Both the position numbers and the translations under genes were made by a program. This document shows positions 1-64,000 of a stretch of 64,000 nt of DNA, one piece after another. The stretch comes from Bryobacterales bacterium KBS 96 (GTDB taxonomy: Bacteria > Acidobacteriota > Terriglobia > Bryobacterales > Bryobacteraceae): contig KB906767.1 in the NCBI GenBank assembly GCA_000381625.1, positions 1,590,629 to 1,654,628 on the forward strand. The letters run 5' to 3'. The notes below the pieces were generated by a model. It searched no databases, was not told where the DNA came from, and saw nothing but the letters and a program-made list of their open reading frames with translations. How positions within the stretch are numbered: the stretch's first letter is position 1; every line of letters starts with the position of its first letter.

Positions 1-440
1 TAGCCGCGCCACCCGGCCGGCGGCAGTTCACGGTGGACGCCAAGCCACCAGGAAGACACGCAAGAATGTGCAACGACAACCACTGGAGTGTTCCATTTAC
101 AGGCCGCGTTCGCGTATCCGTTCAGGTGAACGATCTCGGGCCTAACGCGCGCTGCCAAACTCCTCAGCCATGCCCCGGATTCCTGTATAGCTCCGTCCGA
201 TAAATTAGGCATCCATTCCAAGGGAAACGGGCTCTCAATCAGTTCCAACTTCTTCACGGCCGTGGCTCGTAAGCGCTGCGCGTCGGTCGGCGCCGGTCCC
301 ATAGTCGCAAGCACCACTGCAATGTCAAACCGGGAGAACTGCTCAGCGAGGTCGATCGCGTATGTCCAGACACCTCCCACCGCATCCGCGGTCATGAGGA
401 CACGTTTCGGCAGTCCTTGCGGTATTTGGCTATCGGGCAT
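1..440 (-). CDS. Glycosyltransferase family 4, N-terminal part (runs off the window)
   Basis: The minus frame from the ATG at 440 is open to the window edge, giving 146 residues. It begins MPDSQIPQGLPKRVLMTADA and continues GGVWTYAIDLAEQ, the usual N-terminal Rossmann start of GT-B glycosyltransferases: a strand, a glycine pair, then a helix. RPEIVHLNGYANAA resembles the D-x-(I/V)-H-x-N/H strand of GT4 enzymes. The catalytic C-terminal half lies outside, so donor and acceptor cannot be named. Its start overlaps the stop of the upstream radical SAM gene by 11 bases, so it is very likely translated as the last visible gene of the same operon. Confidence 0.8.
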   Translation of the reverse strand, partial: MPDSQIPQGLPKRVLMTADAVGGVWTYAIDLAEQFSRFDIAVVLATMGPAPTDAQRLRATAVKKLELIESPFPLEWMPNLSDGAIQESGAWLRSLAARVRPEIVHLNGYANAACKWNTPVVVVAHSCVSSWWLGVHRELPPAGWRG

Positions 441-1716
441 TCCGCGGCAGCTCCAGTTGCGTAAGTGGGGCGGGTTGCGCGGACTGGATGTCACTAAAGC
501 TCTCGAAATCTCCCAGATAATGTGCGTGCGCGCGCTCCCAAGCCAAGTCGTCCGGTTGTCCCCATCGGCGCGTATATTCGGGAGATCCGGGATACGGAAA
601 CAAAGGCACCGGCTTGTTGGCCCAGACTCCGCTAGTAATTAGTTGCTCGCGCCACCTTTCCACTTCCTGATCATCGTCCTCGTCCACACGAATGAGATTG
701 GCCTGGACAAAAGGAATTTTTCGTTTGGCATACATCAGCCGGTCCGCCAGTTCCGATGTATCCATGCGACACTTTTTGTCCAGATACTCACGGCCCGACT
801 CAGTGATGCTCTCGACACCCGCCTCCACTGAGACACAATGCGCCGCCGCAAGCATGTCCAGGGTTTCTTCATTCCAGAGGTCGATACGGGTCTGGATGCC
901 GATCTTCACATCCAGATTTGCGAGAGCTCGCAGCAGGTCCTTTTGCGGCAAGAAGATTTCGTCAATAAAGTAGATATATTCCACGCCCTGCTCGATCAGG
1001 GCCGCCATCTCGTCGACTACGACGCCAGTCGGCCGCCGGCGGTACTTGTTGCGAAAATTCTCTTTGGCACAGAACGTGCAGCTATAAGGACAACCCCGGG
1101 ATGCCTCCACTTCCGCGCCCGGCCTTTCCGGGGTGGCTTCAAATCGGTGATGATGATGCGAATGGCGATTTACATATTCATCCGGCCAGCGCAGTCCCGG
1201 TAGCTTCTGCATATCGGAGTAGTGCGGGCCTCCGCGAATCACAACTTCATCGCCGCTTCGATAGCAGATGGAAGGAATCTCACTCCAGCTCGATGTCAGC
1301 CGCGGAAGAATCTCTTCCGGTTCTCCCAGGATCACAACATCAGCCGCCAATTTATTCAGCGCCGCCGCCGGAGTCGTTGAGCCATGCGGTCCGACGACGA
1401 CAACAGTCCCGGCATCCCGGCCAAGAGCGCCAATCGTCAATTGCGGTATCCGCAATTCAGGGGGAGCACATCGCCAAAATAGATAGGATGGCGCCGTTGT
1501 CACGACTGTGAAATCCGGTTTCATACCAGCGACGGCGCACCGGATATCTTCGAGTGTCTTTCCGCCTAGCTGGCCATCGATAGTCAGAGCTTCGTGGCCT
1601 TCCGCTTCCAATGCCGCTTTGGCGTATCCGAACTCCAGAGGCAGATGCGGCTCCTGGCATCCAAAATAAATGCTGTCTCGGAAATCCCAAGGAGGATTGA
1701 TTAATGCAAAGCGCAT
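430..1716 (-). CDS. B12-binding-domain radical SAM protein
   Basis: Residues 1-140 form a cobalamin-binding-type Rossmann domain starting MRFALINPPW, with the LEFGYAKAALEAEGHE helix. They are followed by the radical SAM core with the CxxxCxxC cluster motif in RGCPYSCTFCAKENF. The family makes 5'-deoxyadenosyl radicals at a [4Fe-4S] cluster, often for methylation or rearrangement. The ATG at 1716 was preferred to the upstream in-frame start at 1767 because it has GGAAAGAGAG just upstream and begins exactly at the conserved domain. It overlaps the preceding epimerase gene by 16 bases. From memory, similar B12-rSAM genes recur in clusters with the same epimerase, methyltransferase and nucleotidyltransferase neighbours. 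The actual substrate is unknown, presumably a nucleotide-linked or lipid-linked sugar. Confidence 0.9.
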   Translation of the reverse strand: MRFALINPPWDFRDSIYFGCQEPHLPLEFGYAKAALEAEGHEALTIDGQLGGKTLEDIRCAVAGMKPDFTVVTTAPSYLFWRCAPPELRIPQLTIGALGRDAGTVVVVGPHGSTTPAAALNKLAADVVILGEPEEILPRLTSSWSEIPSICYRSGDEVVIRGGPHYSDMQKLPGLRWPDEYVNRHSHHHHRFEATPERPGAEVEASRGCPYSCTFCAKENFRNKYRRRPTGVVVDEMAALIEQGVEYIYFIDEIFLPQKDLLRALANLDVKIGIQTRIDLWNEETLDMLAAAHCVSVEAGVESITESGREYLDKKCRMDTSELADRLMYAKRKIPFVQANLIRVDEDDDQEVERWREQLITSGVWANKPVPLFPYPGSPEYTRRWGQPDDLAWERAHAHYLGDFESFSDIQSAQPAPLTQLELPRNAR

Positions 1717-2771
1717 TCCGGCTCTCTTTCCGCAATTTCGTTGACGCCTTGCTCCAAAGTCATCCAAGAAATCATCTGTTGTACGCTTTCAGAAATGGTC
1801 ACGGTGGGCCGCCACCGTGTCGCTTCTGTAAAGCGGGAATGGTCGGAAACATACCAGAGCTGATCGCCGACACGCGCCGGGGCAAACGAAATCATGGGGC
1901 GGCATTTCGTTAGGCCGCAGACGATATCCAGCAACTCCAGAACGCTCGTCGTCTGATTTGGTCCGCCCCCAATGTTGAACGCGCGATGCTGCACAGCAAC
2001 GCTGGGCCGTTCCAACAGTCGAAAGGCTCTGACAAGGTCTCCGACGTATAGAACATCGCGGACCTGGCGGCCATCGCCATAAATCGTGATCGGCTGGCCG
2101 GCAAGCACGCGCCGAATGAAGTGCGCCACCCACCCTTGATCCTCGGTTCCTTGCTGATGGGGACCGCAGATGCAACTCATTCGGAACACCACTGTTGGCA
2201 CATTGAAGCACCGGCCGTAATCGATCACATACTGGTCCGCGCTTCCTTTAGAACAACCATAGGGGGAATGGAAGTCGAGATGTTGCCGTTCGCTGACGCC
2301 GCTTGCCGCAAGTCCGGAATCCTCGGGCTCATAGCGCGACGGTCGTTTCGATAACGGAATCTCGTTGAGCGAGCCGTACACTTTGTTCGTGGATGTGTAC
2401 ACAAGAGCCGGTTTGTGGGACGCATTTCGAATCGCCTCCAGCACGTTAAGCGTGCCCTCGGTATTTACTCGATGGTCGGAAAGCGGATCGACGAGGCTCG
2501 TCGTAACTGCCACCTGCGCCGCGAAATGATAGACGCTATCCGCATCCAGTACGGCGTCGCGGACCGCGCGGCCATCCGTGACGTCTGCCTGTATAAAGCG
2601 CAACGCGTCGGAGAATTGTCCCCGTAGCCATTGCAGATTGTTGATAGTTCCGGGCCGGCTCAGGTTATCGAGAAGAGTGACGCGATAGCCGTCGCTCAGA
2701 TAGCTGGCCGCAAGATTCGTTCCAATGAAACCCGCGCCGCCGGTAATGAGAATTCGTGACTTATGCGCCAT
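1701..2771 (-). CDS. NAD-dependent sugar-nucleotide epimerase, CDP-paratose 2-epimerase-like
   Basis: This is an extended short-chain dehydrogenase of 356 residues. The NAD-binding GGAGFIGTNL motif sits near residue 11. The catalytic YxxxK is in FHSPYGCSKGSADQY, with STNKVYG as the Ser/Thr strand. The stretch RMSCICGPHQQGTEDQGWVA is characteristic of the CDP-paratose/CDP-tyvelose 2-epimerase (RfbE/Tyv) branch rather than GalE. The family interconverts C2 or C4 epimers through a transient keto sugar. It lies 2 bases downstream of the second epimerase (2774-3886) and overlaps the radical SAM gene, so the three form a tightly coupled block. The exact nucleotide sugar is inferred from similarity only. 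Confidence 0.9.
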   Translation of the reverse strand: MAHKSRILITGGAGFIGTNLAASYLSDGYRVTLLDNLSRPGTINNLQWLRGQFSDALRFIQADVTDGRAVRDAVLDADSVYHFAAQVAVTTSLVDPLSDHRVNTEGTLNVLEAIRNASHKPALVYTSTNKVYGSLNEIPLSKRPSRYEPEDSGLAASGVSERQHLDFHSPYGCSKGSADQYVIDYGRCFNVPTVVFRMSCICGPHQQGTEDQGWVAHFIRRVLAGQPITIYGDGRQVRDVLYVGDLVRAFRLLERPSVAVQHRAFNIGGGPNQTTSVLELLDIVCGLTKCRPMISFAPARVGDQLWYVSDHSRFTEATRWRPTVTISESVQQMISWMTLEQGVNEIAEREPECALH

Positions 2772-2773
2772 GG

Positions 2774-3886
2774 TTAAACCACCAATCCCCTTCCAGCTAG
2801 TTCGGCTTGCATTTCCTGGAAATTGTCGTGGGCTTGTTGTTCGGAAAGCCAGGCCGCCAAATCTTCAAGGCCCAATTCGAGCGTCACTGCCGGCGAATAT
2901 CCGAGTACTTTTTTCGCGAGCGATATATCTGGGTAACAATGGCGGATGTCTCCCACACGGTAGTTACCTGTTATTTCGGGTTCAACGTCTTTATCCAGAA
3001 CAGCCGCAAGGCGTTCAGCAATCTGCCGAATAGTGATGGTTTCGCCGCTGCCGATATTGACCGCAACGTCCGCAGCATCCGATTCCAGAGCCAGACGGCA
3101 CGCCCGGGCCACGTCATACACACTTACAAAATCTCTGAGTTGCGCGCCATCTTCGAAAATCATCGGCCTTTGGTTATTCAACAGGCGCGATGCGAAGATG
3201 GCGAGTACTCCCGTGTATGGATTCGAGAGCGCCTGATTTGGACCATAGACGTTAAAGAATCTCAACGCAACCGTGGGAACGCCGTATGCTCTCCCGGTTA
3301 TAAGGCACATCTGCTCCTGGTCGAATTTCGATAAGGCATAGATTGAAGCCAGGGCAGGCGTTTTCCATTCGGGCGTCGGCAGAGGTCGCAGCACTTGCCC
3401 GCCGGAAGTCTTCATTTCCCATTCGTGACATCGCAATTGCTCAACCGTGCGCCCCGCGGTTGTGCAGATCTCGCCGCTGGGCAACTCGTAGAGACCCTCA
3501 CCGTAGACGCTCATGCTTGACGCCACGATGAGCTTTCTTATTCGCTTCTTTGCGACTCTTTCAAGCAGCATGGCCGTGCCAAGATTGTTGACGCTCGTGT
3601 ACTGTTCAATCTGATACATGCTCTGACCGACACCAACCAAAGCAACGAAGTGATAGACCGCCACAACCCCGTTTAATGCGCGATCGAGAACATCGGCATC
3701 GCGGATATCTCCACGAATCAGTTCAACATCCTCGTGCAGGTAGCATGGCCGCTTTCGATCGGCTCCGTGAACCTGCGACGCCAAGGCATCCAGCACACGG
3801 ACACGATAGCCATGTGCAAGCAATTCATTAGCTACATGGGAACCGATAAACCCGGCTCCCCCGGTAATCAGCACTGTTTGGCTCAT
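2774..3886 (-). CDS. NAD-dependent epimerase, dTDP-L-rhamnose 4-epimerase-like
   Basis: An extended SDR of 370 residues with GGAGFIGSHVANEL at the N terminus, YHFVALVGVGQSMYQIEQY, SSMSVYGEG and YALSKFDQEQM (YxxxK). The RFFNVYGPNQALSNPYTGV segment and the roughly 35-residue insert containing EMKTSGGQVLRPLPTPEWKT between the Ser strand and YxxxK resemble WbiB-type dTDP-rhamnose/6-deoxytalose epimerases. The ATG at 3886 starts directly at the Rossmann strand. A longer form from 3928 adds 14 residues without domain content and is less likely. It is the first gene after a 357-base gap and so may have its own promoter. Confidence 0.88.
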   Translation of the reverse strand: MSQTVLITGGAGFIGSHVANELLAHGYRVRVLDALASQVHGADRKRPCYLHEDVELIRGDIRDADVLDRALNGVVAVYHFVALVGVGQSMYQIEQYTSVNNLGTAMLLERVAKKRIRKLIVASSMSVYGEGLYELPSGEICTTAGRTVEQLRCHEWEMKTSGGQVLRPLPTPEWKTPALASIYALSKFDQEQMCLITGRAYGVPTVALRFFNVYGPNQALSNPYTGVLAIFASRLLNNQRPMIFEDGAQLRDFVSVYDVARACRLALESDAADVAVNIGSGETITIRQIAERLAAVLDKDVEPEITGNYRVGDIRHCYPDISLAKKVLGYSPAVTLELGLEDLAAWLSEQQAHDNFQEMQAELAGRGLVV

Positions 3887-4243
3887 AGATTTCTCATTTC
3901 GCGAAATAAGGCAAGAAATGTTAACCACAGCTCCGAGCGGCTGCTAACCGTTACTTGAACCGACGTTCCGCGAGCGTTTGTTCGCGGCGATCAATGTACT
4001 TCTCTGATGTAGTTGAATTCACGACAAATAGACCGAGACTGTTTGTACCCCGTTACACGCCAAGCTACAAACCCGGTAAACCTACGGTGTTCTACAACAG
4101 GCTATACGGCACGCAATTTGCGCGCTCGACGGTCACATTTGAGCTCATCCTGGGACAAACACGTGGATTTTGCGTCCTTCGCTTGCAAACCAAAAGAGCG
4201 AACATGCCAGTTTTGTCAGGTTCGTTGTGTGGAGAAAATTGAA
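3887..4243. other. Intergenic gap inside the glycan operon
   Basis: No convincing reading frame is present on either strand. At 3968-3987 there is an 8-bp hairpin (CCGCGAGC, loop GTTT, GTTCGCGG; one G-T wobble) with no U-run after it on either strand, so it is not a clear terminator. The region is more AT-rich than the flanking genes and probably carries a promoter for the epimerase-epimerase-rSAM-glycosyltransferase half of the cluster. I could not single out a -35/-10 pair with confidence. Confidence 0.4.
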
Positions 4244-5131
4244 TCAATTCGCGTATCGGCGAGTCATTCGCGCGCAGAAGTCCGCGAACTCATCCGGTGC
4301 TTGGGGCGGGCTCGTGTGATGAGGCCGCAGCCCCTTATGTTCAGGAGTAAAACAAAAAGTCAAGGTGACGTCGAACGGTTCGAGCGTACGCATCTGATGA
4401 TCGAACCAACGCTGTGCATCCGGCCGCTCGCTGTCTGCCCAACTGAGTCCCGTTCGCAGCCGGCGTACCCCCAGATCTCGCATGATGCGGACGGCTTCAT
4501 CCAAACGCGGATCTTCGAAATGGAACCACTGGCAAATTCCAACTGCCGGAGTGAATTCATGGAAAGCATGAAATGCTCTCTTCGGCACCGCATCTTGCCG
4601 GATCAACCCCATGTAGAAGTGCCGGTAATATGACGATCCTTCCGCTTCACGATGCCGGGTTGTCGCCGGCCACTCCTTCGGAAGATCCAGAAGGCTATAC
4701 CAGTGAATGTGATCGGCCAACGGCATCAGCAGATCCGCCGTTCTTTTTAGGCCGAACTCCTGGACTTCCTCGGCGCCAAACGATGAGACTCCGACTTCCG
4801 ATACCCAGACAGGTTTTTCGGTAACGGCACGAATTTCTGCCAGTTTATTTGGCCACTCATCAATACTCCAGTGATTCCAATCCAGAGGAAACCCGTGTAC
4901 CGCGACAGCATCCACCTCGTCGATGACTTCAAGCTTCTTCATGCGCTCCATGAAGATCGGATCGATAGGCGAGATTCCGCCCAGAACTCTTGTCAGTTTC
5001 GGGCTTTCCGATCCGACCGCCACCGCCGCCCGCCGCACCATTTCTGCAAATAGAGTCCAATCTTGATCGAGTTCAAAATCCCAATGTGAAAGATTGTTCG
5101 GCTCGTTCCAGAGCATCACAGCTTCGATCAT
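4244..5131 (-). CDS. GH39/beta-xylosidase-like protein with apparently permuted TIM barrel
   Basis: About 295 residues from the ATG at 5131, 4 bases after the methyltransferase stop; an ATG at 5167 is the alternative. The protein begins almost directly with MLWNEPNN, the clan GH-A strand-4 acid/base motif. It continues to VWVSEVGVSSFG (strand-7 nucleophile motif) and HIHWYSLLDLP (strand 8). Only then, in the C-terminal third, come segments that normally open the barrel: RIMRDLGVRRLRTGLSW, DVTLTFCFTPEH and FADFCARMTRRYAN. The GH39-like protein at 57447-58934 has the equivalents in the usual order (LRTLGAEYVRYVPW, ILNFSTIPAW, YFARLVGWY, then WEVLNEID). There is no signal peptide, so it acts in the cytoplasm. 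Its place between methyltransferase and epimerase genes suggests a role in glycan assembly rather than degradation. Confidence 0.75.
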   Translation of the reverse strand: MIEAVMLWNEPNNLSHWDFELDQDWTLFAEMVRRAAVAVGSESPKLTRVLGGISPIDPIFMERMKKLEVIDEVDAVAVHGFPLDWNHWSIDEWPNKLAEIRAVTEKPVWVSEVGVSSFGAEEVQEFGLKRTADLLMPLADHIHWYSLLDLPKEWPATTRHREAEGSSYYRHFYMGLIRQDAVPKRAFHAFHEFTPAVGICQWFHFEDPRLDEAVRIMRDLGVRRLRTGLSWADSERPDAQRWFDHQMRTLEPFDVTLTFCFTPEHKGLRPHHTSPPQAPDEFADFCARMTRRYAN

Positions 5132-5135
5132 TGGC

Positions 5136-5906
5136 CTAGTTACATCCTTTGAGCCCGGAGCGGGCATCCTTGTCTGTAGCCAGCTTGCACACAAATACAT
5201 CCAGATCCGGCGAGCAGATAATGGAAAATCCCGCGCTGCGCAACATGGCCTGTGCACAGGCGCGATTTGGAATCCACCAGTTTGTTGGATCGTGAGCGTA
5301 GCTCTTCTCAACAAAATACATTGCCGGATAGCTTGGCTCTGTAAAAATGCCCTCCTCGCTGAACGGATAATCTTCGTCGAAACCGTTTACTTCCTGGCTT
5401 CCCCTCGTCAGCGATTGGAAGATAAACGATCCTTTGACAACATGCTCGGCCAGAGTATCCAGAGCCAGCAACGGGTAACGCAAATGATACATCACGCCCA
5501 TAAACAGGACAATGTCGAATTTCTCGCCGAGTTTTGCCACGTCGTATACCGACATTTCGTCAAACTCGACATCGACCTGGCTGACCTCGGCCGCAAATCT
5601 GGCTTGCGCCAGATACGCTGGATCGAAGTCAATGCCAAGCACCCGCCGGGCGCCTCGCTTCTTCAGTTCAATTGAATAAAAACCGGCGTTGCAGCCAATG
5701 TCGAGAACGCTTTTCCCACTCAGGTCTTCGGGAATTACCTTCCGAAGATGCCGCCATTTTATATTCGGATAGTCCCCGAGGAAATGATCCGGCGCCGTTT
5801 GAACTCCGTTCAAATTCAAGTTATGAAACCAGGGTCCAAGGTCCTGAATTCTGGTCCGGATAGACAATTGCCGGTCCGTTTGGGTTCTCGTATTTATCGT
5901 TTTCAT
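5136..5906 (-). CDS. SAM-dependent methyltransferase (CmoB-like fold, TIGR04290-like)
   Basis: 256 residues. The SAM-binding motif I is SVLDIGCNAGFYSIEL, followed by the acidic end of strand 2 in VLGIDFDPAYLAQA and the motif IV region FDIVLFMGVMYHLRYPL. The N-terminal WFHNLNLNG and the C-terminal WWIPNRACAQAMLRSAGF patches are those of CmoB-like proteins. The non-tRNA branch, recalled as the Rta_06860 family, occurs in sugar clusters such as this one. The start ATG overlaps the stop of the nucleotidyltransferase gene by 4 bases (ATGA), showing translational coupling. A methylated deoxysugar or glycan end-cap is the most likely product; a tRNA target is less likely given the neighbours. Confidence 0.88.
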   Translation of the reverse strand: MKTINTRTQTDRQLSIRTRIQDLGPWFHNLNLNGVQTAPDHFLGDYPNIKWRHLRKVIPEDLSGKSVLDIGCNAGFYSIELKKRGARRVLGIDFDPAYLAQARFAAEVSQVDVEFDEMSVYDVAKLGEKFDIVLFMGVMYHLRYPLLALDTLAEHVVKGSFIFQSLTRGSQEVNGFDEDYPFSEEGIFTEPSYPAMYFVEKSYAHDPTNWWIPNRACAQAMLRSAGFSIICSPDLDVFVCKLATDKDARSGLKGCN

Positions 5907-6649
5907 GAGGCTTCGCAGAGCAAGCGTTCGGCATCACGGCGCGCCGCCAACATGCGCAGAGCTTCGTGGTACCCGCGCAATGTCCCTACATCTACGTAGG
6001 AGGCACCCGCTTTGATTCCGGAAACGCGCCCTCCTTGTGAGAGATATTCATTGATCACTGTCCCGAGATATTCGTCCCGTGACTCTAACCAAAGACGATG
6101 CAGATCGTTGAGGATGCCTCCCGTCATCTTCATCGCTCCCCAAATCCACGTTGTGTCGGGATTTGATTGCTTTACCTGTACCTCGATCACATCTCCGCGC
6201 GAATCGGTGACAACCGCGTCGAAGTGTTGCGGTTGCGAAACGGGAAAGAGCAACAGCGACAATATCCCATCGGGCAACTGCTTTAGGCCGTTCTCCGGGA
6301 ACCAGACTGTATCGGGCAGTCCAATGCAGACATGCTCGTTTGCGGGGATAAGCGGCAGCGCTCTGAATATGGCGTCGCATAGTCCCAGCGCTTTCTCTTG
6401 GACACAATAGAATATCTGCGCGCCGAGCGCCGAGCCGCCGAAATAGTTCACGATGTCGGCTTTACCAGGCGCAATGATAAAGCAGACTTTTTCGATTCCC
6501 CCTGCAACCATGCGTTCAAGCAGATACTCACTTACTGCTCGCGGCCGCTCATAGCAGTCGGAATGTCCACTAAGAGGAAGCAACTCTTTTGAAAATGCCA
6601 GTGGCTGGATACGGCTTCCAATACCGGCGGCCGGAATAATGCCCCACAT
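5903..6649 (-). CDS. Sugar-phosphate nucleotidyltransferase
   Basis: 248 residues starting MWGIIPAAGIGSRIQPLAFS, the pyrophosphorylase signature of the RmlA/GalU type (GxGxR, then K in SKELLPL). EKALGLCDAIFRALP and CIGLPDTVWFP correspond to the base- and sugar-phosphate-binding segments, and ASYVDVGTLRGYHEAL is the typical C-terminal D-x-GT motif. It activates a hexose 1-phosphate as an NDP-sugar. The nucleotide cannot be told from sequence alone. It sits 2 bases downstream of the first glycosyltransferase and overlaps the methyltransferase, so it is a core operon member feeding the two epimerases. Confidence 0.9.
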   Translation of the reverse strand: MWGIIPAAGIGSRIQPLAFSKELLPLSGHSDCYERPRAVSEYLLERMVAGGIEKVCFIIAPGKADIVNYFGGSALGAQIFYCVQEKALGLCDAIFRALPLIPANEHVCIGLPDTVWFPENGLKQLPDGILSLLLFPVSQPQHFDAVVTDSRGDVIEVQVKQSNPDTTWIWGAMKMTGGILNDLHRLWLESRDEYLGTVINEYLSQGGRVSGIKAGASYVDVGTLRGYHEALRMLAARRDAERLLCEAS

Positions 6650-6651
6650 AC

Positions 6652-7761
6652 TTAAGCGCCTCCCGCTAATTCACAGACCGATTCGTTCGTGTCCACATTG
6701 AGGCACGATTCGAGCAGGTCGTTCAATTCAGCCGCGCGTACCGCCGCGGTATGGCACGCAAGCGTTCGTTCCCGCGCTCGGCTTGCGATTCGTGCGAGAT
6801 CCGCTTCGTCCGTCAGCACCGCTCGGCAGGAGTCTTCCCGTGAATCGGCAATCAGAATTTCCTCTCCGGGCGCGAAGAATTGGTCTAGGCCCGGCCACCA
6901 ATCGCTCAGAATGGCCGAACCGCATGCTGCCGCTTCGAACAGGCGTCCCGACGGGCAGTAGCCTTTTTCCGCCATGGATCCCCGAGTCAGGTTCAAGGTG
7001 ATTCTGGATGAAGAATAGAAATCGGCGTGTCGCCCGGGAACAATATGCTCGAAACGCTGGACGTTTGGGGTAACAGCAAGGGAGGGCGGATACATGGCGC
7101 CTGCAAGCACGAAACGTGCATTAGGAAGTAGCTCCGCCGGACGCAGCAACAGTTCCTCTAACTTGGCCTGACGGTCGGGAGCATAGGTGCCCAGATAAGA
7201 CAGGTCCGATGCAAATGCCTCGCACGAGGACCGGGGACAGTGTACGTCCGGATCGACACACCCGTACAGCGGCGCCACTCGCTTCGCGCCTAGCCGATCT
7301 CGTAATTCTACGAGGGCTTGGCCGCCGGTATAACTTAAGACAAGGTCGAAATTGCCTAATCCGTAATGAGGTAGATATCTAATGGCCTCTCCCTGCGATA
7401 GTTTGCTTAGAGTAACCGGGGTATCCAGATCGTAATAAGCAGACCGGCGAGCATTAGATTCCCACACTAACTCGGCGGCGACCGCGCCATCGGGGCAATA
7501 CGACGTGGTCATCCCGATATCGGCATCGTCAAGCTCCCTGCGAGCCTCCGCGCGCACCTGCTGCCAGTCGGAATAGTAGTGAATCCGCGCGCCCGCAACT
7601 GAACACGCGTCGCGATGGGCGCTGTAATAGGGCGTGTCTTTCTCAAAAAAATGGACGCAATAACCGAATCGCGCGAGCGACCGGAACAAACCGCGCCAAA
7701 GGGTGGCATGGCCGTTACCCCATGCAGAACTAACCGATAGGCCAAAGATGACTAGCTTCAT
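6652..7761 (-). CDS. CgeB-like glycosyltransferase (GT-B fold)
   Basis: 369 residues. The N terminus MKLVIFGLSVSSAWGNGHAT and the central SYLGTYAPDRQAKLEELLL mark the CgeB/YkvP-type glycosyltransferases. The C-terminal domain contains the nucleotide-sugar-binding patch CPSGRLFEAAACGSAILSD followed by PGEEILIADS, equivalent to the E-x7-E region of GT4 enzymes. It is the first gene of the cluster and is preceded by a strong hairpin in the leader (7766-7798). Acceptor and donor are unknown. Confidence 0.87.
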   Translation of the reverse strand: MKLVIFGLSVSSAWGNGHATLWRGLFRSLARFGYCVHFFEKDTPYYSAHRDACSVAGARIHYYSDWQQVRAEARRELDDADIGMTTSYCPDGAVAAELVWESNARRSAYYDLDTPVTLSKLSQGEAIRYLPHYGLGNFDLVLSYTGGQALVELRDRLGAKRVAPLYGCVDPDVHCPRSSCEAFASDLSYLGTYAPDRQAKLEELLLRPAELLPNARFVLAGAMYPPSLAVTPNVQRFEHIVPGRHADFYSSSRITLNLTRGSMAEKGYCPSGRLFEAAACGSAILSDWWPGLDQFFAPGEEILIADSREDSCRAVLTDEADLARIASRARERTLACHTAAVRAAELNDLLESCLNVDTNESVCELAGGA

Positions 7762-7765
7762 GCAA

Positions 7766-7798
7766 GTAGAAGCTGGAAATCACCTGCCAGCTTTCTAC
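7766..7798. promoter_or_regulatory. Hairpin in the leader of the glycan operon
   Basis: An inverted repeat of GTAGAAGCTGG and CCAGCTTTCTAC (one bulged base) with a 10-base loop lies only 4 bases upstream of the ATG at 7761, reading on the minus strand. It is not followed by a T-run, so it is not an intrinsic terminator. The AGGTG in its loop is the only Shine-Dalgarno-like sequence nearby, which suggests folding could affect translation of the first gene. Confidence 0.4.
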
Positions 7799-7895
7799 CT
7801 GGAGACGCATGAGTACACCGGATCGTGACAATTCTCAATCTGACGCCGAACAGAGCAAGGCGAAACCGGAGAATCGGCCCGCGTTCCGGACCGGC

Positions 7896-8708
7896 CTATT
7901 CGCCGGAAGACCACGCGATACGGAATTCCGGATAGAGCGTCAGCCCACCGCAGGCAAAAAGCGTCTGTCCGGTGATATACGATGCTTCGTCCGACGCGAG
8001 AAATGCGAACACAGCGGCAATTTCCTCAGCCTCCGCGGCCCGGCCCATAGGGATATGACTTTCTACTTCCGCCCGCGCTTTCGGATTGTGAATCCACGCA
8101 TTGTTGATGGGTGTCACAACGGCTCCGGGGCCAACGGCATTGACGCGGATGCCTCTGTCCGCGTATTCCAGAGCTAGAGTCTTTGTCATATTCTCAATTC
8201 CACCCTTGCTGATGGAATAGGGAAGGTACTTCGGCTTAGGGATGATCTCGTGAACACTCGAATCGTTCACGATCACGCCGCCTTTGCCTTGCGCCAGGAA
8301 CTGACGGATAGCTTCACGAGAGCACATGAACGTGCCCCGGAGATTCACGCCCAGAATGCGATCGAACTCGGCCGTCTCCAAATTCTCACTGGGAACGGGA
8401 GCTTGAATGCCGGAATTATTGATGAGAATGTCGAGCGATCCGAAAGCTTCCAGAACTTTCGCAAACATGCTCTTCACATGCCCTTCGTTGGAAATATCGC
8501 CTTGGACGGTAATTGCTTTGCGCCCCGATTGCTGAACCGTTGCAGCCGCTTCCTGCACTTTTGCTTTCACGCGCTCGGCGCGTTCCGCCCCGCTGTTGTA
8601 ATTGATGGCGACATTTGCGCCTTCTTGCGCGAAGCGTATCGCGATTGCCTCACCGATTCCCGACGAAGCGCCGGTAATCAAAGCATTCTTCCCTAAAAGT
8701 TTCGGCAT
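7896..8708 (-). CDS. SDR-family oxidoreductase (glucose 1-dehydrogenase-like)
   Basis: 270 residues of classical short-chain dehydrogenase. The cofactor motif TGASSGIG begins near residue 12, NNSGIQAP follows, and the catalytic Ser/Tyr/Lys lie in VNDSSVHE and YSISKGG. The C-terminal GQTLFACGGLTLYP matches the glucose-1-dehydrogenase subgroup (normally VDGGMTLYP). The ATG at 8708 was chosen because AAAAGGGG stands 5 bases upstream, and the 21 extra residues of the longer frame are not domain-like. NAD(P)-dependent oxidation of a sugar or secondary alcohol is likely. The C in place of the usual D of the VDGG motif is a small oddity. It appears to be a single-gene unit. Confidence 0.9.
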   Translation of the reverse strand: MPKLLGKNALITGASSGIGEAIAIRFAQEGANVAINYNSGAERAERVKAKVQEAAATVQQSGRKAITVQGDISNEGHVKSMFAKVLEAFGSLDILINNSGIQAPVPSENLETAEFDRILGVNLRGTFMCSREAIRQFLAQGKGGVIVNDSSVHEIIPKPKYLPYSISKGGIENMTKTLALEYADRGIRVNAVGPGAVVTPINNAWIHNPKARAEVESHIPMGRAAEAEEIAAVFAFLASDEASYITGQTLFACGGLTLYPEFRIAWSSGE

Positions 8709-8804
8709 TGTGCCCCTTTTCTCTCCACTCCTGCCAGTACGCTGAATCGTCGCACCGTTTCGGATTCCCAAAACGGCATTGTTCGATTGTTACACGCGCC
8801 GTCT

Positions 8805-9197
8805 TCAGCCTTTTTGATTGGCCAAAAGGCGAAGTTCGTCTTCGATCTCGTACATCCGATCTTCAATCGCCTTCGTTGGTTTTCCGGCCGCCTGCGTATC
8901 GGCTAGCTTCTTCTTCTGGCGTTCCAGTTGTTTACGAAGCTCCACTGCCTTGGGCGACTCGGGAGCCGCCGCGGGTGCCGCTTTGGCGCCGGTCTTAGAC
9001 GCTCTTGGATGCCTCGGCTTTTTGCCCTTGGTCGGAAGCGCGACTTTTTCGCCAAAATCTTCGAGAAGCTCGCGCTGAAGCTGCAACAGTTCGTTTGCCA
9101 CTTCATTAAATCGCAAGATCAATTCTCGTTTTGCCTGGTTTCTTAGTTTCAGATAGCTGTTCTTCGCTTCCCGGTATTGATCGATTGTGTTTGACAT
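8805..9197 (-). CDS. Small coiled-coil protein of unknown function
   Basis: 130 residues from the ATG at 9197. Two heptad-rich helices (about residues 5-50, RELILRFNEVANELLQLQRE; and about 85-130, LRKQLERQKKKLADTQ and EDRMYEIEDELRLL) are joined by a basic Lys/Pro/Ala linker containing KGKKPRHPRASK. There is no signal peptide or membrane segment. The basic linker could bind nucleic acid, but this is only inference. A longer in-frame start at 9410 would translate intergenic repeat DNA (9291-9329) and was rejected. I do not recognise a named family. Confidence 0.65.
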   Translation of the reverse strand: MSNTIDQYREAKNSYLKLRNQAKRELILRFNEVANELLQLQRELLEDFGEKVALPTKGKKPRHPRASKTGAKAAPAAAPESPKAVELRKQLERQKKKLADTQAAGKPTKAIEDRMYEIEDELRLLANQKG

Positions 9198-9290
9198 TGA
9201 CGGTGAGGCCGTGTGGCTTGCTCGAACGACATTATAAAGTAGCGCATGAGTGTCGGTGGCGCCAGGTGATCGAAAGTCAACGAGACGCCC

Positions 9291-9329
9291 GGTTGCCTGC
9301 ACCGAACCGCGACCGTGAGGGAGCTGGCG
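9291..9329. repeat. Dispersed palindromic repeat, family A
   Basis: This copy contains GCACCGAACCGCGACCGTGA followed by GGGAGC, the complement of the family's usual ACGGTCGCGGTTCGGTGC. Other copies occur at 9501-9555, 32041-32100, 36684-36830 (three in tandem), 44348-44380 and 60528-60800, with a decayed one near 54669-54703. Confidence 0.75.
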
Positions 9330-9410
9330 TTTTTTACTGGCGTCTTCAACGGAGTGTCCATGGCCCTGCGAGCCACCAAAGGTGACGAAGACGCCATTCG
9401 ACCCGGGCAC

Positions 9411-9555
9411 TCACGTACGGCGGCTCTGTTTCCGGTTGCCTCGACACGGAGCCGCCTTGCGTCAGCAAGCGGGTTTTCCGGAGGCCGTGTAACGCGCTTC
9501 CGGTTGCCTGCACCGAACCGCGATCGTCAGGGGAGCGGACGTCTTCAACGGAGCG
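9411..9555. repeat. Composite interspersed repeat (copy 1) with a family A unit
   Basis: A 44-base core at 9449-9492 matches the reverse complement of 60574-60617 at 43 of 44 positions, and similarity extends on both sides for about 115 bases in total. The core is flanked by GGCGGCTC and GAGCCGCC arms and ends in a family A unit (9501-9555). The stretch between the coiled-coil gene (start 9197) and the vWA gene (stop 9654) holds nothing else recognisable. Confidence 0.75.
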
Positions 9556-9653
9556 GGTTTTCTTGCAGCCGCATTCAACAGAGTGGCTGTCTCCTTATAC
9601 CGTGTCTTCAATAGTGCGGGATCATAACCGACAGCATTCAGACGCGCACTACG

Positions 9654-11399
9654 CTACGGTTCTTTTACGGGGTTTTGCACTCGGACCTTCAGCCCCTGCT
9701 CCAGCGCTTGCACCGCAAATCGCACAAGATCCTGACTGACCAGGAAATTCGGCCGGTTGCACTGGACCCGGAGACGCGATGGAATCCGCCCAGATTGATC
9801 CTGCAAAATGAAGACAGCTTGCGATTGAAAATAGGAGTCTTGTTCGGAACCGTCGGTCTTGGTTGAACCGGGGCGTCGTGAAAGACGGATTTCCGGATCT
9901 AGAACTCGAAGCGTGGGTTCGACGCCGGATTTGCGAAACGACTCAGTCGAGACGTTCGCATCGGGTGCTGAACCGGGCTCGCGCTCCAAACTGACGCCAC
10001 ACACCTCGGCGTCTATATTCACGGACTGGTTACCGCCACCGGCTTGGTGAACCAGGAATAGCGGTTTATTCGCCAATACTGAATGATGCCGGTCAGTCGT
10101 CCACGTCTTCTCGATCAAAAGCGGGCCTCCGGCAAGTTGCCTGACGATTTGCTCCGTTTCCGCAGAGTAGTCGAATCGCAGGTCCGACAAATGTTGTTTG
10201 AGAGAGAAGATCAGCACTGGGTCGCGGCTGATGGCCACCACTTGATTCCAATTCTTCGGTGCTCCTCCCACGAAGGCGCCGTCGGGCTTCTGGCATGGAG
10301 CCTCGGGACAATAGCCATTTCGCGCGAAAATAGTCGCCCCCGGGCGGCTGGTGGTCACACGGATCTGTCTCCAGCGGCGAGGGTTTTCGACATCGCTCGC
10401 GGCAAATGTTAGAGCGTAGTAGCTTCGGATCTCCCGGGCAATCTGGGAATAAACCCGTTGCAAATCGCCGGCTCTCGCGCGATATACCTTCCCCCCGGAT
10501 TCGTGCGTCACATTGGAGAGCATAGGCAAATTACTGTCGGGCGTGCCGGAGTCGAAGGCTACGGAGTACATTACAACCCCACGCCCCAGCATCTGCGAAG
10601 CGATGTCGGCCCAGCGGTGACTCGATGCGTTTTCACCGGCATCGGTGAAGATCACAAGAAATTTCGATCTTTTCGCGCCGGAGAATGCCAAATTCGCCGC
10701 TCGCCTCGGCCGGAACTCGCTGGGAATCGGCGACAAGGCGCCCCCTCCACCGCCCCCACCGGCGATCCTTCGCGGCGGCGGCGTCTCTTTCTGTGCAAAA
10801 GCGACTCGCAAGGCCGCCAGTATTGTATCCACCAAAGCGGTCGCTCCTCCGGGTCGCAAACGAGTCACCGCCTCCTTAAACTCCTCCGGATCGGATGTCC
10901 TGTCGACCAGCAGAGTCGCTGTATCGCTGAACGGAAGAAGGCTCAACTGCACATCGCCGGGTTGGCGGTCTACGTCCTTGGACACAAGGTCCGCGAAGGT
11001 AAAGAGCGCGCCCGCGAGCGGTTCCAGAACCGTGCTCATGCTGCCGCTTACATCCGCAAGCACCACCACCTGTGCATGCGCCACATCCGCGCTGAAGCTG
11101 GTTATGTTTCTGACGGCTCCTTCATCCTCAATCTTTATATCTTTCGCCGTGATGTCCGGCACGGTCTGTCCTTTTTTGTCGACAACCCGAAAAACAACCG
11201 AGACCTCTCGAACATTCGATTCAAAAACCGGCCCATGAACGCTTGCTCTTGTATCTTGTTCCTTCTCCTGGGCCGAAGCATATCCCGCAACGAAACTCAC
11301 GAGACTCACGACAGCCATGGCGGCAACGAGAGGCTTCGAGCGCCGTCCGAAAATTCCAAATAGTTGCGGCGAAGAATCCGATGAATGCGCGGCGCTCAT
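9654..11399 (-). CDS. Secreted vWFA-related acidobacterial protein
   Basis: 581 residues with an N-terminal hydrophobic stretch (about 25-43, ending AGYASAQ) that looks like a signal peptide. The von Willebrand A domain begins near residue 60 (VREVSVVFRVVDKKGQ, typical of the TIGR03436 acidobacterial group). It has the MIDAS motif D116-x-S118-x-S120 in LADVSGSMS, GGATALVDT for the Thr ligand and IFTDAGEN for the Asp. A Gly-rich loop (RIAGGGGGGGALSP) follows. The C-terminal 200 residues are a second module that resembles the C terminus of the protein at 12338-13906. It is the last gene of a three-gene unit, coupled to the preceding gene by an ATGA overlap. Likely periplasmic or extracellular, metal-dependent protein binding. 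Confidence 0.85.
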   Translation of the reverse strand: MSAAHSSDSSPQLFGIFGRRSKPLVAAMAVVSLVSFVAGYASAQEKEQDTRASVHGPVFESNVREVSVVFRVVDKKGQTVPDITAKDIKIEDEGAVRNITSFSADVAHAQVVVLADVSGSMSTVLEPLAGALFTFADLVSKDVDRQPGDVQLSLLPFSDTATLLVDRTSDPEEFKEAVTRLRPGGATALVDTILAALRVAFAQKETPPPRRIAGGGGGGGALSPIPSEFRPRRAANLAFSGAKRSKFLVIFTDAGENASSHRWADIASQMLGRGVVMYSVAFDSGTPDSNLPMLSNVTHESGGKVYRARAGDLQRVYSQIAREIRSYYALTFAASDVENPRRWRQIRVTTSRPGATIFARNGYCPEAPCQKPDGAFVGGAPKNWNQVVAISRDPVLIFSLKQHLSDLRFDYSAETEQIVRQLAGGPLLIEKTWTTDRHHSVLANKPLFLVHQAGGGNQSVNIDAEVCGVSLEREPGSAPDANVSTESFRKSGVEPTLRVLDPEIRLSRRPGSTKTDGSEQDSYFQSQAVFILQDQSGRIPSRLRVQCNRPNFLVSQDLVRFAVQALEQGLKVRVQNPVKEP

Positions 11400-12334
11400 G
11401 TGCGATCCGTTTTTTTCTGGTCCATGTAGTCGTTCACTTCGATAATGTCTGTAAGCGAGACCTCGACGATGTACGCGCGCAGAGATGTGTAGAGATCGTC
11501 CTTGGCCTCCTTGTAAGGACCGCCGATATCGTCGTACCAGCGCAGAAATCTATTGCCGGCAGTCGCAAACGGCTCCGTGCGGCTGCCTCGGTAGAACCGC
11601 ACGACGGCGGCCCCGAAAGTGGATGCTTCTATCTGGCCTAACTGCCCTGCTCTTACTTTCTGTGTCCCCTTCAAGCGGACAAGACGCTCCGTCCCGCCAA
11701 TTTCCTTCTCGATGCCGACGTAATGTCCGGTAAAATCTTTGCGCGCGACGACCCAAGCGGTTCGGCAGAACTCGTTGTGTGGAGGTGCCGGCCTCGCGTG
11801 TTCTTTTCTTTCACTTTTCTCCTCCGGATCCTCGACCGAAATCGAATCCCACAAATTTGCATTTGAGCTCGCATGTGGATCCACGGGTTCATCTTTTGTC
11901 TCCGCGGGGCCAGCTCCCGGCATTTCGCGAATTGAGATGGAATCGCGGTGATACGCGAATTGATAGACTTTCGACCGCTTTACGAACTGATCCGGCGCGT
12001 CGTCGCATCCAGCAAGCCTCCGCTGTCGAAGCGATCTCCGCTTCAGATAGAATCGGTACGGCGTCCCTTTCGGCTGAACTTCCGTCATCGCGATCCAAAT
12101 GGCGGCGCACGTATTCCCGGAATTTTCGCCATTCACTTCAATCCGGGTCACCATCTCACGGTCGCTATTCCCCGTGTAGCTCACGACGCCAGGTTCAAAC
12201 ACACGCCCATCGTTGCAACTACAATGCTGCTTTTGTTGCGCCTCGGTGTGCGAGAGGTTGAGAAGGAACAACGGGGCTGTCGCCCTTAGCAAAGATCGAA
12301 GCAAAAAACGCTTACACCGCACGTGATGCTTCAT
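11396..12334 (-). CDS. Secreted protein with CxC-DGR motif, unknown function
   Basis: 312 residues with a signal-peptide-like start (FLLRSLLRATAPLFLLNLSHTEAQ). The mature N terminus carries CSCNDGRVFEPGVVSY, and further Cys residues occur at TCAAIW, GCDDAP and FCRTAW. The middle is acidic and low in complexity. The C-terminal third has VRAGQLGQIEAST and LTDIIEVNDYMDQK. The next gene upstream (12338-13906) has the same landmarks in the same order (CTCVDGRQF, PAGTLGQIEKAS, SSEIVEINHFLDQ), so the two are paralogues. Only 3 bases separate them, and the vWA gene overlaps the 3' end. No known family is recognised. A role as partner of the vWA protein is inferred from the operon. Confidence 0.8.
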   Translation of the reverse strand: MKHHVRCKRFLLRSLLRATAPLFLLNLSHTEAQQKQHCSCNDGRVFEPGVVSYTGNSDREMVTRIEVNGENSGNTCAAIWIAMTEVQPKGTPYRFYLKRRSLRQRRLAGCDDAPDQFVKRSKVYQFAYHRDSISIREMPGAGPAETKDEPVDPHASSNANLWDSISVEDPEEKSERKEHARPAPPHNEFCRTAWVVARKDFTGHYVGIEKEIGGTERLVRLKGTQKVRAGQLGQIEASTFGAAVVRFYRGSRTEPFATAGNRFLRWYDDIGGPYKEAKDDLYTSLRAYIVEVSLTDIIEVNDYMDQKKTDRT

Positions 12335-12337
12335 AAG

Positions 12338-13906
12338 CTAGTTCCGAGTTGCAATGTCGAATCGCGACGACAGGATTTGTTCCGCCATGCCCAGCAGACC
12401 AAGATCGATCGGCGCCGAAGGAAATCGGCAAACGATCGTGCCTCCGCTGCCGCCGGATTCCCGTGTCAAATTCAAGTCAAGGTCGATGGCATAATAATCT
12501 GGAGATTCTTGCGCCGAGTCCTGCGGCCGGAAGATTCTCACGTCGACGTCGTTAACAACGAGCGGCCCGCGCGACTCGCCGTGTGCGCCGGAGCCGGCGA
12601 ACGCAAACATGCCTGGATCGATAAAGCACTGCCGGTGCAACAGATCCGGAATCGCCTCTCCCGTTGAACGCACGTTTTGTTCCTCGATCACGAGCACGCC
12701 CGACGGTTCCGGCTGTTGTTGCGGCTTCCAATCGAAAACAAGCCGTATGGCCGCAGCGCGGATTGCATCGAGCATGCGTGCCTGTTTCGCAATAGAGATA
12801 TTCTCGTCGAGCGGAAGTTCGGGCGGCGAGTAGATTTCGGGTAGCTGGGTCGTACCGTTGTCCCGGTGTTCACGCTCCGCGTCTCCGTCCTCTCCGAAGC
12901 GCGTCCATTCGATCCCGTATTGGTCTAAGAAATGGTTGATCTCAACAATCTCGCTCGATCGCAGAACGACTTTCTGCGGCGGAACGGCGCGCCGTTCAAA
13001 TCCTTTAGGACCCGATAGCAGAGATCGCCAGAACGGCATGGGTACGGAATCCGGATAGATTTCAGCAATCCAAATAGGTTCGGACCTGAACCCGCTCGCC
13101 TTCTCGATTTGACCCAGGGTTCCGGCAGGCACGTTCACTTCAACTTGATCGCCGCTTTGTACGTGCGCTATGGCAATATTCTGCTCGTCATCGCTCGCGG
13201 TCTGAGCTTTCACGCGCTTTCGCACGATAAAATACGCGCCCTCTTTCAGATCGTCTTCATTGAACGGTGACGACGACGGATCGCCTGTGGCCTCGACAGC
13301 GGGTATCAACCGCAATAGATCCCTTCCGGTAAGGTCTTCATTCAACACTGTGTCCGAGGCGGTTTCGTCACTAGATCCGGTCTCATCACCGGTATCCCCG
13401 GACGTGTGCGGCGCGACCTTATCTTCGTCACTCAGAGTGAGCGCGCTTCCGTCGTTTGCAAAGAAGTCGTACGATTTCTTTGGTTCAACAAAACGGATCT
13501 TCGTCTCACAAACGTTGACAAGCGTACCCTGCTTCCGTGTCTCTCGCCGCAAGAATGGCCGTGCATCCTCGGCGGCCACCCGCCGGACCACCTGCCCCAC
13601 AACGACGAGATCCGTACACCGTGACGGAATGCCGGCTACTGCCGTAGCGGGCAAATCCGGACTGAACCCGGTGATCACAACGCGAGAGCTATTCTTTCCA
13701 AAAACGGAAGCGCCCAGAACAAACTGCCTGCCGTCCACACATGTGCAGGCATGCAATGGCCTGGCTGGATTTCGGTCTGATCTGTTGTGTTCGCGGAAGC
13801 CCGCGAGAGCGAAGTCTCCACTCAGCAACGTCAGTGTAAGAACACCGGCGCAAACCAAATAGCGGTGGAGCACCGTTGCCGGTCGCGGCGTGATAATCCC
13901 CGGCAC
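12338..13906 (-). CDS. Larger secreted paralogue with CxC-DGR motif, unknown function
   Basis: 522 residues, first gene of the unit. The signal peptide is around residues 15-37 (LVCAGVLTLTLLSGDFALAG). CTCVDGRQFVLGASVFGKNS is followed by KKSYDFFANDG and an acidic Asp/Glu/Ser/Thr linker. The homologous module (YFIVRKRVKAQ to INHFLDQYG) ends near residue 345. The rest (RAAAIRLVFDW to the end) has no counterpart in the neighbour but resembles the C-terminal module of the vWA protein: DVDVRIFRP, then a beta strand, then IVCRFP, set beside DPEIRLSRRP and RVQCNRP. The gene shares a 165-base divergent upstream region with the barrel-like gene at 14072. Confidence 0.78.
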   Translation of the reverse strand: MPGIITPRPATVLHRYLVCAGVLTLTLLSGDFALAGFREHNRSDRNPARPLHACTCVDGRQFVLGASVFGKNSSRVVITGFSPDLPATAVAGIPSRCTDLVVVGQVVRRVAAEDARPFLRRETRKQGTLVNVCETKIRFVEPKKSYDFFANDGSALTLSDEDKVAPHTSGDTGDETGSSDETASDTVLNEDLTGRDLLRLIPAVEATGDPSSSPFNEDDLKEGAYFIVRKRVKAQTASDDEQNIAIAHVQSGDQVEVNVPAGTLGQIEKASGFRSEPIWIAEIYPDSVPMPFWRSLLSGPKGFERRAVPPQKVVLRSSEIVEINHFLDQYGIEWTRFGEDGDAEREHRDNGTTQLPEIYSPPELPLDENISIAKQARMLDAIRAAAIRLVFDWKPQQQPEPSGVLVIEEQNVRSTGEAIPDLLHRQCFIDPGMFAFAGSGAHGESRGPLVVNDVDVRIFRPQDSAQESPDYYAIDLDLNLTRESGGSGGTIVCRFPSAPIDLGLLGMAEQILSSRFDIATRN

Positions 13907-14071
13907 ACAGAAGTTATAGATCCGACCCTGTACGAAGTCAATGCTTCACCCGATTGTTCCTGTCGCCAGACGGCACTATAATCGCTATCGCAGGTAAGTC
14001 GTTTAGAGGTCTGGCCGCTGGTATGTTTGTGATTTTCAGCCAGCCGGAGCGGCGCGGGACGGACATCGGCC

Positions 14072-14923
14072 GTGCGTAAGCGGAAGTTCCCGGGAAAAAT
14101 ACCGGTAAGTGGCTCACGCAACAAACGAATCGGTCCAATACTGTGGGTTCTCTGCGCCAGCCTGTGTCTTGCGCCCGAGTTCCCAATTACAGCATTGGCG
14201 GAAGACACAGACCGGGACCATCCCCGGCCGGTGAGCCCGCCGCACAAACCGGTGGAAGACAGACTCCGGCTCATGCTGGTTTTGGGACTCAACTCGATGA
14301 GTTGGGCCAGTTACAGTTACTCTACTAGCGTGACAACGGCCTCCGGCGAACTATTACAATACTCCGGCACGCAAGTTTCGCCTGGCGGCACGCTGATTAT
14401 CGGCGCGGCAATTACCCCGCCCGGAGCATTGCGGCGATGGACTCTTGGACTGAACTTAAACCTAGGCGGATTGGAGTCCTGGGCGCGTCCAGTCGTCCCC
14501 AGCGGCATCGCGACTCCCTTTTCGCAGGAGGATCTGATTTTTCAGATAGAACGAAAGTACGGCTATCGAGCCGGTTGGGCCCCCGCCTTTTCGCCATACA
14601 TCGAGCATGATGTGGCGGCTCTCTTAGGTAGAAAGCTGCGCCTCGGCTACGCCTATTGGACCCAACGTGGTGAATATAAGGGCTCGTTTGTAGCAAACCC
14701 GGTGACCGGCGCGCCTGGCGCTTACGACGTGCACCTCAATTATTCATCGCATTTGGTGAGGGTTTCGCTAAATCACTACGAATTCCTGGATTCCGATACA
14801 ACCGTGGGCGGTTCGGAGGACCGCGGAAATAAAATGGGACTTCTCGAACAGGTCGGCGTCTCGGCCGGCACTCATCGGACCGTCATGATCTTCGTCGGGA
14901 TCGGACCATTCTGGAGGTTCTGA
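14072..14923 (+). CDS. Putative outer-membrane beta-barrel protein
   Basis: 283 residues from a GTG start, with a signal peptide around residues 20-43 (PILWVLCASLCLAPEFPITALA). The rest alternates amphipathic strands rich in Gly, Tyr, Ser and Leu (RLMLVLGLNSMSWASYSYST, LRLGYAYWTQRGEYKGSF, HLVRVSLNHYEF). It ends in GIGPFWRF, with the C-terminal Phe expected for recognition by the BAM machinery. No enzymatic motif is seen. It is divergent from the vWA/CxC unit and could be its outer-membrane partner, but that rests on position only. Confidence 0.7.
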   Translation: MRKRKFPGKIPVSGSRNKRIGPILWVLCASLCLAPEFPITALAEDTDRDHPRPVSPPHKPVEDRLRLMLVLGLNSMSWASYSYSTSVTTASGELLQYSGTQVSPGGTLIIGAAITPPGALRRWTLGLNLNLGGLESWARPVVPSGIATPFSQEDLIFQIERKYGYRAGWAPAFSPYIEHDVAALLGRKLRLGYAYWTQRGEYKGSFVANPVTGAPGAYDVHLNYSSHLVRVSLNHYEFLDSDTTVGGSEDRGNKMGLLEQVGVSAGTHRTVMIFVGIGPFWRF

Positions 14924-14993
14924 ACCTCTGGCGGAAAACCCGGCTCGCGGCATTCACCATGTAAACTGATGAGAAGCAGTCCCACTTCATCAC

Positions 14994-15034
14994 GGGCCCT
15001 TAGCTCAGCGGTCAGAGCAGGGGACTCATAATCC
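14994..15034 (+). repeat. Truncated tRNA-Ile(CAU) copy: left attachment-like repeat
   Basis: Identical over 41 bases to 16637-16677, covering acceptor 5' strand, D arm and anticodon arm up to CATAATCC. Beyond that base the match ends and no T arm or acceptor 3' strand follows, so it cannot make a tRNA. Confidence 0.85.
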
Positions 15035-15055
15035 GTTCAGGACAATTACTCCAAA

Positions 15056-15403
15056 TTGGTCTCTTTGTGTCTAATTGAAACCCGGGGAAGAGAAATTCAA
15101 CCGGCGCGGCGAAGCTCCTATAGGCGGCCGGAGACGAGAGAAAAGGCGAACTCGATCGCCCTTGAGAAGCCAAGCAAATCGAAAGTGGTGTGCATTCAGA
15201 AGGGCCTTCCAAAGAATGTGGTTTCACAACTTGAGTTAGAGGACTTGCGCCAAGAGTTGAACCGCTGGTTTAGAGAGTTCGAAACAATCACGGAATACCG
15301 ACTGGAGATCAAAGAACGGATTCGCCAGGGGGCAACAATCGAATCCGGAAAGGAGACGTGGAATCACGAGCGCGGGAACGTAGAGGGCGTTCAAATCTGC
15401 TGA
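15056..15403 (+). CDS. Small charged protein in the tRNA-flanked element
   Basis: Up to 115 residues with only TTG/GTG starts available. The N-terminal 40 residues look non-coding, whereas the part from about SKVVCIQKGLPKNVV onward is protein-like and ends GATIESGKETWNHE. The helical, charged segment LRQELNRWFREFETITEYRL resembles short phage- or element-associated proteins seen in other genomes, but I cannot name a family. A GTG near 15188 is a plausible real start. It may be decayed like its neighbours. Confidence 0.4.
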   Translation: MVSLCLIETRGREIQPARRSSYRRPETREKANSIALEKPSKSKVVCIQKGLPKNVVSQLELEDLRQELNRWFREFETITEYRLEIKERIRQGATIESGKETWNHERGNVEGVQIC

Positions 15404-15457
15404 AGGTCCAGTGCCCATATCGCGCGCGATAGCGGCCCGCGCAGCGCGACGGCCCTG

Positions 15458-15730
15458 GTGCCTGTGGAAAAATCGAAAGGTAGTGTCCTGATAAATTCAA
15501 GGCCGATTATGACAACCGAAGAGGCAGAAGCGCATGTGGGAAAAACGGTATTCAGCAAGAAGCAGTACGAGTACAACGGCGTAACAATTAAAAAGCTGAG
15601 TCCCTGGATTCTGGAAGCCTACACGGGCGGGACGCAGGGGACGATTCTCCATCCCGATAGCGGACGGTGCCAGGAATTCCAAATCGTCGATTTCCTGACT
15701 CCAGAAGCGGCTAAATTTTATCCGCGATGA
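15458..15730 (+). CDS. Small hypothetical protein in the tRNA-flanked element
   Basis: 90 residues from GTG 15458, or 73 from the ATG at 15509. The segment TTEEAEAHVGKTVFSKKQYE then GVTIKKLSPWILEAYTGGTQ has normal protein composition and ends LTPEAAKFYPR. No domain is recognised, and there is no signal peptide or membrane segment. It lies in the same orientation as the other genes of the element. Confidence 0.45.
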   Translation: MPVEKSKGSVLINSRPIMTTEEAEAHVGKTVFSKKQYEYNGVTIKKLSPWILEAYTGGTQGTILHPDSGRCQEFQIVDFLTPEAAKFYPR

Positions 15731-15752
15731 CGGAAATAGCCCCTTTGAACCC

Positions 15753-15857
15753 ATGAAGCACCCCTGCCTCGCGGGCGAGCGGGCAAAACGAAGGCTGAGG
15801 TTCGACCGAAGGGATCTGGATCGATGGATCGACCGGCAGCCGCGGGAGGGGCTGTGA
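15753..15857 (+). pseudogene. Remnant of a helix-turn-helix excisionase-type protein
   Basis: A 34-residue frame from ATG 15753 reads MKHPCLAGERAKRRLRFDRR followed by DLDRWIDRQPREGL. The LRFDRRDLDRWID part is the C-terminal wing and helix of excisionase/MerR-like helix-turn-helix proteins (PF12728 type). The recognition helix that should come before it is missing. It is therefore a truncated relic, and it supports a mobile origin for this segment. Confidence 0.6.
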
Positions 15858-15943
15858 CCGTTTCCACCACAACGAAATTGTCACAGCCGCTTTGACGTTG
15901 ACTATGACAGGCTCAACCTGACATCAGCGATACTGAAAACAGG

Positions 15944-16255
15944 ATGGCCGAGGGAAACGGAACCGGGCGAATGGACCGCATAGAGCGCACGCTCGAAATG
16001 CTCGCGGAGCACCAGGTCAAGCTCGAGCAAAACCAGGAAGAATTTCAGCGCGATCTGAAGCAATTGCTTACCGCCCAGGTCATTCAGGGTGATCAGTTGA
16101 GCGAATTGCGGAAGACGGTCGAAGAGAACGCACGCCGGATCGGGCAACATGACCGCGAAATGGCCGAATTGCGCGCGCATGGCAAAGATGTCGACTCCCG
16201 CATTGCCGCTCTCGTCTCCGCTATCGGCCAGTTGATTTCGCGGCCCCGCGAATGA
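15944..16255 (+). CDS. Coiled-coil protein in the tRNA-flanked element
   Basis: 103 residues from ATG 15944 with AACAGG just upstream. Nearly the whole protein is one predicted coiled coil with regular heptads (MDRIERTLEMLAEHQVKLEQ, then QLSELRKTVEENARRIGQHD), ending in a short Pro/Arg tail. Similar short coiled-coil proteins are common hypothetical genes next to mobile regions. No enzymatic function is suggested. Confidence 0.6.
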   Translation: MAEGNGTGRMDRIERTLEMLAEHQVKLEQNQEEFQRDLKQLLTAQVIQGDQLSELRKTVEENARRIGQHDREMAELRAHGKDVDSRIAALVSAIGQLISRPRE

Positions 16256-16636
16256 CCCGGCGCATCATCCGCGAAGAGATGCGCCGCGCGTCGTAACGGA
16301 TCAAGTAATGACGAACACGATGTGGCGACGTGTTGACGCCGGGGGCTAGCGGCGCCGATAGAATACCGCACGCGGCCTCGACTGCGGCCAGAAGCATCGA
16401 GTACCGCCCCATGAGCAGATCTTGGTAGAAATCAGCGTTCATCCGCCCTCGGAGTCGAAAGAGCGCGCGATCGAGCGCATGATGACGGAATACGGCCACA
16501 TTTCGGACGGGCATGATAGCGTAGACAAAGACGCGATGGATGAGGCCACAGTGGTAAAGACTCCCCACAAAAGTCCCCACAGCGGGAAAGCGGGAACTTT
16601 GCCAAATCCTCCTAAGTTGTTGCAATAAAAGCAGTT
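16256..16636. other. Right end of the element, no supported gene
   Basis: Competing frames exist on both strands (plus 16422-16628; minus 16221-16694) and neither is recognisable. The minus frame begins by translating the antisense of the tRNA. TTGCCA at about 16594 and an AATAAA-type -10 just upstream of 16637 could be the tRNA promoter supplied by the element. Confidence 0.4.
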
Positions 16637-16712
16637 GGGCCCTTAGCTCAGCGGTCAGAGCAGGGGACTCATAATCCCTTGGTCGTAGGTTCAAATCCTA
16701 CAGGGCCCACCA
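16637..16712 (+). tRNA. tRNA-Ile(CAU) (lysidine-modified type)
   Basis: 76 nt including an encoded CCA. The acceptor stem GGGCCCT pairs with AGGGCCC, the D arm contains AGCTCAGCGGTCAGAGC, the anticodon stem GGGGA/TCCCT holds the loop CTCATAA (anticodon CAT), and the T arm is TAGGTTCAAATCCTA. The acceptor, D-loop and CTTGGTCG variable region closely follow E. coli tRNA-Ile2 (ileX) rather than tRNA-Met, so the C34 is expected to be converted to lysidine by TilS for AUA reading. The 5' 41 nt are duplicated at 14994-15034. Confidence 0.92.
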
Positions 16713-16723
16713 GTTTGCAGGAT

Positions 16724-18253
16724 CTACAAGTTCAACCCGAAGTGTGGGTCGGATTTCGTTCCGGTAATCTTGATGGGCAGCACGGCGCCCGCTCCATCCT
16801 TCTTGAAAAATAGATCTACAGCTTTTAAAAGCAATGATTTCCAGCCGGTCGTCATCCGCGAAAGTTCCGCGTTGAAGCGCGCATGTCCTTTAAAATCGAT
16901 TTTTCCGGATCGGATTCCGTACCTTCCGGTCAGGTTGATCAGGGCTCCGGGAACCTGGAAGGAAAGCCGCGAGAATCGAATATTGCTGTTCTTCAACACG
17001 AACCGGGCGGCGAGATTCGAGGCCACGTTATCGGATTTGTTCTCGGCTTTATGAATTCCCCGGCTGCGGTTGCTCAGAGCGTCGATTTTGTCTTGTATTT
17101 TGTCGCTGGTGAACTCTGCCGAGACGAGATCGAAGCGGCCGTCTAGAAGCAATTTATCGAGCACCGGCGCATCGCCTTGCGGCAGCAGGAACTTCGTCCT
17201 AAAGCCGACCGGCCCTTTCAGCAGAGGTTTCGGAGAGTCGAGAACCAGCATCAGCAGGTCCTCAATTTGGGCATGCTTCGACACCACGTCGAGTTGCACT
17301 GCTTTCCCTTTCTTGCCTGGAGTGCCGACCACGCCGCCTTTGCAGACGAACTCGGAGTTCAAAAATCGCGCATCTACCGGGTGCAGCAACGTGTTTCCAT
17401 TTGTGCCATCGACGGTCGCTTCGAAGCCGGTCTTCAAATCAACCGCATGGCCGCTTCCTACCGTGAAATTGGGCGTGTCCGTTGTGCCCTTCACCTCGAT
17501 ACGGTCCAGTTCTCCGTTATAATCGCCCACGGACGAAAGAGTGCCGGCAATGCCCTTAAAGACGCCGAGGTCCGCGTTGTCGAATGTGTAATGGCCTTCG
17601 ACCGGCGTGGTTGAAGGCGCGTCCTTTTGCCACGGTCCGAACGAACCATTGGTCTGAATCGCGCCGGGCGGCTTCGCGTTGGTCAACGTCGCGACGAAAG
17701 CCATCGGCTGATTGACGCCCACCGAGCGTAGCGTCAGCTTCTGAATGTCGAAGTCTAGCGGCTCCTTCCCCTCCTGCTTGGGCAAGATCTGTAGCAACGT
17801 CCCATCGGCAATCACCTCGCGGATGACGAACGGGAAATGGCCGCTGCCCTCTCCCGGCGATTGAACGGATTGCTTCCCATTGGACTGCTCATTCGGCGAG
17901 CCGCCCGATTTCATGCGAATCTGCAGCCCCTCCAGGCGCACGAGTTTCACATCGCGATTGGCTCCGAAAATCAACGCCAGCAAATCCGTTTGAGCGGTGA
18001 CTCGGCGAATCGTAATCAGCGGCGGTACGTCTGTCCGGTCATGATGCCTCAACGTCACGCCTGTCACCGTCACCCCGGCCGGAAACAGAGTAAAATCCAG
18101 ACCATCGATAGCAACGCCGCTCCAGAAACGGTCCGCCAGGAGCTTTTCAACCCGCCCTTTCAACAGCGGCCCCAGCCGCACATCGACAAAAATCCCCGCG
18201 GCAATTCCGAAAATTACGAAAACGCACCCGGCGATGAGCAGCCATTTACGCAC
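16724..18253 (-). CDS. AsmA/DUF748-like membrane-anchored protein
   Basis: 509 residues from a GTG start. A single N-terminal transmembrane segment (LLIAGCVFVIFGIAAGIF) is followed by a large periplasmic region of repeated beta strands. VRLGPLLKGRVEKLLADRF and GLDFTLFPAGVTVTGVTLRH are the AsmA/DUF748 opening, and RLEGLQIRMKSGG and LINLTGRYGIRSGKIDFKGH are of the kind found in AsmA-like repeats. These proteins are thought to bridge inner and outer membrane, probably in lipid transport or envelope homeostasis. The gene is convergent with the tRNA, 12 bases from its end, and stands alone. Confidence 0.83.
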   Translation of the reverse strand: MRKWLLIAGCVFVIFGIAAGIFVDVRLGPLLKGRVEKLLADRFWSGVAIDGLDFTLFPAGVTVTGVTLRHHDRTDVPPLITIRRVTAQTDLLALIFGANRDVKLVRLEGLQIRMKSGGSPNEQSNGKQSVQSPGEGSGHFPFVIREVIADGTLLQILPKQEGKEPLDFDIQKLTLRSVGVNQPMAFVATLTNAKPPGAIQTNGSFGPWQKDAPSTTPVEGHYTFDNADLGVFKGIAGTLSSVGDYNGELDRIEVKGTTDTPNFTVGSGHAVDLKTGFEATVDGTNGNTLLHPVDARFLNSEFVCKGGVVGTPGKKGKAVQLDVVSKHAQIEDLLMLVLDSPKPLLKGPVGFRTKFLLPQGDAPVLDKLLLDGRFDLVSAEFTSDKIQDKIDALSNRSRGIHKAENKSDNVASNLAARFVLKNSNIRFSRLSFQVPGALINLTGRYGIRSGKIDFKGHARFNAELSRMTTGWKSLLLKAVDLFFKKDGAGAVLPIKITGTKSDPHFGLNL

Positions 18254-18359
18254 ACCTCAATTCTCCACGATCGCGTTTACAAGCACCAGGAGGTCACGGA
18301 CGTCGTCCCGCGCGCCGTGGAACCTGAGAGCGGCCGGCCGCTTCTAATACCATGCGAAT

Positions 18360-20009
18360 ATGCCGCATCTCATCTTGAGAACGGTTCACGCCGTGCTTTT
18401 ATTTTCGCTATGTTGTATGGTCGCGGGATCTCAACAGGTAACCATCCCCCAGATCAATCCTCTGCAGGCCGACAATGGCCAGCGCTATTCCCTCAGCGGC
18501 ACGGTTGTGAACTCGGCGACTGGCGAGCCGGTCCCTCACGCGCTAGTGCAGTTCTTCCTGAGCGGCGTGCACGTGGCGTTGAGCGGACCCGACGGGCGAT
18601 TCCGGTTTGACAATCTCCCCGGAGGAGCCGCCACCATCTCGGCGCAGAAGCCCGGTTTTTTCAGTCCGCAGGAACTCGGCGTGGGCCAGGCGCGGGAATC
18701 GCCTTATCCCGTTGTTCAGGTTGGCAAGGAAACCGGAGATATTGCGGTAAAACTAATGCCGGCCGGCTCCATATCGGGAAAGGTCACCAACAGCGATGGC
18801 GAACCCGTTTCCGGCGTTCAGATGCGTATTATCTTGAAGCACACGGTAGCGGGCCAGATGCGGTGGGAAGACCGCGCCAACGTGACCACGGATGACAGCG
18901 GCAGCTTCCGATCGTCCGGTCTCTTTCCCGGCGACTATTACGTCGCTACCGTAGCCCATGGCGTGCGCGAACTGGCTCCCTTCGCTCGCCCCGTGAAGCA
19001 AAATTTCGACGAGATTTACTCGGAGCTCTTCTTTCCAGGAACCAGCGATGCAGCATCCGCGACGCCAGTGCGCGTTGAGCCGGGCCAGCAAGTTGAAGCC
19101 GATTTCTCGTTGAGAACGGAAAAGGCATACCGGATTACCGGCGCGATATCGGGAGGCATACCGGGACGGACTGGGATCACCCTCCTCGACGCGGACGGCA
19201 ACCAGGTTTGGGCCAAATCGGGTTACGATTTCCGCAAGAACGAATTCCGATTTTTCGATGTGCCGCCTGGAACATACCGCATAATCGCGACGTCCGTCAC
19301 GGAGAACGGGGAGACGATGTACGGAATCACGGACGTTGGCGTTTCCAGTTCCGACGTCTCAAACGTGGACGTGAACGTAATGCCTTCCGCGAAAATTCCC
19401 GTTCAGGTACAGATCGAAGGACCGCAGGCGGGACCCGCCGCCCCGGCCGTCGCCGTTCATCTGGCGCCTCGCGACCATAACAATTTCAACCCCGGCGGCT
19501 GGACTCAAGGGCGCCATCTTCCACTGGGCCAAGGCGCGGCGGAAACCACAATTTCGAATGTGATGCCCGGACGCTATCGCGTCGAGGTTCAGCAAGTGGC
19601 GCAATATTATATTTCGTCGGTTCGAAGCGGCAACATCGACCTGACGCGTGACGATCTGGTGATTGCACCCGGTTCGGAGCCCGCGCCGATCGAAGTCGTC
19701 TTGCACGGCAGTCCCGCATCTCTACGCGGAACAGTCAAGGCAGGCGGCGAACAGATACGCGCGTTCGTCCTAGTGCTGCCGGACGGCGATTCGGCGGATG
19801 AGCCGCAGCAGGCGTTTACAGCCGGCCAGTTCTCTTTTTCCGGATTGGCCCCAGGCTCATATCACGTGTATGCGTTCCCGTCGCTCAACGAAATCGAGTA
19901 TGAGAACCCAGAAGCGATGAAGCGCTACGCGGACCGCGCCACGCAAGTCACTCTTAGCGAGAACGAGAGCAAAGATATCAGCGTCGATTTGATTACAGGA
20001 GGCTCTTAG
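18360..20009 (+). CDS. Secreted carboxypeptidase-regulatory-domain (Ig-like) protein, copy 1
   Basis: 549 residues with a signal peptide (TVHAVLLFSLCCMVAGSQQ). The first module (about 40-130) is a CarboxypepD_reg-like beta sandwich: YSLSGTVVNSATGEPVPHAL, then GPDGRFRFDNLPGG. A second copy follows (AGSISGKVTNSDGEPVSGV to SGLFPGDYYVA), with further Ig-like repeats (SFSGLAPGSYHVYAFPS). Such proteins are abundant in acidobacteria and are probably cell-surface binding or structural proteins. No catalytic residues are seen. An AGGAGG just before its stop serves the next gene, whose GTG overlaps the TAG. Confidence 0.85.
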   Translation: MPHLILRTVHAVLLFSLCCMVAGSQQVTIPQINPLQADNGQRYSLSGTVVNSATGEPVPHALVQFFLSGVHVALSGPDGRFRFDNLPGGAATISAQKPGFFSPQELGVGQARESPYPVVQVGKETGDIAVKLMPAGSISGKVTNSDGEPVSGVQMRIILKHTVAGQMRWEDRANVTTDDSGSFRSSGLFPGDYYVATVAHGVRELAPFARPVKQNFDEIYSELFFPGTSDAASATPVRVEPGQQVEADFSLRTEKAYRITGAISGGIPGRTGITLLDADGNQVWAKSGYDFRKNEFRFFDVPPGTYRIIATSVTENGETMYGITDVGVSSSDVSNVDVNVMPSAKIPVQVQIEGPQAGPAAPAVAVHLAPRDHNNFNPGGWTQGRHLPLGQGAAETTISNVMPGRYRVEVQQVAQYYISSVRSGNIDLTRDDLVIAPGSEPAPIEVVLHGSPASLRGTVKAGGEQIRAFVLVLPDGDSADEPQQAFTAGQFSFSGLAPGSYHVYAFPSLNEIEYENPEAMKRYADRATQVTLSENESKDISVDLITGGS

Positions 20010-21721
20010 TGGCGTACGTCAGTCTCGACGCCAAAATAAATTTTTGTAGGGGCCGGGCACGCCCGGCCCGATTTTTGGATAACCGGGGAACACCGCTGTT
20101 GATCCGCTGTGCGCTTTCCCTGCTTCTTTGCGCCGCTCTCGCGTTCGGACAACGACCACGTTCGCAAACAGCCGCCTACCAGATTGCCGGCAAAGTGGTC
20201 GACGCGCAGTCCGGCGCGGCGCTTGCCGGCGCCGAAGTGATGATCGCTCTTGTTTCCGACCGCCAGCAGGCGGAGAGCGTCGTCGCGGGCCCGGACGGCG
20301 CCTTCCAATTTCCCGACCTTCCGGCAGGCAAATACGCGCTAACCGCAACGCACCGCGGGTATTTGACGCAGTCATTTCATGAGCACGGCGGCTACTCGAC
20401 CGCGGTCGTCACCGGCCCGGGCTTGGAATCGACAGGGCTAGCGTTTCCGTTGTCCAGGCCGGCAGCGATTTCCGGTTCCGTTATCGACCAGGACAACGAG
20501 CCCGTTCCCTATGCACACGTCTTTCTTTTCAAGCAGGAAATTGTGAATGGGATTCGGACTGCGCGGCCGATCCCACAGGACAGTTCGAGCGACGACGGCA
20601 GATTTCACGTGTCCGGGCTGGCTCCCGGGACTTACTATCTTGCTCTCGCGGCTCGTCCCTGGTATACGCGCTTTATTCAGCGCCGCTCGGGCGTCGCCGA
20701 CACTCCAGATTCGGAAAAATTGGACGTCGCCTATCCGGTAATGTTTTACCCAAACACACCCGTAGCCGAAAGCGCCGCCCCTATCACGCTTCAGCCCGGC
20801 GCGCAGATGCAAGCCGACTTCGTGGTGACCGCCGTTCCCGCAGCGCATCTTAAGACGGAGCGCCCCGGCCGACCCACTCAAACCAGGCTGGAGATTCCCA
20901 CTCCCTGGGGCGGCGCCATTTCAGACGGAACCTCCTTTTTCGATCCAGGCGGCGATGCCTATAGCGTCGCCCCTGGCCGCTATGACGTGAACGCAACCTG
21001 GAGTGACGCGACGGGAACGCACTCCCTGGATCGCGTGATGGATATTCAAGGCGATATGACCATCGATTTCAAGTCCGAAAACGCTTTGAACCTGTCCGGC
21101 ACGATCACCGGAGCGCCGCTTCCCGCGTCCGGGGCGATTGTGCTGATCGACTCGGCAACGGGCACGATGTCGGCGGCGAGACATACGGGAAAGGGACAGC
21201 TCAGTTGGGGAGGCGGGCAACTTCGGGGCGGCAAATACGAGATCGGCCTTACGCAAGCTCCCGGCTATTACATCGATCGCATTTCGGCCAGGGGCGCAAA
21301 ATCGGCTGGCAGAACAGTCGAGCTTCCCGCCTCAGGCACGGTCGCGTTGACCATCTCGATCGGCGCCGGGGCCGCCACGCTCAACGGAAAAGTGGAGCAG
21401 GGCGGAAAACCGTTCGCCGGAGCGATGGTGTTGCTGCTGCCGCAGGATATTCAATACTCGCCCGGTTTAACCCGGCGCGACCAGAGCGACAGTGATGGCA
21501 CCTTCACGCTGCCCGATATTGTTCCGGGACGATACACACTCGTTGCGATCAACGGCGGCGAAGAGCTGGAATACAGCAATCCAACCGCAATTCAGCCCTA
21601 TCTCTCGCATGGACAAGTCCTGAACATTGCCCGAGGCGGCAAATACGACGTGACGGCGAATCTCATCGCAACGCCGCCATCCCCGGCGGCACAGGTGAGT
21701 TCGACCGCGGCCGTAAACTGA
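20009..21721 (+). CDS. Secreted carboxypeptidase-regulatory-domain protein, copy 2
   Basis: 570 residues from GTG 20009, which has AGGAGG six bases upstream and overlaps the previous stop. The signal peptide (LIRCALSLLLCAALAFGQ) is preceded by about 31 residues that partly translate a palindromic repeat (20046-20069). A TTG at 20099 would give a conventional signal peptide and is the alternative. Domains parallel those of copy 1: YQIAGKVVDAQSGAALAGAE with GPDGAFQFPDLPAG, AISGSVIDQDNEPVPYAHVF with FHVSGLAPGTYYLA, and a final GKVEQGGKPFAGAMVLLLPQ module. The two genes are tandem paralogues and are probably co-translated. The start site is the uncertain part. Confidence 0.82.
   Translation: MAYVSLDAKINFCRGRARPARFLDNRGTPLLIRCALSLLLCAALAFGQRPRSQTAAYQIAGKVVDAQSGAALAGAEVMIALVSDRQQAESVVAGPDGAFQFPDLPAGKYALTATHRGYLTQSFHEHGGYSTAVVTGPGLESTGLAFPLSRPAAISGSVIDQDNEPVPYAHVFLFKQEIVNGIRTARPIPQDSSSDDGRFHVSGLAPGTYYLALAARPWYTRFIQRRSGVADTPDSEKLDVAYPVMFYPNTPVAESAAPITLQPGAQMQADFVVTAVPAAHLKTERPGRPTQTRLEIPTPWGGAISDGTSFFDPGGDAYSVAPGRYDVNATWSDATGTHSLDRVMDIQGDMTIDFKSENALNLSGTITGAPLPASGAIVLIDSATGTMSAARHTGKGQLSWGGGQLRGGKYEIGLTQAPGYYIDRISARGAKSAGRTVELPASGTVALTISIGAGAATLNGKVEQGGKPFAGAMVLLLPQDIQYSPGLTRRDQSDSDGTFTLPDIVPGRYTLVAINGGEELEYSNPTAIQPYLSHGQVLNIARGGKYDVTANLIATPPSPAAQVSSTAAVN
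20046..20069. repeat. Short palindromic repeat, family C (GGGCC-GGGCATGCCC type)
   Basis: GTAGGGGCCGGGCACGCCCG then GCCC. The same near-palindrome occurs at 26257-26284 and 49641-49664. Here it lies inside the 5' end of the frame that starts at 20009. Confidence 0.7.
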
Positions 21722-21758
21722 ATCGTGTCAGACAACCTTCCGCGCGACAATCGGAAGT

Positions 21759-22430
21759 GTGAGCCCGAGCCTGAACTTTCGCTATCCCGTTTTCCTCAAA
21801 GTCGAAAGGAAGCGCTGCCTGGTTGTGGGTGAAGGCCCTGAGCTTCCGTCAAAAATCGCGACTCTTGTCGCACGCGGAGCCGAAGTGGTTTACGTGAACC
21901 CGGCGGCGGTCGAATCTATCGCCAATTTGGCGCGTGAAGGCAAACTGGTGTGGCATAAGCGATACTTCGATCCGGCCGATCTCGATTCGTGTTTTCTGGT
22001 TCTTTCCGATCGGGAAGATAACGCGGAAATCTTCAAGCTCGCCGAGGCGCGCGGGGTGCTCTGCAATGCCGCTGACGATCCCGAGCATTGCCGCTTCACT
22101 TTTGGATCGGTGCTTTCGCGCGGGCCGCTAACGGTTGGAATTTCTACTGATGGCGCTGCGCCGGCGCTCGCTGTCCGCCTCAGGCAACGGCTGGAACGCG
22201 AAATCGGCGAAGAGTACGCCGCATTCACGGAAATGCTGGGTGAGCTACGCAGTGATATCGCAGCTTCGATTCCCGATTTCGAAATAAGGCGGCATCTTTG
22301 GTATCGTCTCGTCGATTCAGACGCGCTTTTGCTCATTCGGAACGGGGACTCACACGGCGCGTGGCGGCTGCTTCGCGCCATGGTTGACGAAGCAAGCACA
22401 TCCCCCCGAGGCGGCCAACCAGCATTGTAA
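21759..22430 (+). CDS. Precorrin-2 dehydrogenase / siroheme synthase N-terminal domain protein
   Basis: 223 residues from a GTG start. YPVFLKVERKRCLVVGEGPE is the Rossmann opening of the CysG-N/Met8 family, followed by ARGAEVVYVNP and the strand LDSCFLVLSDREDNAEIFKL (normally VVAATDD). NAADDPEHCRFTFGSVLSRG then TVGISTDGAAPALAVRLRQR is the diagnostic family segment (usual form ISTxGxSPALAxxLR). The enzyme oxidises precorrin-2 to sirohydrochlorin with NAD and may chelate iron. It lacks the methyltransferase half of CysG, as expected for stand-alone enzymes. It is 9 bases upstream of ogt. Confidence 0.9.
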   Translation: MSPSLNFRYPVFLKVERKRCLVVGEGPELPSKIATLVARGAEVVYVNPAAVESIANLAREGKLVWHKRYFDPADLDSCFLVLSDREDNAEIFKLAEARGVLCNAADDPEHCRFTFGSVLSRGPLTVGISTDGAAPALAVRLRQRLEREIGEEYAAFTEMLGELRSDIAASIPDFEIRRHLWYRLVDSDALLLIRNGDSHGAWRLLRAMVDEASTSPRGGQPAL

Positions 22431-22439
22431 AGTGGAGCA

Positions 22440-23042
22440 ATGATCTTCTGGACTTCCGTAGAAGGTCGGCTCGCCGGCGGAGAACGTCTGCGCGTGTATC
22501 TTGCCGCGCGTGAGGGCCGCATTTGGCGCACCGCAATGGATGCCGAGGGCCATCCATGTACTCAGGATGAATTCCTATGGAGTCTCGGCGCCGATCGCGG
22601 GGTGGCCCGGTGGCCCTCCGGTACGGGATCGGGTCTGCTCGACGCCGCCGCGGCGCAGGTGGAAGACTACATGTTGGGTTTCCAGCTCGAATTTGATTTG
22701 CCGCTCGAATTTGAAGGAACGCCGTTCCAGGTGGACGTGTGGAAGGCGTTAACGCGCGTGCCGTTCGGATCGAGCAGCACCTATGGCGAAATCGCGGACG
22801 CAGTTGGCCGTCCCGCCGCCATGCGCGCCGTTGGGCAAGCAAACGGACGCAACCATCTGTGCTTGATTGTGCCTTGTCATCGCGTCGTGGCCGCTGGCGG
22901 AAAACTCGGCGGTTTCTCCGGTGGCATCAGCTTGAAAAAAGCGCTGCTGGCCCATGAAACAGCAATCCTCGCGCGCCGCCGTGAGCGCCTGGAGCAAGAG
23001 GAAGGAAACCAAGCCTTGCTGAAACTGAGTCTCCGGACATAA
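22440..23042 (+). CDS. ogt: Methylated-DNA--protein-cysteine methyltransferase
   Basis: 200 residues. The C-terminal DNA-binding/active-site domain contains FQVDVWKALTRVPFGSSSTY, AMRAVGQANGRNHLCLIVPC and the PCHRV motif with the acceptor Cys at residue 146, followed by GGKLGGFSGGISLKKALLAHE. It repairs O6-alkylguanine by suicidal transfer of the alkyl group to the Cys. The N-terminal 80 residues are the less conserved cap domain. The short spacing to the siroheme gene suggests co-transcription, but there is no functional link. Confidence 0.95.
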   Translation: MIFWTSVEGRLAGGERLRVYLAAREGRIWRTAMDAEGHPCTQDEFLWSLGADRGVARWPSGTGSGLLDAAAAQVEDYMLGFQLEFDLPLEFEGTPFQVDVWKALTRVPFGSSSTYGEIADAVGRPAAMRAVGQANGRNHLCLIVPCHRVVAAGGKLGGFSGGISLKKALLAHETAILARRRERLEQEEGNQALLKLSLRT

Positions 23043-23056
23043 GTGGCTGAGGCTCT

Positions 23057-23144
23057 GTGGCGCACGATTCATCGTGCTGGCGGGCAGTTCACTGCCCCTC
23101 CCGGCGAACTGAAGTTCGTCGCTGCAAGCTGAAGCTTGCGCCAC
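23057..23144. repeat. Four-armed palindromic repeat, family B (copy 1)
   Basis: An outer stem GTGGCGCA/TGCGCCAC (the innermost C-G of each arm also continues into the first and last hairpins) encloses four consecutive hairpins: GCACGA-TTCA-TCGTGC, GGCAG-TTCA-CTGCC, GAAC-TGAA-GTTC and GCAAGC-TGAA-GCTTGC. Loops are TTCA on the left half and TGAA on the right half, so the entire 88 bp is itself close to an inverted repeat. Homologous copies are at 42178-42267 and 42553-42640. It fills the gap between ogt and the phosphohexomutase gene. Confidence 0.8.
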
Positions 23145-23187
23145 GCATGTGTAGTTGAGGCGAGTCCTTAGCGACGCAAAATATACG

Positions 23188-24942
23188 ATGAACTCTGAAT
23201 TATGTGAGCCGCCCGTTAACTCGTTGCGCTCGCATTTGAATTACACGCCCGAAGTGCTACGCTTCGGCACCAGCGGCCGCCGCGGCCTGGTGGCCGATCT
23301 CACTCAGCTCGAGATATACATCAACGCGCTCGCGGAATTGCGGTATCTGCAATCCCTGCCTCCCTCCCAAGGCGGGATTGTCCGCGGGCAGGAGCTTTAC
23401 TTTGCCTGCGACCTGCGGCCCAGTTCCACGGAATATGTACCGGAGGAGCGCGGTCGTGGAGAACTCGCCCAGGCTGTCGTCCGCGCCATTCACGATGCCG
23501 GAATGAAGCCCGTAAACATGGGCGCCATACCGACTCCGGCGCTCGCCAACTTGGCGATCTCACGCGGGAAAGGCAGCATCATGATTACCGGCAGCCATAT
23601 CCCTTTCGACCGGAACGGCTACAAAACAAATACTTCCCGCGGCGAACTGCTGAAGGAACATGAACAACCGATCGGAAGCGCCGTCGAGCACGTGCGCCGA
23701 AGCTTGTACAAAGAGCCGTTCGCGTCATCGGCGTTCGATGCATCGGGGCGATTCAAATCGGGTCATTCCGACTTACCTCCGCCAAGCGATGAGGCGCGCT
23801 TGGCCTACATTCGGCGTTACACCGGATTTTTTGCCGGCCAATCGTTGAGCGAAATGCGGCTTCTGTTCTATCAGCACTCGGCGGTCGGACGCGATCTCGC
23901 GCCTGAAATCCTGCGGCGCCTTGGGGCGGATGTGGTTTCGACCGGCCGTAGCGAAAGCTTCGTCCCTATCGACACGGAAAACATCGATGCCGCCCAACTT
24001 GCGCTCATTCAAGCCCTGGTGGATGAAGCCGCTCCGAAGCATGGCCGTTTCGATGCTGTCCTTTCGACCGATGGCGACAGTGATCGCCCCCTGCTCCTTG
24101 GAATCGATCGTTCGAGTAACCAAGTACGATTCTTTAGTGGAGACCTACTGGGCATGGTCGTCGCTGAATACCTGCGCGCCGATGCAGTGGTTGTGCCGAT
24201 CAGTTGCAACGACGCGATCGACCGGAGCCCTCTCGAGCCGGTCCTCGAACCGAAAACCCGCATCGGCTCGCCCTATGTAATCGCCGGTATGGAGCGGGCA
24301 CAAGATAAAGGAAGACGAGCGATTTGCGGCTGGGAGGCAAACGGCGGGTTTCTTACCGGGTCCGCCATCGAACGGAACGGCAACGTGCTTGCCGCGCTTC
24401 CCACACGCGATGCCGTTCTTCCACTTTTAGCTGTTCTGTTCAGCGCCCACGAGAAACGTTTGTCTCTGGCGGATTTGTTCAATCGCCTTCCCCCTCGCTT
24501 CAGCCGCGCGGCCCTTCTAAAGCAGGTCCCCAGGCGAATTGGGCTGGCGATTGTCGAGCGATTTTCGCTGGCCGATTCGGCTGTGCGGGATGTGCAATTT
24601 GAATCCGATCGGATCGCACTGCTCGATAGCGATGGGATGGAGGTGCGCGACCGCGACGGCTTGGCGAATCGTGCTCGCGAGATCAGAAGGCAATTGTCGC
24701 ATTTCTTCACTCCAGAAGCAGGGTTCGGAGCCATCGCGCGGCTGAATTATACGGACGGCGTGCGCATTACGTTCGCAAACGGGGACGTAGCTCACCTGCG
24801 GCCCTCGGGGAATGCCGACGAGCTCAGGATCTACGCCGTTTCCGGCACGCAGGCGCGCGCCGAAGAAATCGCCGCCACCGGGATTGCGGAACCCGACGGA
24901 ATCCTCCGGTTCATGGAACAATTCGTGATGCAATCGTCTTGA
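23188..24942 (+). CDS. Phosphomannomutase/phosphoglucomutase family enzyme
   Basis: 584 residues from ATG 23188; a TTG at 23155 would extend into the repeat flank. LRFGTSGRRGLVADLTQ is the N-terminal substrate loop. The catalytic serine is S136 in MITGSHIPFDRNGYK, and the Mg-binding loop is D295-G-D-S-D-R in LSTDGDSDRPLLLG. The sugar-specificity loop is CGWEANGGFL, and the phosphate-binding end is YAVSGTQARAEEI. It interconverts hexose 1- and 6-phosphates, supplying precursors for NDP-sugars. It is longer than typical bacterial enzymes (about 450-550). TGSHIP instead of TASHNP marks a divergent subgroup. Substrate preference cannot be assigned. Confidence 0.9.
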   Translation: MNSELCEPPVNSLRSHLNYTPEVLRFGTSGRRGLVADLTQLEIYINALAELRYLQSLPPSQGGIVRGQELYFACDLRPSSTEYVPEERGRGELAQAVVRAIHDAGMKPVNMGAIPTPALANLAISRGKGSIMITGSHIPFDRNGYKTNTSRGELLKEHEQPIGSAVEHVRRSLYKEPFASSAFDASGRFKSGHSDLPPPSDEARLAYIRRYTGFFAGQSLSEMRLLFYQHSAVGRDLAPEILRRLGADVVSTGRSESFVPIDTENIDAAQLALIQALVDEAAPKHGRFDAVLSTDGDSDRPLLLGIDRSSNQVRFFSGDLLGMVVAEYLRADAVVVPISCNDAIDRSPLEPVLEPKTRIGSPYVIAGMERAQDKGRRAICGWEANGGFLTGSAIERNGNVLAALPTRDAVLPLLAVLFSAHEKRLSLADLFNRLPPRFSRAALLKQVPRRIGLAIVERFSLADSAVRDVQFESDRIALLDSDGMEVRDRDGLANRAREIRRQLSHFFTPEAGFGAIARLNYTDGVRITFANGDVAHLRPSGNADELRIYAVSGTQARAEEIAATGIAEPDGILRFMEQFVMQSS

Positions 24943-24954
24943 CGAAAAACTCGG

Positions 24955-25812
24955 TCAGGCCCTCTTCCAATTAGTGTTCAGCCATCGATCGAAGGACATA
25001 AGATTCGGGTGCTCCTGCCGCAGCGCCGCGATATCGACGTGATAGCCGACGTCTTGAAACCAGCGGTACATCTTTGTCATCTCCGGCCCGGCTTGCTGCT
25101 TGAACTGATCCCATGGGACCTGCATGTAATGGACATCTTTTCCGGTGATGCGGCTGAACGCCCGCGCCAGATCCGTCATGGATAGCTCGTCTCCGGCGAT
25201 CTCAATCGTCCGCCCTTGATATTTGCCCGGATGCTCAAACGCCGCGCTGACACACGCTCCTATGTCATCCACGGCTATCATTTGTAGCTTTGTATCGGGA
25301 TTCAACGGCAACGCCAGAGTGCGCAACTCAATCTGTCCCCGCATCGCAAGCCAGTTCTCCATAAAAAAGACAGGCCGCACAATCGTGAAAGGAAGGCCCG
25401 TGTCGCGAACGTGCTGCTCAATCTTCGCTTTGCTCTCGAAATGAGGAATTCCGGTGTTCTGGTCGGCGGCCCCTACTGAACTATAAATGAAGTGACTGAT
25501 CTGCGATTTTTTTGCGGCATCCGCGAGGTTAATGCCCTCACGAACCTCCGTCTCCGCGCCGTGCCTTGCGTACTGCATCGAATACACGCCGTACATGCCG
25601 TCGAGCGCTCGCGTCAACGAGCCCGGGTCGTCCATATCGCCGCGCACCACTTCTACGCCGCTGCCGATCAAGTCCCGCGCTTCCCGCTTTTCGGGTTCAC
25701 GCGTCATCGCGCGAACGGGAAAGCCTTTGTTTTGCAACGACCGGAACACCGCTCCTCCCTGGCGTCCGGTCGCCCCCGTAACGAGAATCGGTTTGTTTTG
25801 CTTGTTAGGCAT
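24955..25812 (-). CDS. NmrA-like NAD(P)-binding protein
   Basis: 285 residues from ATG 25812, which has AGGAG eight bases upstream; the extra 26 residues of the longer frame are not domain-like. KPILVTGATGRQGGAVFRSL is the GxxGxxG Rossmann motif, followed by RAMTREPEKREARDLIGSGV and VVRGDMDDPGSLTRALDGMY of the NmrA/HSCARG family. The catalytic Tyr of true dehydrogenases is absent from the usual place. The family senses NAD(P)H or reduces quinones or isoflavones. It is convergent with the phosphohexomutase gene, 12 bases apart. Confidence 0.87.
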   Translation of the reverse strand: MPNKQNKPILVTGATGRQGGAVFRSLQNKGFPVRAMTREPEKREARDLIGSGVEVVRGDMDDPGSLTRALDGMYGVYSMQYARHGAETEVREGINLADAAKKSQISHFIYSSVGAADQNTGIPHFESKAKIEQHVRDTGLPFTIVRPVFFMENWLAMRGQIELRTLALPLNPDTKLQMIAVDDIGACVSAAFEHPGKYQGRTIEIAGDELSMTDLARAFSRITGKDVHYMQVPWDQFKQQAGPEMTKMYRWFQDVGYHVDIAALRQEHPNLMSFDRWLNTNWKRA

Positions 25813-26391
25813 TGTTTGTGCTCCTGAAACGTTAACTAGGCTATGATATTCGGCGCTCGCCGTAAGCCGGACCGCGGGACATTGTTCCAAGCAGCCTGGC
25901 GCCTAGCCGCGAAGTAAATTTATCACTTGTCGTTTAGGAGTTTCGAAGCCGGAGGCAACCGATCTCGCGGATGCCGCAGCGGTTCTCTGGCGTAGCACAG
26001 CCCGGATCCAGATGGACATCGAAATGCGCGCCTCGACCTTGGCGGCAAAGAACGCATTCATCAGCCACGCCCCGGCTTGACGGCGCCGTCATCGGCATCT
26101 GTTCGCATTCGACAGATGTTACCGGAGTTCCGAGGCAATTATCTTCGATTCTATTAGGCGAAACAGAATAGCTTGTTGGCGCCGCGTAAATTATTTGTAA
26201 ATAGCGGCGGATAGCTCCCGATAAATATTACGCTAATGCCGTTTTACTAAAGCCACTTTTGGGCCTGGCATGCCCAGCCCCTACACAGCTTGCCTGCAAC
26301 GCATCGGGTTAGAGCAACTTGCTCACCGCTAGCGATCCCCCAGATCTCGATTGGACCACAATGAAGCGACAGTTTATGAAACAATGCGGCG
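25813..26391. other. Divergent intergenic region with one short palindromic repeat
   Basis: No supported gene is present. It contains a perfect 7-bp inverted repeat CATCTGT/ACAGATG with a 9-base spacer (26096-26118) and a family C palindrome at 26257-26284. It should hold the promoters of the NmrA-like gene and the glycosidase gene, but none could be assigned with confidence. Confidence 0.5.
26257..26284. repeat. Short palindromic repeat, family C
   Basis: GGGCCTGGCATGCCCAGCCC followed by CTAC, the same type as at 20046-20069 and 49641-49664. Confidence 0.7.
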
Positions 26392-27990
26392 ATGAACCAC
26401 GAGAATCGAGCGCCTATGAACCACTTGTCGATTCCGGCGATAGCCCCAGGTAAAGAAGCCAGGCCAAGAACACGCCGATCGTTATGGGCAATCCCCGTCA
26501 TGGCAGCGCTTATACTGCGGCCCTCCACCGCTGCGCAGGCGCTCGTTCAGATCGATGTGAACGCCAGCCGGGTGATCCATACAATGGCTGGCGGCGCTGG
26601 CGCTTCTTGGCATGCCATGGGACCGGCCGCATATTGGTACAAAGACTTAAATCGGAATAACCGCAACTCGCGCGGGAGCGGCTGGGGAGGTAATCCGCCG
26701 CTCGAATATAAAGCGGCGTGGGACGATCTACGGCGGCACGCGCGCTGGCTGGGGCTCGACTTCATACGGGTGGAGGTCTCCATGCGCATGTACGAACCGG
26801 AGCGCGGCCGGTTCGATTGGGACAACGATGAGATGCGCACTTTGTACAAGATCCTCGACATTTGCAAGGAGCTTCATACCGACGTGTTTCTGACCGAGAT
26901 GTGGCAAGACGTCGACTGGAACGCTTTTCCAGCGGCAGGACGTCTGCAAAGCGCGCCAAGGTCAGTGCCCGATTTCGCGGTCGGCGTCGGCGCATTATTA
27001 GAACATCTGGTCAAGGACCGCGGCTACAACTCGATTCGTTGGTTTTGCATCACGAACGAGCCTGGGATGGACTGGGGATGGTGGAATGGCCCAGACGGCC
27101 GCGCCACCACAATCATTCCGGCTTTACACGCGGTCCGCTCCGAACTGGACCGGCGTGGCTTATCGGGCGTTGCTCTATCGGGACCCGATTGGAGCCTCTA
27201 CGACCAGCACCCCGAATTTAATTTCGATGATAAATCGCTAGGCGCTCACGATGCACACGATTACTCTTTTACAGCCGACGCAGGCATGGAACGCCTGTGG
27301 GCGGACCGCGCGCACGCGCGCAGGATACCATTCTTCCTTTCCGAATTTGGCAGCTCGGCCGGCGGCGAGCCGTCGAACGACCCGACAACTCGAAGCCCGG
27401 CTAGTTATGCCAACCAACTCGTGAACGCTGAGAAAGTGATCGACGGCCTAAACGCAGGCGTGGACGGGTTCAACCGCTGGAGTTTTACGAATCGCGGCGA
27501 TCTCGACGGCGCTTGGCAACTGGTGCGCACGTTTGATTCCCAGAAGTGGGACTATTTTAAGCGTGTGACTCCGGAGCCGGTCCCGTACTACAGCTATGGA
27601 ATTTTGACGCGCTTCATGGCGAGCCATTCCGCCGTGCTGGAAACACGAGGACAGGAAGCAGGAATCACTGCCGCGGCGCTTCGCAGTCCGAAGGGCAATC
27701 TGACGATATACGTGTTGAACCACAGTGGGGCAACACGACAGTTAAATATAGCCGTATCGGGTCTGCAGGGAACGCGCACGCTGCATAAATATCAAGTGGA
27801 AGCGGGGCCGGTTGGGAAACCTGGCTATCGCATGAATCCGCTGCGCTTGTTTCGTATATCGCCGGAGTCCGGTCAAGTTTCCGATGAACTTCCTGGACAG
27901 AGCATTACCGTATATTCGACTTATAAGCTGATGGAAGACGACCCGGGAATCACCGTGGAAGGTGCTACTAAAGTCACTAACTCACAATAG
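26392..27990 (+). CDS. Secreted glycoside hydrolase, clan GH-A (GH5/GH30/GH39-like)
   Basis: 532 residues with a hydrophobic export segment (LWAIPVMAALILRPSTAAQA) after a long basic N terminus; a second ATG at 26416 gives a shorter leader. The TIM barrel runs from about 50 to 420: GLDFIRVEVSMRMYEP (strand 2), DVFLTEMWQ (strand 3), RWFCITNEPGMDWGWW with the acid/base Glu (strand 4), and IPFFLSEFGSS with the nucleophile Glu (strand 7). A C-terminal beta-sandwich follows (NLTIYVLNHSGATRQLNIAV), as in GH30/GH39 enzymes. It probably cleaves a plant or microbial polysaccharide outside the cell. The precise family needs a profile comparison. Confidence 0.82.
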   Translation: MNHENRAPMNHLSIPAIAPGKEARPRTRRSLWAIPVMAALILRPSTAAQALVQIDVNASRVIHTMAGGAGASWHAMGPAAYWYKDLNRNNRNSRGSGWGGNPPLEYKAAWDDLRRHARWLGLDFIRVEVSMRMYEPERGRFDWDNDEMRTLYKILDICKELHTDVFLTEMWQDVDWNAFPAAGRLQSAPRSVPDFAVGVGALLEHLVKDRGYNSIRWFCITNEPGMDWGWWNGPDGRATTIIPALHAVRSELDRRGLSGVALSGPDWSLYDQHPEFNFDDKSLGAHDAHDYSFTADAGMERLWADRAHARRIPFFLSEFGSSAGGEPSNDPTTRSPASYANQLVNAEKVIDGLNAGVDGFNRWSFTNRGDLDGAWQLVRTFDSQKWDYFKRVTPEPVPYYSYGILTRFMASHSAVLETRGQEAGITAAALRSPKGNLTIYVLNHSGATRQLNIAVSGLQGTRTLHKYQVEAGPVGKPGYRMNPLRLFRISPESGQVSDELPGQSITVYSTYKLMEDDPGITVEGATKVTNSQ

Positions 27991-27995
27991 GCGAG

Positions 27996-28481
27996 TTAGG
28001 GCGTGCCGACCGTTGCGTGTTCATTCAACGCGCTTTCGGCCCGAGCGACCACACCGTTCCGCAGAGTTGCGATGGTCATTCGCGTCCGGTCGTGGTGTAT
28101 GAAATAGTAGCGCTCGAAAAGACGCCCGTCTTCGACGCCGGAAACGCGGACAGTCGGCTCTCCATATTTGGCGATAATCTGAGCGCGCGTGAAGCCGGCG
28201 GGAAGATCGGCGGGGGTCGGAAAGGGGAAGCCGGTGGGCACATCCACCTCGACTATGCCAAGTGGGATGCCAAGGTCGCTCTGGGAATGCGCCGCGCGCT
28301 TGTGCGTTGGGGACGCCGGCGCGGGCTTCGAAGCAGGCGGGGCAGGCACTCTCGGTGCTTCCGTGCTGGGCGGCCTGAAAAAGCTCAATCCCGATCGCGG
28401 AATCCATTTGTGGACCGCCCACACGCCCAGTGCTAAAACCGCGACGGCAAGTGTCATCATCAGGAATTCTACGGCGCGCAT
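27996..28481 (-). CDS. Small membrane-anchored protein with a SmpA-like C-terminal domain
   Basis: 161 residues. One N-terminal transmembrane helix (FLMMTLAVAVLALGVWAVHK) is followed by a Pro/Ala-rich linker and a C-terminal domain of about 75 residues, PAGFTRAQIIAKYGEPTVRV then RLFERYYFIHHDRTRMTI. The 'x-I-x-x-KYGEP' pattern resembles SmpA/OmlA-type small lipoprotein domains. It is the last gene after the cpaB-cpaC-DUF192 set, 6 bases downstream of the DUF192 gene, so it is probably part of the pilus operon. Confidence 0.65.
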   Translation of the reverse strand: MRAVEFLMMTLAVAVLALGVWAVHKWIPRSGLSFFRPPSTEAPRVPAPPASKPAPASPTHKRAAHSQSDLGIPLGIVEVDVPTGFPFPTPADLPAGFTRAQIIAKYGEPTVRVSGVEDGRLFERYYFIHHDRTRMTIATLRNGVVARAESALNEHATVGTP

Positions 28482-28487
28482 TCGGAG

Positions 28488-28967
28488 CTATACCTCGATT
28501 GCATCTGTATCGGAATGTTGCCGCCTCTCGCGATCGGCAAGAGGCGAATGTTGGCTCATCTGACTTAGCTCTAGTTGATCTCCCGGCCTGGTGTGCGTCC
28601 TATCGATGGTTCCCGCAGGAAGTTCCAGAACCGAATGGGCCAGGAAACACATCGAAAGGCGCCACGGAACCACTGAAGCGCAAATTTTTCGAACCCTCTT
28701 CTTGCGGTTGAGGTAAATCAGATCGATCGGGAATTTCATACCGCAGGTATGCACGGATTCGCACGGAATGATCCATAGCCCCTCTCCATCGCGGAAAGTT
28801 TGGCGCCCTAAGAGTCCCTTCCGCCTGGCCGTGCTGCTAGTTGCCACGTCCGCTGAGTCCGCAAGAATAGCACTCCGCGTTTGATTCCGGACTAAAAGCT
28901 TCGGGACGTCCACCCCGGCTTCCGTCCGGTTTGCCTGTCGCTTCGAAAGTAGAAAGCGAATTCCCAT
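28488..28967 (-). CDS. DUF192 protein (copy 1, next to cpaC)
   Basis: 159 residues from the ATG at 28967, 13 bases after the cpaC stop; longer frames would overlap cpaC. The DUF192 signature is GLWIIPCESVHTCGMKFPID then LIYLNRKKRVRKI, ending HSVLELPAGTIDRTHTRPGD. The fold is a small beta barrel of unknown function. It is paralogous to the protein at 36173-36592 (shared G-x-W-x-x-P, VHT-x-G, DLIYL, SVLEL). This copy has two extra Cys in the motif (PCESVHTCG). Both copies lie inside the Tad locus. Confidence 0.78.
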   Translation of the reverse strand: MGIRFLLSKRQANRTEAGVDVPKLLVRNQTRSAILADSADVATSSTARRKGLLGRQTFRDGEGLWIIPCESVHTCGMKFPIDLIYLNRKKRVRKICASVVPWRLSMCFLAHSVLELPAGTIDRTHTRPGDQLELSQMSQHSPLADRERRQHSDTDAIEV

Positions 28968-28980
28968 TGCGAGATCTGCT

Positions 28981-30609
28981 CTATTGAGGCGACGGACCCG
29001 GGCCGGCTGAAGGAACAGGCGCCGAAGGAGCGGTTGAGGGCGTCTGCTGCATTCCGGAGCCGTAACCGCCGCCTGAGCCCGAACTTGAACTGACGACAAG
29101 CGGCTTCTCAGTCTGCAGACTCTTGATGAGCGCTTCGACAGGCATGGTTGGCGTTGGGGGCGTGACAGGCACCGGGCCAGTAACATTTACGCCAGGAGTC
29201 GCCATGCTAATTCCTGTATTCGGAGGAAGGAACGGGACCGGATACTTCAATTCGGGAACATGTTGTCCAGCCGGAATGGGCCGTACAAACTGCGGCGTCA
29301 CAATTACCATCAATTCGGTGTTCTGTTTGGTCCGTGTTCTCGATTGAAAGAACTTACCAAGAATGGGGATGTCGCCGATGAACGGGACTTTGTCGAGAGT
29401 CTCGGTTTCGCGGTTATCGAGAAGGCCGCCAATCGCGAAACTTTGACCTTCGGACAACTCAACTTCCGTGTTCACGTTTCGCACGGTTATGCCGGGAACG
29501 GTGAAGCCTGAAACAGTCACGCCGTTCGTATAATCGAGCGCGCTGACCTCGGGCGCTACTTGTAACTGAATCGTTCCGCGAGGGGTAACCGTGGGAATAA
29601 AATTGAGCCGCACGCCAAATTCCCGGAACTGGATGGTGACCGCGTTTGTACCGCCCGCGGACGAGCCTTGTACAACCGGATAGGGAAATTCGCCGCCCGC
29701 GAGAAAACTGGCCTGTTTACCGTTCTCGGCAAGAACATTTGGTTCGGCCAGTATTTGCAGCAACCCTTTTGCTTCCAAAGCCTGAATTGTGGCGCCCAGA
29801 TTTAAATCGGGACGAAAGAAGAACAGATTCAGAGCGTTGCTCAGCGTAGCGACTCCCGTCTTGCCTCCTACTTGACCACTAGTGCCACCGGATGAGCTAC
29901 TCGTGCTGCTGCCCACGAGGGGAGGAGAAAACTGTTGTGTTGTCGCCGAGCCCAGCGTATTCGTGGCGCCCAAACTAAAAAGGTTCATGCCAAGCTGGTT
30001 GCTCAAGGTGCGGTCCACGCTTGCAAAACGTACTTTCAACAGAATTTGCGGTTCCGGTTTCGGAACGTCCACATAGAGCAGATTGACTGGCTTGCCGATC
30101 GATGATGCAATCGCCACTGCGCGATCGGAAGCCGCCAAATCCTTGACCGTGCCACGCAAAAAGACCAGATCGTTTTCGACGCTCAGACTAATCTTCTGTC
30201 CAGGAAATTCCTTCTTCATTTCCCGGCTGACGGCTTCCAGACGGTTGTCGGAGGCAAAGCGGCTTGGCCGCACGGTTACATCGAAGAACAGTTTGCCTCC
30301 GCCCTGTTGCCAAATAATCAGACTGGTTTCCCCAGCCTTCTTGCCATTCACGAGGACTTCGCGTGGGCCCACCGCAGTAGCGTCCGCCACATCGCCAAAA
30401 CCAGTCGAAACTCTCTCAATCGGAACTTCACTATCCACCAGCACGGACTTGCCGACCGTTACAAATAATTCGTTAGGCGACTCCGCGGTGGCCTGCGGCG
30501 CCGGTTGGGTCTGAGCTTCAACTACGGGAGTAAATATTCCAGCAATTAACAATGCTGATAAAAAGGTAATAGCGATCATGTCAGTCGCGTGCGGCTGAAT
30601 GTTCCTCAC
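28981..30609 (-). CDS. cpaC: Tad pilus outer-membrane secretin CpaC/RcpA
   Basis: 542 residues with an N-terminal signal peptide (ITFLSALLIAGIFTPVVEAQ). The pilus-assembly N domain (about 45-120) contains GDVADATAVGPREVLVNGKK. A short BON-like segment follows (FPGQKISLSVENDLVFLRGT). The secretin core runs about 195-445: PQILLKVRFASVDRTLSNQL, LQILAEPNVLAENGKQASFL, VEVELSEGQSFAIGGLLDNR-type strands, FIGDIPILGKFFQSRTRTKQ and NTELMVIVTPQFVRP. The C-terminal 80 residues are Pro/Gly/Ser-rich and low in complexity. It forms the outer-membrane channel for Flp fibres. It overlaps cpaB by ATGA. Confidence 0.93.
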   Translation of the reverse strand: MRNIQPHATDMIAITFLSALLIAGIFTPVVEAQTQPAPQATAESPNELFVTVGKSVLVDSEVPIERVSTGFGDVADATAVGPREVLVNGKKAGETSLIIWQQGGGKLFFDVTVRPSRFASDNRLEAVSREMKKEFPGQKISLSVENDLVFLRGTVKDLAASDRAVAIASSIGKPVNLLYVDVPKPEPQILLKVRFASVDRTLSNQLGMNLFSLGATNTLGSATTQQFSPPLVGSSTSSSSGGTSGQVGGKTGVATLSNALNLFFFRPDLNLGATIQALEAKGLLQILAEPNVLAENGKQASFLAGGEFPYPVVQGSSAGGTNAVTIQFREFGVRLNFIPTVTPRGTIQLQVAPEVSALDYTNGVTVSGFTVPGITVRNVNTEVELSEGQSFAIGGLLDNRETETLDKVPFIGDIPILGKFFQSRTRTKQNTELMVIVTPQFVRPIPAGQHVPELKYPVPFLPPNTGISMATPGVNVTGPVPVTPPTPTMPVEALIKSLQTEKPLVVSSSSGSGGGYGSGMQQTPSTAPSAPVPSAGPGPSPQ

Positions 30610-31472
30610 TTGTTGTCCTCTGGGGAATCAAACTTTTCTTGTTTGCGCGTAGCGCCATTCATAACTTCAATCAGATAGATGCGAGGTTCGGCGGGTTTTG
30701 CCACTACCGGCGGCGGCGTTCTGCGCGCCACTACACGCTGCGGCGCCGGCTTCGGCGCGTTGGGGTCGGCGAACAGATTTGCCATGGCGCTGCCCGGAGG
30801 CGTCGCAAACTCGGTATCGAGGGGATTTCGCAGCACGAGCTGGATGCGAGTTTCGTTGCTCGCAAGGCTAAGCAGTTCCGCTTGCTTCGGCGTTACGAGA
30901 AGGTTGACAACCTGCACCTGCACGGGTTTACCTTCGTTGTCCTTCTGGATGTTGGCGCCCGCCGAGAGCACCGCAATGTTTTGCAGAAGCGTTCGCACTT
31001 TCGGCCCTTCAGCCGACGCTGCGCCAGGCGGGTTTCCGGAGATGAGGACATCCACGCGCATACCGGGAAGCACAAAGCCAGCAACACCTACGACATCGTT
31101 CACCTTGACGGCGCAGGCCCTCATTCCTTCCGGGATCGTGGCCGCTAAGCCGCCGCCCGAACCTACAGGGGCGAGTCTCGCATCGAACACCGGCTCTCCG
31201 GCATATAGTGTTGAGGTAACACCGCGGTTCACCGCCGATTCCACTTTTGTGAGCGCGCCCTTCGGCGGCACTCCAACCACCTCGCCCATCTTGAGGTCGG
31301 TGTCGCGAATCAAGGTCCCGATTTCGAGATCGCGGGCCGCTACAACAACCTTTGTCGTTTGGGGGCGCGCTTTTGCATTGAGCTGCGTGCCCATCACCCG
31401 ATAGACGATAAAGCTTGCGCCCGCCGCCAAAACGAACGCACACATGAGGATAACCAATAATCTTCGATTCAT
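30606..31472 (-). CDS. cpaB: Flp pilus assembly protein CpaB/RcpC
   Basis: 288 residues with an N-terminal transmembrane or signal segment (LLVILMCAFVLAAGASFIVY). The SAF-like domain follows with TKVVVAARDLEIGTLIRDTD, GEPVFDARLAPVGSGGGLAA, IPEGMRACAVKVNDVVGVAG and FVLPGMRVDVLISGN, the standard CpaB sequence. It works in the periplasm with the CpaC secretin. It heads a unit cpaB-cpaC-DUF192-SmpA-like that is separated from the tadG-side genes by an oppositely oriented TonB-like gene. Confidence 0.93.
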   Translation of the reverse strand: MNRRLLVILMCAFVLAAGASFIVYRVMGTQLNAKARPQTTKVVVAARDLEIGTLIRDTDLKMGEVVGVPPKGALTKVESAVNRGVTSTLYAGEPVFDARLAPVGSGGGLAATIPEGMRACAVKVNDVVGVAGFVLPGMRVDVLISGNPPGAASAEGPKVRTLLQNIAVLSAGANIQKDNEGKPVQVQVVNLLVTPKQAELLSLASNETRIQLVLRNPLDTEFATPPGSAMANLFADPNAPKPAPQRVVARRTPPPVVAKPAEPRIYLIEVMNGATRKQEKFDSPEDNK

Positions 31473-31516
31473 GAGGTGATAACTTTCCTCTCCGGCTTGC
31501 GCCAGGTCAGGCTGGC

Positions 31517-31546
31517 GCCCGACGATTGCCTTCAGGGCAATCGGGC
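31517..31546. repeat. Hairpin upstream of cpaB
   Basis: GATTGCC and GGCAATC arms with loop TTCAG, extended by GCCC/GGGC beyond a 3-base bulge. The TTCA loop recalls the arms of the family B repeats. No T-run follows. Confidence 0.5.
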
Positions 31547-31703
31547 AACCAAACAGAATTCCCGGGATTTACGCCCGAATTCGGGGATTAAAGGAGCTTA
31601 CCGGTCGGGAAGTGTGAACGCGTGTTTACAGCAGACCGGGAGGAGTATATCAGGGTACACAGTAACGAATGGCCTATCGCAATGCCTACTGGAAGATTCC
31701 GGC

Positions 31704-31719
31704 TGGTCTGTCGATTGCT
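31704..31719 (+). promoter_or_regulatory. Putative sigma-54 promoter of the TonB-like gene
   Basis: TGGTCTGTCGATTGCT keeps the TGG and TTGC elements with exactly 10 bases between GG and GC. The predicted start of transcription near 31730 lies about 40 bases before the ATG at 31770. Confidence 0.45.
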
Positions 31720-31769
31720 GTAAAGAAACCTTTGCGCGAACTGGGAAGAAGGCCGTCCGGTAAGTTCCG

Positions 31770-33353
31770 ATGACAACGAATTCGCAGTGGCTAGACTCGC
31801 CCGAAAGGGCCAAAACGTTTTCCGCGGCCACGTTGTTCGTTGAGGCGCCGCCTGTCAGCAAGGGATTGCCGGCGTTTCTGGTTTCGCTGCTGCTCCATTG
31901 CGCCGTTATTTCGGTATTGGTTCTTGCGTTTCACGCGCCACGCCGTAGCTCAACGGAGTTCATTCCGGGCAAATACACGGTCCGGCTCATCGAATTGCAG
32001 CCACCCCAGATCCTTCGGAGCCCCGCCGCCGCGCCGGCCACGGCGAAGACGTCCGCTCCTTCACAATCGCGGTTCGGTGCAGGCAACCGGGCGTCTTCAT
32101 CCGATTCCGCAACCCGGTCGCAGCTCGGCGCCGGTGAAAGCGCCAGCCCGGCAGTGGCGCACAGGAGGTTTGAACTTCCGGTTCTGGCACAATTCCCGCA
32201 GGCCCGGCAAACGCTTGTGCAGTTGGATGCTCCGCCCAAGCTGGTCATGAACATTGCGGTTCCCGATGTTCTCTTGTGGGCACAAAAGATAGCGCCTGCT
32301 CCCAGAAGAAAGCTGGTTCCTCCTCCGCTCAGGGAGATCCCAAAGCCAGCTCGGACCTTGTTGGCGCCTCCCACGCTCGATCTACCGAACCAGGAAACCA
32401 ACGTTGCCGATATGCGCTTCACTGTGCCGCCGGCGACGAATGCGCCGAAGCTGCCAGTCCCGCCGGCGACCACCACTCCAATCAAGGTCGACGGACCGGA
32501 AGAGAAGGGCGCTCAGCTTCCACAAAGCGTTTCGACGAACTCCAGCGAGGAGAGCACGGCACACGTAATTTCGATCTCCAGCCTTCCGTTGCGCGCCGAC
32601 AGCCTCGTGATCGTCCCGCCCGCAAACCAGATTGCGCCGTCGGGAAACGGGCAAGGACAAAGTAGCGGCGAAGGTGCAGGCGCCGGCGACGCGGCCGGGG
32701 CCGCCACAACTGGCGCCGGGGCGGCGGATGCCCAACAAGCGGGGGCGACTGTTGGCGCAAATGCAGGGTCAGCCACAGGCGCGGGCAGCGCCGTACAGAC
32801 ACTTGCTGGCGTCGGCGACGCTGGCGCGGCAGCACTTGGGTCTGCCGCTTTTGGAAGCGCCGGCGAAGGGCTCGCGACGGAGGCGCTGCATCGCATCACG
32901 CAACCGAAGGACGGGAAATTCAGTGTCGTGGTGATCGGCTCTTCCGCTGCGGAAGCGTATCCCGATAGCATCGGGATGATGACCGGAAAGGTGATCTACA
33001 CGGTTTATCTAAAGGTCGGCCTGCGCAAGAGCTGGATTCTGCAGTATTGCCTGCCGGGTCCAATGGAGCAGCAGCTTCGCGTAAAGGGGAGCGCGACTCC
33101 GCTCGATGCCCCCTGGCCATTCCTGATGTTGCGGCCAGACCTTGCGAATTCCGGGGCCGATGCACTGATGCTGCACGGGCTTGTGAACACCGACGGCCGC
33201 TTTGAAAAGCTTGCGCTCGTGCTACCAGCGGGATTTCCGCAGAAGGACTTGCTGGTTTCTTCTTTGCGGCAATGGGAATTCCGTCCGGCGAAACGAGACG
33301 GGCAGCCGATCGCGGTCGAGGTGCTGCTGATTATTCCGGAAGATACGGAATGA
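31770..33353 (+). CDS. TonB-like membrane protein embedded in the Tad locus
   Basis: 527 residues. One N-terminal transmembrane helix (FLVSLLLHCAVISVLVLAFH) is followed by a long periplasmic Pro/Ala-rich region (LVPPPLREIPKPARTLLAPP) and a Gly/Ala low-complexity stretch (AGAGDAAGAATTGAGAADAQ). The C-terminal domain has MMTGKVIYTVYLKVGLRKSW and LRQWEFRPAKRDGQPIAVEV, the last strand pattern of TonB-type energy-transducer domains. A family A repeat (32041-32100) is translated within the linker as TSAPSQSRFGAGNRASSS. It is the only plus-strand gene between cpaB and tadG, with its stop 3 bases from tadG's. A role in force transmission or anchoring of the pilus machine is conjecture. Confidence 0.72.
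   Translation: MTTNSQWLDSPERAKTFSAATLFVEAPPVSKGLPAFLVSLLLHCAVISVLVLAFHAPRRSSTEFIPGKYTVRLIELQPPQILRSPAAAPATAKTSAPSQSRFGAGNRASSSDSATRSQLGAGESASPAVAHRRFELPVLAQFPQARQTLVQLDAPPKLVMNIAVPDVLLWAQKIAPAPRRKLVPPPLREIPKPARTLLAPPTLDLPNQETNVADMRFTVPPATNAPKLPVPPATTTPIKVDGPEEKGAQLPQSVSTNSSEESTAHVISISSLPLRADSLVIVPPANQIAPSGNGQGQSSGEGAGAGDAAGAATTGAGAADAQQAGATVGANAGSATGAGSAVQTLAGVGDAGAAALGSAAFGSAGEGLATEALHRITQPKDGKFSVVVIGSSAAEAYPDSIGMMTGKVIYTVYLKVGLRKSWILQYCLPGPMEQQLRVKGSATPLDAPWPFLMLRPDLANSGADALMLHGLVNTDGRFEKLALVLPAGFPQKDLLVSSLRQWEFRPAKRDGQPIAVEVLLIIPEDTE
32041..32100. repeat. Family A repeat inside a coding sequence
   Basis: GACGTCCGCTCCTTCACAAT then CGCGGTTCGGTGCAGGCAAC, the same sense and order as the intergenic copies at 36684-36830. 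It is kept in frame within the TonB-like gene. Confidence 0.75.
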
Positions 33354-33356
33354 GCA

Positions 33357-34865
33357 CTACTGAACAAGAGCAACCTGGCGGACGAGGCGCGTGACGGAAC
33401 TCAGATTCATGTTGATATTACCGTTCCCGCCTAAAGACAACGTATTCACGATAATTTCACCGGTGAGTGTAGTGTTGCTGCCGCCGCCTCCGCCAAGCGT
33501 CAGTGCCTGATATGTCGATGAAGTGATACCGGAACGGCGGTTGATGTAAATGGTTCCTGTTAAGGACAGAGTGCCACCTCCCCAAACCTGGTGCCCGGGA
33601 TTTCCACCCGGCAATCCCGTATGACTTCCTCCCGCAGATGTAGGGTCCTCGTAAAAGAGAATGCCAGCCCAAATCGAGTCATCCGGAGGACCGTGAAGTA
33701 CGATGCCCGGGCTGGATGCCCCGGCATTTGCGGTGAAGTTGAAAATATCGTTGTTGCCTGTGCCCGAATTGAATACAACCATCCCGGCAGTTCCTATTTC
33801 AGGGTGCTGCGGGTCGGCCGCCACGCCGGTGGCCATCGTGGCCGTACTGTTGGAGTTCATGTTGAACCCGCCGGAACTGATGTAGTACAGGCCAGGTGCG
33901 AATAGTGCATTCTGATTCTGAACCGTGATGCCACTCGGGTACAGTCCTGGACCATACATAGTGCAACCCGCTGCGGCAGCGCATCCGTTCACGCCGAACG
34001 CTTTAGTCTGTGTAGGTGGATTTGAGATTAACCCGGTTGTCGTGGGAACCGGCACTCCAGCCAACGGATCAGTAATCCCCGACGCGGGCTGCTGATACTT
34101 TCCTACACCGAAGTTGAATCCAAAGCAGGGGCTCGGCGGTCCGCCAGAATTCCCAAAATTTGCGCCGGTTCCCTTGGGGCCGGCTTTCGAGAGATCAACA
34201 AAGGCATTACCGCAGGAAGTGGTGTCGATAGCGCCAGCGTTGCTCGAATTGACCTGAATGCTTTTGGGAGGCCCTCCTGTGATGACGATTGTGGGATTTC
34301 CGTTGAACGAGAGAGTACCGCCCTTTGTCGGAAGCCCGGTATGAGTGACGATAATCGGAATAGCGGACGGTATTTCCACGATCGCCGCCGTTCCGCGGGC
34401 TGTGATGGTCGCGGTAGACGGTCCGAGGAAACGGATCAGAGTTGTGGCTACCTGCCGTTGCACAGTGACTCGGATGATGTTTACGGGATCTGTCGCAGAG
34501 AGGCTACTTGTTGAAATACCGACCGTTGCGGCATCCGGGAAGTCCACGCTCACGGTGTCGGATGCCGTCCCGAAACCGTTGATGCTCTGCGCGTATTGGC
34601 AGGGTGTCGCCGTGTCGCCCGTACCGCAGGTGAAAGCGGTTCCAGCGGTGTGCGATCCCATACCGGCAGTTCCGTCGAAAAGACTGAGAATGCCTGCCTG
34701 CGCCGCGGCGTCGGCCGCTGATTGCGCCATTTGCCGCTGCGCGTACAGGTGCGATCCGTCGATGGCGAGGCCCACCGCACCAAGAAGAAAGATGCTCATC
34801 GCCGCTACAACCAGCACGGTGGCTTGGCCGGATTCATATTCTCGCTTGCCAATGGGTATTGTCAA
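33357..34865 (-). CDS. tadG: TadG-like pilus assembly protein
   Basis: 502 residues. The N-terminal Tad helix is SGQATVLVVAAMSIFLLGAV then LAIDGSHLYAQRQMAQSAAD, ending AAAQAG, typical of TadG/'putative Flp pilus-assembly TadE/G-like' proteins. The remaining 400 residues form a secreted, Gly/Asn/Thr-rich beta region (NPTIVITGGPPKSIQVNSSN; GGGGSNTTLTGEIIVNTLSL) with few charged residues, probably extracellular and possibly adhesive. The conserved Glu five residues after the leader Gly, found in pseudopilins, is not present here. It overlaps tadE by ATGA. Confidence 0.85.
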   Translation of the reverse strand: MTIPIGKREYESGQATVLVVAAMSIFLLGAVGLAIDGSHLYAQRQMAQSAADAAAQAGILSLFDGTAGMGSHTAGTAFTCGTGDTATPCQYAQSINGFGTASDTVSVDFPDAATVGISTSSLSATDPVNIIRVTVQRQVATTLIRFLGPSTATITARGTAAIVEIPSAIPIIVTHTGLPTKGGTLSFNGNPTIVITGGPPKSIQVNSSNAGAIDTTSCGNAFVDLSKAGPKGTGANFGNSGGPPSPCFGFNFGVGKYQQPASGITDPLAGVPVPTTTGLISNPPTQTKAFGVNGCAAAAGCTMYGPGLYPSGITVQNQNALFAPGLYYISSGGFNMNSNSTATMATGVAADPQHPEIGTAGMVVFNSGTGNNDIFNFTANAGASSPGIVLHGPPDDSIWAGILFYEDPTSAGGSHTGLPGGNPGHQVWGGGTLSLTGTIYINRRSGITSSTYQALTLGGGGGSNTTLTGEIIVNTLSLGGNGNINMNLSSVTRLVRQVALVQ

Positions 34866-35281
34866 AACGTGATCACTCCTTGGCTCGTGCTGCCGAGATT
34901 AATGGCGGGCCATGGAAAATAGCTAATGAGCGGGTCATACGGATAGCTCGCCGTGACCGTTACCTTGCATCCCGGGTTGTTGCACGCAGGATAGTTAATT
35001 GTTATCGTGGCGCGTGTCGGGTCCACGGGCGACGTGCCCAAAAAGTTCTTCACGACCGTTTTGATCTGATCCGTTGTCGCCAAATTGTCCGAGCCATGCA
35101 CGATCGCATAGCGAACGCCGGTGCGCGCCGCGTTCGCGACAGCGGTATACACCAGAACCATCCGACCGATCTCAATCACGCCGAAGAGAAGCATGACCAG
35201 CAGGAAGGCAACGATGCCGAACTCGACAAGGCTTTGGCCCTCGTCGCCCGATACTCGCCGTTTTGCCGAAACCAGTGTCAA
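34862..35281 (-). CDS. tadE: TadE pseudopilin
   Basis: 139 residues. A 15-residue basic leader ends at Gly15, and the sequence GQSLVEFGIVAFLLVMLLFG then VIEIGRMVLVYTAVANAARTG is the classic TadE segment, with Glu20 at position +5 of the predicted mature protein. The prepilin peptidase encoded at 41455-41976 is expected to cut between G15 and Q16. The C-terminal half is periplasmic. It is coupled by 4-base overlaps to both the upstream PilZ-TadE gene and the downstream tadG. Confidence 0.93.
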   Translation of the reverse strand: MTLVSAKRRVSGDEGQSLVEFGIVAFLLVMLLFGVIEIGRMVLVYTAVANAARTGVRYAIVHGSDNLATTDQIKTVVKNFLGTSPVDPTRATITINYPACNNPGCKVTVTASYPYDPLISYFPWPAINLGSTSQGVITF

Positions 35282-36186
35282 TTCAATACCCTCATCACCA
35301 CGCGGCGATGAATATGCGTGGGCAGACTCGGCAGGTCGGTAATTCCCAGAGCGGGAAATTGGAAGTGAGGAAAAAAAGACGTGAATTGATAGTTGACGTC
35401 TACAGCGACCAGTCCATATTGCGGTGCTTCCGGGTCGGCAGGAACCGAGGCAATCGTAAACGAACAGGTTCCCGTCACGGCGCTTGCCGTCGCATTCGTG
35501 TTGACACAGACGGAAACACCCGCCGGCAGCGAGGACGTGTCGGTTGTGATCAGTGTCTGGACGTCGGCGCTGCTGGGCGTGAGCGGACCTCCGACCGACG
35601 CCCCGCCTAAAATGGCATATTGCGCGCCCGCTCGCGCCGCATTGGCAACCGTGATCCAGCCGTACAGGAATCCGCCGAAATTGACCGTAATCAAAACCAG
35701 CAGGAACAGAAACGGAACCATCAACGCGAATTCAACCAGGGCCTGTCCTTCGGTGTCCTTTCCCGATATGGCGTTCCCATTCGCTCCCTTCAAGACGCTC
35801 CGCAGAAACTTCTCTAGAGATTTGCGCTCGGCCGCTTTGCCGAATACAAATCGAACGCCTACACCGTCAACCGCGCGGCGGGCAACCTTGCACGATACGT
35901 ATACGGAATCAGATGCATCCGCGGGGCCTTGCTGGCCGGACGGGCGCTGCAGCACAACGCTCACAATCGTTCCCGGATAAAATTCTTCTGAATTCGGCGT
36001 ACAGAGAAACGCGCCGCTCACGCTAATATCTTTCACGTCGCGCGCAACCGGCGCTCCGCCGTCCCAATAATAGGACGATAGACCGGGCTGCCGATGGCGC
36101 CGCGCGCGCTTGACGCGATCCGGTCCGGCTTGCAGCCATTTGAGAAATCCCATACCATGCCCTGTCAGCTCATCATGAGACGCCAT
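35278..36186 (-). CDS. PilZ-TadE fusion protein
   Basis: 302 residues from ATG 36186. An ATG at 36153 with AGGG six bases upstream is a good alternative and removes 11 residues. Residues about 30-130 look like a PilZ domain: the D53-x-S55-x-x-G58 motif in ARDVKDISVSGAFL, then FYPGTIVSVVLQRPSG and DGVGVRFVFGK. The arginine-rich RVKRARRHRQ precedes it but does not give the exact RxxxR spacing. From residue 146, EGQALVEFALMVPFLFLLVL then VANAARAGAQYAI is a complete TadE pseudopilin with Glu at +5 after Gly147. Peptidase cleavage would separate the cytoplasmic PilZ part. It overlaps the DUF192 gene upstream by 14 bases and tadE downstream by 4. Confidence 0.85.
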   Translation of the reverse strand: MASHDELTGHGMGFLKWLQAGPDRVKRARRHRQPGLSSYYWDGGAPVARDVKDISVSGAFLCTPNSEEFYPGTIVSVVLQRPSGQQGPADASDSVYVSCKVARRAVDGVGVRFVFGKAAERKSLEKFLRSVLKGANGNAISGKDTEGQALVEFALMVPFLFLLVLITVNFGGFLYGWITVANAARAGAQYAILGGASVGGPLTPSSADVQTLITTDTSSLPAGVSVCVNTNATASAVTGTCSFTIASVPADPEAPQYGLVAVDVNYQFTSFFPHFQFPALGITDLPSLPTHIHRRVVMRVLN

Positions 36187-36592
36187 TCACAGTCACCTTC
36201 GCTTGTTTGCTTTTCAGGTGCTCTTCCAGCTCCTCAGGCGAGCAAATCAACAATTCGTCGCCTATCTGCGTCTGAGACGAGTAAATCGTCCGGGTCGCCA
36301 GTTCCAGAACGCTCCGGCAACTCGGCCGGATGGGGCCAATGCGAAAGCTGCCCATGGATTCCACCGTGTGGATGACCTTGCAGTTTTCGTCCAAATAAAT
36401 CAGATCGACTGAAAACAGAACGCCGATCGTATGAACGCCTTGCGACGGCACAACCCATATCCCTTCGTCGGTTTTCAAACGAATTCTGCCAGCCAGCCCT
36501 CTGAGGCGCGCGAAATGGGTGTCCGCGGCCGTTACGCTCAGGCTCAAAAATGATTCGCGCGTTTTGTTAAATACACAGTACCGGCTTGGCAT
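36173..36592 (-). CDS. DUF192 protein (copy 2, upstream of the PilZ-TadE gene)
   Basis: 139 residues. GIWVVPSQGVHTIGVLFSVD then LIYLDENCKVIHTVESM is the DUF192 core, and RSVLELATRTIYSSQTQIGD the C-terminal strand pair. It is paralogous to 28488-28967. There is no signal peptide. Its stop overlaps the start of the PilZ-TadE gene, so it is the first gene of the unit DUF192 - PilZ-TadE - tadE - tadG. Function is unknown; repeated association with Tad genes suggests a role in the pilus or its signalling. Confidence 0.8.
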   Translation of the reverse strand: MPSRYCVFNKTRESFLSLSVTAADTHFARLRGLAGRIRLKTDEGIWVVPSQGVHTIGVLFSVDLIYLDENCKVIHTVESMGSFRIGPIRPSCRSVLELATRTIYSSQTQIGDELLICSPEELEEHLKSKQAKVTVNGVS

Positions 36593-36683
36593 ATAGTCAA
36601 TGTCTGGCGACCAAGATGTTCTGGCCGCTAAATCCTGTCCGACGACTCTCCTCGAAAGTTCGATAACGCGAATTCTCCTTCCC

Positions 36684-36830
36684 GGACTCCGCTCCCCGCG
36701 GTCGCGGTTCGGTACCGGACGATGTCCGCTCCGTTGAAGACGTCCGCTCCCTTACGGTCGCGGTTCGGTGCTGGCAACCGGACTCAATACAACATCCGCT
36801 CCCTTGCGGTCGCGGCTCGGTATGAAGGGA
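36684..36830. repeat. Three tandem family A repeats
   Basis: Three copies of CGGTCGCGGTTCGGT or CGGTCGCGGCTCGGT, each preceded by TCCGCTCC, fill most of the 287-base gap between the 31-residue membrane protein gene and the DUF192 gene. Nothing else is recognised in this gap. Confidence 0.8.
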
Positions 36831-36879
36831 GGCATCGCGACAGCCCGGGATGCCCCCTCGAATCATCATTCCGCCTCTG

Positions 36880-36975
36880 TTAACGAACGCGCGTTCTACG
36901 GCGTTGAATCAAAAAAAGCAGCACAATCACAAACAGCACGCCCGCTATGATGCGGATTAAAGTTGTCGTATCCAT
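36880..36975 (-). CDS. 31-residue single-span membrane protein
   Basis: The frame reads MDTTTLIRIIAGVLFVIVLL then FLIQRRRTRVR. It has an N-terminal polar cap, a 17-residue hydrophobic helix and a strongly basic C terminus, so the positive-inside rule puts the tail in the cytoplasm. The ATG at 36975 is preceded by AAAGGAGAAAAGGACA, a strong ribosome-binding region, and lies 18 bases after the tadC stop. It is therefore very likely translated as the last gene of the tadV-cpaE-cpaF-tadB-tadC operon. No family name is known to me. Confidence 0.72.
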   Translation of the reverse strand: MDTTTLIRIIAGVLFVIVLLFLIQRRRTRVR

Positions 36976-36993
36976 GAATTGTCCTTTTCTCCT

Positions 36994-37905
36994 TTAACTG
37001 AAATACTTCTTCATCGATTCCTGCATCACGATAATGGCCGGTCCCAACACTACGATGAACAAAGATGGAAAGATGAACAGAACCAGCGGGAAGACCAATT
37101 TGACGGGCATCTTCGCCGCTATTTCCTCCACCCGCTGCCGCCTTTGCACGCGCAGCGTGTCCGCTTGTACACGCAGGTTCTTGGCCACACTCGTTCCAAA
37201 CTGATCCGCCTGGTTAATCGACGAAACCAAGGCTCGGATGACGTCGATGTCGACGCGCTCCGTCAGATTTTTCCATGCCTCCGTCCGGGGCCGGCCGGCT
37301 CGCTGCTCCAACGTGACAAGCGAAAGCTCGTCGCTCAATTCCGGCTGGCTCCGGAGCAATTCATTGACGCTGCGCATCATGGCCTGATCGAGGCTAAGGC
37401 CTGCTTCAATGCAAACGACCATGAGATCCAAAAAGTCCGGCAATCCTAAACGAATCTTCATATGGCGCGCGGCGATCCGCCGCCCCAGCCAGAAATCCGG
37501 CGCCAAAAATCCTAAGCCCAAGGAGAGCGCATACACAAAAAATGCGTTGCCGTTAGCGAGACCCGTGACGGTCACGAGCATGCATAGCGCAAGCGGAATC
37601 AGCACTTTCGCGCCATAAAAGATCCGCACGGCTCCCTCTTCGCGGTAGCCGGCGCGAATCAGCCGGTGTTGAACAACTGAAACTTCGGCCTGACTTTTGG
37701 GGAGTACTTTGTCGAATGGCTTAACAAACGATTTGAGCGAATCGCCCGCCCGATCCACAGTCAGGTAATCGGTCAATTTGCGCTCGGAACCCGGCGAAAC
37801 GACGTTTGAGAGCCGCTGCAATACCTGGGACCGGTAAAAGAGCAGCAGGCCGACGCTGCCCACCAGCAGGAAGATAGCGAAAAAACTAAAAATTATAAAT
37901 TCCAT
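36994..37905 (-). CDS. tadC: Tad inner-membrane platform protein TadC
   Basis: 303 residues from ATG 37905; the longer frame from 38166 runs back inside tadB and was rejected. This is the type II secretion F-domain family. It has an N-terminal membrane helix (FIIFSFFAIFLLVGSVGLLL), a second hydrophobic block (ALCMLVTVTGLANGNAFFVY), and the cytoplasmic domain with LPDFLDLMVVCIEAGLSLDQ and INQADQFGTSVAKNLRVQAD. The C-terminal helices are KLVFPLVLFIFPSLFIVVLG. It pairs with TadB as the membrane platform for the CpaF ATPase. Confidence 0.92.
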   Translation of the reverse strand: MEFIIFSFFAIFLLVGSVGLLLFYRSQVLQRLSNVVSPGSERKLTDYLTVDRAGDSLKSFVKPFDKVLPKSQAEVSVVQHRLIRAGYREEGAVRIFYGAKVLIPLALCMLVTVTGLANGNAFFVYALSLGLGFLAPDFWLGRRIAARHMKIRLGLPDFLDLMVVCIEAGLSLDQAMMRSVNELLRSQPELSDELSLVTLEQRAGRPRTEAWKNLTERVDIDVIRALVSSINQADQFGTSVAKNLRVQADTLRVQRRQRVEEIAAKMPVKLVFPLVLFIFPSLFIVVLGPAIIVMQESMKKYFS

Positions 37906-37913
37906 GGCGTGGC

Positions 37914-38876
37914 TCAGACCTTTACCCGCACAATTTTGCGAATGATCAGCCCCCCCACCACCATCAGCCCAAGGCCTGTATAGAGCATCTTTAGGCCGAG
38001 CGGCCGCGTCCACAGCAGGCTCATCGTGTCTGGTTTCACCAGGTAAAGCATGAATCCAAGGCCGACAGGCATCGCCGAAAGAACCATGCCAGTGAGGCGA
38101 CCCTGCGCCGTTTTGCTGCGAATCTCCCGCTTGAGCTGAAAGCGCTCCCGGACGATATGCGAGCACCGGTCCAACACTTCCGCCAGGTTGCCGCCCGTTT
38201 CTTTCTGTATCAGGATGGCAGTGATCATCATCTGCACGTCCTGTATTGGCACGCGATGCGCCAGATTCTCCATTGCCGTTCGCAGTTCCAGTCCGTAATT
38301 CTGCTCGTCGAAGCAGATGCGGAACTCGCGGCCGATTGGATCCGGAATCTCCTTGGCGACCAGCCCGAGCGCGGAGATGAGGCTATGCCCGCTGCGCAAC
38401 GCGCTGACGATCAAATCGAGGGCCGCCGGCAATCCCTTTTCAAAGTCATCGAAGCGCTTGCTTCTCTTAAGGCGCACATAGCCCAAAGGCGCAGTGGCGC
38501 AGAACAGGCCGAAGATCAGGCTAATGACACCAGCGCCGGTTTTCAAATACACCAGCCAAGCGGGAACCAGCCAGCAAAGCACGCTGAGCAACACCAGGCG
38601 GCCCGGCGTCCAGTTTAGATTGGCCTGGGCAAGCAGATCACGCAGCTTGGGCGCTATCTCAAGACTCGCCAGAAGCCGGTTGAGAAGGGGAATGGTGCTC
38701 AGCACTTCCTGCTTCCTGACGCTGACCTCCTCGTCGGACTTGTGCGCTTTCAGCAGCACCGAGTCCAGGCGGGCCGACACCTGTTTCTTCGCTTGCGAGC
38801 CGCCGCTGCCGACGATGGAGAGCAGGATCGCGAGCAGCACAAATACGGCGATGAACACCACTACGGCAACTAGCAA
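37914..38876 (-). CDS. tadB: Tad inner-membrane platform protein TadB
   Basis: 320 residues. It begins with a membrane helix (VVVFIAVFVLLAILLSIV). The T2SSF domain contains FEKGLPAALDLIVSALRSGH then SLISALGLVAKEIPDPIG and QKETGGNLAEVLDRCSHIVR. The central helices are LVLLSVLCWLVPAWLVYLK and VISLIFGLFCATAPLGYV, and the C-terminal helices around GLGFMLYLVKPDTM. It lies between cpaF (26 bases downstream of its stop) and tadC (8 bases upstream). Confidence 0.92.
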   Translation of the reverse strand: MLVAVVVFIAVFVLLAILLSIVGSGGSQAKKQVSARLDSVLLKAHKSDEEVSVRKQEVLSTIPLLNRLLASLEIAPKLRDLLAQANLNWTPGRLVLLSVLCWLVPAWLVYLKTGAGVISLIFGLFCATAPLGYVRLKRSKRFDDFEKGLPAALDLIVSALRSGHSLISALGLVAKEIPDPIGREFRICFDEQNYGLELRTAMENLAHRVPIQDVQMMITAILIQKETGGNLAEVLDRCSHIVRERFQLKREIRSKTAQGRLTGMVLSAMPVGLGFMLYLVKPDTMSLLWTRPLGLKMLYTGLGLMVVGGLIIRKIVRVKV

Positions 38877-38902
38877 AATAGGCTCCTTTCTTTCAGCAAT
38901 TC

Positions 38903-40183
38903 TCAGGCAACTTCCATGGACGTTTCAAACAGTTCGGCCGCCAGCGTAACGCCCGCCACGCGCAGCCGCTCCAGAAACTTGGGACGGATGCCGCTCGGCT
39001 TAAACGTGCCAAGCACTTTCCCATTCGGCCCGATGCCTTTTCTCACAAACGTAAATATTTCCTGCATGCTAATCACGTTTTCATCCATGCCAGTAATCTC
39101 AGCGATGCTCATCACCCTGCGGGAGCCGTCGCTCATGCGCGAACACTGCACCACAATCGAAATGGCCGAGGCAATCTGTTGGCGGACGGTTTTCTCCGGA
39201 AGGTTCATGTTGCCCATCGCCACCATCGATTCCAGGCGGGAGAGCGCGTCTCGCGGCGTGTTGGCGTGAATGGTGGTCATGGAGCCTTCGTGACCGGTAT
39301 TCATGGCCTGCAGCATGTCGAAGGCCTCTTCTCCACGAACCTCACCGATGATGATGCGGTCCGGCCGCATACGAAGGCTGTTGACCAGCAGTTGGCGCTG
39401 CCTGACCGCTCCCTGTCCTTCCACGTTGGGAGGGCGGGTCTCCAACCGGATGAGGTTCCCCTGGGCAAGTTGCAATTCCGCCGCGTCTTCGATGGTGATC
39501 ACGCGTTCCGACTGCGGTATGTACTGCGACAGCATATTCAGGAAGGTAGTCTTGCCGGCGCCCGTGCCGCCGGAGATCAGAACACTGATGCGCGCACGCA
39601 CGGCCGCGGCCAATACGTGCATCATCTCCGGCGAAACACTCTTCAGCTCCACGAGGGCGTCGACCGAAAGCGGGCCAGTGCCGAAGCGGCGTATCGAAAC
39701 AGCAGGGCCATCCAGCGCCAACGGGGGAATGATGGCATTGACGCGCGAACCGTCCGGAAGGCGGGCATCGACCATCGGAGACGATTCATCGATCCTTCGG
39801 CCGACTTTCGACACAATGCGATCGATGATCTGCATTACGTGCCGGTCGTCCCGGAACACGATGTCGGTTTTTTCCAGCTTGCCGCCGCGCTCGATGTAGA
39901 CGACGTCTTTGCTGTTCACCAGAATGTCAGACACTCTGGGATCGCGGAGCAGTCCTTCCAACGGGCCAAGCCCAAATACTTCGTCGAGCAGATCGGATTG
40001 AATTTTTTCCTTTTCCGGCGCGCTCAAGGGCATTTTGTGATCGGCGATAATTTCGAGGATCAGGCCGGAAACGGCCTCTCTGGCTTTGGCATGCTGCACG
40101 GTTGACAACCGCTCGAGGTCCAGTTTCGAGATCAGCGTCCCGAGCACATCGGCCTTGAGTTTTTCGAGGTTCAGTTTTTCCAT
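38903..40183 (-). CDS. cpaF: Tad secretion ATPase CpaF/TadA
   Basis: 426 residues. Walker A is GGTGAGKT at residues 205-212, the Asp box is [14 protein letters not shown], the Walker B region is [20 protein letters not shown], and the His box is [20 protein letters not shown]. The N-terminal alpha/beta domain precedes [20 protein letters not shown]. It is a hexameric ATPase that powers Flp export through TadB/TadC. The ATG at 40183 is 25 bases after the cpaE stop. All catalytic motifs are intact. Confidence 0.96.
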
Positions 40184-40208
40184 TGAGCTTTCCTGTCAGG
40201 CGCTTCCA

Positions 40209-41423
40209 TTAGCCGAACAGGCCGAATTTTTTCTTCCGCTCCGGTTTGCCGGTCTGGCCGGAAGCGGCCCACGCCATCTCGCGCATCACGCGCGAAATGG
40301 GAGAAGGCTCCATGGCGATGGGTACGCCGGAATTCTGAGCCTTGCGCGCGGCGGGAAAATCGTTCGGAACTTTCCATTTCGCGGGCTGCGTCAGGGCTTT
40401 CGTAATGGCCGCATCGTCGATCTCGGCCGCTCTTGCTTGAAATCGATTCAAGACGACTTCGAGCTTCCTGGCGCCAGGACCGGTGAAATAGCGCGCAATC
40501 AGACGATTCGCATTGCGCAGATCCGGGACGCCCAATTGCGTCACCAGATACACGGCGGTAGCCGCTTCAAAGAGCGTCTCCGAAAGATCGGCGGGTTTTG
40601 CCCCGGCATCGACAACCACGTAATCGAAACCTTCCCGCGCCACTTGCAGCAAACGGCCCACGGCCTCTTTCGTGGGATGCGGGTTCGAAACGGCATCGGC
40701 CCCCGCGAGAACGGAAAGGCCGGCCTCGTGCTTCGCAAGCATGGCGGACAAGAAATCCGAATCCAGGCGATTCGGGTTCTCCAGCGCATCCGCGGCCGAG
40801 AACTTGGAAGTGACGCCGAGAGAGAGAGCGGCATCGCCCAAGTGCAGATCGAGATCGATCAGCAGGGCCTTTCCCGCCTCTTTCGCGAGCGATAAGGCGA
40901 AATTGGTTGCGAGCGTGGTAACTCCGCAACCGCCCTTGGCGCCAGCGAATACAAATAGTTTTCCGGCGGTTTTCTTCGTCCGGCCCACCTCTTCGCGCCG
41001 GACGGAGGCCCGGACCAGGGCTTCGGCAACGGCGCCGGGCTGTAACGGTTCGCTCAGGAACTCACGGGCGCCGGCGCGCATGCAGCGCACCAGCATTTCG
41101 GAGCTTGCGTGGGCGGCATAAATCATTACCGTCACCGTGGAGTTCGCGGCGCAAACATTTTCCACGACGTCGAGCGCCGCTTCGGCGTCCGGATCGAGGT
41201 CCACCACGATGACGTCGTAATCGGCGCCGGAGATTTGCGCCAGATCGTCCATGCCGGGGTAGGACGCAAGCTCTCCTCCGATATGAGCTTGCGTCCCGGA
41301 GAGCGCCTTCGCAATGGCGCGCCGCCGGTCGTTGTTCGGCACAATCAGGAAAACAGACAAGGCTCCCATGCTGACCGAATCAGTATCGCGAATAAATGTG
41401 GACATCACCATCGAGCTTCCCAT
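40209..41423 (-). CDS. cpaE: CpaE/TadZ-type ParA-like localisation ATPase
   Basis: 404 residues with start ambiguity; ATGs at 41423, 41411, 41405 and 41369 are all in frame with weak ribosome sites. Residues about 20-135 are a receiver-like domain with D75 in YDVIVVDLDPDA. The MinD/ParA-like domain carries the deviant Walker A KGGCGVTT (163-170) in FVFAGAKGGCGVTTLATNFA, followed by KALLIDLDLHLGDAALSLGV and VVVDAGAKPADLSE. It positions the Tad machine at a cell pole in characterised systems. It lies 31 bases downstream of the prepilin peptidase gene. Confidence 0.9.
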   Translation of the reverse strand: MGSSMVMSTFIRDTDSVSMGALSVFLIVPNNDRRRAIAKALSGTQAHIGGELASYPGMDDLAQISGADYDVIVVDLDPDAEAALDVVENVCAANSTVTVMIYAAHASSEMLVRCMRAGAREFLSEPLQPGAVAEALVRASVRREEVGRTKKTAGKLFVFAGAKGGCGVTTLATNFALSLAKEAGKALLIDLDLHLGDAALSLGVTSKFSAADALENPNRLDSDFLSAMLAKHEAGLSVLAGADAVSNPHPTKEAVGRLLQVAREGFDYVVVDAGAKPADLSETLFEAATAVYLVTQLGVPDLRNANRLIARYFTGPGARKLEVVLNRFQARAAEIDDAAITKALTQPAKWKVPNDFPAARKAQNSGVPIAMEPSPISRVMREMAWAASGQTGKPERKKKFGLFG

Positions 41424-41454
41424 TTACTTTTTTTGCATTTCGTTGTGCCGTGCT

Positions 41455-41976
41455 TCACTTTATGACCGCCAGAAAGGACAAGATCGTTCCCACGGCGATG
41501 GCCGGCGCGTAGGGCATTTTCCGGGTGGCGGCGTTTGCCAGCACGAGCGTCGAGTGCGGGCGAAGTCCCCGCTTCCGCATACCGAAAATCAGATCGCCGG
41601 CTCCGTCGAGCGATTGTCGAAGAAATCCGCCGCAAACCGCCCATCCCAAGGCCATGACGCCCCCGGCGAAACCGGTCATCACCAGGGCCAAGCCGAGCTG
41701 CGCCGGTCCGATCCAGGCGCCGACCGCCGCGCAGAGTTTTACATCGCCCATGCCCATGCCGCCGAGGCAGTAGAACGCTCCCATGGCCACAGCGGCCAGC
41801 AGAATTCCCAAAGCGCTTTGCCCCAGTCCGTGCCAGCCCTGGACGATGGTGGATGCCGTGATTCCACCTACCAGAAAGGGGAATACCAGCCAATTCGGAA
41901 TGCGCCGATAGCGCGCATCCCAGACGGCTGCGATGAGGACGGCGACAAGAGTGGGCCACCAGGCGATTGAATGCAT
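41455..41976 (-). CDS. tadV: Prepilin peptidase TadV/CpaA (A24 family)
   Basis: 173 residues from ATG 41976 (a TTG at 41991 is also in frame). The two catalytic aspartates are D20 in VWDARYRRIPNWL and D78 in GMGMGDVKLCAAVG, the GxGD signature of aspartyl prepilin peptidases. Hydrophobic helices cover most of the protein. It lacks the N-terminal methylase domain of PilD, as is usual for Tad enzymes. It should process Flp (45571-45777), TadE and the PilZ-TadE fusion. It is the first gene of the tadV-cpaE-cpaF-tadB-tadC operon, with a sigma-54-like promoter immediately upstream. Confidence 0.92.
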   Translation of the reverse strand: MHSIAWWPTLVAVLIAAVWDARYRRIPNWLVFPFLVGGITASTIVQGWHGLGQSALGILLAAVAMGAFYCLGGMGMGDVKLCAAVGAWIGPAQLGLALVMTGFAGGVMALGWAVCGGFLRQSLDGAGDLIFGMRKRGLRPHSTLVLANAATRKMPYAPAIAVGTILSFLAVIK

Positions 41977-42006
41977 AGCTAACGGGGGCAATCGAAATAC
42001 TTCTTG

Positions 42007-42021
42007 GCAATTTAAGATCCA
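42007..42021 (-). promoter_or_regulatory. Putative sigma-54 promoter of the tadV operon
   Basis: On the minus strand TGGATCTTAAATTGC has the GG and GC elements 10 bases apart and a perfect TTGC. Initiation is predicted near 41995, leaving a leader of about 20 bases before the ATG at 41976. That placement also argues against the TTG start at 41991. Confidence 0.5.
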
Positions 42022-42177
42022 TTACGGAATCTTCGGAAAACTCCCGTAAATTCGGCATGTTCGTGCGATGCAGTTCGCGGTGCTGTCAACGGCTGTAGAC
42101 ACCGGGGGTTTTCCCGTGACGTGCCGTATACACCGGGGCGGTGTAACGAGGTATGCGCCAAGCGCCGAATACGACGT

Positions 42178-42267
42178 GTGGCGCACGATTCATCGCGCCG
42201 GCAGACAGTTCACTGTCCGCTCCGCGGCGACTGAAGTTCGCCGCAGCACGCTGAAAGCGTGCGCCAC
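42178..42267. repeat. Four-armed palindromic repeat, family B (copy 2)
   Basis: Outer stem GTGGCGCA/TGCGCCAC. Arms: GGCGC..GCGCC (loop region with TTCA), GACAG-TTCA-CTGTC, GCGGCGA..TCGCCGC and GCACGC-TGAAA-GCGTGC. Arm sequences differ from copy 1 but pairing is kept. Confidence 0.8.
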
Positions 42268-42272
42268 TCACC

Positions 42273-42361
42273 TTTGGTGGGGCAAACGGATCTTGCTGCA
42301 TTACCGAAGAGCCGGGCGGAGCGCCCGGCGCAGGTCGAGGACCTGCCCCACCCCAAAGTGT
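42273..42361. repeat. Palindromic repeat with GTGGGGCA outer stem (family D)
   Basis: CTTTGGTGGGGCA at the left pairs with TGCCCCACCCCAAAG at the right (two extra bases). Inside are CCGGGC-GGAG-(C)GCCCGG and CAGGTC-GAG-GACCTG hairpins. A related right half recurs at 44440-44458 inside a coding sequence. Confidence 0.65.
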
Positions 42362-42552
42362 CGGAACAAGGGAAAACTAAGTGACATTGCGCTGAAACCG
42401 TGCGCCGCGGGTTCCAGGACCGGGCGCACAGAGGCGGCGCGGTGTAACGAAATGCGCCAGGCGCCGAGACGACTTTCGGCGCGGCAGACACGAGTGTCTG
42501 CGCCACGGCGGTCAGCGCGGCCCGAAGCATGGGCCGCCGATCTTGCAATACT

Positions 42553-42640
42553 GTGGCGCACGCTTCATCGTGCCGGCGGGCTGTTCACTATCCGCTTCCC
42601 GGCGACTGAAGTCGCCGCAGCACGCTAAAGCGCGCGCCAC
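42553..42640. repeat. Four-armed palindromic repeat, family B (copy 3)
   Basis: Same outer GTGGCGCA and GCGCCAC ends and arm order as 23057-23144 and 42178-42267, with the TTCA loops on the left. The third arm is GGCGACTGAAGTCGCC, and the last arm is GCACGCTAAAGCGCGC. Confidence 0.75.
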
Positions 42641-42765
42641 GTGGATTTCAGCGGCCCTCGCCGCTACAAGTCTCCGAAGGTTCGGCAAGATCGGAAGAGC
42701 GCGGCTGGGAGCCGCGCGCAGACGGAGCGTCTGCCCCACTAGCGAGTCACGAAAGGTGTAAGGAT

Positions 42766-43509
42766 TTAGGCGGCGAAGGCGAGGGCGGGCCCGCAGGATT
42801 CGCGATCGAAGTTCCAGGTATGGGCATTGTTGGCGTGTTCGAGAGTCCATTTGCGCTTGACGAGCGACTCGGCTTCCGCCTTCGAACAAACGAAGCCAAA
42901 CTTGGCCGGCGAGAACTCTTTACCAGCGACCAGATGGCACATGCCGACTTCGTAGATCGCTTCCTGCTCGCGGGTTTCCTGCGCTTTGCGCTCGGCCTGG
43001 ACGTCACGCAGCATTTTGAGCACCTTCTCGTATTGGCGCATCAGGCGTTGTTCATATATAGAGAGCGTTAGCAGCGGGTCTTTCGAGCGGCGCAGGGTTT
43101 CGGCGAGAACGAAGGCGGTCTGCGCTTCGGGATGGTTGACGTCCCAGAACTCCGAGTTTTCGGTAAGGCCGATGGCAAAGAGGTTATGCTCGGTCGCCAT
43201 GATCCGGTGCAGCCGAAACTGCAACTGGGCGAGCATGTGGACCAGATGCCTCTCCTGCGTATTGGCCGGGGAGTATTGTTTCTCGAAATCGCCGATGAGG
43301 ACTTGAAGGCCTTTCAGTTCCTCGGGAGTAAGGGTAAGGACCTGGGCGGTGAGGCCGTGGCGGGTGGCGTTGAGAGAGGCACGCTGCTTCCCCTCCTCGG
43401 TGCGTGGCCCGGTCGATTTCTGCGCGTTCAGGCGATTGGCGCGAAGCTGAGCTTCGGAAACGGGGCGCTTCGGCTTCGGCACCCGATCACTATCGTCGGT
43501 ATGGGGCAT
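42766..43509 (-). CDS. Conserved hypothetical protein of a multi-copy type
   Basis: 247 residues from ATG 43509, with GAGGAG seven bases upstream. The N terminus is basic and carries EAQLRANRLNAQKSTGPRTE then EGKQRASLNATRHGLTAQ, a pattern I recognise from hypothetical proteins present in many copies per genome in acidobacteria and planctomycetes. A long helical, charged region follows (QLQFRLHRIMATEHNLFAIG; QYEKVLKMLRDVQAERKAQE). There is no signal peptide or membrane segment. Function is unknown. Its location directly next to a palindromic repeat field is notable. Confidence 0.75.
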   Translation of the reverse strand: MPHTDDSDRVPKPKRPVSEAQLRANRLNAQKSTGPRTEEGKQRASLNATRHGLTAQVLTLTPEELKGLQVLIGDFEKQYSPANTQERHLVHMLAQLQFRLHRIMATEHNLFAIGLTENSEFWDVNHPEAQTAFVLAETLRRSKDPLLTLSIYEQRLMRQYEKVLKMLRDVQAERKAQETREQEAIYEVGMCHLVAGKEFSPAKFGFVCSKAEAESLVKRKWTLEHANNAHTWNFDRESCGPALAFAA

Positions 43510-43603
43510 ATCAAATCTCCTCTTGTCCACAAAGATAGATGAGGAGGGAAGGCGCACGGAACCGGCACGGTTCCGAAATGGTTGATTGTAAAGGATAAAT
43601 GTC

Positions 43604-45310
43604 CTAGAAAAAACTGTGATTGGGAGTAGCGCGGAGCGCGGGAGTAGCGGGCCGTATACACCATGAGGTGTCGGGAAACAGGAACCGCAGATCGGAGATC
43701 GGGCCCATGATGAAGTCGTGGTTTCCGGCGTGGACCGTCCGGAGGTCCGATTGCGGAAATTTCGCCTTCACTTTCGCGGTGTAAGCGACGTAGGCCTTCT
43801 CGTCCGTAGGCAGCGGGAACAATAAGAAATTGGTGAAGCCCGTGGCGTCCAGCTTTTCAAGAAGGTGCGTGTCGCGGTTCCGCATCATCATGATGCGCGG
43901 GCCTGCCGCCGTCGGCATTTTGGGATATTCCACGGTTTCGTATTGAGGCAGGTAGTAACCAGCATGCCGGTATCCCAGGAAGTGCGAATCGAAACCGACA
44001 ATGAGCGTGTGTTCGGGCGATGCGAGGCCGGGCACGGCTTGCTGGATGCTTCGCATGTTCGCCTCAAACTGCCGCACAGAGCGGTAGGAGCAGTACATCG
44101 GCGCCTCCAAGAAAACCAGGATGTCAATTGCCGCGAGTACTCCAATGGCGGCAAATTTGAGCGGCCTGGCAAGCCGCAATCCGGCGCACCATTCCGAGGC
44201 CCACAGCCCCAGCCAGAGGAATACCGGAGTAAAGACTACCAATAGGTAGCCGCTGTTTACTAGCGGCAGAAAAATAAACGAAAAGAACAGCAGGCCGGGG
44301 GCGATCCAAATCCAGGTGAAAAGCTTCCGGTCACGCTGCCCGGTAGGCCCCCTCCCCGACGGTCGGGGTTCGGTGCTAATTTCTAATGCCGCTGTTGTGG
44401 GGAGCGGACTAGCAGCAGGCGGCCTGCGAGGCCGCCGCAGACCGAGGGTCTGCCCCACAAGGGGCTGCCTCACACTAGCACTCTGCTTGCGATAAAGCGC
44501 CCGCGCGAACAGAAGGATTGCCGGTCCGAAGCAGACCGCGGCAATAAATACGATCACAAGAATTCGTGTAATCGACATAAACGGCGAGGAATTGAAAACC
44601 GTGTGATGGCCGCCCTCCGTGCGCCACAGGGCGGACAGGGCCAGCAGATACCGGTGAAACCCGCCGCTCGCTTCGATCATGGGCACGAACCAGGCAAGCA
44701 CGGCGACCAACGCAACGGCGATCGTCGCGCCGATCCGCTTCCAGGACAGGCCCCAAAGGGAAAAGAGAAAGAGCGGCGCCAGGAAAACTGGAAAAGACGG
44801 GCGGATGCCCGCTCCCAATCCCAGCACTAATGCGGCCGGAATCGCAAGCTCCTTCCGCCCCTGGCAGACCCGCCAGCACAAATAGCCGGCCAGCGCGGAC
44901 AGAAATGCTTCGACAATATAAACCAAGCCCACGATGCCGTGAAACCAAGTCAGGGGAGAGAGCAGAAAGAGCAGCGCGGCGAAACGGGCCGCGGGCTGCC
45001 CGAACCAGTCGAGCGCGAGCAGGTATATCATGACGACCGCCCCGCAGCTCGCGGCAATGCTGATGGCGACCAGCGCCGTGTTCGGATCGTGAACGATGGA
45101 GTTCACCAGCCGCGCCAGGCAGATGTATAGGAAATATCCGGGTGGGTGGGGCTGATGCACCATCGGATCGAACCGGGATATCCCGAGGGCAAAATTCACG
45201 GAATCGATGTCGTAAAGAAGGTGGCTTCGGAACAGAAGCCGCGAAACCAAGACGAGCGCCGCAAAAGCGAGACACTCCAGCCACCGACGAGCAAGCACGG
45301 AAGTTGTCAT
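43604..45310 (-). CDS. GT-C-type membrane glycosyltransferase with a repeat-derived insert
   Basis: 568 residues from ATG 45310; the longer frame adds non-domain residues. About ten hydrophobic helices are present. The first periplasmic loop has LLYDIDSVNFALGISRFDPM then VHQPHPPGYFLYI, the acidic/HxP arrangement typical of ArnT/PMT-like GT-C enzymes that use polyprenyl-phosphate sugars. The stretch from about QSASVRQPLVGQTLGL to STEPRPSGRGPTGQRDR (nt 44340-44480) translates two palindromic repeats inserted in frame between two helices. The C-terminal soluble part contains TLIVGFDSHFLGYRHAGYYL. The extreme C terminus (RPATPALRATPNHSFF) also looks repeat-derived. It is divergent from flp. Confidence 0.8.
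   Translation of the reverse strand: MTTSVLARRWLECLAFAALVLVSRLLFRSHLLYDIDSVNFALGISRFDPMVHQPHPPGYFLYICLARLVNSIVHDPNTALVAISIAASCGAVVMIYLLALDWFGQPAARFAALLFLLSPLTWFHGIVGLVYIVEAFLSALAGYLCWRVCQGRKELAIPAALVLGLGAGIRPSFPVFLAPLFLFSLWGLSWKRIGATIAVALVAVLAWFVPMIEASGGFHRYLLALSALWRTEGGHHTVFNSSPFMSITRILVIVFIAAVCFGPAILLFARALYRKQSASVRQPLVGQTLGLRRPRRPPAASPLPTTAALEISTEPRPSGRGPTGQRDRKLFTWIWIAPGLLFFSFIFLPLVNSGYLLVVFTPVFLWLGLWASEWCAGLRLARPLKFAAIGVLAAIDILVFLEAPMYCSYRSVRQFEANMRSIQQAVPGLASPEHTLIVGFDSHFLGYRHAGYYLPQYETVEYPKMPTAAGPRIMMMRNRDTHLLEKLDATGFTNFLLFPLPTDEKAYVAYTAKVKAKFPQSDLRTVHAGNHDFIMGPISDLRFLFPDTSWCIRPATPALRATPNHSFF
44348..44467. repeat. Family A and family D repeats inside a coding sequence
   Basis: CGACGGTCGGGGTTCGGTGC (family A, 44358-44377) is followed by GGCGGCCTGCGAGGCCGCCG and CAGACCGAGGGTCTGCCCCA (family D right half). 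Both are carried without a frameshift by the glycosyltransferase gene. Confidence 0.75.
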
Positions 45311-45505
45311 TGCAGCCGGACATCCATTTACTTCGGGATAGGGCCACCTTACGTTATGCGAAACGGTGCGCATTCGTACGCACATGGACGTAAGTGTATC
45401 GCGCAATTGACTATCGGGCCGATGGCTGTAAACAGCCGTGTACACTTCACGGTTCGAAAGCGCTCAAACCCTATAACCTACAACAATTCAAGCCGTTTTG
45501 CCGTT

Positions 45506-45520
45506 TGGCTCCTCAATTGC
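45506..45520 (+). promoter_or_regulatory. Putative sigma-54 promoter of flp
   Basis: TGGCTCCTCAATTGC matches the -24/-12 consensus at TGGC, the sixth base C and TTGC, with GG and GC 10 bases apart. Initiation near 45532 gives a leader of about 39 bases before the flp ATG at 45571. Confidence 0.6.
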
Positions 45521-45570
45521 CTTTCGTAAAGCGCACCTGCTTAGCAGCGCAAATTTAACAAGAGGACACA

Positions 45571-45777
45571 ATGAACAACTTAATTCTGAAGATGTACGTA
45601 AAGGGCCAGACTCTCTGGTCGACGCTGAAAGACGATGAAGGCCAAGACTTGGTCGAATATGCCTTAGTTGTCGCGCTGATCGCGTTGGCGGCGACAGTCG
45701 GCATGAAAGCCCTCGCTGGTGGAATCAACAATGCCTTTGGCAACATTTCCAACCACCTGGGAACCTACACCAGCTAG
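45571..45777 (+). CDS. flp: Flp-type IVb major pilin
   Basis: 68 residues. The leader ends at Gly24, and the mature protein would start QDLVEYALVVALIALAATVG with the invariant Glu at +5 followed by Tyr, the Flp motif. The rest is a short amphipathic tail (LAGGINNAFGNISNHLGTYT). The ATG has AGAGGA four bases upstream. The gene is in the opposite orientation to the tad operon and 3.6 kb from tadV, which should process it. It is followed by a hairpin terminator at 45797-45826, so it makes a short monocistronic transcript as expected for an abundant pilin. Confidence 0.96.
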   Translation: MNNLILKMYVKGQTLWSTLKDDEGQDLVEYALVVALIALAATVGMKALAGGINNAFGNISNHLGTYTS

Positions 45778-45796
45778 TCAAATAATCAACTTCCGG

Positions 45797-45826
45797 GAGC
45801 GGAACAGTACTTTACGATTTCCGCTC
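45797..45826 (+). terminator. Hairpin terminator after flp
   Basis: GAGCGGAA and TTCCGCTC form a perfect 8-bp stem around a 14-base loop, followed by the pyrimidine-rich CTCCTCTTCCTTTCTC. The T-run is interrupted, so termination may be partial. Confidence 0.55.
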
Positions 45827-45947
45827 TCCTCTTCCTTTCTCAATAACAACCTCTATAGGCGCGCATTTTCTGGCGTCGCAATACAACACGCTATTCCGGC
45901 GCTAGGCTATGTCGTAGTTTGTTCCTGGCACATCTGAGAGACACTAA

Positions 45948-47012
45948 ATGCTCCTTTCTGTCGTAGTTCCGGTATTCAATGAAGAGCAAGCCGTAAATAT
46001 CCTGATCTCCAGGATCCGCGAAGCTCTTCGTGGATTCGACTGGCGACTTCTGTTTGTAGACGACGGCAGCACGGATGAGACGCTCAATATCATTCATGGA
46101 ACGGCGCTGGATGACAATCGCATCCAAGTACTCAGCTTCAGTCGGAACTTCGGGCATCAGGCAGCCGTTACCGCAGGCCTTGATTTCGCAAATGGCGATG
46201 CGGTGATCGTAATGGATGCGGATCTTCAAGACCCGCCAGAACTCCTGCCGGAAATGGTCCGCCTTTTCGAGCAGGGATATGACGTCGTTTCACCGCAACG
46301 AATCTGCCGCCGGGGAGAAACCTGGCTCAAAAGGACGACCGCGACCATTTTTTACCGCACCATGGCGACAATGGTCGGTAGCCGGCTCACGCCGGAAGTG
46401 GGGGATTTCCGATTATTCAGCCGGCGAGCGGTACTGGCGATCCGTTCTTTTCGAGAGCAGCACAGATTCATGCGCGGCCTTGTCGGCTGGCTGGGACTCC
46501 GGGAGGCGATTCTCCCGTTCGAACGTCAGCCCCGCGCGGCCGGCGAGACCAAGTATCCCATGTTGAAGATGCTGCGCTTCGCCTGGACGGCTGTCGCTTC
46601 TTTCTCTGCATTGCCGTTGCGGCTCAGCATTGCTGCCGGCATACTTTTGAGCTGCGCTGGATTTGGCTATCTTTTTTACGTACTTTATCTGGCGCTTTTT
46701 ACAAACATTCTTGTTCCTGGATGGGCATCGGTTGTGGTCTTGCAATGCATTTTTTCCGGCATGATTCTTTTGGCACTGGGAGCGATTGGCGATTACGTGG
46801 GCAGAAATTATGAGGAGTCAAAAGGACGCCCGCTGTACGTCGTGGAAAACGCCTTTAACATAATGCCGCCCGAAAGCGATATTGTCCGTGCCACCATTCT
46901 GGACGGGGCAACCGTTCGGAATAGCTCCGTTTACGGAACCCGGGGAATGGATGCATCAAACGTTGTGGCGGACATTGAGGAACACCGTGCAGTGAATTCT
47001 CTTCGGTTCTAA
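45948..47012 (+). CDS. Glycosyltransferase family 2, polyprenyl-phosphate sugar synthase type
   Basis: 354 residues. LSVVVPVFNEEQAVNILISR is the GT2 opening. The metal/nucleotide motifs are LFVDDGSTDETL and VIVMDADLQDPPELLPEMV, and GLREAILPFERQPRAAGETK then YPMLKMLRFA is the family's acceptor region. Two C-terminal transmembrane helices follow (LRLSIAAGILLSCAGFGYLF; VVLQCIFSGMILLALGAIGD). Such enzymes load a sugar onto undecaprenyl phosphate for GT-C transferases. Here it precedes a GT-C-like gene at 47065, a natural partner. The last 40 residues after VVENAFNI are a non-conserved tail. Confidence 0.9.
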   Translation: MLLSVVVPVFNEEQAVNILISRIREALRGFDWRLLFVDDGSTDETLNIIHGTALDDNRIQVLSFSRNFGHQAAVTAGLDFANGDAVIVMDADLQDPPELLPEMVRLFEQGYDVVSPQRICRRGETWLKRTTATIFYRTMATMVGSRLTPEVGDFRLFSRRAVLAIRSFREQHRFMRGLVGWLGLREAILPFERQPRAAGETKYPMLKMLRFAWTAVASFSALPLRLSIAAGILLSCAGFGYLFYVLYLALFTNILVPGWASVVVLQCIFSGMILLALGAIGDYVGRNYEESKGRPLYVVENAFNIMPPESDIVRATILDGATVRNSSVYGTRGMDASNVVADIEEHRAVNSLRF

Positions 47013-47064
47013 TTGGCGTCTGCGGATTTTTGACTTCTAAGTTCTCACATATCACGCCCCAACG

Positions 47065-48696
47065 ATGCTCCCGATCCGGCGCCACCCCTACATTTCATTT
47101 ACGCTTTGCTCCATTCTGTGCTTGTACCCATTCATGCGCGTGTTCCTGCCCGTCGGCGATGAAGGCACATTGATCTACGACGCCGTGCGCGTTACTCAGG
47201 GGCAGGTTCCCTACCGCGATTTCTTTGAAGTGATGGGGCCTGGCACGTTCTATTGGGCCGCGCTTTTTTTCAAACTTTTCGGCATCACCTGGCTTGCGAC
47301 CCGGATTGCCTTGATGGTCACTTCCATCGCTTCTGCGTTCCTGATATTCTTTTTGACGCGCCGCCTTCGCACAAGATTTGACACGCTCCCAGCCATTTTT
47401 CTGCTGGCAGTTCTATTTGGACATGCGTGGCCCTCAATCAGTCACCACGGGGACAGCAATCTGCTTGCTCTCCTCTCTTTCGCGGCGTTTGTCGTCTGGA
47501 TCGACAAACGTTGGCCGGCTTTGCTCGTTGCAACGGGTTCACTAGCTGCACTGACCACGTGCGTTCTCCAGCCCAAAGGCATTCTTCTCTTTCTCGCGTT
47601 CCTGATGCTGCTTGTGGTGCTATGCCGCAAGGAGATGGGTTTTGCTTCTTATGTTGCTTTGCTGGTTACAGGTTACATTGCCATCATCGCCTGCGTGTTG
47701 CTATTTTTCTGGACCGCTGGCGGCTTGCATGACTATGTTTATGCCAACTTCGTTTGGCCGTTGACGAGATACAGTGACGTAAACTCAGTGCCTTATGGAT
47801 TGGGCATTGATGAGTTCTATTGGAAGTCATGGATACAGTCCTTTTCCGCTGCTATCTCCCCCGCCGTGGCCTATATCGTCGCTGGCATTCTCATCATTCC
47901 ATTTCTGATAGTAGCTGCTCTTCCAGTTATCCTTCCCACAATCGCTCTTTGTAATAGACCCCGTGCTTTCAGTCGCGAGCTTTTACCGTATTGGATTGCC
48001 GGATGGGCATTGTGGCTTTCCGAGATACACCGGAAGGACATTACTCACCTTGTATACGGATCGCCCCTTCTGATTATCTTGTTGATTTGCCTGTTGAGCC
48101 AACTGAGGCGTCCTTTTGCTTGGACAGCAATAAAGGTGACCGCCGTATCTGCGATCGCGTTGGCAGCCTTCAATGTGTGCCTCACTTTAACGGCGCACGT
48201 AAAGACTGAGACCGCACGCGGCGAGTTGCAAATGTTTAAAAAAGACCCGATTTTGGGTTTTTTGAATACACATGTAAAGCCGGGCGACGAACTATTTGTG
48301 TATACGTATTCGCCGATATACTATTTCCTATCTGGAGCAAACAACCCCACCCGATATAGTATTCTGATGTACCAGATAAATACCAATGCGCAGTTTTTAG
48401 AGGCCACTCACTCGCTGGAGGCAAGCACGGTTCGCTATGTCATCTGGGACAACTTGGTAGATAGCAAGAACTTTCGAACATTTTTCCCGGATTACCATCC
48501 TCCACCTAAAGCGGAGCGGGCGCTTGAAAAGTATATAGATCAGAATTTCGCCGCCGTTTATCAACAGCAAAATATTCGGGTATTGAAGCGAAAAACCGGA
48601 GTTCCTTCACCACAAAAGCCGTGCGCTGCACCAAATTTACGTTCTGTTGCGAACGAAGGTACAACCGTGAGAGCGATGGTTGCACAGGGGCACTAG
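47065..48696 (+). CDS. GT-C-type membrane glycosyltransferase
   Basis: 543 residues with about ten hydrophobic segments (FTLCSILCLYPFMRVFLPVG; IALMVTSIASAFLIFFL; LLVTGYIAIIACVLLFFWTA). The first large loop carries VGDEGTLIYDAVRVTQGQVP then YRDFFEVMGPGTFYW, an acidic loop like those of dolichyl/undecaprenyl-P-sugar-dependent transferases. The C-terminal soluble region has LGFLNTHVKPGDELFVYTYS. Acceptor unknown. It lies 52 bases after the GT2 gene on the same strand. Confidence 0.8.
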   Translation: MLPIRRHPYISFTLCSILCLYPFMRVFLPVGDEGTLIYDAVRVTQGQVPYRDFFEVMGPGTFYWAALFFKLFGITWLATRIALMVTSIASAFLIFFLTRRLRTRFDTLPAIFLLAVLFGHAWPSISHHGDSNLLALLSFAAFVVWIDKRWPALLVATGSLAALTTCVLQPKGILLFLAFLMLLVVLCRKEMGFASYVALLVTGYIAIIACVLLFFWTAGGLHDYVYANFVWPLTRYSDVNSVPYGLGIDEFYWKSWIQSFSAAISPAVAYIVAGILIIPFLIVAALPVILPTIALCNRPRAFSRELLPYWIAGWALWLSEIHRKDITHLVYGSPLLIILLICLLSQLRRPFAWTAIKVTAVSAIALAAFNVCLTLTAHVKTETARGELQMFKKDPILGFLNTHVKPGDELFVYTYSPIYYFLSGANNPTRYSILMYQINTNAQFLEATHSLEASTVRYVIWDNLVDSKNFRTFFPDYHPPPKAERALEKYIDQNFAAVYQQQNIRVLKRKTGVPSPQKPCAAPNLRSVANEGTTVRAMVAQGH

Positions 48697-48721
48697 ATGA
48701 GCAAGATTTTGGCTAATTTAA

Positions 48722-49579
48722 ATGAACTCACAACTTCCTAAACAAAATGCGAGAGACACGCTCGTAATTCACGACGGTGTGGCAGTTCACGACCGAGAGA
48801 CGATTTTTCACGATGGCTGGGCGTCGTCAACGCCCGTGGCCAGCGTGCGGGTCCGTGAGTGTTTCGAAGCGCCAACGGCTGTCGAGAATCAGTTCATTCT
48901 CCAGAAAATGGGGCCCCTTACGGGCAAACGACTGCTGGATGTGGGTGCGGGGCTCGGGGAATCTTCGGTGTATTTTGCTCTGCAGGGCGCTGATGTCACG
49001 ATGATCGATATTTCGCCTCAAATGATTGCCAAGGCCTGCGAGGTTGGCCACTACCACGGAGTAGAACTCCAGGGTCGCGCCGCCGTTGGCGAGGAATTGC
49101 CTGTTCCGGATGACGCCTTCGACGTTGTATATATCGCGAATACAATTCACCACGTGATCAATCGGGGGCGTTTGTTCGCAGAGATCAGGCGTGTACTGAA
49201 GCCAGGCGGCTGTTTCTTCTCGATCGATCCGGTTGCTTATAATCCTGCCATTAACATATACCGACGTATGGCCAATCAGGTCCGGACCGAAGATGAATCC
49301 CCTCTGACTCGCAACGATATCAGGTTGGCTCGAAGTTACTTTCCTGACGTCAGGTGTCGGATGTTCTGGATGACGACGCTTGCTTTGTTTGCAAAGTATT
49401 TCCTGATTGACCGTGTTCATCCGAACCAGGACCGCTACTGGAAGAGAATACTGACGGAATCTCGACGTTCGTTGTGGTGGTGGCGTCCGCTGCTGGCGCT
49501 TGATTCGCTGCTAACGCGTGTTCCCGGCGCGCGTTGGTGGTCGTGGAACGTCGTCCTCTGGGGCCGTAAGGAAGATTGA
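48722..49579 (+). CDS. Class I SAM-dependent methyltransferase
   Basis: 285 residues. Motif I is KRLLDVGAGLGESSVYFALQ, motif II VTMIDISPQMIAKACEVGHY, and motif III VPDDAFDVVYIANTIHHVIN with EIRRVLKPGGCFFSIDPVAY, the Methyltransf_11 pattern. The C-terminal 100 residues include an amphipathic basic segment (LFAKYFLIDRVHPNQDRYWK) that may contact the membrane. It lies 25 bases after the GT-C gene. Methylation of a glycan or lipid carrier is the likely role. It is followed by a family C palindrome at 49641-49664. Confidence 0.88.
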   Translation: MNSQLPKQNARDTLVIHDGVAVHDRETIFHDGWASSTPVASVRVRECFEAPTAVENQFILQKMGPLTGKRLLDVGAGLGESSVYFALQGADVTMIDISPQMIAKACEVGHYHGVELQGRAAVGEELPVPDDAFDVVYIANTIHHVINRGRLFAEIRRVLKPGGCFFSIDPVAYNPAINIYRRMANQVRTEDESPLTRNDIRLARSYFPDVRCRMFWMTTLALFAKYFLIDRVHPNQDRYWKRILTESRRSLWWWRPLLALDSLLTRVPGARWWSWNVVLWGRKED

Positions 49580-49640
49580 ACCGAACGGTCCGCTCATCGT
49601 GAAGGCCACTTACTTGAGCCTCCTTGGTTAAGCTACGTTC

Positions 49641-49664
49641 GAGCCGGACATGCCCGGCCCCTGC
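49641..49664. repeat. Short palindromic repeat, family C
   Basis: GAGCCGGACATGCCCGGCCC followed by CTGC, lying between the convergent methyltransferase and membrane-protein genes. Confidence 0.65.
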
Positions 49665-49708
49665 AGAGATTCAGAATCGACCGCAGGAGTAAATGTCTTC
49701 GGCGTGGA

Positions 49709-51220
49709 TTAATCCTTGGCCGCCGATCTCGCAAAGATAACGGACATTTCATCCGAGTAGACCATCTTCCAGTGTGGGAGAAGCGGCAGCACGCGAGTCA
49801 TCGGAGCTTTGCGGGACAAGAGACAGAAATCGATGCGGTATTTGTCCAGCAGTATCTTTGGATCAGCCTCTAATGTTGTCCAGTCAAGGAAATCGCCAAG
49901 CACGCCCGTCCACTCGAAAACATCGCCTCGGCCGTCCACAAACACTGGATATTGCGGCGCGGCCCAGATCAAATAGCCGCCATATACATATTCGTTGAGC
50001 ATCCTTCCGGAAAGGCCAGTCCGTCGCACGAAATCCACTGCTTTCACGGGACTGCCTTTTTCCACCTGAAGTTGAAGATCGTGCCGGCCCGGGAATGCCC
50101 ATATAATCCCAAGCGTCGCCAGCGTCAGCATGGTCAAGTTCGGGAATGGATGATCCCGGCGGAAATCGTATCCATCCCACGAGTTTCCAAGCAAGCGACA
50201 GAGCATAGGAGCTGTAAGGATGCCGAAGACAAATAGCATGCGCTCATGTTGCACCGCCAGTCCAAACCCTACTCCAACCAGTAGCAACTCTTCGAAAATG
50301 AGTTCAGAGCGGCGGACAAGCGCCCATATTAGGACAAATCCGACTATGCCTAACATCGCAAGACTTCGCGGGTCTCCAAGCGAGGCCGGCCGCCATTCGT
50401 CAATGAATTTCAGATTCAAATGCAAGTGGAGCATCACGTCGAGCGGGTAATACACCTGCTTCCACCCCACGGGATTGACAAATAGCGCCGCAATCGAAAG
50501 CGCGAATACAATCGCCAGGACTTTGCGCTCGCGAAGACTCCGGCGGCACGACGCAATCAGTCCCATGCGGAAATCGAGGAACGAACAGAAGAGAAACACT
50601 CCCAGGATGGCCAGTCCAAAGAAGAACGAGCCGTGGCAGTTCACCCATATGGCAAAGAGCGGAGGCAGGCACCAGAACCAGCGCGGGCTACGGGTCCGGG
50701 CAAGATGGACGATGAGCAACTCAAGCGTCAGCAGCAGGTATCCGATGAGTTGGGGACGAATCGCCAGTCCAATAGTCGAGAACATCCAGGCGACGAAGCC
50801 GCCCAGCAGGGCCACTTTCGCATTGCCCGAATAGAGCGAGCACAAAACATACTGCGCGACCAGAAACGCGGATGCAAACACGCATAGCCATAGCATCAGG
50901 CCGGTGTAGCCGCCGAAATGATAAGCCGCATAGATGGTGAGCTGCGAAAGCCACTCGTGCGCCGTCCAGGCGTGATGGTTGGTGGTGTACGAGAACAGAT
51001 CTACGGTCGGGATGCGATGCGTGTTCCAAATGATTTCGCCCGTCTTCAGATGCCACCACATATCGGGGTCGTTGAAGCGGGCCCGCACTGTCAGCACGGC
51101 CAGGACGACGAGCATGCCGGCGAGCATCACGGGAAACGAAAACAGTCTCCGGGCAAAAGACGGCGCCCGGGATTCCGGAAGCACGTTTACGCTGGGTTCG
51201 GCAGACTCATGCAACAACAT
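49709..51220 (-). CDS. Polytopic membrane protein, GT-C-like, unknown function
   Basis: 503 residues, around 11 hydrophobic segments. The first loop contains RFNDPDMWWHLKTGEIIWNT then HRIPTVDLFSYTT and HHAWTAHEWLSQ, conserved acidic/His-rich features of a membrane protein family common in acidobacteria and planctomycetes and related to GT-C transferases. The C-terminal soluble part (GGYLIWAAPQYPVFVDGRGD) resembles that of the other GT-C proteins in this window. Its start overlaps the stop of the sigma-54 activator gene by 14 bases, so the two are translated from one message. Confidence 0.75.
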   Translation of the reverse strand: MLLHESAEPSVNVLPESRAPSFARRLFSFPVMLAGMLVVLAVLTVRARFNDPDMWWHLKTGEIIWNTHRIPTVDLFSYTTNHHAWTAHEWLSQLTIYAAYHFGGYTGLMLWLCVFASAFLVAQYVLCSLYSGNAKVALLGGFVAWMFSTIGLAIRPQLIGYLLLTLELLIVHLARTRSPRWFWCLPPLFAIWVNCHGSFFFGLAILGVFLFCSFLDFRMGLIASCRRSLRERKVLAIVFALSIAALFVNPVGWKQVYYPLDVMLHLHLNLKFIDEWRPASLGDPRSLAMLGIVGFVLIWALVRRSELIFEELLLVGVGFGLAVQHERMLFVFGILTAPMLCRLLGNSWDGYDFRRDHPFPNLTMLTLATLGIIWAFPGRHDLQLQVEKGSPVKAVDFVRRTGLSGRMLNEYVYGGYLIWAAPQYPVFVDGRGDVFEWTGVLGDFLDWTTLEADPKILLDKYRIDFCLLSRKAPMTRVLPLLPHWKMVYSDEMSVIFARSAAKD

Positions 51221-52586
51221 GAATTTCTTCGGTATCCGGGTCGACCGATCGAAGCAGCCGGTGCAAATAGGCCCGCGAGATATTCAGGCTGCGGGCGGCC
51301 AGCGTTTTGTTGCCCTTGCACTCCTGGACGGCGGTGGTCGCCAGCTTCAGCTTGTAATCGCGGAGCAGCCTCTCGAAGGAGCCGGCCGGCAGATCTCCGT
51401 TGGCCGGAACGAAACTTTCGTCGCGCAGCGCTTCCGGCAGATGTTCCGGACCGATGCTTTCGCTTTCAGCCAGGATGATGGCCCGCTGCATAATGTTTTC
51501 CAGCTCGCGCACGTTTCCGGGCCATGAATAGTTTTCGAGCATGGCGAGGGCCCGCGGCTGAATGCTTTCGACCGGTTTTTGATATTGCCGGGAATAGCGC
51601 TGCAAAAACTGATGCGCCAGTTGGGGAATATCCTGCGGGTGTTCCGCGAGCGCGGGACAATCGATCCGCATCACGTTGATGCGGTAATAAAAGTCCTGGC
51701 GAAATTTACCGGCCGTGACCATTTCGTCGAGATCGCGGTGAGTGGCGAAAATGAGCCGCGCGCGCAACGGGATGAGGCGGCTGCTGCCGAGGCGGCTGAA
51801 CTCTTTCTGCTGAAGGACGCGCAACAGCTTCACCTGGGTTTGCAGGCTGAGCTCGCCGATCTCATCGAGGAAGAGCGTGCCGTCGCCGGCTTTTTCGAGA
51901 AAGCCTTCCCTGGCGCCGACCGTGCCGGTGTAAGCGCCTTTTTCGTGACCGAACAACTCGGCTTCGATGAGAGTTTCGGGAATAGCGCCGCAGGAGACGG
52001 CCACAAACGGGCGATTGGCGCGGTTGCCGAGGTTATGGATGGCGTTCGCCACCAGTTCCTTGCCGGTGCCGCTTTCGCCGGATACCAACACGGACGCATC
52101 GATGTTGGCGACGCGGCGGATGAGATCGTAGACGGTCAGCATCTGGGGGCTGGAACCGAGGAGCCGATCGCAACTCGGGAGAGTGGTCGCCAGTTGACGC
52201 GTGGCTTCCAGTTCGCGCTTCAAGGAGCTTTGCTCGAAAGCCCGGCGCACCAGCGCCTTCAGCTCGCGAAGCGCAGGCGGCTTGCGGCAGTAGCCAAACG
52301 CGCCGCGCTGGACCAGTTCGGCGGCTTGTGCACGGCCGTTGTCGTCGGCCATGACAATCACGGGGACGGAAGATTCGGCGACCTCTTCGAAAAATTGAAC
52401 CTGAGACTCCACTCCACCGTAGTTAGAATCTAAATCGAGAATCAGAACGTCGCAGGCTCCCTGCGCGATCCGATCCCTAACCTGATCTCCGTCGGATTCC
52501 ACAGTAAGCTGGAACTCCGGACCGAGAGACGGCGCAAGCAGGAACCGTAACTTCTGGTCCTGCGAATAAAAGGCCAAGCGAACCAT
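51207..52586 (-). CDS. Sigma-54-dependent NtrC-type transcription activator
   Basis: 459 residues from ATG 52586. A receiver-like domain (1-120) has LILDLDSN with D51/D53 and K102, but only one acidic residue at the N-terminal metal site (YSQDQ). The AAA+ domain has Walker A GESGTGKE (170-177), the sigma-54 contact loop GAYTGT (usual GAFTGA), Walker B FLDEIGE (239-245) and an R-finger region around ATHRDLDEMV. The C-terminal Fis-type helix-turn-helix is CKGNKTLAARSLNISRAYLH. There is no linked histidine kinase. A perfect 14-bp palindrome (52665-52678) upstream may be its own operator. Likely targets are the sigma-54-type promoters in the Tad locus. Confidence 0.92.
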   Translation of the reverse strand: MVRLAFYSQDQKLRFLLAPSLGPEFQLTVESDGDQVRDRIAQGACDVLILDLDSNYGGVESQVQFFEEVAESSVPVIVMADDNGRAQAAELVQRGAFGYCRKPPALRELKALVRRAFEQSSLKRELEATRQLATTLPSCDRLLGSSPQMLTVYDLIRRVANIDASVLVSGESGTGKELVANAIHNLGNRANRPFVAVSCGAIPETLIEAELFGHEKGAYTGTVGAREGFLEKAGDGTLFLDEIGELSLQTQVKLLRVLQQKEFSRLGSSRLIPLRARLIFATHRDLDEMVTAGKFRQDFYYRINVMRIDCPALAEHPQDIPQLAHQFLQRYSRQYQKPVESIQPRALAMLENYSWPGNVRELENIMQRAIILAESESIGPEHLPEALRDESFVPANGDLPAGSFERLLRDYKLKLATTAVQECKGNKTLAARSLNISRAYLHRLLRSVDPDTEEIHVVA

Positions 52587-52664
52587 TTTGGCTCCGGGAC
52601 TCACCCTTCTTATTGCAAGCTGTATCGCTGAGTTTACCTGCCGGGGAGAAAAAGGACAAGTAAT

Positions 52665-52678
52665 TCCACCCGGGTGGA
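52665..52678. promoter_or_regulatory. Perfect 14-bp palindrome upstream of the sigma-54 activator
   Basis: TCCACCCGGGTGGA centred 86 bases upstream of the ATG at 52586. Dyad symmetry and position suit a Fis-type helix-turn-helix operator, possibly autoregulatory. I did not find the same 14-mer at the flp or tadV promoters. Confidence 0.4.
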
Positions 52679-53039
52679 GTACTGAAAGCCCTATCGTACT
52701 AGAAGGAAACTGATTGAAAACGCACGGAGAATGGCGCTTGGGGAGTTACGGAGTAGGCCCATACGTCGGAAAAATCCTACTCATGCTCCTTGCAAGCGCA
52801 AGTGATCTCACAATCGCGAGTTTGCGAGGAAATCCGGAGAAGGAGTAACTGAGAGCACGGCTTTCACGGATGCGTTTGAAACATAAAGCAGTACTATGGT
52901 CCTAATTTACTACGCATTTTCCTACTAAACCGATACCGGTTTTCTGACAAGAACTGATTGGTATATCGCGACGAGCACGGCAGGATATCCGTCCGCATTT
53001 TCAGATAAAAAATCGGCATTGCGTTTACCGAGGGCATAC

Positions 53040-53200
53040 GGTTGGAACGGAGATGGCGGCCTACGAGGCCGCTGCAGGCCGGGGGCCGCTCCCCTCGAAG
53101 CGCTGGAGATAGCGTGGCCTCGCGCCCGGGGATTTCTCAAAAAGAAAATCGGCGTCGAGAAAGTCTCGACGGCACGCATGAGGTCGTGCGCCACGGTTTA
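53040..53200. repeat. Degenerate palindromic repeat, family B/D-like
   Basis: Arms GGCGGCC..GGCCGC, GTCGAGA-AAG-TCTCGAC and GCACG..(T)CGTGC are followed by the family B end GCGCCAC. The left outer arm is missing. Confidence 0.5.
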
Positions 53201-53206
53201 AACTAG

Positions 53207-53362
53207 TTACCGGCTTACGACGCGCAGGGTTTCCATGATTTCAAAGTCCAGAAATTGGTGCGCCTGACGCAGACGTTCCTCGACCTGTGGGGCCATTTCT
53301 GCATAGGCGAAGAGGAAGCCGAGATAGGTGTTGCCCTCCGGCAGTTGCAATACGGGCGAATT
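53207..53362 (-). pseudogene. C-terminal relic of an ATP-grasp-like protein
   Basis: The minus frame encodes 51 residues ending at TAA 53207-53209, with an in-frame TGA directly before it (53363-53365) and no start codon. The segment LPEGNTYLGFLFAYAEMAPQ then VEERLRQAHQFLDFEI resembles the C-terminal strand-helix-strand of ATP-grasp/biotin-carboxylase-like proteins (GDFLGFIFARGxTPxxVExALRxAH). Everything upstream of it is gone, so it is a 5'-truncated remnant. Its family assignment is tentative. Confidence 0.5.
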
Positions 53363-53512
53363 TCAGGCGTCGGCGCCTGGTGTTAAGAGAACGAGCCTCT
53401 GCGGGTGGCGCAAGGTCGTCCGCGCACTAGGTGAGGCAGATCCAACTCACATACGGTTTTGGATAGAACCTAGACAAGTGCGCGGGTTGTGCGTTTGGTA
53501 TTCTGTCGCGGT

Positions 53513-54427
53513 CTAATGCTGCTTCGGTTTCATGCGAAGCTTCGAGCCCTTGCTGGCGAGAAACTGGTTAAATTCGTCGATCATACCTGGGGTCCACTGT
53601 CCATCTATCTGCCCAGGCGCATACTTCCCTTCGCGCAGCATTTCGTGGCCCCAGTCGTCCCGGTAGTGCGTCATTTCGGCGTCGTCGGCGACTTTCTCGG
53701 CAAGCTGGGCGGGGATGAAGGTGATTCCGTCACGATCGCTCAGCACTACGTCACCGGGCAGAACCGTTGCCTGACCGATGCGAATGGGAGTGTTGATTCC
53801 CATCAAGGTCACGCCGGCGATCGCCGAAGGGTCGAAGCCGCGCGTGAAAATATGAAAACCCTTGATCTCCGACAAACCTGACGGATCGCGAACGGCCCCA
53901 TCCACCACCAGGCCAGTTCCCGTCTTAGACATGATGGACGTACCGAGGTTATCGCCAATGATGGTGCCGTCCTTAATCTTTCCGAACAGATCCACCACCA
54001 TTACGTCGCCCTTTGTGAGCGTGTCGATCACCCACGAATTCTGCCCGTGTCCTTCGCGGCCTTCCTGCTTGGCATGATCGTTAATGACCGCGTTCATGTC
54101 GGGACGAAACGGCATAAACACGCACGTGACAGCGCGTCCGACGAGGCGCTGGCCGCCATTCAGTTCCTTCCAGCCGGATTCAAATTGCAGGCGGTAGCCG
54201 GCTCCGCGGAGGGTGCCCCAAGCCTCTTCGGCAGTGACGTTTCGCAAACGATCGAGCACGGCGTCGGGAACCTTCGGCCTTCCGTCGGGAAACCGTTCGC
54301 CCTTCCAGGCGCGCGTGATATCAATACGCTGCTCATTACTGAACATCCCGATTTGTGCGGCCAGCGGCAGCGCGGATGCGAATGCCAACGAAGCCGCCAA
54401 TATGGCAGATCGCTTTCCCAAGGTCAT
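53513..54427 (-). CDS. Secreted RraA-like protein
   Basis: 304 residues from ATG 54427, with AGAGGA seven bases upstream. A signal peptide is present (KRSAILAASLAFASALPLAAQ). The RraA/4-hydroxy-4-methyl-2-oxoglutarate aldolase-like fold follows: RLVGRAVTCVFMPFRPDMNA, KGDVMVVDLFGKIKDGTIIG with DNLGTSIMSKTGT, and GLVVDGAVRDPSGL with the R-x-D substrate/metal residues. The C terminus QATVLPGDVVLSDRDGITFI is typical. Most RraA-fold proteins are cytoplasmic, so an exported version is unusual. Aldolase activity is possible, as the key Arg and Asp are present. A stand-alone gene. Confidence 0.85.
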   Translation of the reverse strand: MTLGKRSAILAASLAFASALPLAAQIGMFSNEQRIDITRAWKGERFPDGRPKVPDAVLDRLRNVTAEEAWGTLRGAGYRLQFESGWKELNGGQRLVGRAVTCVFMPFRPDMNAVINDHAKQEGREGHGQNSWVIDTLTKGDVMVVDLFGKIKDGTIIGDNLGTSIMSKTGTGLVVDGAVRDPSGLSEIKGFHIFTRGFDPSAIAGVTLMGINTPIRIGQATVLPGDVVLSDRDGITFIPAQLAEKVADDAEMTHYRDDWGHEMLREGKYAPGQIDGQWTPGMIDEFNQFLASKGSKLRMKPKQH

Positions 54428-54784
54428 GTAGTGTCCTCTTAAACTCTTCCGAATCCGGGTGCGAAGCTCCTTGCTTTCGCTGGAGTTTCTTCCCATGCGC
54501 GAAACATTGTTTCAATTTCTGGCTGCAATTTCAATCTGAACCGGCAAGCCCCGATCATTATACTGTCGAGCATGGCCGCCACTGCCCGGCATCGAACGCG
54601 GTTGTCCGATTTCGGACGCTTTGCTTGCTCGATGCCGGCGTCAAACTGCTTCAATTTGCATGTTGAAAAACGCTTCCTCGCGGTCTCGGCTCGGTAAGTT
54701 GCTGAAAACGTTGGAGCGGTTTTGCGAAGCTACACCGCCGCGGAACGAGGCCCGGCGCGTGCTCGTAGTGCAGGAAGCGTTCTT
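54428..54784. other. Divergent intergenic region between the RraA-like and ABC permease genes
   Basis: No gene is supported. A decayed family A unit (CGCGGTCTCGGCTCGGTAAG, about 54684-54703) is the only recognisable item. The promoters of both genes must lie here but were not resolved. Confidence 0.45.
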
Positions 54785-57334
54785 ATGTACAACCTTGTTC
54801 AGGATCTTCGCTACGCCTTACGCCAGTTTCGCCGCTCGCCTGTGTTTACGTTGACCGCGCTGCTCACGCTGGCGCTTGGGATCGGAGCGACAACAGCTAT
54901 TTTTTCGTTGGTTAACGCGGTGATGCTGCGGTCGCTCCCGGTGGCCGATCCATCCAGCCTCTATCGAATCGGCGAAGGCGGCGAATGCTGCGTCGAAGGG
55001 GGCCTACAGGACAACTGGAGCCTGTTTTCGTTCGCGCTCTATCAACGACTGAAAGCGGCTGCTCCTGAATTCGAGCAGGTTGCAGCGTTTCAGGCGATTG
55101 CGCCGCAGTTCAGCGTGCGTTATGGCTCAACCGATACTCCAGCGAAGCCGCTACACGGCGAGTTCATTACGGGAAATTATTTCAATATGTTCGGCATCCG
55201 GGCGTTCGCCGGGCGCGCGATTACTCCCGCCGACGACCGGTCTTCGGCCGCTCCCGTGGCGATGCTCAGCTACCGCGCATGGCAACAGTCCTATGGAGGC
55301 AATCCCGCGATCGTCGGATCGAGTTTCGTGGTCGAGGGGCATCCTTTCACGATTATCGGAATCTCGCCGCCTGGTTTTTTCGGCGAGACACTACGCAGCG
55401 ATCCGCCGGAGATCTGGCTTCCACTGCAGCAGGAACCTCTGGTGCAGGGAAAAAATTCCCTTCTGCACTACACGTCAACGAACTGGCTTCGAGCAATCGG
55501 CCGGTTACGTCCGGGAGCAAGCGTGGCAGGTTTACCTGCACGCTTCACTGGCGTTTTGCGCCGATGGCTTACGGGCGAGAGCGGGCTGCCCGCCGAGTAC
55601 ATGCCACAAGTCAAGCACGCGCTTCCTAAGCAGCACATCAACGTTGTTCCGGCCGGCAGCGGAGTGGCCACGATGAAAGAGAACTATGCCAGCAGCCTTC
55701 GCATCTTGCTCACCGTCTGCGGTCTCGTCCTGCTAATTGCCTGCGCCAATATCGCAAATCTGTTGCTGGCGCGTGGGATGGCACGCCGCTCGAATACATC
55801 GGTTCGCCTGGCGCTGGGAGCTTCGCGCGCGCGCCTCATCCGGCAGTCGCTGACCGAGAGCATATTGCTATCCGTACTTGGCGGAGCGGCAGGTGTTGCC
55901 GTCGCCTACATGGGCGTGCAGGTTGTCCTTGCCCTCGCGTTTCACAGCGCCCACTTCGTTCCTATCAGTGCGTCACCTTCGCTGCCGGTGCTTGCTTTTG
56001 CGTTTGGGTTATCGCTTTTGACAGGCGTACTCTTCGGCACGGCGCCCGCCTGGTTTGCTTCCCATACCGATCCGGTCGAAGCGCTGCGCGGCGCGAATCG
56101 CAGCACGCGCGATAGTTCCTCGCTTCCTCAAAAGGCGCTATTGATTTTTCAAGCCACCATTTCCGTTGTCTTGCTGGCGGGAGCCGGCCTGTTGACACGA
56201 AGTCTGAATAACCTGGAACACCAGAATTTCGGATTCGCGTTAAATAACCGTGTCACGGTTCAGATGAATCAACCGCTGGCCACGTATTCGCCGGAACATT
56301 TGAATTCTCTTTATCGAGCGCTTCAGGAACGGCTCATGCATGTGCCTGGCGTGGAACAAGCGAGCCTGGCGCTCTATACGCCGTTTACCGATAATTGGGG
56401 CGACGGCATCGTGGTTGAGGGCCATCCCCCTCCTCGTCTCGATGAAGACACCGGGGCTTCCTGGGATCGCGTGAGCCCCGGATATTTTGGGACAGTTGGA
56501 CAGCACCTTGTACGCGGGCGAGGAATTACTAACCAGGACAATGAGCATTCCCGGCCGATCGCAGTGATCAACGAAACGTTCGCGCGGAAATTTTTCAAAA
56601 ATGAAGATCCGATGGGCAAGCACTTCGGCATTGATCTTCTTGAAAATGCCGGGAGCTACGAGATCGTCGGAATTGTCGGGGACGCGAAGTACACGGATCC
56701 CGACAAGCCGGTCAGGCCCATGTTTTTCGTTCCGCTAGCCCAACATATCGATTACAAGCTGGAAACCATGCAAACGGGCGAAACGCGATCGCATTTCATC
56801 AATGGGGCCGTGCTCGTTGCCCATGGAGATCTAGGCAAGCTGGAGCCACAATTGCGGAAAGCGTTCAGCGAAGTGGATCCTAACCTGACGATCATCAATA
56901 TCCAAACCATGCAGCAACAGGTGGATATGAACTTCGATCAGCAGCGCGCGGTGGCTCGGCTTACAGGATTATTCGGAATTATTGCGCTGATCCTGGCGGC
57001 TATTGGCCTTTACGGCGTGACAGCGTACACGGTGGCCCGCCGCACGAGTGAAATCGGCATCAGAATCGCACTCGGCGCCGATCGAATGAACGTTGTCCGC
57101 CTGGTTCTTCGAGGAGCTTTTCTACAGATCGCGATCGGCCTCGCCGTTGGTATTCCGATGGCGATTGGGGCCGGGCGGTTGATCTCGTCGCAGCTTTATG
57201 ACGTGCGCAGTTGGGATCCGGTGGCGCTAAGCTTCGCGGTTTTCTCGCTCGCTCTTTGCGCGCTGATGGCGACCGTCATTCCGGCTCAGCGCGCTGCAGC
57301 TATCGATCCGATGCAAGCGCTGCGGACTGAGTGA
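54785..57334 (+). CDS. ADOP-family ABC transporter permease (MacB/FtsX-like, duplicated)
   Basis: 849 residues from ATG 54785; the 21-residue upstream extension is not conserved sequence. It begins MYNLVQDLRYALRQFRRSPV then FTLTALLTLALGIGATTAIF, the signature of acidobacterial duplicated orphan permeases. A MacB-type periplasmic domain is followed by three helices (LRILLTVCGLVLLIACANIA). A second half repeats the layout, ending LTGLFGIIALILAAIGLYGV, RTSEIGIRIALGADRMNVVR and PAQRAAAIDPMQALRTE. There is no ATPase gene beside it, as is usual for this group. Function is unknown: probably lipoprotein, peptide or drug export, or mechanotransmission. Confidence 0.92.
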   Translation: MYNLVQDLRYALRQFRRSPVFTLTALLTLALGIGATTAIFSLVNAVMLRSLPVADPSSLYRIGEGGECCVEGGLQDNWSLFSFALYQRLKAAAPEFEQVAAFQAIAPQFSVRYGSTDTPAKPLHGEFITGNYFNMFGIRAFAGRAITPADDRSSAAPVAMLSYRAWQQSYGGNPAIVGSSFVVEGHPFTIIGISPPGFFGETLRSDPPEIWLPLQQEPLVQGKNSLLHYTSTNWLRAIGRLRPGASVAGLPARFTGVLRRWLTGESGLPAEYMPQVKHALPKQHINVVPAGSGVATMKENYASSLRILLTVCGLVLLIACANIANLLLARGMARRSNTSVRLALGASRARLIRQSLTESILLSVLGGAAGVAVAYMGVQVVLALAFHSAHFVPISASPSLPVLAFAFGLSLLTGVLFGTAPAWFASHTDPVEALRGANRSTRDSSSLPQKALLIFQATISVVLLAGAGLLTRSLNNLEHQNFGFALNNRVTVQMNQPLATYSPEHLNSLYRALQERLMHVPGVEQASLALYTPFTDNWGDGIVVEGHPPPRLDEDTGASWDRVSPGYFGTVGQHLVRGRGITNQDNEHSRPIAVINETFARKFFKNEDPMGKHFGIDLLENAGSYEIVGIVGDAKYTDPDKPVRPMFFVPLAQHIDYKLETMQTGETRSHFINGAVLVAHGDLGKLEPQLRKAFSEVDPNLTIINIQTMQQQVDMNFDQQRAVARLTGLFGIIALILAAIGLYGVTAYTVARRTSEIGIRIALGADRMNVVRLVLRGAFLQIAIGLAVGIPMAIGAGRLISSQLYDVRSWDPVALSFAVFSLALCALMATVIPAQRAAAIDPMQALRTE

Positions 57335-57345
57335 TGCACATGTCG

Positions 57346-57422
57346 AACTGAGCCGGGAGCGCAAGCGAGCCAATAGGAAATGCGAAGCGCCTCATTTGGT
57401 CGCTGGCACGCGCGGCTCAGTT
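57346..57422. terminator. Long imperfect palindrome between convergent genes
   Basis: AACTGAGCCG (57346-57355) and CGGCTCAGTT (57413-57422) are perfect complements, and the interior is partly self-complementary (AGCGAGCCAA against TTTGGTCGCT). It lies between the stops of the ABC permease and the glycosidase, consistent with a bidirectional terminator or a decayed repeat. Confidence 0.5.
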
Positions 57423-57446
57423 TCAAAGACTTGTTCATCCGATAGC

Positions 57447-58934
57447 TCACTGTTTGGCTAACGTGACGATCGCCACGCCCAGCCCGTGCAACGTATATGT
57501 TTCGGCCTTTAGCGGTCGCGTTTCGGGTGGATTGGCTTTTGTGGTTTGATCCACAAATTGCACCTGCTCCGCTGGCCCAGGCAGTTTGATTAAGAAGTTG
57601 CGATTTCGCTTATTCACCAGCAGCAATTTGTGCGCGCCATCGTGAGTGATGAAACCAAGGGCGTAAACGTACGGACTTCCGCTCGAAGTCTCAACCAACT
57701 GATCGCCGGGAGAGAAGTTACTTTTCAATAGTTCGAGCACTCGATAACGCGGGTTCGGAGCCCCAGTGTTCCAATTCACCATTGAGACACTTGGAAACTG
57801 CGTCGGATATCCCACCAGTTGCGATTCGCCGGCCACGTCGATGCCCAACGTTGCGAGATTTCCGAAGACGTAAGCGTAGGTCGCGCCGGACAGATTCCAA
57901 TACGAAGCTGGAATTGGTTTCGTTACATGTCCCGGTTTGCCCTGCGAGAGATCGTCGGCCGATATGGACCCGATTTCGTCGACCGTCGTCTCCGTCGACG
58001 GAGAGAGGCGCTGCCGGATTGCATCGACGTACCGGGTGCTGGCAATGAAGCGGTCCGCCTGGTCGAAGAACGTGTATTGCTGTATCTCTAGCGATTGATC
58101 GGGCGTGGGAACCGCATAGAAATGGTAGGAAATCATGTCCAGCGGGATACCGGGCTTATGATTTCGTGGATTCAGAAAATACTCAAACATGTGCGGATCG
58201 TCCGAAGGAAAAGCCAGCGCCAACCCGACAAATTTCATGGCAGGCGCAACGCGCTTGATCGCGGAGACAATCGCATCGTAGCGGGCCGTATACTGCTCAG
58301 GAGTCATGTGATGCTCGATATCGATTTCGTTGAGCACCTCCCAATAAGGGATATTGAAGTGATGTCCGGATTCGTGGCGCTGGCCCAATTCATCCGTGAA
58401 ACCTCCGTCTACGTACCAGCCCACCAGACGCGCAAAGTAGTCACCCAGTTCTTTCATGGATGGATCGCGAAGTTCAGTCCCTTGCGTGTAGTCCCAAACT
58501 GCCTGATTCGGATCTTGCGGGTAAGCAACGGGCTTGGGGGTTGTGAACATCCAGGCCGGTATGGTGCTGAAATTCAGAATGACTTTATGCCCCTTGGTGG
58601 CATTCAGGAAGTCGAGCGTCATCGGATCGATAAGCGAAAAATCCCAGGACGTCTTGCCGTTCGCGGGCGGTTCGAGTTCCGCTACGCCCAACCGCGGATA
58701 AGGAAGCCACGGCACATAGCGCACATATTCGGCGCCTAATGTCCGCAGATCGGAAAACACGCGGTCGTGAATTTTCGATCCGCGCCGCAGCGGCGGGTTC
58801 ACAACAACCTGGAGTGTCGCGGTCGTGCGCGATATTCGAGTTACTTTATCCCAGTGAATATCGACCTTCTGTGCGAAGGCAAATTGCGTGATTCCCAAAG
58901 AGCAGAACAGAAGCACGCCAATGTTTCGAATCAT
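57447..58934 (-). CDS. Secreted GH39-like glycosidase
   Basis: 495 residues with a signal peptide (IGVLLFCSLGITQFAFAQ). The barrel runs in normal order: LRTLGAEYVRYVPWLPYPRL (strands 1-2), KVILNFSTIPAWMF (strand 3), YFARLVGWYVDGG (helix), IPYWEVLNEIDIEHHM with the acid/base Glu (strand 4), and ETTVDEIGSI with the candidate nucleophile Glu (strand 7). A C-terminal beta domain follows (GAHKLLLVNKRNRNFLIKLP). Activity on xylosides, arabinosides or related sugars is plausible. It is the last gene of the minus-strand sugar locus, 27 bases after the isomerase-like gene. Confidence 0.8.
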   Translation of the reverse strand: MIRNIGVLLFCSLGITQFAFAQKVDIHWDKVTRISRTTATLQVVVNPPLRRGSKIHDRVFSDLRTLGAEYVRYVPWLPYPRLGVAELEPPANGKTSWDFSLIDPMTLDFLNATKGHKVILNFSTIPAWMFTTPKPVAYPQDPNQAVWDYTQGTELRDPSMKELGDYFARLVGWYVDGGFTDELGQRHESGHHFNIPYWEVLNEIDIEHHMTPEQYTARYDAIVSAIKRVAPAMKFVGLALAFPSDDPHMFEYFLNPRNHKPGIPLDMISYHFYAVPTPDQSLEIQQYTFFDQADRFIASTRYVDAIRQRLSPSTETTVDEIGSISADDLSQGKPGHVTKPIPASYWNLSGATYAYVFGNLATLGIDVAGESQLVGYPTQFPSVSMVNWNTGAPNPRYRVLELLKSNFSPGDQLVETSSGSPYVYALGFITHDGAHKLLLVNKRNRNFLIKLPGPAEQVQFVDQTTKANPPETRPLKAETYTLHGLGVAIVTLAKQ

Positions 58935-58961
58935 TAGTCCTCCGGTTTGTGGCGTAGCGAG

Positions 58962-60440
58962 TCAGCAGACACGAACGGCCTCCATTTTGAGTAAGTGAGC
59001 GAGCTTTTCCAGCTTGCTCGCAATGTGGCCAATTCCGATCGCGCAATGATGCGCCGGACCCTGAGCATTCCAATAGTCGATAAATCGCCGTGCTCCGATC
59101 GAGAACCGGTAGCGGCTGTTTGTATTGCCGATTTCGAGAATGGGTCCCGCAACTGACTCGGCCTCGGCAATCAAAAGCTTTAATCGGCCATCCGCAGTTT
59201 GAACAACGGACAGCATGGTGACGGGGCCGTGCTTCACGGACATTTCCACCGAGAGCCCGCGGCCCACTTTGCCGTGGTAAACCGATAAGGGCCGGACCTT
59301 GGTTTTGCCTTGAGCGATCGCGAGGTGGCCGGGACCATCGTGCCCCATCAGCACTACGTCATCCGCGAAATCAATCGCATAGTATTCGGTGAACGATCCG
59401 CCGCTTTGGAAGGCGTCCATGATTTTCATGGCCTGGGCGTTCTTGACTTCGTACTCGCCGGCGACGGGGATGCCCCGGGCGGTTAATAGGCTCGTTCCAA
59501 GAATAATAGAGCTAATGGCGTGCTCGTTCGCCGCATTGCCTTCTCCCTTGTAGTAGTAGGCCAGCGATCCCAGATCGTGCTTTTCAACGAGTCTGTCAAG
59601 CGCCAATGATGTTCGTGCCGCGCGCTCCAGTTCGTCCGGCGAACAGTCCGGCTGGACATCGAATGCCTCGAAAAATTCACTTACCCGGCTTTGAATGTCC
59701 GAATCGACCACTTGTTCGCGGAGCGCGGCTAGCTCATCGACTTCGAGGAGTTCGATATGCCCTCCGAATGCGGCGCAATGCTGCGTCAGATCCGAGTAGA
59801 TGTCGAGCATCCCCCCGTAATAATGCCCCATCAACCCAAGCCGGTTGTGCTCCATGACTTGAGCAACAGCCGCCGCTTCCACCCATTCCTCGATTTCGTT
59901 CGACGCCACAGGATCGTTTTCCAGCGTGCCAGTTACTTGAAAGAACGGAATGCGACAGCGCTCGAAAACATTCGCGATCTCAGGCACGGGACACGCCTGG
60001 CACCAGGCCAGCCACTCCCCCGTCATCTGCCGCCGGTCCCGCAACCGATTGAAGGACGCATAATCGATGGCGACTCCCGGGGCCAGATTCAAAATGATGA
60101 CCGGCACTTTGGCGCGTCTAACAACCGGAAGCACGGTAGAGGAAAGCGCGTAGGTCGTGACGTGCAGAAAGATGAGATCGACGTCCGCTTCACAAAACCG
60201 GTGTCCGGCTTCGAGAGCTTTCTGAGGAGTATCGACCAAACCCAGGTTCACCACTTGTGCGCCGGATTGAGCAAGGCGCTGCTCCACACGAGCGATGTAG
60301 CCCTTGAGCCGTTCCTCAAGCCCTGGAAATTGCGGCCAATAGGCATCCAGGCCGATGCCGAACAGTCCGACCCGCAGGGCATAACGCCCGCTGGTGCGCG
60401 GCGGCACGGCGCGTTTCATCATTTCTGCCGCGTTATTCAC
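58962..60440 (-). CDS. L-arabinose/L-fucose isomerase-like protein
   Basis: 492 residues. The first half has repeated Rossmann-type strands (RVGLFGIGLDAYWPQFPGLE; VDLIFLHVTTYALSSTVLPV; RLGLMGHYYGGMLDIYSDLT) as in the FucI/AraA superfamily. The second half carries the metal-site candidates: Glu in YYYKGEGNAANEHA, Glu in VAGEYEVKNAQAM, His in LMGHDGPGHLAIA and His in GPAHHCAIGIGH, in the order known for AraA. It should interconvert an aldose and ketose using Mn. The sugar is uncertain; the GH78 and GH39-like neighbours suggest a deoxyhexose or pentose released from plant polysaccharides. Confidence 0.83.
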   Translation of the reverse strand: MNNAAEMMKRAVPPRTSGRYALRVGLFGIGLDAYWPQFPGLEERLKGYIARVEQRLAQSGAQVVNLGLVDTPQKALEAGHRFCEADVDLIFLHVTTYALSSTVLPVVRRAKVPVIILNLAPGVAIDYASFNRLRDRRQMTGEWLAWCQACPVPEIANVFERCRIPFFQVTGTLENDPVASNEIEEWVEAAAVAQVMEHNRLGLMGHYYGGMLDIYSDLTQHCAAFGGHIELLEVDELAALREQVVDSDIQSRVSEFFEAFDVQPDCSPDELERAARTSLALDRLVEKHDLGSLAYYYKGEGNAANEHAISSIILGTSLLTARGIPVAGEYEVKNAQAMKIMDAFQSGGSFTEYYAIDFADDVVLMGHDGPGHLAIAQGKTKVRPLSVYHGKVGRGLSVEMSVKHGPVTMLSVVQTADGRLKLLIAEAESVAGPILEIGNTNSRYRFSIGARRFIDYWNAQGPAHHCAIGIGHIASKLEKLAHLLKMEAVRVC

Positions 60441-60527
60441 TGTAACTCTCGTCGCGTCGTATCATGATTCACTCTGTTGAAGTGTCCGATCGATTGATGT
60501 ATCCCCTCCATTGAAGGCGCCGGTAAA

Positions 60528-60800
60528 AACGTCCGCTCCATCACGGCCGCGGTTCGGTGCTGGTGACCGGGCATTACACGGCCTCCGGAAAACTCGCTTG
60601 CTGACGCAAGGCGGCTCTGAGTGGAGGCAAGCTGGAAACGGAGCCGCCGCACGTCAGTGCGCGGGTTGTGCGGGTGCCCGAACTCGCTTCTTGACAGTCG
60701 CGGTTCGGTGCTGGCACGCCGCACGTCTTCGTCGGATTCTGCGGCACGCGGGCTCATAGGTACTTCCTGACGATCGCGGTTCGGTGCTGGGGAGAAACCG
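60528..60800. repeat. Repeat field: family A units and composite repeat copy 2
   Basis: Family A units lie at about 60528-60562, 60698-60720 and 60768-60790 (TCGCGGTTCGGTGCTGG in each of the last two). Between them, 60546-60665 is the inverted counterpart of 9411-9530, with a 44-base core at 60574-60617. The 363-base gap between the isomerase-like and GH78 genes contains nothing else. Confidence 0.8.
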
Positions 60801-60803
60801 TCT

Positions 60804-63545
60804 TCATTCCTTTTGGTGTGCTCCAGGTTCCTGGGAATTCTTGGCAAAGCCTGCCACCACGAAATCGTAGTGGCCTGACCTAATACGGAATACGGTTCGC
60901 CCGTGCTCCTGCCGAAGAAACTGGACGTTTGGATCGCGGGAAGCCGAGACTTGCTTTGTAGATGCGGCAGGAAGATGCAGATCCGCGGAGATGCCCGGCG
61001 GAATGTCGAGGCTGAGACGAAACACCTTGCCGTCAACACGCCAGTTGACAGATACCGGACCACGGAACGTGTCCCACGACGCAGTCACCGATTGCAAATC
61101 GCCCACAGGCGTGGGATCGATTACGATATGCCGTAGACCGGGGATGTTTGGATCGGGACGAATGCCGGCAAGCCCACCATAGAACCACTCTTCGATATGG
61201 CCGAGCATTAAATGATTCTGCGAGCTGTCCGGATTCGCATCCCAAGCTTCCGTCAGGGAGGTGGCGCCGGCGGCGATTTGGGCGGCATAGCTGGGAGGCG
61301 TTTTTTCCGTCGCCATGTCGAAGATGACATCGCTTCGCCCTGCGTTCATAAGCGCCTCGATGACATATCGATAGCCGACGTCTCCGGCAGTCGTATGATT
61401 GCCAGCGGCGCGGATGCTTTCCACAAGCTTCTCTAACAGGGCGCTCCGGCTAGATTGCGGAACGAGACCGATGACCAGCGGCATGGCTAGAGAAGTCTGG
61501 CTGCCGGTCGCGCAGTTTTCGGCCTCGGGCTGATAGAAGGCCTTTTGAAAAGCAGCCGTCTCGCCCGCCGCTTGGGCCACGAAGGACTTCGTATCCGCTT
61601 CACGGTCGAGCAGGCGCGCCGTCTTTCGCATCACGTTGAGGTCCTCCACATACGTCGCCGTCGCAGTCACGCCTTGCGGGGTCAATTTCGACGGCCCCGG
61701 AGGACCGGGCGCAATGTCGTACCAATCGCCTAACCCATACGTCAGCAGGCCATCGTTCGTCCGTGATTGCAGATAGTCTACGTATCGCCGCATGGTTCGA
61801 TACGCGTCGGTGAGGGGCTGCTTATCTCCATACCACTGCCAGGCAAACCATGGCAGCATAATGCCGGCGCTCCCCCACTCAGGCGAATCGCGAAAGCCGC
61901 CGGAGAATTCGACGTACTCCGGCGCGATATCGGGTATCAATCCGGAAGTAGTTTGCGCTTCGCGTATGTCGCGAATCACCTTAGGAAGAAAGTTACGAAG
62001 ATCCCAATCGTAAAGAAGCGACGGACCCATCAAGTACGACACTTCCAGCCATCCCAGCTTCTCGCGATGAGGGCAATCCGTAAGCACATGCTGAAGGTTA
62101 CTCTTGGCGGCCACGTCAATCAGACGATGAATTTCATTGAGAGTCTTGTTCGAGGAGGAAAACCGGCCTGTTTGTTCGACATCTAGATATAAAAACTGGC
62201 CACGAAGGCTGTGGAGCACTGGAATGCCCGTCCGCTTCGCGGACTCGGGAGCGGCGCCATCCACTTGTACATACCGGAATCCGTAATAAGAAAAACGAGG
62301 CGACCACTTTTCCGTTCCGGAGCCTCGAAGAATATAAGTGAAGTAAGTCGGCCCTCCGCCGGAAGATCGCTGACTTACCATGCCCGACGAATCGACCAAC
62401 TCTCCCGGAGTTAATCGAACGCTTGCGCCCGCGGGTCCGGACACTACGATCTCCGGCCATCCCGCGAAATTCTGGCCCAGGTCGTAAACGAAAACTCCCG
62501 GTTTCGGCTCACTCACGCGCACGGGGTCGAACGTTTCGCGCACTCTTGCAGGCGGACTAAAGTCAGCCGTCAGAAGGCCGCCCGGAGCCTCGGTATTTCC
62601 AGCTTTGGCCCATCCGGAATCGTCAAATCCCGGACGATCCCATCCTTGCGGTTCCCGGCGCGCGTCGAAGTCTTCTCCACCGTACGTGTCGGAAAACATG
62701 ATCGGACCGTCATGAACCTTCCACGACAAATTGGTGGCTATATCGGTCGAGCTACCGTCGTTGAATTCCAGGTGTACTTGCAACCACAAGCGGGGCGCTC
62801 CGAACGATCCTGTATATTTCGCGTACCGCCCACCCACTACGTTGTAAAATCCATTTCCAAGCATCACTCCAATCGCGTTGGCGCCGGGCCTGAGCAACTT
62901 TGTAACATCGTAAGATTCGTAATAGACGGTCTCGCGGAAATTAGTCCAAGCGGGCGCCAAAACATCATTTCCTACCTTCGCGCCATCGATTCGAAGCTCA
63001 TCGAACCCCAGGCCCGAAACGAAAGCAAGCGCGCGCCGCAACGGCCGATTAACAACAAATTCATGCCGAAACAACGGCATTGGGCCAGAGCGAAGCACAT
63101 TGGTTGGAGTCGAGATCCATCCGCCTTTCCGGTCGCGCACGTCCGTGATGCCCATCGTCCATTCAGCAGGTTCAGTCCATGCCGAAGCGCCGCCGAGCGC
63201 CGACCACACACGCACTTTCCACCAGCAGTGCTGAAACGAGCGCAGCGGCGCGCCCGCGTATGGAACCCATGCAGTTTCGGAGGAAGCAACTCGTCCGGAA
63301 CCCCACAGATCGCCGACGCCCGACCGGAGTTTCGCGGCGCTGCCGGCAACCAGGATTTCATAGGCTGTCTGCGAATCGCCGCGGTTGTCTGAATTCAGCT
63401 TCCAGCTAAGACGTGGATTGGCAGCCTCGATGCCAACGGGATCGCGCCGAGCGCCGCATTCCAATTGATAGGCGGTCAGTCCCGCGGCCCATGCGCTCCC
63501 AAAAGACAGCGCCGTGGCGGCGATGAACCATCTTGCAACCATCAA
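60804..63545 (-). CDS. Secreted GH78 alpha-L-rhamnosidase
   Basis: 913 residues with a signal peptide (ARWFIAATALSFGSAWAAGL). N-terminal beta domains contain LECGARRDPVGIEAANPRLS then WKLNS and AYEILVAGSAAKL, followed by the concanavalin-like and Ig-like modules (GLGFDELRIDGAKVGNDVLA). The (alpha/alpha)6 barrel carries LTDCPHREKLGWLEVSYLMG, equivalent to the GH78 catalytic D-C-P-x-R-E-x-x-GW motif with the general acid, and GLLTYGLGDWYDIAPG. AATSLTEAWDANPDSSQNHL and MLGHIEEWFYGGLAGIRPD are further family landmarks. It removes terminal alpha-L-rhamnose from pectin-like or glycoside substrates. It overlaps the upstream TPR gene by 4 bases. Confidence 0.92.
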   Translation of the reverse strand: MMVARWFIAATALSFGSAWAAGLTAYQLECGARRDPVGIEAANPRLSWKLNSDNRGDSQTAYEILVAGSAAKLRSGVGDLWGSGRVASSETAWVPYAGAPLRSFQHCWWKVRVWSALGGASAWTEPAEWTMGITDVRDRKGGWISTPTNVLRSGPMPLFRHEFVVNRPLRRALAFVSGLGFDELRIDGAKVGNDVLAPAWTNFRETVYYESYDVTKLLRPGANAIGVMLGNGFYNVVGGRYAKYTGSFGAPRLWLQVHLEFNDGSSTDIATNLSWKVHDGPIMFSDTYGGEDFDARREPQGWDRPGFDDSGWAKAGNTEAPGGLLTADFSPPARVRETFDPVRVSEPKPGVFVYDLGQNFAGWPEIVVSGPAGASVRLTPGELVDSSGMVSQRSSGGGPTYFTYILRGSGTEKWSPRFSYYGFRYVQVDGAAPESAKRTGIPVLHSLRGQFLYLDVEQTGRFSSSNKTLNEIHRLIDVAAKSNLQHVLTDCPHREKLGWLEVSYLMGPSLLYDWDLRNFLPKVIRDIREAQTTSGLIPDIAPEYVEFSGGFRDSPEWGSAGIMLPWFAWQWYGDKQPLTDAYRTMRRYVDYLQSRTNDGLLTYGLGDWYDIAPGPPGPSKLTPQGVTATATYVEDLNVMRKTARLLDREADTKSFVAQAAGETAAFQKAFYQPEAENCATGSQTSLAMPLVIGLVPQSSRSALLEKLVESIRAAGNHTTAGDVGYRYVIEALMNAGRSDVIFDMATEKTPPSYAAQIAAGATSLTEAWDANPDSSQNHLMLGHIEEWFYGGLAGIRPDPNIPGLRHIVIDPTPVGDLQSVTASWDTFRGPVSVNWRVDGKVFRLSLDIPPGISADLHLPAASTKQVSASRDPNVQFLRQEHGRTVFRIRSGHYDFVVAGFAKNSQEPGAHQKE

Positions 63546-64000
63546 CGGTCCTGGCCCGCCCGCGCCGGTTCGGAATCAAGCTCCTGCCTGGTTACTTCCG
63601 AGGGCGGCAATGAGTCCTGGCGGCTTGCTTTTTCCGCCCGTAACCGCCGGAAAGCCGCAAGGGCCTTCTCCTGATCCGCCACGTTGCCGAGTGCCTTATA
63701 AGCTTGGGACAACCGATAGTAAGTAACTTCGTTGTTCGGGTTCAATGCGCTGGCGCGTTGCAACTCAGGAAGCGCGCCGCCGGGCTTTCCGGAGGCGAGC
63801 AGAACCGCCGCGATTCCTAAGCGAGCTTCCTCGAAATCGGGATAGTACTTCAGAGCTTGATCGAAGAATGTTTGCGCTTTGTCGAGTTGTCCCGATTTAC
63901 GATAGATTTCAGCCACCTCATAAGCCGCATTGGCATTCGTAGGATCAAATTCGAGTTCTTGTTCGAATTCCTTCAGGGCTTGTGGCGTATCGTCCACGTT
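63542..64000 (-). CDS. TPR-repeat protein, C-terminal part (runs off the window)
   Basis: The minus frame is open to the window edge, so the N terminus lies outside; the Met at 63997 is probably internal. Three tetratricopeptide repeats are visible: LKEFEQELEFDPTNANAAYE with VAEIYRKSGQLDKAQTFFDQ, ALKYYPDFEEARLGIAAVLL, and ASALNPNNEVTYYRLSQAYK then ALGNVADQEKAL. A charged tail rich in Arg, Ser and Glu follows. It is likely a protein-protein interaction module. The stop overlaps the GH78 start (ATGA), so the rhamnosidase is translated with it. Confidence 0.8.
   Translation of the reverse strand, partial: NVDDTPQALKEFEQELEFDPTNANAAYEVAEIYRKSGQLDKAQTFFDQALKYYPDFEEARLGIAAVLLASGKPGGALPELQRASALNPNNEVTYYRLSQAYKALGNVADQEKALAAFRRLRAEKASRQDSLPPSEVTRQELDSEPARAGQDR

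Follow-up and report, generated by a model that had tools for sequence, protein, structure and literature searches.

Catalytic TIM barrels that are circularly permuted in nature are, to our knowledge, rare, and the glycosidase case known to us is the derivation of GH70 from GH13. In outline, the catalytic (βα)8 barrel of the GH70 glucansucrases is a natural circular permutation of that of GH13, within a clan and with a chemistry other than those of clan GH-A. For clan GH-A, GH39 or PslG, we found no report of natural permutation in the openly licensed literature searched.

Among solved structures, the closest relative by sequence of the protein described here is PslG of Pseudomonas aeruginosa (PDB 4zn2, 5bx9), which is made together with polysaccharide synthesis genes. 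In a published account, PslG is a CAZy GH39 member with a signal peptide and a periplasmic form, and its catalytic residues are Glu165 and Glu276 (PMC11912335). A further point of reference is a gene cluster marked by TIGR04290 and TIGR04295, both of which are hypothetical equivalogs of NCBIfam. We know of no product or function for this cluster, and no paper naming either accession was found in the openly licensed literature searched.

The window, by which we mean the whole stretch of 64,000 nucleotides that was analysed, contains a gene that an earlier note, made from the letters of the DNA, had described as a circularly permuted GH39-like barrel within a glycan operon. Taken as a whole, we regard as very probable the explanation that this gene encodes a permuted GH39/PslG-like barrel of the retaining glycosidase type, produced by a single change and serving in glycan assembly in the cytosol.

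The locus and the swapped strand order

The features of the locus are the following.

430..1767, minus strand: TIGR04295 B12-binding radical SAM protein (684 bits, cut-off 400)
1701..2771, minus strand: SDR1, NDP-sugar epimerase/dehydratase (Pfam scan)
2774..3928, minus strand: SDR2, NDP-sugar epimerase/dehydratase (PF01370)
4244..5131, minus strand: permuted GH39/PslG-like (βα)8 protein of 295 aa (ORF, profile order, predicted structure)
4247..4543, minus strand: its C-terminal part, residues 197-295, homologous to β1-α3 (profile, strands, helix 279-293)
4544..4561, minus strand: joint between the old C-terminus (α8) and the old N-terminus (before β1), residues 191-196 (alignment gap)
4562..5131, minus strand: its N-terminal part, residues 1-190, homologous to β4-α8 of unpermuted GH-A barrels (profile, strands)
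4790..4801, minus strand: S111-E112-V113-G114 with the predicted nucleophile Glu112, aligned with PslG Glu276 (E112 in 89 of 89 rows)
5099..5107, minus strand: N9-E10-P11 with the predicted acid/base Glu10, aligned with PslG Glu165 (E10 in 89 of 89 rows)
5136..5906, minus strand: TIGR04290 methyltransferase (376 bits, cut-off 300), ending 4 nt before the start codon of the permuted gene
5903..6649, minus strand: sugar-phosphate nucleotidyltransferase (PF00483)
6652..7761, minus strand: glycosyltransferase, GTa (PF13524)

On the minus strand, the operon reads GTa, nucleotidyltransferase, TIGR04290 methyltransferase, permuted GH, SDR2, SDR1 and TIGR04295 B12-rSAM protein; past the latter come four more glycosyltransferases, the first spanning the window edge and three lying beyond it. 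Elsewhere, some relatives of SDR1 carry an unpermuted GH domain as an N-terminal fusion.

Among 80 loci of a genome collection, the neighbours of the permuted gene include the methyltransferase in 62, the nucleotidyltransferase in 46, GTa in 45, GTb and GTc in 43 each, GT4 in 41, a histidine phosphatase in 35, SDR2 in 27, rSAM in 26, a PIG-L deacetylase in 23, inositol-phosphate synthase and GNAT6 in 18 each, zinc dehydrogenase and Gfo/Idh in 16 each and UDP-GlcA decarboxylase in 8, all of which are lower bounds since the flanks reach at most 9 kb on each side and many loci are short. Each ORF was assigned to its best query, and counts for SDR1 and the fusion were left out because the two queries claim the same ORFs and that for the fusion matches the permuted gene itself in 80 of 80 loci. 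Automatic clustering of neighbouring ORFs includes antisense shadows, and only genes checked by profile or phmmer are cited here. At least one of nine core markers occurs in 76 of the 80 loci; in L043, L048, L049 and L076 none of the nine was found within the flanks. The sugar-nucleotide genes and glycosyltransferases around the permuted gene bear out the biosynthetic setting that the earlier note had proposed. Its emphasis on a B12-rSAM neighbourhood holds within the flanks of those 26 loci, the most faithful neighbour being the TIGR04290 methyltransferase.

Some clusters also hold genes for inositol-phosphate synthase, PIG-L deacetylase and GNAT6 acetyltransferase (L050:5131-6252, L089:4864-5601, L050:11430-12788), a set that recalls sugar-inositol cores of the mycothiol or GPI type. 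Just past the last glycosyltransferases of the window's operon, and on the same strand, a gene was found whose product has the C-terminal domain of alpha-L-arabinofuranosidases (PF06964; L096:8267-9961, minus strand); a 371-aa ORF without Pfam family separates it from the glycosyltransferases.

The order of the parts was compared with that in L014, an unpermuted acidobacterial GH whose genome also has a permuted gene. In a search of three proteins, positions 196-293 of the family profile in native order match residues 41-149 of L014 (7.7e-10) and positions 4-153 match residues 155-324 (5.1e-15), and tblastn with the single protein recovers the same two swapped pieces (3.7e-5 and 2.9e-12); adjacent in L014, the pieces are exchanged in the window protein, with the joint at 191-196 as the gap between the aligned pieces 7-190 and 197-293. 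Stepwise rotation of the profile took its highest score for a single domain of L014 from 43 to 88 bits, the peak of 85.8-87.7 bits being reached with breaks at 156-206, between β8 and β1, while breaks at 121-216 gave more than 82 bits and those at 1-111 at most 70.

PslG behaves in the same manner. Against the PDB, a native profile of 54 sequences places 198-293 on residues 22-128 and 2-166 on residues 131-303, together at E 2.2e-7, the pieces being weak singly (i-E 0.64 and 0.0055, respectively). Eight sequences in native order gave two stretches (E 2e-8), and the same eight after rotation gave a single one, 9-272 on 25-305, at E 8.9e-13; phmmer with a single native protein had no match in the PDB at E<=1. 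The Pfam family Glyco_hydro_cc covers the N-terminal part only, from profile position 67 of 237, and its score for the window protein rises from 21.5 to 25.9 bits after rotation. Swapped-order profile matches were obtained for nine of nine SDR fusions, for both pieces in L151-L155 and L157 of a second phylum and, weakly, for most remaining rows of distant relatives, L010 being matched in a single piece only. A candidate counter-example, L012, in which profile positions 155-228 match across the joint at 17 bits, was rejected as a chance match to a histidyl-tRNA synthetase, and profile matches under about 20 bits therefore mean little alone.

The AlphaFold model of the permuted protein (54 sequences; pLDDT 87.3, pTM 0.88) has strands at 2-7, 47-50, 75-79, 108-113, 142-145, 197-200, 224-230 and 254-260, with a helix after each and the last helix at 279-293, eight strand-helix units that make up a complete predicted (βα)8 barrel. 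The NEP segment comes first in this chain, but by homology it is β4 of a GH-A barrel and not strand 1 of a conventional one. With the swapped profile matches to L014, the rotation tests and the one-piece match to PslG, the predicted structure upholds the proposed permutation, and there is hardly any doubt left, in our judgement, that the window protein is a natural circular permutant of a GH39/PslG-like barrel.

As an unpermuted relative and internal control, the earlier note had offered the protein at 57447-58934. We dropped it, as it is without detectable similarity to the permuted protein of the window (BLASTP E 0.60; profile score below 0 at 58 of 59 rotations, which are all that reported); L014 and the SDR-fused domains of L050, L054, L065 and L069 are the better controls. 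In its own right, the protein at 57447-58934 is a weak GH39-like protein (PF01229, 21.9 bits against a cut-off of 26).

The unpermuted sister and the catalytic residues

In L050, L054, L065 and L069, a second ORF was matched in swapped order, namely one for an SDR that carries an unpermuted GH domain at its N-terminus, with full-sequence E-values of 7.3e-42 (L054), 3.8e-37 (L050) and 4.3e-36 (L065), and of 1.2e-61 for the Dyadobacter fusion of L069 (16652-18721), which was alone in its search. A fifth fusion (L132) comes from the Rufibacter genome of L076, and four more reside on plasmids of Rhizobium and Allorhizobium (L127-L130). The clusters of L127 and L128 comprise nucleotidyltransferase, Gfo/Idh, zinc dehydrogenase, SDR, glycosyltransferases and UDP-GlcA decarboxylase, and a TIGR04290 methyltransferase is annotated in that of L128; these two plasmid records have one matching place only, with no permuted gene in those replicons. 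Given the UDP-glucuronic acid decarboxylase in these Rhizobium clusters (L127:20447-21493, L128:14446-15492), the cluster product may contain xylose.

The SDR fusions share 29-40% identity, in two swapped pieces, with permuted proteins of the window's phylum. A tree was built from 55 rows, made up of 29 hand-chosen sequences of the 86 permuted ones, nine fusions and 17 other relatives. It groups the 29 permuted rows with support of 98/97, the nine fusions with 99/99 and both together with 98/97, leaving the 17 other rows outside, with the proviso that its bootstrap is unsettled (correlation 0.976) and that several outgroup rows have very long branches and unsure mutual places. A single origin of the permutation, beside the fusion and with the unpermuted order as the older one, is supported by these sequences but not proven.

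Glu10 and Glu112 align with chain positions 139 and 250 of PslG, a constant offset of 26 from 165 and 276. The earlier note had seen both in the window protein, in the NEP and SEVG motifs; they are kept in 89 of 89 permuted rows (three of them duplicates), in which Asn9, His79, Tyr145, Arg226 and Trp231 are invariant as well. The acid/base Glu follows an Asn on the β4 homologue and the nucleophile Glu lies on the β7 homologue, as in clan GH-A, and the sequential β1-β8 order of that clan is swapped: according to the predicted structure and the profile order, the catalytic Glu residues come, in chain order, on strands one and four instead of four and seven. With Pfam GH39 (PF01229), the native protein has no match at E<=1, and the rotated relative L006 scores 14.7 bits against a cut-off of 26. 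Since the chain order differs and the Pfam GH39 cut-off is not reached, we class the protein as a permuted member of clan GH-A that is related to GH39, rather than as a plain GH39 member. In several plasmid records, such as S. meliloti pSymB, the gene is annotated as a beta-xylosidase. R159, H160, R170 and H171, in or beside the low-confidence model loop 157-165, are also identical in 89 of 89 rows, and our guess is that they could hold phosphate.

Where PslG has an N-terminal signal peptide, the modelled chain opens directly at a barrel strand (E2-7), without room for a leader, and this one feature is our basis for placing the protein in the cytosol. We predict that it takes part in glycan assembly there as a retaining β-glycosidase or transglycosidase, and the conserved residues tip the balance slightly towards glycosidase chemistry. 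Such chemistry would proceed in the two retaining steps, Glu112 serving as the nucleophile and Glu10 as the acid/base. The substrate would be a sugar carried on a nucleotide or lipid, which the nucleotidyltransferase, SDR, methyltransferase, rSAM and glycosyltransferase genes nearby may provide, and the role of the protein is perhaps comparable to that of PslG in the Psl pathway.

The catalytic pair is E/E in 29 of 29 permuted tree rows and in six of the nine fusions, the others having E/A (L133, from the L065 genome, and L134, from the L050 genome) or H/Q (L135, from the L054 genome). Of the four fusion domains that share a locus with a permuted gene, three have lost the nucleophile, which implies that glycosidase chemistry is not required of every barrel here. 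These three fusions (L050:1658-4054, L054:1-1977, L065:3586-5811) carry Ala or Gln in place of the nucleophile Glu, and that of L054 has His in place of the acid/base Glu as well; they are likely dead barrels beside an intact permuted gene.

A permuted barrel that is no longer a hydrolase and serves instead as a cytosolic transglycosylase, or as a structural partner of an SDR acting on activated sugars, is a somewhat doubtful but real alternative. It draws on the covalent fusion of the sister form to an SDR, on the nucleophile loss in three of nine fusion domains, on the position of the gene among sugar-nucleotide genes and on the invariant charged R159, H160, R170 and H171, which could bind phosphate. 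Against this, the invariance of the Glu pair and of Asn9, His79, Tyr145, Arg226 and Trp231 suggests that glycosidase chemistry has been kept, with the reservation that transglycosylation uses the same residues and looks identical in sequence. A bolder proposal, to which we give limited credence, is that one pathway employs one GH-A barrel in two topologies, the SDR-tethered unpermuted form and a free permutant of one origin that has replaced or joined the fusion across phyla. The barrel would then be an obligate SDR partner, engaged in making or modifying a sugar attached to a nucleotide or lipid, perhaps through transglycosylation; the permutation would have freed it by moving the chain ends off the SDR side.

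For the permuted retaining glycosidase barrel that we prefer, one permutation event would suffice, the nearest relatives found being the SDR-fused unpermuted domains in similar gene clusters. The old termini, before β1 and after α8, are connected by a few linking residues, and the chain is open instead in the α3-β4 loop, so that it runs β4-β8, β1-β3 and α3 and has the catalytic Glu residues on its first and fourth strands. A probable mechanism is a tandem duplication that afterwards lost its two ends; among the relatives collected we found no tandem intermediate. A permuted ancestor, with the SDR-fused unpermuted form derived from it, is very improbable: among the sequences found, permuted ones far outnumber fused ones, but the genome-collection search used a permuted query, which favours them, and the more distant relatives with both pieces matched are unpermuted and fall outside both groups of the tree. 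With an unpermuted sister in similar, and sometimes the same, clusters, both the origin and the consequence of a barrel permutation become directly testable.

Gene integrity, spread and structure searches

The ORF of 295 aa runs on the minus strand from an ATG at 5131 to a stop codon at 4246-4244, and its product begins with MIEAVMLWNEPNN and ends with FADFCARMTRRYAN (last residues RRYAN). The earlier note had placed the strand-4 NEP motif first and the β1-β3 segments last in this ORF, and had both ends right. A longer ORF, 4244-5314 with a TTG start, was rejected, as it would enter the upstream methyltransferase gene, whose stop lies 4 nt from the ATG at 5131, the conserved start. The start codon has the identical place in 84 of 89 homologue rows, which consist of the window's own, eight from plasmid and phylum searches and the 80 genome-collection loci and which, with the duplicates L002/L024, L003/L019 and L004/L030, represent 86 sequences; the remaining five are offset by +4 (L003 and L019, one sequence) or -1 (L055, L063, L095). 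Homologue lengths range from 290 to 348, being exactly 295 in 36 of 89 rows.

The TIGR04290 methyltransferase gene is directly upstream (within 400 nt) in 58 of the 80 genome-collection loci and either overlaps the start or ends no more than 10 nt away in 44, so that no N-terminal domain appears to be missing. Nor is there any other sign of the lost upstream domain that the earlier note had raised as an objection to itself, with an in-frame stop at most 15 codons upstream of the start in 25 of 89 rows and a 4-nt overlap between the methyltransferase gene and the start in 26 of 80 loci. That the gene is a 3' fragment lacking an upstream domain, or a join of two unrelated pieces, is suggested by the late start of the match in Glyco_hydro_cc, which resembles that of a truncated gene, but is scarcely credible given the shared start, the 4-nt overlap, the eight strands within one confident model and the end-to-end match of both pieces to the same unpermuted proteins.

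Broken copies occur within the window's phylum: L009/L013 (G348) is a permuted gene split into two ORFs, corresponding to residues 98-136 and 140-294, and L011 (G325) is a remnant that retains pieces corresponding to residues 116-135 and 266-295. All alignments exclude them.

At least 588 stretches of the genome collection encode a relative. The best 80, in which the order was checked, share 67-74% identity and cover residues 1 or 2 to at least 286; the 78 with an assigned phylum belong to 11 phyla, led by Acidobacteriota (30), Pseudomonadota (17) and Myxococcota (16). Of 396 genomes of the window's phylum, 12 gave a match, and eight of these matches, with the window's own among them, are full length and permuted. 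Among plasmids, 146 records matched; in 97 of them a single place covers 80% or more of the query, and 66 of the 146 are from Sinorhizobium. The permuted gene is thus kept at about 70% identity in the best 80 loci and across at least 11 phyla, and the common start in 84 of 89 rows agrees with the stable, conserved permutation of fixed order that had been proposed.

A model of the unpermuted Dyadobacter sister, from four sequences only (pLDDT 75.3, pTM 0.80), has its strands in canonical order at 15-18, 43-49, 74-80, 119-122, 160-163, 188-193, 224-230 and 256-260. With this model, Foldseek returned PslG as the first match (E 1.8e-15, TMq 0.71) among 347 matches at E<=0.001, and VIA returned β-glucosidases of the GH1 type (Z 23.7). 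With the permuted model, Foldseek gave six matches at E<=0.001 and mixed TIM barrels, mandelate oxidase being first (E 5.1e-4), and VIA gave whole-barrel alignments to GH20, GH84 and epimerase chains (Z up to 13.3). Neither program listed GH39 or PslG among the 50 best matches of the permuted model, although 3emc (GH10) at rank 34 of Foldseek and the Cel5A structure 5hpc at rank 50 of VIA are single clan GH-A members. The order of the units is the clear difference between the two models, which differ in sequence and quality too, and since the absence of GH39 is expected from a permuted chain, we do not take it as a sign of a different fold. An unrelated TIM barrel that resembles GH-A by convergence and bears an NEP-like motif on a true first strand might account for top matches to oxidases, aldolases, decarboxylases and GH20/GH84 and for the lack of GH39 among the 50 best listed. 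This reading is scarcely tenable, however, when both parts show sequence homology, in swapped order, to proteins of the GH39 kind and GH39 is recovered by the unpermuted sister in that structure search. Such a family can escape notice, in that a sequential structure search with the permuted model lacks, among the 50 best matches, the GH39 relationship that the unpermuted sister reveals at once.

Comparison with known systems

PslG is an unpermuted chain of 416 residues, and the window protein is permuted and has 295. A sister group in similar gene clusters is formed by the SDR-fused GH domain (Dyadobacter L069, Rhizobium L127 and L128), which has the canonical strand order, is tied to an SDR and has lost the nucleophile in three of nine cases, whereas the permuted form is free, swapped and E/E. 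The new element here is this SDR-fused unpermuted sister, found in similar clusters and sometimes beside the permuted gene. With the TIGR04290/TIGR04295 cluster, the locus shares both markers, above cut-off and beside the permuted gene.

With GH70 and GH13, the likeness lies in the natural circular permutation of a catalytic (βα)8 barrel, and the window protein has no match to either family in a Pfam scan at E<=1. The present case is from clan GH-A.
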